Shown here: positions 1 through 11,091 of the stretch, piece after piece
How positions within the stretch are numbered: position 1 is the first letter of the stretch
Layout: every line of letters begins with the position of its first letter
Source: Tannerella sp.
GTDB taxonomy: Bacteria; Bacteroidota; Bacteroidia; Bacteroidales; Tannerellaceae
Direction of reading: 5' to 3'
Length of the DNA: 11,091 nucleotides
NCBI GenBank assembly: GCA_031263835.1
Contig: JAISEZ010000316.1
Coordinates: 1-11,091 of the forward strand
The notes under the pieces: model-generated
The model's database searches: none
What the model was told of the DNA's origin: nothing
What the model saw: only the letters and a program-made list of their open reading frames with translations
Made by a program: the position numbers and the translations under genes

Positions 1-8
1 GGTTTTTT

Positions 9-41
9 CTTGCAATAAATAAAAAAAATACTTTATCTTTG
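9..41 (+). promoter_or_regulatory. Bacteroidota-type sigma promoter
   Basis: The -7 element TATCTTTG at 34-41 matches the Bacteroidota consensus TAnnTTTG exactly. CTTG at 9-12 supplies three of the four bases of the -33 element TTTG, 21 nt upstream, which is within the usual 19-21 nt. Transcription would start near 47-50 and run rightward. The next convincing gene starts at 557, so if this drives the susC operon the leader is about 500 nt. It could instead serve a short or non-coding transcript in the leader. I found no equally good match closer to susC. Confidence 0.6.
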
Positions 42-81
42 CCCCGACCAAAAAATAAGTACGGTTGATAAACAAAAAAAC

Positions 82-213
<132 letters not shown>

Positions 214-268
214 TATACGCATACGCGCTACGCGCGTTATTGATCGCGTGCGAAACGCATACGCGCGT
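214..268. repeat. Alternating purine/pyrimidine block with repeated 12-mer
   Basis: ACGCATACGCGC occurs at 217-228 and again at 255-266. The 8-bp palindrome ACGCGCGT occurs at 230-237 and 261-268. Bases 214-228, 229-237 and 255-268 are strictly alternating purine/pyrimidine runs rich in CG steps, the pattern associated with Z-DNA. Bases 245-265 can fold as a small hairpin (CGCGT-GCG, loop AAA, CGC, two bulged bases, ACGCG). The function is unknown. Confidence 0.75.
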
Positions 269-308
269 CAAGATACATATTTTTTCAAAACAAAAAGTCA
301 TACGGCCT

Positions 309-385
309 ATCCTGATTTTCAGACGGACGTACGAGGCTCGGAAGCAACTCTTCCCTGCCCCGGCGTCCGTTCTGTTTTTCAGGAT
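309..385 (+). other. Imperfect long stem-loop in the leader
   Basis: Bases 309-329 pair with 364-385. ATCCTGA (309-315) pairs with 379-385, followed by a symmetric 4x4 T/T internal loop. CAG (320-322) pairs with 372-374, with T371 bulged, and ACGGACG (323-329) pairs with 364-370. Inside, GGC (335-337) can pair with 357-359, and GGAAG (340-344) with CTTCC (350-354) around a 5-nt loop. No T-run follows, so it is not a standard terminator. It could be an RNA fold in a long leader, a small RNA, or the remnant of a small mobile repeat. Confidence 0.45.
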
Positions 386-556
386 GTTCTGCATCTGTTA
401 ACCATTAATCATGATCGCCTATGAGAAAGGAACAATAAATCGGCGCAGGTCACGGGACTTTTGGACGCGCCCCCAACCCGGTGAACAAAGATGTGCACCA
501 ATCAATAAAAAGGCGCATAGAAGAAAATTATTAACCCTTTAATTAACAATAAAAAT

Positions 557-3500
557 ATGAATTGTATAATTAATAACACGCCATACGGTCTGCAACGACC
601 GTCATGGCGACAAAAAATGACTGTGAAATGCATCCTGTTTCTGTTTCTGACGGGAATGTATACGGCGCCGGCGAACGCATCTTTTGCCGGCGAAAATGAA
701 ACATTTGAACAGCAGCAACGCAAAACGGTGTCCGGTACGGTCGTCGATGTCAACGGCGAGCCGGTAGCCGGTGCGAATGTAGTGGAGAAAGGCGTTGCCG
801 CCAACGGGACAATCACCAATATAAACGGTCGGTTCAATCTGGACGTATCGCCGGGGGCGACGCTGACTGTTTCCTATGTTGGATATGTGACGCAGGAGAT
901 TGCGGTGGCGAACAGGACAAGCCTGAATGTCACGCTTGTGGAGGACGCCAAAACGCTGGAAGAAGTGGTGGTCGTAGGATTCGGCACGCAGAAGAAGATA
1001 AACCTGACGGGTTCGGTCAGCGTGGCGGATGAGAAAGTATTCCGGGAACGCCCGCTGACGACGGCTTCGCAAGCCTTGCAGGGAATGGTGCCGGGATTGC
1101 TGGTAACGCAGACCGAAGGCGGTCCGGCCAACAACAATCCCGTCATCCAGATTCGCGGCAAGGGGACGATCGGCAAGGAGTCGCTGGCTGACGTGCTTGT
1201 GCTGATCGATGGCATGGAGGGCGACATCAACACCCTCAACCCGCAGGAGATTGAGAACGTTTCGGTGCTCAAAGACGCCGCCGCCTCGTCCATCTACGGG
1301 TCGCGCGCGCCTTTCGGCGTGATACTGGTTACGACCAAAAAGGGTAAACTGGGCAAGCCGACACTCAACTACAACAACAGTTTGCGCTGGAACACCCCCG
1401 TTCACCTGCCCAAGCCGGCCGATTCATACAATTTCGCGCTCTTCGTAAACGATGCCAGCAGAAACTCCGGTCGCACCAATTTGATTCCTGACGACCAGTT
1501 TCAACGCATTCAGGATTATCAGGCGGGAAAGATTACAACCGTCAACATTCCCGACCCGAACAACCCGAGAGTCTGGGCGTCGGGCAAAGGGTACGGCAAC
1601 GCCAACGAGAACTGGATAAAGAACACGTACAACAGTTGGGTGTTTTCGCAGGAACACAACCTGAGCCTCAACGGCGGCACGGAGACCTATAAGTACTACA
1701 CTTCGCTGCAATTTATGGATTTCAAGGGCCTGATGACGTTCAACACCGACCGCAGGCAGCGCTATTCCGGCTCGGCGAAGCTGAACGTTCAGGCCGCGAA
1801 GTGGGCGCAGCTCAATACCGGCGTGCGCTTTATCCGCGAAGACGCCTCGCAGCCCTACTACATGCCCTCGATAGAAGGTATGTTCATAAACGGCTTGGCG
1901 ATCATGCCGATGTATGACGACAACGGTTACCTGACCGACTACGGCCCGAACCTGCTCCGGGTTCGCGACGGCGGGAACACGACCCTCCAGAACGACGTCG
2001 TTTACCTGCAGGAGCAGCTCGTGATCGAACCGGTGAAGGACTGGAAAACGTTCGGCGAGTTCAACTACAGGAGCACCTACAACCGGACCCATTCCGACTG
2101 GCAAAAGGTGTACAATCACAACAACGTGAACGGCGATCCGTCGCTGTCCTCAACGGGCAACGGCGTCAGCGAAACGTTCGAAAAACAGAATTTCGTGAAC
2201 GTCAATCTCTATTCGGAATACACCCGTTCACTGGGCGGCCACACGCTCAAAGGCATGGTCGGATTTCAGTCCGAACTGATGAATATCAGCTCTATGAATG
2301 CTTCGCGCATCGGCGTTATGATCTCTTCGCTTCCCGAAATCGACCTGACCAACGGTTTCGACATCAGCGGCAACCAGGTGATGCCCGAAGTCAAAGGCAA
2401 TCGCAACCACTGGGCTACGGCCGGCTATTTCGGACGCCTGAACTGGGACTACAGGCAGAAATACCTGCTGGAAGGCAACCTGCGCTACGACGGCAGTTCG
2501 CGCTTCCGCCGCGATAACCGGTGGATCTGGCTTCCTTCCGTATCGGCGGGGTGGAACATCGCCTTCGAGGATTTCTGGGAACCCTACCGCGATTATCTCG
2601 GGAGTTTCAAGCTGCGCGCTTCCTATGGCGATCTGGCTAACCAGAATACGGCGAACCTGTATCCTACCTACGTGACGCTCTGGACCGGCACGAACAGCGG
2701 CAACTGGCTGATTAACGGTGCAAGGCCCAACACGGCCGGCGTACCGGCGCTGATCTCCACTTCCCTCACCTGGGAACGGGTGCGCAGCACAAACCTTGCC
2801 CTCGATTTCGGGGCGCTCAACAACCGGCTGACCGGCTCGATTGAATATTTCACCCGCTACACGTTCGACATGGTCGGGCCGGGCATGTCGCTGCCGCAGA
2901 TTCTCGGCGCCAGCGTGCCGAACACCAACAATACCGACATGAAATCCTACGGTTTCGACCTCGACCTCCGGTGGAACGACCGCCTCAAGAACGGGCTGGG
3001 CTATGGCGTGGAACTCAAACTCTCGGACGCCGTCTCGAAAATCCTCAAGTATCCCAATCCGCAGGGCTATCTGGACGACGGAAAGGGCAGCAACTACAGC
3101 GACGGCTGGATCGTGGGCGACTTCTACGGCTACAAAACACTGGGCCTTGCCAAAACGCAGGCCGAGATGGACGCGCATCTGGCCACGCTCCCCAATGGCG
3201 GGCAGAACCAGCTTGGCAGCGCATGGCAGGCGGGCGACCTGATGTTTGTGGACGTCAACGGCGACGGCATCATCAACAGCGGCACGAACACCAAAACCGA
3301 CCCGGGCGACCTGGTCAGGATCGGCAACAACACGCCGCGCTACAGTCTCGGAGTCAATCTCTATGCCGACTATAAGGGCTTCGACCTGCGCGCCTTCTTT
3401 CAGGGAATACTTAAACGGCAGGTCGCTCCTGGGAGCGTCAACATGTTCTCCATCGCGAACCAAAGCACCAACTACGTAGCGGTATTCGATTCGCACATGG

Positions 3501-3868
3501 ATTATTTCCGCGACGACCCCGACAGCCCGCTCGGCCTCAACACCGACGCCTATTTCGGACGGCCCTATTTCGACCGTTACAACAACATACCGACGACGAA
3601 CAGCAACGACCATTTCGTGCAGAACGCTTCTTACCTCAGGCTCAAAAACCTGCAGATCGGCTATACGCTGCCCTCCGCATTGACGCGCAAATTTGCCGTT
3701 CAGAACCTCCGCTTCTATCTGTCGGGCGAAAACCTGCTCACCTTTACGAAGCTGTTCAAGGAGTTTGACCCCGAACAGGTGGACTATTATCTGCGTGGCT
3801 CTAACGCCCAGGGGTTCGGCTATCCGATAATGAAAGTGATTTCAGCCGGTTGCAGTATTAATTTTTAA
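557..3868 (+). CDS. SusC/RagA-family TonB-dependent outer-membrane transporter
   Basis: This is an energised outer-membrane importer that works with the SusD lipoprotein encoded next to it, normally moving oligosaccharides or glycosides into the periplasm. The 1103-residue product has a signal peptide (hydrophobic core about 24-36, Ala-X-Ala at 39-41), a carboxypeptidase-regulatory-like domain at about 57-133 (VSGTVVDVNGEPVAGANV), a TonB-box-like segment LEEVVVVGFG at 134-143, a plug at about 150-262 with the family signature (VLKDAAASSIYGSR, then GVILVTTKKGK), and a beta-barrel to the terminal Phe. The length is normal for the family. There is no STN domain, so FecI/FecR-type signalling is not indicated. 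The ATG at 557 is preferred because SusC proteins often have such a polar stretch before the hydrophobic core; ATG at 617 (residue 21) is the alternative. Substrate cannot be read from sequence. The stop is 12 nt before susD. Confidence 0.96.
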   Translation: MNCIINNTPYGLQRPSWRQKMTVKCILFLFLTGMYTAPANASFAGENETFEQQQRKTVSGTVVDVNGEPVAGANVVEKGVAANGTITNINGRFNLDVSPGATLTVSYVGYVTQEIAVANRTSLNVTLVEDAKTLEEVVVVGFGTQKKINLTGSVSVADEKVFRERPLTTASQALQGMVPGLLVTQTEGGPANNNPVIQIRGKGTIGKESLADVLVLIDGMEGDINTLNPQEIENVSVLKDAAASSIYGSRAPFGVILVTTKKGKLGKPTLNYNNSLRWNTPVHLPKPADSYNFALFVNDASRNSGRTNLIPDDQFQRIQDYQAGKITTVNIPDPNNPRVWASGKGYGNANENWIKNTYNSWVFSQEHNLSLNGGTETYKYYTSLQFMDFKGLMTFNTDRRQRYSGSAKLNVQAAKWAQLNTGVRFIREDASQPYYMPSIEGMFINGLAIMPMYDDNGYLTDYGPNLLRVRDGGNTTLQNDVVYLQEQLVIEPVKDWKTFGEFNYRSTYNRTHSDWQKVYNHNNVNGDPSLSSTGNGVSETFEKQNFVNVNLYSEYTRSLGGHTLKGMVGFQSELMNISSMNASRIGVMISSLPEIDLTNGFDISGNQVMPEVKGNRNHWATAGYFGRLNWDYRQKYLLEGNLRYDGSSRFRRDNRWIWLPSVSAGWNIAFEDFWEPYRDYLGSFKLRASYGDLANQNTANLYPTYVTLWTGTNSGNWLINGARPNTAGVPALISTSLTWERVRSTNLALDFGALNNRLTGSIEYFTRYTFDMVGPGMSLPQILGASVPNTNNTDMKSYGFDLDLRWNDRLKNGLGYGVELKLSDAVSKILKYPNPQGYLDDGKGSNYSDGWIVGDFYGYKTLGLAKTQAEMDAHLATLPNGGQNQLGSAWQAGDLMFVDVNGDGIINSGTNTKTDPGDLVRIGNNTPRYSLGVNLYADYKGFDLRAFFQGILKRQVAPGSVNMFSIANQSTNYVAVFDSHMDYFRDDPDSPLGLNTDAYFGRPYFDRYNNIPTTNSNDHFVQNASYLRLKNLQIGYTLPSALTRKFAVQNLRFYLSGENLLTFTKLFKEFDPEQVDYYLRGSNAQGFGYPIMKVISAGCSINF

Positions 3869-3880
3869 AACAGAACGATT

Positions 3881-5953
3881 ATGAACAAGATAAAATTTTT
3901 CAGAACGATATTTTTCCTGACAACAGGTTTGATATTGGCGGCATGCGCTGCCGTTTCGTGCGGGGATGATTTTCTGGATCGCGAACCGCTCTCGGTGCTC
4001 ACCCCCGATGTCTTCTATATGGAAGAAGGTCAGCTGGCCTCTTTCACGGTCGGCCAGTTCAATTTGCTGCCCAACCAGATAGAAGGTAGCGGCGGCACCC
4101 CGTTCGAACCCGCGGCCTATTATTTCTATGTTTCGGACATGTTTACGGATAATCAGGCCAATTTTCAAGTCACCGACGGGATCTTTTACAGTCCCAGACG
4201 TCTCGTCCAGAACTACGACGAGCTGAACGGCTGCTTTTCCATGCTGTACAGTCTCAATTATTTCCTTCAAACGGTAGTGCCGCGACTGAACGCGGGTACG
4301 CTGGAGGGCGACCGCGAGAATGTGGCGCATTATATCGGCGAGGCCTATCTGATGCGGGCATGGAGGATGTTTAACTCATACGTGGGCTACGGTGACATGC
4401 CGATTGTCCGCAACGTGCTGCCCGACCGGTTCGAGCCGCTGGTGGAAGCCAGTACGCGCCGGCCGCGCAACGAAGTGGCGCGGTTTATCCTTTCCGACCT
4501 CGATTCGGCGGCGATGCTGATGAAGACTGTCTCGCCCGACGGTCGCCGGCAGCGTCCCTCGCGCTATGTCGCCTGGGTAATCAAATCGCGCGTAGCGCTG
4601 TTTGAAGCCACCTGGTTGAAATATTTCAAGGGGACGGCCTTTGTGCCGGGCGGTCCGGGCTGGCCTGGAGCGGCCACTTACCCGGACTTCCGGTTCCCCG
4701 CAGGCAGCATCGACGCCGAGATAGACTGGTTCCTGCAGGAGGCCATGACCGCGGCGCAGGCCGTGGCCGACGCCAACCCGCTGATGGAAAATAACGGCGT
4801 GCTGCCGCAGGACGTCTCCGACCCCGTCAACCCCTACTTCGACATGCTTTGCAACGAAACCGACTACTCGAGCTACAGCGAAGTATTGCTCTGGAGGGAA
4901 TCCACCCAGCCGCTCGGGCCGCATCACAACGGCGCCTCTTCGGCCTCCACGGGCAACGACGGCTGCGGCATGACGCGCGCACTGGTCGAAAGTTTCGTAA
5001 TGAAGAACGGGCTGCCGGTCTATGCCTCCGGCTCGGGATACGCCGGCGACGACTATCTCGAAGACGTCGTCAAGGATCGCGACGACCGCCTGCGCCTCTG
5101 GCTCAAGCTGCCCGGACAGAAAAACATCCTCTGGGACGACCCCAACCGCGGCTCGGGACGGGAATATGAACCGGTTTTCCCACTCATCACCGTGTCCGAC
5201 TGGAGCAAATACATCACCGGCTACACTTCGCGCAAGGGCGCCACGCAGCACGGCGACCAGTATACGCCCAGTTCGCATCGTTCCTGGCTGCCCTGTCCCG
5301 CCTTCCGTTCGGCCGAAGCCATGCTCAACTACATGGAAGCCTGTTACGAGAAAAACGCTTCGCTCGACAGCAAGGCGCAGGAATACTGGCGCACCCTGCG
5401 GACGCGCGCCGGCGTTGACCCCGATTTCAACAAGACCATTGCCGCCACCGACATGGAGAAGGAAGCGGCCACGGGCAACTGGGCCGTATGGTCGGGAGGA
5501 AACAGGGTGGATGCCACGCTGTTCAATATCCGCCGCGAGCGCAACAGCGAATTTTGGGGTGAAGCCCTGCGCAAGTATGACGTTCGCCGCTGGCGCTCTT
5601 TAGACGGGCTGATCACCACGCCCTATCAAATCGAAGGGTTTAAGATCTGGGGACCGATGAAAGACCTGTACGAACAGGCTCGTGAAGGAAGTCCGGCTCA
5701 ATATGCCGAGTTGCGTTACGGTACGGCCAACGCCACCGTCTCCGACCCTGCCAACAGCCTCTACCTTCGTCCGTATCAGGTCAATCTCTCGAACGTGCTG
5801 TATGACGGCTACCACTGGAAAATGGCATGGTATCTGTATCCGATAGGCATCCAGCGTTTTATGGACTTAACCTCCGATGGCGACATCTCCAAATCGCCCC
5901 TCTACCAGAATCCCGGATGGGGTCTTGTAGTCGGCAGGGAAGCCGAACAGTGA
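3881..5953 (+). CDS. SusD/RagB-family surface glycan-binding lipoprotein
   Basis: This is the surface lid of the SusC transporter, binding the ligand and closing over the barrel. The 690-residue product starts with a lipoprotein signal; Cys27 in AVSC is the likely lipidated residue, and GDDFLD follows, matching the acidic surface-export signal of Bacteroidota lipoproteins and the usual SusD start. The helical TPR-like core shows at about 153-180 (GEAYLMRAW, then YGDMPIV) and 225-248. The C-terminal part has the usual RRERNSEFWGEALRKYDVRRW stretch at about 550-571 and ends with LYPIG near 655 and NPGWG near 677, as in other SusD proteins. At 690 residues it is longer than the roughly 550 of the archetypal SusD. 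It follows susC by 12 nt, so the two are co-transcribed. Ligand unknown; the family call is secure. Confidence 0.96.
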   Translation: MNKIKFFRTIFFLTTGLILAACAAVSCGDDFLDREPLSVLTPDVFYMEEGQLASFTVGQFNLLPNQIEGSGGTPFEPAAYYFYVSDMFTDNQANFQVTDGIFYSPRRLVQNYDELNGCFSMLYSLNYFLQTVVPRLNAGTLEGDRENVAHYIGEAYLMRAWRMFNSYVGYGDMPIVRNVLPDRFEPLVEASTRRPRNEVARFILSDLDSAAMLMKTVSPDGRRQRPSRYVAWVIKSRVALFEATWLKYFKGTAFVPGGPGWPGAATYPDFRFPAGSIDAEIDWFLQEAMTAAQAVADANPLMENNGVLPQDVSDPVNPYFDMLCNETDYSSYSEVLLWRESTQPLGPHHNGASSASTGNDGCGMTRALVESFVMKNGLPVYASGSGYAGDDYLEDVVKDRDDRLRLWLKLPGQKNILWDDPNRGSGREYEPVFPLITVSDWSKYITGYTSRKGATQHGDQYTPSSHRSWLPCPAFRSAEAMLNYMEACYEKNASLDSKAQEYWRTLRTRAGVDPDFNKTIAATDMEKEAATGNWAVWSGGNRVDATLFNIRRERNSEFWGEALRKYDVRRWRSLDGLITTPYQIEGFKIWGPMKDLYEQAREGSPAQYAELRYGTANATVSDPANSLYLRPYQVNLSNVLYDGYHWKMAWYLYPIGIQRFMDLTSDGDISKSPLYQNPGWGLVVGREAEQ

Positions 5954-5973
5954 CAATGAGAATATGAGAATAA

Positions 5974-6011
5974 GAAAATGAGTGAATGGGAAAATTCATT
6001 CACTCATTTTC
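5974..6011 (+). terminator. 15-bp perfect hairpin, likely terminator or attenuator
   Basis: Bases 5974-5988 (GAAAATGAGTGAATG) are the exact reverse complement of 5997-6011, with an 8-nt loop. The descending arm ends in CATTTTC, giving a short T-run but no long U-tail, so termination may be partial. The symmetric A-run and T-run would suit either direction. It lies 20 nt after the susD stop, and the next gene starts at 6062 without an obvious promoter. Attenuated read-through into the enzyme genes is therefore plausible. It could also be an mRNA-stabilising 3' structure. Confidence 0.65.
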
Positions 6012-6061
6012 AAATGCTCTCAAATTAATGATGATTATAATAACATTTAAAATTAAAAGAA

Positions 6062-7393
6062 ATGAAAGAGAAATCAAATGAAATGAGCCGACGCCAATTT
6101 TTAGGCTATTCGGCATTGGGACTGGCAGGATTGACGGTTTTGCCGAGCTGGGTTACGGCAGCAGGCGTTCGCATAGCGCCGAGCGACCGGGTGGTGATGG
6201 GCTGGATCGGGCTTGGACAGCAGGGAAATTCCGATTTTTACTCTGCCACCGACTGTCCGGGAGTTCAGGTAGTTGCCGGTTGCGATGTGGACGCGCTCAA
6301 GCGCGAACGTTTCAAACGGCGTGTGGAAGCGTGGCAGAAAAGCCAGGACAGGCCTGCACGCTGCGATATGTATGAATTTTATCAGGACTTGCTGGAGCGT
6401 ACCGATATTGATGCCGTAGGCATTGCCACTCCCGACCACTGGCACGCCTTTGTAACGATAGACGCCTGCAAGGCCAAAAAGGACATTTATGTGCAGAAAC
6501 CGATGGCGTTCACCGTTACGGAAGGGCATGCGATGATCAAAGCGGTGCGTGAAAACGGCGTTGTATTGCAGGTGGGCAGTCAGCAACGCTCCAGCCGGGA
6601 ATTTCAGCAGGCCATCGCCATCGTCCGGGGCGGAGGCATCGGACATGTAGATACTGTCTATTCGCGCGTCGGCGATCCGCCAAAACCGTTTGACCTGCCC
6701 GAAATGCCTGTCCCGCTTTCCCTGAACTGGAATCTGTGGCTTGGCGGACTGAGTGACCCGAAAATTCACTACCATCCCGACCTTTGCCCGCCCATCATTT
6801 TAGACCCGGAGCAACACGAGCAGCTCTGGGGCGCCTGGCGCTGGTACTGCGAAACGGGCAACGGCTTCACCGCCGACTGGGGCGCGCACATGTTCGATAT
6901 CTCACAGGCAGCCATCGGTATGGACGGCTCCGGCCCCTGCGAATTTATCCCGAAAGGATATGGAGGTGCGCAGTACCTGACCATGAAATATCAAAACGGC
7001 ATCGTCATGACCGAACAGGACTTCCGCAAGGAAGGCGGTTTAGGCATCTGTTTCAACGGCGATAAGGGCTGGCTGAAAGTTACGCGCGGCTATATCGAAT
7101 GTTCCAATCCCGACCTCCTGAAAAAGGAAGAAAAAAAGATCGCAGCGGGAGAATATGAAAAAAGTTCCGGACACATGCAGAATTTTATCGACTGCATCCG
7201 TTCGCGCAAAAATCCGATCGCACCTGTTGAAGCCGGCTGCAGTACGAATACGCTGTGCTGTATCGCCAACATCGCAACCGAACTGAAACGGCCCGTCAAG
7301 TGGGATCCCGCGACCCTCAGTTTCGGAGACGACCGGGAAGCCACCGGACACCGGCTTTATAAATATCCGTATAGAAAACCCTATTCATTATAA
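6062..7393 (+). CDS. Tat-exported Gfo/Idh/MocA-family oxidoreductase
   Basis: Predicted NAD(P)-dependent sugar oxidoreductase of 443 residues. A twin-arginine motif, SRRQFLG (9-15), precedes a hydrophobic stretch ending near AAG (33-35), so it should be exported folded with its cofactor. A Rossmann fold follows, with IGLGQQG at 49-55, then ATPDHWHA at 122-129 and QKP at 145-147, where Lys146 is the family's catalytic lysine. The C-terminal domain carries DWGAHMFD at 272-279, whose Asp and His are the usual substrate-site residues. The family is broad and includes glucose-fructose oxidoreductase, inositol dehydrogenase and GH109, so the substrate is uncertain. Beside a DUF1080 protein and a TIM-barrel isomerase, C3 oxidation of a glycoside is the best guess. 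The ATG at 6062 follows A-rich sequence; ATG at 6083 (MSRRQF) is an equally plausible start. Confidence 0.9.
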   Translation: MKEKSNEMSRRQFLGYSALGLAGLTVLPSWVTAAGVRIAPSDRVVMGWIGLGQQGNSDFYSATDCPGVQVVAGCDVDALKRERFKRRVEAWQKSQDRPARCDMYEFYQDLLERTDIDAVGIATPDHWHAFVTIDACKAKKDIYVQKPMAFTVTEGHAMIKAVRENGVVLQVGSQQRSSREFQQAIAIVRGGGIGHVDTVYSRVGDPPKPFDLPEMPVPLSLNWNLWLGGLSDPKIHYHPDLCPPIILDPEQHEQLWGAWRWYCETGNGFTADWGAHMFDISQAAIGMDGSGPCEFIPKGYGGAQYLTMKYQNGIVMTEQDFRKEGGLGICFNGDKGWLKVTRGYIECSNPDLLKKEEKKIAAGEYEKSSGHMQNFIDCIRSRKNPIAPVEAGCSTNTLCCIANIATELKRPVKWDPATLSFGDDREATGHRLYKYPYRKPYSL

Positions 7394-7405
7394 ATTGTAA
7401 ATAAT

Positions 7406-8269
7406 ATGAAAACAAATCTTTTAATTATCGCCTTGGCAGGCGTCTTATGTTGCCTGGGAGCAGCCAAAAAACAAAATTCAAAATTCGGCGGCGTACAGAT
7501 CGGAACGATCACGTACAGTTATCGCGAGATGCCCGACCAGTCGCTGAAAGCGACACTGGATTACGCCGTCAGGTCCGGCCTCAGTTCGGTTGAGCTGATG
7601 GGCTACACCGTCGAATTGTACGCCGGCATACCCGCTGAAAACCAGAAGGAATGGCGAACGACCGTTTCGATGGACAAATTTAAGGAAATCAAAAAGATGT
7701 TTAAGGACAAAGGTGTCAGGATCCATATCCTTAAACTTGAGACCTTCGACTCGCCCGAGGAAACCGACTATGCATTCCGCGTGTGCAAAACGCTTGGCGC
7801 CATCGGCATCACCACCGAAGTATCCCTTGATATGGCAAAAAAGGTGGCGCCTTTTGCCGAAAAGCACAAGCTGTACTTAATTTTCCATAATCACTGCCAG
7901 TCGGGCGACCCAAATTTCAGTTACGACCCGATTCTGGCAGTCAGCAAATCTGTCATGCTGAACTTCGACGTGGGTCATTATTTCGGAGTAACGGATAAAA
8001 ATCCATGCGATTTCATCCGTCGGTATCATTCCCGGATTGCCAGTTTGCACATGAAAGACAAGACCGGCCCGACCGCTGCCGACGCCTGCGGCGTCAATAA
8101 GCCCTGGGGACAGGGAGAAACCCCGGTTAAGTATATTCTGCAGCTGCTGAAAAAGGAGAAATATCCGATTACGGCAGATATTGAACTCGAATACGATGTT
8201 CCGAAAGGTTCCGACCCTGTCCGGGAAGTGGCTAAATGTGTGGAATATTGCAGGGAAGCGCTCAAGTAG
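7406..8269 (+). CDS. Secreted xylose-isomerase-like TIM-barrel protein
   Basis: This 287-residue protein belongs to the sugar phosphate isomerase/epimerase (AP endonuclease 2-like, xylose-isomerase-like) TIM-barrel superfamily. A Sec signal peptide covers about residues 1-20; its cysteines lack a proper lipobox, so a soluble periplasmic protein is likely. Candidate metal ligands sit at barrel strand ends: Glu138 (TTEVS), Asp188 (NFDVGH), His215 (SLHMKD) and Glu260 (ADIELEY), with FHNH at 160-163. The order Glu-Asp-His-Glu matches the divalent-metal site of this superfamily. It starts 12 nt after the oxidoreductase stop, so the two are co-transcribed. Related proteins act as epimerases, isomerases or, in the 3-keto-glycoside route, hydratases of the unsaturated 2-hydroxy-3-keto sugar. 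The last role fits this neighbourhood but is inference. The name should stay at family level. Confidence 0.88.
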   Translation: MKTNLLIIALAGVLCCLGAAKKQNSKFGGVQIGTITYSYREMPDQSLKATLDYAVRSGLSSVELMGYTVELYAGIPAENQKEWRTTVSMDKFKEIKKMFKDKGVRIHILKLETFDSPEETDYAFRVCKTLGAIGITTEVSLDMAKKVAPFAEKHKLYLIFHNHCQSGDPNFSYDPILAVSKSVMLNFDVGHYFGVTDKNPCDFIRRYHSRIASLHMKDKTGPTAADACGVNKPWGQGETPVKYILQLLKKEKYPITADIELEYDVPKGSDPVREVAKCVEYCREALK

Positions 8270-8340
8270 ATGGTTTCCTGTCGATATACCCGATTTTACA
8301 AGGGAGATCAGAGAACTTTGACAATCAAATAATATTCAAA

Positions 8341-10362
8341 ATGAAACGATTAAATTTATTTTTAGTATTAACATGCTGCATGCTTGCAGGCGTGCAGGGA
8401 AGTATCAACATGCCTGCCGTATTCGGAGACAACATGGTATTGCAGCGGCAGAGCGAAGTAAATGTATGGGGTTCCCATACGTGCTACAGGAAACATGCGA
8501 GTCCGGAAATCCGTGTAACCGGCAGTTGGGCGCCTCTCGACACGGTTGTTGCCGAATTTACCCGGGACGGACACTGGAAGGCAAAAATCCGCACGGGCGC
8601 CGCAGGAGGGCCTTACACCTTGAAAATCTTTTCGTCGTTGGACGAAACGGTTGAATATAAGAATGTGATGCTGGGCGAGGTATGGCTGTGCAGCGGACAG
8701 TCGAATATGGAGTGGAGGGTGAACGCCGTGAAATATAACGGTGAGGTGGCAGAGGCGGCAAAACAGTTGGAGGTACGTGTTTTCACACTTCCCCTTATTG
8801 GCGCCGAATATCCTCAGAACGACTGCGACGCCTCGTGGGAGGAATGTTCCCCCAAAATGCTGGAAAGCGTCAGTGCGGTGGCGTATTTTTTCGCCCGTCA
8901 TCTGAAAGAAGCGCTCGGTGTGCCGGTAGGCATTATCGTGCCGGCATGGGGCGGAACGGGTTTCGAGGTCTGGACGCCGAAAGAGCTGATATACGGCAAT
9001 CCTTCGCTGAAAGCGCCGTTTGATGCTTCGCAGTCCTGGCCTGCAGATGCCGGCTGCCTGTACAACGCGATGATTCATCCGCTGGCTCCTTTCAGCATGG
9101 CCGGCGCTATATGGTATCAGGGCGAGGCAAATGTCGGCAGGTATCAAACGTATGCCGAAGGAATGAAAACAATGATTACCGGATGGCGGAAGTCCTTCGG
9201 CAAAGAGTTCCCTTTTTATCAGGTGCAGATAGCCCCTTTCCGCTATAATACGCAACACAACGAGGCGGCATTGCTTCGCGAGCAGCAGGAACTGGCTACC
9301 GTTATTACGCCGAAAACGGGAATGGTTGTTGTTTCCGATCTGGTGGAAAATGTCGATGATATCCATCCGACCGACAAGTTGAATGTCGGCAAACGCCTGG
9401 CCAGTCTGGCGCTCGGAGATACTTACCGGCAGCCGCTTGCCGAATACAGAAACCCGACATTCGGCAAACTGACGGTAGAAAAAAACAAAGCCATCGTTTC
9501 ATTCAATAATACGGGAACCGGCCTGATTTGCAGGGACAAAAAAGTGGAAGGGCTGAAGATTGCAGGCGCCGACGGCGTATATCACGACGCCGACGGAACA
9601 GTCCGAAACGACAGACTGACCGTGTCGTCGCCTCATGTAAAAGAGCCTGTATCGGTTACTTACTGCTTCGACGACACCTCCTTCGGTAACCTGTTCACAA
9701 AGGGTGGCTTGCCGGTAGCGCCGTTCCGCAGCGACCGGACGGGCTTTCCCGAAGCGTATGAACTGTCGGCTCAGGAACGTAAAGAGGGCTTCAAAATGCT
9801 CTTCGACGGTACGAATATGGATTGCTGGACAGGCAATACCACCGATTATCGCATCGTTGACGGCTGCATCGACGTTGACGCCTCCGGTACAGCCGTCGGA
9901 AACCTTTATACCAAAGACGAGTATGCCGATTTCGCTTTCAGGTTCGAATTTCAGTTAACGCCTGCCGCCAACAACGGTGTAGGCATCCGCGCCCCGATGG
10001 AAGGGGACAACGCCTATAACGCGATGGAGATACAGATACTCGACTGCGAAAATCCCGAATACGACCGGATTGCGCCTTATCAGCATCACGGTTCGGTGTA
10101 CGGCGTTATCCCCGCAGGACACGGCGGAATGAAACCCGTTGGGGAATGGAACGAAGAAGAAATATATGCCGGCGGCGATCAGATCCGGGTTACGCTCAAC
10201 GAAGCAGTAATACTCGACGGAAACATACGGGAAGCGTCGAAGAACGGAACGCCCGACGGCAACGGGCATCCCGGACTGCTTAACAAAAGCGGACATATCG
10301 GATTTCTCGGACACGGATCACCATTGAAATTCAGAAATATAAGAATAAAAACATTGAAATAA
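8341..10362 (+). CDS. Secreted fusion: sialate O-acetylesterase-like + DUF1080 (3-keto-glycoside cleavage)
   Basis: This 673-residue protein has two catalytic-type domains. Residues 1-20 form a Sec signal peptide. About 22-470 is a SASA-type carbohydrate O-acetylesterase, with the nucleophile motif GQSNM at 119-123 (Ser121), WYQGEANVGR at 258-267 and DDIHP at 339-343 with catalytic-type His342; it ends in the family's typical GGLPVAPFRSD. About 482-672 is a DUF1080 domain (Pfam name: 3-keto-disaccharide hydrolase), beginning GFKMLFDG and continuing through GVGIRAP, EIQILD and QHHGSVYG. Both look intact. The ATG at 8341 is chosen because it directly begins the signal peptide; upstream in-frame codons, including an ATG at 8236 inside the previous gene, encode no signal. 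Likely role: deacetylate, then cleave the oxidised glycoside. The 71-nt gap before it has no clear promoter. Confidence 0.9.
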   Translation: MKRLNLFLVLTCCMLAGVQGSINMPAVFGDNMVLQRQSEVNVWGSHTCYRKHASPEIRVTGSWAPLDTVVAEFTRDGHWKAKIRTGAAGGPYTLKIFSSLDETVEYKNVMLGEVWLCSGQSNMEWRVNAVKYNGEVAEAAKQLEVRVFTLPLIGAEYPQNDCDASWEECSPKMLESVSAVAYFFARHLKEALGVPVGIIVPAWGGTGFEVWTPKELIYGNPSLKAPFDASQSWPADAGCLYNAMIHPLAPFSMAGAIWYQGEANVGRYQTYAEGMKTMITGWRKSFGKEFPFYQVQIAPFRYNTQHNEAALLREQQELATVITPKTGMVVVSDLVENVDDIHPTDKLNVGKRLASLALGDTYRQPLAEYRNPTFGKLTVEKNKAIVSFNNTGTGLICRDKKVEGLKIAGADGVYHDADGTVRNDRLTVSSPHVKEPVSVTYCFDDTSFGNLFTKGGLPVAPFRSDRTGFPEAYELSAQERKEGFKMLFDGTNMDCWTGNTTDYRIVDGCIDVDASGTAVGNLYTKDEYADFAFRFEFQLTPAANNGVGIRAPMEGDNAYNAMEIQILDCENPEYDRIAPYQHHGSVYGVIPAGHGGMKPVGEWNEEEIYAGGDQIRVTLNEAVILDGNIREASKNGTPDGNGHPGLLNKSGHIGFLGHGSPLKFRNIRIKTLK

Positions 10363-10439
10363 AACAAACTCTGCCTTAACATCACGGACGCCCTGAGATC
10401 AGGCAAAGAGGAATGATTAACTCTCTAAATTTTAAAGCT

Positions 10440-11091
10440 ATGTTTTACGTAAGAATCAACAAACTGAAAGTATTCAACAACCGGGAAGGATTTCTCGGAT
10501 TGTTTAACCGCGCGGAGCTGCGGATTTACAGCCATGCTGCCGGCTATTCCGTCGGGGCTGAACCGTACGTCTCTCCGCTGACCCTGGCAGACCTGATCAA
10601 CCTGGACGACAGCGCCCGCAGGCAAAAATTGCTTGATGCCGTCCTGTCGGAAACCGATCGATTTGCCCAAAGCCACAGCCTCGAAATCAACGGTGTGAAG
10701 GACAACCAGACCCTCACCTTCGACGAAGCGGGACTGGTACTCTATCAAAGTGAAACGATTCCCGACAGCCTGAATTTACAGGTCTGGGTGATCGAATCGG
10801 ACGAAGATGTGCGGAAATTCGCCCTTGATGCCGAAAAAGTAATACAGAGCGACGCCTTCCTGGGACTGGTCGCCTCCGTTGGCGCGGTTCTGGCCGTAAC
10901 GAATCCGCTGCTAACCGGCGCCATTGGCGTGGGTGGTGTAGTGGTCAGTCTGCTGCGTCAGAAACTGAAAGTCAACCGCGACGACCTGGTCGGCTACTGG
11001 CAGGCGACGCTCAACCGCACGGAACACTACCCGCACGGTACACGCGACCGGCAGGACGTGTACGACAGCACCGGCAACATACAGCTGGATT
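10440..11091 (+). CDS. Unrecognised protein with hydrophobic segment (cut by window edge)
   Basis: An open frame from ATG 10440 runs to the window end (217 residues seen, no stop). I cannot name the family with certainty. The N-terminal part (1-40; VRINKLKVFNN, then AELRIYSHAA) alternates in a way that suggests beta strands. A conserved-looking block, VKDNQTLTF (86-94) and SETIPDS (104-110), follows, then VWVIESDEDVRKF (115-127). A strongly hydrophobic, Gly/Val-rich stretch at about 140-172 could be a membrane hairpin. It is followed by LNRTEHYPHG (191-200). There is no N-terminal signal peptide. The start follows AT-rich sequence (AATTTTAAAGCT), typical here. A gap of 77 nt separates it from the fusion gene, so it may or may not belong to the operon. 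It uses GC-rich codons like its neighbours, so it looks like a real gene. Confidence 0.75.
   Translation, partial: MFYVRINKLKVFNNREGFLGLFNRAELRIYSHAAGYSVGAEPYVSPLTLADLINLDDSARRQKLLDAVLSETDRFAQSHSLEINGVKDNQTLTFDEAGLVLYQSETIPDSLNLQVWVIESDEDVRKFALDAEKVIQSDAFLGLVASVGAVLAVTNPLLTGAIGVGGVVVSLLRQKLKVNRDDLVGYWQATLNRTEHYPHGTRDRQDVYDSTGNIQLD

Follow-up and report, generated by a model that had tools for sequence, protein, structure and literature searches.

Known 3-keto routes and the layout of the locus

The closest described systems carry out 3-keto-glycoside cleavage, a chemistry that can act on glucosinolate and C-glycoside bonds, among others (PMC11300592, PMC10628242). The Agrobacterium O-glycoside route through AtOGE and AtHYD starts with a flavoenzyme (PMC10628242). 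In the accessible sections, this route and the levoglucosan pathway lgdA-B1-B2-C (PMC7676230) run through oxidation, PF01261-like elimination, hydration and reduction, as we propose here. In both, the eliminase and the hydratase are sugar-isomerase-like, unlike in our locus, and the same sections do not mention SusC/SusD, DUF1080 or an esterase (PMC10628242, PMC7676230).

Another is BT2157-BT2158 of Bacteroides thetaiotaomicron, part of a 3-keto pathway for disaccharides and glucosinolates to which the Alistipes enzymes AL1 and AL2 also belong. The roles of AL1 and AL2 are taken from PDB titles, and their names reportedly come from a 2024 paper in Nature.

The window, by which we mean the whole stretch analyzed (11,091 nucleotides), is one entire contig (C88) of a 2.05-Mb Bacteroidales assembly that is 63% complete. 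It contains five complete open reading frames on the plus strand, in the row that the sequence-only reading had described: SusC, SusD, a Gfo/Idh/MocA oxidoreductase, a TIM barrel and a SASA-DUF1080 fusion. PF01408, PF01261, PF06439 and PF03629, the profiles named in that reading, each matched a window protein. The export signals it had claimed for all three enzymes could likewise be recognized by eye: twin-arginine in the Gfo and Sec-type in the TIM barrel and the fusion, next to a Sec-type signal in SusC and a lipobox-like one in SusD. TatC is encoded in the same genome.

With its SusC/SusD pair followed by enzyme genes on the same strand, the locus is of the polysaccharide-utilization type. 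The assembly has 11 Gfo matches, 3 TIM matches and 9 DUF1080 domains over cut-off. Assuming about 1,800 genes, a random run of the three would be expected roughly 6 × 11 × 3 × 9/1800² = 0.0006 times. By this rough estimate their co-location is more than chance.

Gfo and DUF1080 are common to the window and BT2157-BT2158, and several BT2158-family loci (L207, L208, L209 and L216) also have a PF01261-type TIM barrel, as the window does. The claimed connection to the B. thetaiotaomicron type of 3-keto route holds as a link of gene context. The differences are that the window has another Gfo clade, another TIM subfamily, a DUF1080 domain fused to an esterase, and its own SusC/SusD pair. The gene order is Gfo-TIM-fusion in the window versus Gfo-DUF1080-TIM in L207-L209.

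A 38-bp inverted repeat with 15-bp arms (5974..6011, no strand) lies between SusD and the Gfo and is present as a single copy in the assembly; it is possibly an attenuator between importer and enzymes. Scans of the window for promoters and for terminators both gave sites at no more than the level of shuffled sequence.

A proposed pathway for an acylated glycoside

We consider it somewhat probable that the locus encodes an importer together with deacylation and 3-keto oxidation, elimination and hydration of an acylated glycoside. The direct observations behind this proposal are gene content and order, domains, motifs, folds, fusions and the neighbors found in relatives. SusC/SusD would bring the acylated glycoside into the periplasm, where the SASA domain would strip O-acyl groups that would otherwise obstruct access to the sugar ring. 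Next, the Gfo, exported through Tat and binding NAD(P) tightly, would oxidize the C3 hydroxyl to give a 3-keto-glycoside; the pathway assumes a periplasmic supply of NAD(P). The TIM barrel, presumably metal-dependent, would take the C2 proton and expel the aglycone or the next sugar, leaving 2-hydroxy-3-keto-glucal. To this the DUF1080 domain would add water, and the resulting 3-keto sugar could be reduced by the window's Gfo or by another one. Every catalytic step is our inference, and so are which way the Gfo reaction runs, what the metal and the substrate are, co-transcription, and export (from signals read by eye). The substrate might be acetylated, or a plant or microbial natural product.

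The chemistry of 3-keto cleavage is known, but its coupling to an esterase by gene fusion appears to be a new variation. In the open-licence literature we found no paper on an esterase-DUF1080 fusion, an esterase-PF01261 TIM fusion or the window's Gfo clade, which is weak evidence of absence. A physical link to an esterase would extend 3-keto-glycoside cleavage to acylated glycosides, and the fusions are small, testable bifunctional enzymes.

The oxidoreductase

The Gfo (6062..7393, plus strand; 443 aa; PF01408 and PF19051) carries a Tat-type signal with the motif SRRQFLG (by eye) and the motifs Q145-K146-P147 and D272WGAH276. We propose from its sequence that it acts as a glycoside C3 dehydrogenase, a 3-keto reductase or both. 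Against NF058561, the BT2158-family glycoside 3-dehydrogenase model, it scores 120.6 bits over the N-terminal part only, short of the 750 bits, over 487 positions, that membership requires. In our trees (a quick one of 50 rows and a careful one of 29) it forms a supported clade of its own, apart from the BT2158 family. Judged by sequence, the window's oxidoreductase is not a member of that characterized family.

A check for clustering with GH109, set beforehand, found none. The Gfo matches PF19051, and the PF21252 C-terminal domain is absent from its matches; K146 of the QKP motif stands where L187, the sole GH109 protein compared, shows EVS; and neither tree groups the two, the GH109 row being a long branch of unsure placement. 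On domain and motif we reject a GH109 identity.

It is very improbable that the locus serves inositol-type catabolism, with the Gfo as IolG (the 2-dehydrogenase) and the TIM barrel as IolE (inosose dehydratase). The chemistry is analogous, and NCBIfam iolG (74.6 bits) and iolE (29.4 bits) are among the matches, but both scores fall far below their cut-offs of 355 and 290. Moreover, the proteins carry export signals, and DUF1080 and the esterase would be left unexplained. We reject IolG/IolE identities.

Searching with the Gfo gave 3,785 proteins with E ≤ 0.001 out of 7,998 candidates scored, with identities of at least 73% throughout the 120 matches listed. Neither the PDB search nor NCBIfam yielded a member of the clade. 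Hence, a function found for the clade could be carried over to many loci in Bacteroidales. Among 80 Gfo-anchored loci (the best 80 of 593 confirmed stretches; L015, whose frame was not picked, was left out of the neighbor count), at least two have DUF1080 within 10 kb (L028 and L076) and at least one has a SASA esterase in the same range (L076, found by motif check and Pfam). These counts are lower bounds because only 29 of the 80 loci hold at least 9 kb on both sides of the Gfo. The enzyme trio does not look like the company that this Gfo kept ancestrally.

The TIM barrel

The exported TIM barrel (7406..8269, plus strand; 287 aa) matches PF01261 with 49.3 bits (cut-off 31.1), and its predicted structure has a pLDDT of 94.2. 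The model was built from alignment A1, which mixes in 13 AL1-like TIM barrels. In 45 sequences H161-N162-H163, D188, H215 and E260 are invariant and H191 nearly so. The barrel has the arrangement of AL1/AtOGE-type eliminases, His-x-His on strand 5 (H161, H163), His on strand 7 (H215) and Glu on strand 8 (E260), a pattern that it shares with AtOGE. Comparison of profiles with this eliminase type gave a probability of 95.5%. On sequence and model we propose that it is a 3-keto-glycoside eliminase (lyase).

The strength of the match depends on the profile: the mixed A1 matches 8tcd strongly, and the subfamily-only profile A3 weakly, with E-values of 0.03 for AL1 and 0.007 for AtOGE. The best sequence matches (3p6l, 4kw2, 3lmz) are structures without assigned function, and DVGH in the window's barrel takes the place of the MDVY of AL1-type enzymes. 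In fold matches, xylose isomerase and sugar epimerases tie with the eliminases. We rejected fold as proof of function because xylose isomerase and tagatose epimerases score equally.

The Gfo and the TIM barrel, a conserved pair, could also work like YcjS/YcjR of E. coli, in which oxidation at C3, a change at a neighboring carbon and re-reduction would epimerize the glycoside without cleaving it, leaving esterase and DUF1080 as accessories. We regard this as unlikely, since His161 aligns with Glu146 of YcjR, which we take to be the metal ligand on strand 5 (the ligand letters agree with the YcjR sequence), and since the barrel has the eliminase-type second His163. The profile comparison with YcjR gave a probability of 0.4%.

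The SASA-DUF1080 fusion

The sequence-only reading had listed an esterase and a DUF1080 protein. Both domains are present; the esterase is not a separate add-on, the two forming one polypeptide. The frame is open from 8236 and most likely starts at the ATG at 8341, where the signal-like sequence begins. The SASA half (8341..9738, plus strand) scores 78.8 bits against PF03629, which bears out the claimed esterase, and retains S121 (in GQSN), E262, D340 and H342. Both halves of the SASA domain align with those of 7kmm and 9h4u, including the catalytic Ser and the Asp-x-His region. The gap between them is about 21 residues, versus about 197 in 9h4u and 7kmm; an insert of roughly 195 residues is lacking, and a C-terminal DUF1080 domain is present instead. 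We take 7kmm- and 9h4u-type esterases to be CE20, and the insert domain presumably to be a CE20 feature, which the window's protein lacks.

The DUF1080 half (9751..10362, plus strand) scores 133.1 bits against PF06439 (3-keto-disaccharide hydrolase; gathering cut-off 26.8) and also has the fold. We propose that it is a 2-hydroxy-3-keto-glucal hydratase, possibly also an eliminase. The three families of the sequence-only reading are supported, with a correction to the roles: going by PDB titles, the 1,2-lyase is a TIM barrel, AL1, and the DUF1080 enzymes with known structures are either 3-keto-2-hydroxy-glucal hydratases or combined eliminase/hydratases. With column conservation as a stand-in for catalytic residues named in the literature, 20 of the 32 columns conserved at ≥90% in 17 BT2157-type domains are kept, including E563, Q565, D568, W603, N620 and H658 (numbered from Met 8341), and 12 differ.

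Setting aside other fusion copies and a fragment at a contig end (G013, 85%), the nearest relatives (65-77% identical) sit at the C terminus of HEAT-repeat proteins with two DUF1080 domains from the same genus (L117-L122). These proteins have no assigned activity and, unlike the fusion, are mostly frames of about 1,050-1,200 aa. L117-L120 and L122 have a different Gfo upstream, and several of the loci have a gene downstream that looks MurB-like by eye. The top three fold matches of the DUF1080 model (3u1x, 3hbk, 3s5q) are also members without assigned function.

An ordinary hydrolytic polysaccharide-utilization locus, in which DUF1080 binds or hydrolyzes a glycan in a GH16-like manner and Gfo and TIM trim the released sugars, is an improbable reading. 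The window's domain groups with the HEAT-DUF1080 domains, on a different branch from BT2157, and two papers report a DUF1080 enzyme as an endo-xanthanase (PMC10881899, PMC9007349). Fold and context nevertheless favor 3-keto hydratases, and the domain search found no glycoside hydrolase family among the window's proteins.

One could take the proposed 3-keto pathway further, to an assembly line that deacylates, oxidizes, eliminates and hydrates with direct handover through domain fusion. Depending on the species, the esterase would be joined to the eliminase or to the hydratase, which would let the deacylated sugar pass directly to the 3-keto enzymes, and an uncharacterized exported Bacteroidales Gfo clade would oxidize C3. 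We put this forward tentatively, and have more doubt than belief in it.

Relatives and origin of the arrangement

The sequence-only reading saw a compact form of the known cluster. The locus is not just that: its relatives suggest that it derives from a larger operon by rearrangement. Similarity to L228 runs as far as the stop of the TIM gene, and similarity to L226 begins no earlier than a short way before the esterase. In L226 and in C269, a contig of the same assembly, a lone DUF1080 gene precedes the same esterase, and 16 bp between TIM barrel and esterase (8306..8321, plus strand) match the 3' end and stop of that gene (...IREL*). This match, part of which can be aligned otherwise, is suggestive of a deletion scar.

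These breaks in homology and the possible DUF1080 remnant are also what one would expect of a decayed or mis-joined leftover, operon pieces united by rearrangement or assembly error with no working pathway. In the same direction points the BT2158-family Gfo, which is absent from the window and one of which begins on C269. Yet all five frames are intact, the longest exact match to C269, at 72 bp, is short for an assembler join (exact matches to G112 reach 130 bp), and the fusion itself recurs in G112. We think a leftover quite unlikely.

The importer

The claimed SusC/SusD pair is well founded. SusC (557..3868, plus strand; 1103 aa), a TonB-dependent outer-membrane importer with PF07715 Plug and PF13715 matches, scores 824.1 bits against TIGR04056 (cut-off 368.25). 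SusD (3881..5953, plus strand; 690 aa), its capturing lipoprotein partner with the lipobox-like motif AVSC (by eye), matches PF14322 and scores 105.8 bits against PF07980 (cut-off 23.1); its two matches to solved structures are weak and uninformative. Eight SusD neighborhoods were inspected among the 21 relatives listed (the window's own excluded). In L255, a relative of the pair at 75-76%, no same-strand enzyme directly follows, and in L254 the contig stops 0.7 kb past SusD. A later start of SusC, at M21, is possible.

Gene row and proposed route

The sequence-only reading had claimed that a SusC/SusD pair and candidate enzymes of 3-keto-glycoside cleavage lie in a row. This row is confirmed: five intact open reading frames follow each other on the plus strand of contig C88, all of which the window covers, and a rough estimate speaks against chance. 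SusC (557–3868) and SusD (3881–5953), both with domain matches, are followed by a Gfo/Idh/MocA oxidoreductase (Gfo; 6062–7393; PF01408 and PF19051), a TIM barrel (7406–8269; PF01261) and a SASA esterase::DUF1080 fusion with matches to its domains (likely start at 8341, stop codon ending at 10362). They are separated, in order, by 12, 108, 12 and 71 bases. Within the longest of these spacers, between SusD and Gfo, lies an inverted repeat of 38 bp (5974–6011; arms of 15 bp), which occurs only once in the assembly and lacks a T run on the plus strand. A CT dinucleotide microsatellite lies upstream of SusC (about 178–204). Behind the fusion, a partial frame of at least 226 amino acids without Pfam or NCBIfam match (10413–11091) runs off the contig end. 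The source assembly comprises 2.05 Mb in 331 contigs and is 63% complete; among named assemblies, those closest to it come from Tannerella sp. and other Bacteroidales.

From the parts, motifs, folds and neighbours we consider a wholly periplasmic route most likely. A glycoside would be imported into the periplasm and deacylated there, C3 oxidation and beta-elimination could follow, and the product would then be hydrated and finally reduced. Precedents come from published work. BT2158 of Bacteroides thetaiotaomicron is described as a glycoside 3-dehydrogenase of the periplasm that disaccharides and glucosinolates require (PMC11300592), and its neighbour in number, BT2157, is said to hydrolyse 3-ketotrehalose (PMC9007349). 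For levoglucosan, four enzymes carry out oxidation, elimination, hydration and reduction (PMC7676230). The 3-keto chemistry and each single protein family are already known. As far as the open-licence literature shows, what is new is the tie of esterase::DUF1080 and TIM::esterase fusions to a 3-keto route, together with an uncharacterised Gfo clade.

The oxidoreductase

The window Gfo has a leader that by eye is Tat-type, and TatC is encoded in its own genome as well as in 22 of the 25 genomes searched. Its motifs include a lysine (K146 in QKP), D272 and H276. Clustering with GH109 had been named as a refuting outcome; GH109 identity is ruled out by domain, as PF21252 was not found in the window Gfo, and the sole GH109 protein compared (from locus L187) lacks the lysine. 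The characterised BT2158 family was rejected as well, since the window Gfo scores 120.6 bits where 750 are required. A quick 50-row tree places the window Gfo in a 17-row clade (SH-aLRT 100), apart from a 10-row BT2158 clade. In the finished 29-row tree the two clades are supported at 95/100 (10 rows) and 100/100 (7 rows); the placement of GH109 and of E. coli YcjS in it is unsure because of long branches.

Conserved pair and additions

Genomic context is the strongest evidence: individual loci, described further below, speak for the route, and the counts that come first speak against it. We sampled the best 80 of 593 Gfo-anchored loci, 69 of which have at least 900 bp downstream of Gfo and 29 at least 9 kb on both sides. 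The TIM barrel directly follows Gfo in 28 of the 80, while DUF1080 lies within 10 kb in two and a SASA esterase in one. Hence, Gfo-TIM is the conserved unit, and DUF1080 and the esterase are mostly additions of the window lineage. SusC is found within 10 kb of Gfo in 24 of these 80 loci and SusD, by a weak profile, in 15. SusD is directly upstream in 5 of 79, and in four of those five (L027, L056, L062, L068) the window order SusC-SusD-Gfo-TIM recurs. Other direct neighbours of this Gfo clade, with each cluster named after a single Pfam-tested member, include GH78 (three loci) upstream, divergent NamZ (four), and ThuA (four) and a sulfatase (three) downstream. This variety speaks for a general step of glycoside modification that serves several pathways, and against a single fixed substrate.

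Among relatives of the window SusC/SusD, GH2-type proteins adjoin in L257, L259 and L260 (SusD 50–51% identical by blastp), in L255 the gene directly after SusD is not an enzyme gene on its strand, and the contig of L254 ends 0.7 kb past SusD.

In Seramator thermalis (L028), one strand carries a BT2158-family Gfo (908.5 bits), DUF1080, a window-type Gfo (75% identical), a window-type TIM (61%) and another TIM, 50–59% identical to TIMs of BT2158 loci. In Mariniphaga sp. (L076), another Gfo and two DUF1080 proteins come before a window-type Gfo, which has a PF03629 esterase directly after it. The window's own genome holds a second utilisation locus (L111; contig C269, 1–20000) with SusC/SusD pairs, DUF6057, PD40, GH127, a lone DUF1080, an esterase copy and a BT2158-like Gfo start cut by the contig end (116.5 bits, model positions 1–88). 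The esterase copy is 87–88% identical to the window's and ends in EAYELSAQERK, just inside the start of DUF1080, the rest of which is lost.

In several congeners (L117–L122) a Tat-type Gfo recurs together with a double-DUF1080 protein that has HEAT repeats and about 1,100–1,200 residues, in several joined by a gene that looks MurB-like by eye. GH109-type (PF21252) proteins lie directly before a TIM-esterase fusion (L187:7019–8497) and two genes before a Gfo-TIM pair (L011:1–816). Some such loci are therefore accompanied by a second family that cleaves glycosides with NAD.

Possible origin of the window's joins

Two loci account for the window's enzyme genes piecewise. L228 (G111, contig C31) matches from 6036 up to the TIM stop (Gfo 94%, TIM 91% identical) and continues with a lone DUF1080, whose ATG lies 15 bases past that stop. 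L226 (sibling genome G112, contig C177) matches at 8312–10369; it carries, in this order, a lone DUF1080 (497–1216), the esterase::DUF1080 fusion, a dehydrogenase that truly belongs to the BT2158 family (794.7 bits, cut-off 750) and an esterase of the GDSL/SGNH type. Window bases 8306–8321 (GATCAGAGAACTTTGA) are identical to the 3' end of the lone DUF1080 gene in L226, stop codon included. They may be a deletion scar, which is suggestive only because part of them also aligns to similar bases a little further downstream.

Most simply, the ancestor would have had the gene order Gfo-TIM-DUF1080-esterase::DUF1080-BT2158 Gfo, and both the lone DUF1080 and the BT2158 Gfo would since have disappeared from the window; no complete copy of this order was seen among the loci compared. 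Assembly error could also have produced the joins. This is less likely, given that no exact match to the genome's own C269 is longer than 72 bp, although those to G112 reach 130 bp.

Fusions of the esterase

Full-length esterase::DUF1080 fusions occur in 2 of 41 genus genomes, and two proteins among the 120 database matches listed have both Pfam domains; one of them (P0126) is probably the fusion gene of G112. Between two species, the fusions (L226:1248–3293 and window 8338–10359) are 99% identical in DUF1080 but 86% in the esterase, a difference that points to gene conversion or a recent exchange.

TIM-esterase fusions (L187–L190) are found in 4 of 41 genus genomes, with open frames of 762–900 codons. 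In all four, both Pfam domains exceed the cut-off and H-N-H, GQSN and DIHP are kept. In the longest (G021; L190:5749–8448; 900 codons), the two SASA halves are separated by a GH2_N-like segment (26.1 bits, cut-off 28). In G002 (contig C13; L192:2442–3443) a TIM barrel follows in frame on the Tat leader of a window-type Gfo; it looks as though deletion of the Gfo body had provided the TIM barrel with a Tat signal.
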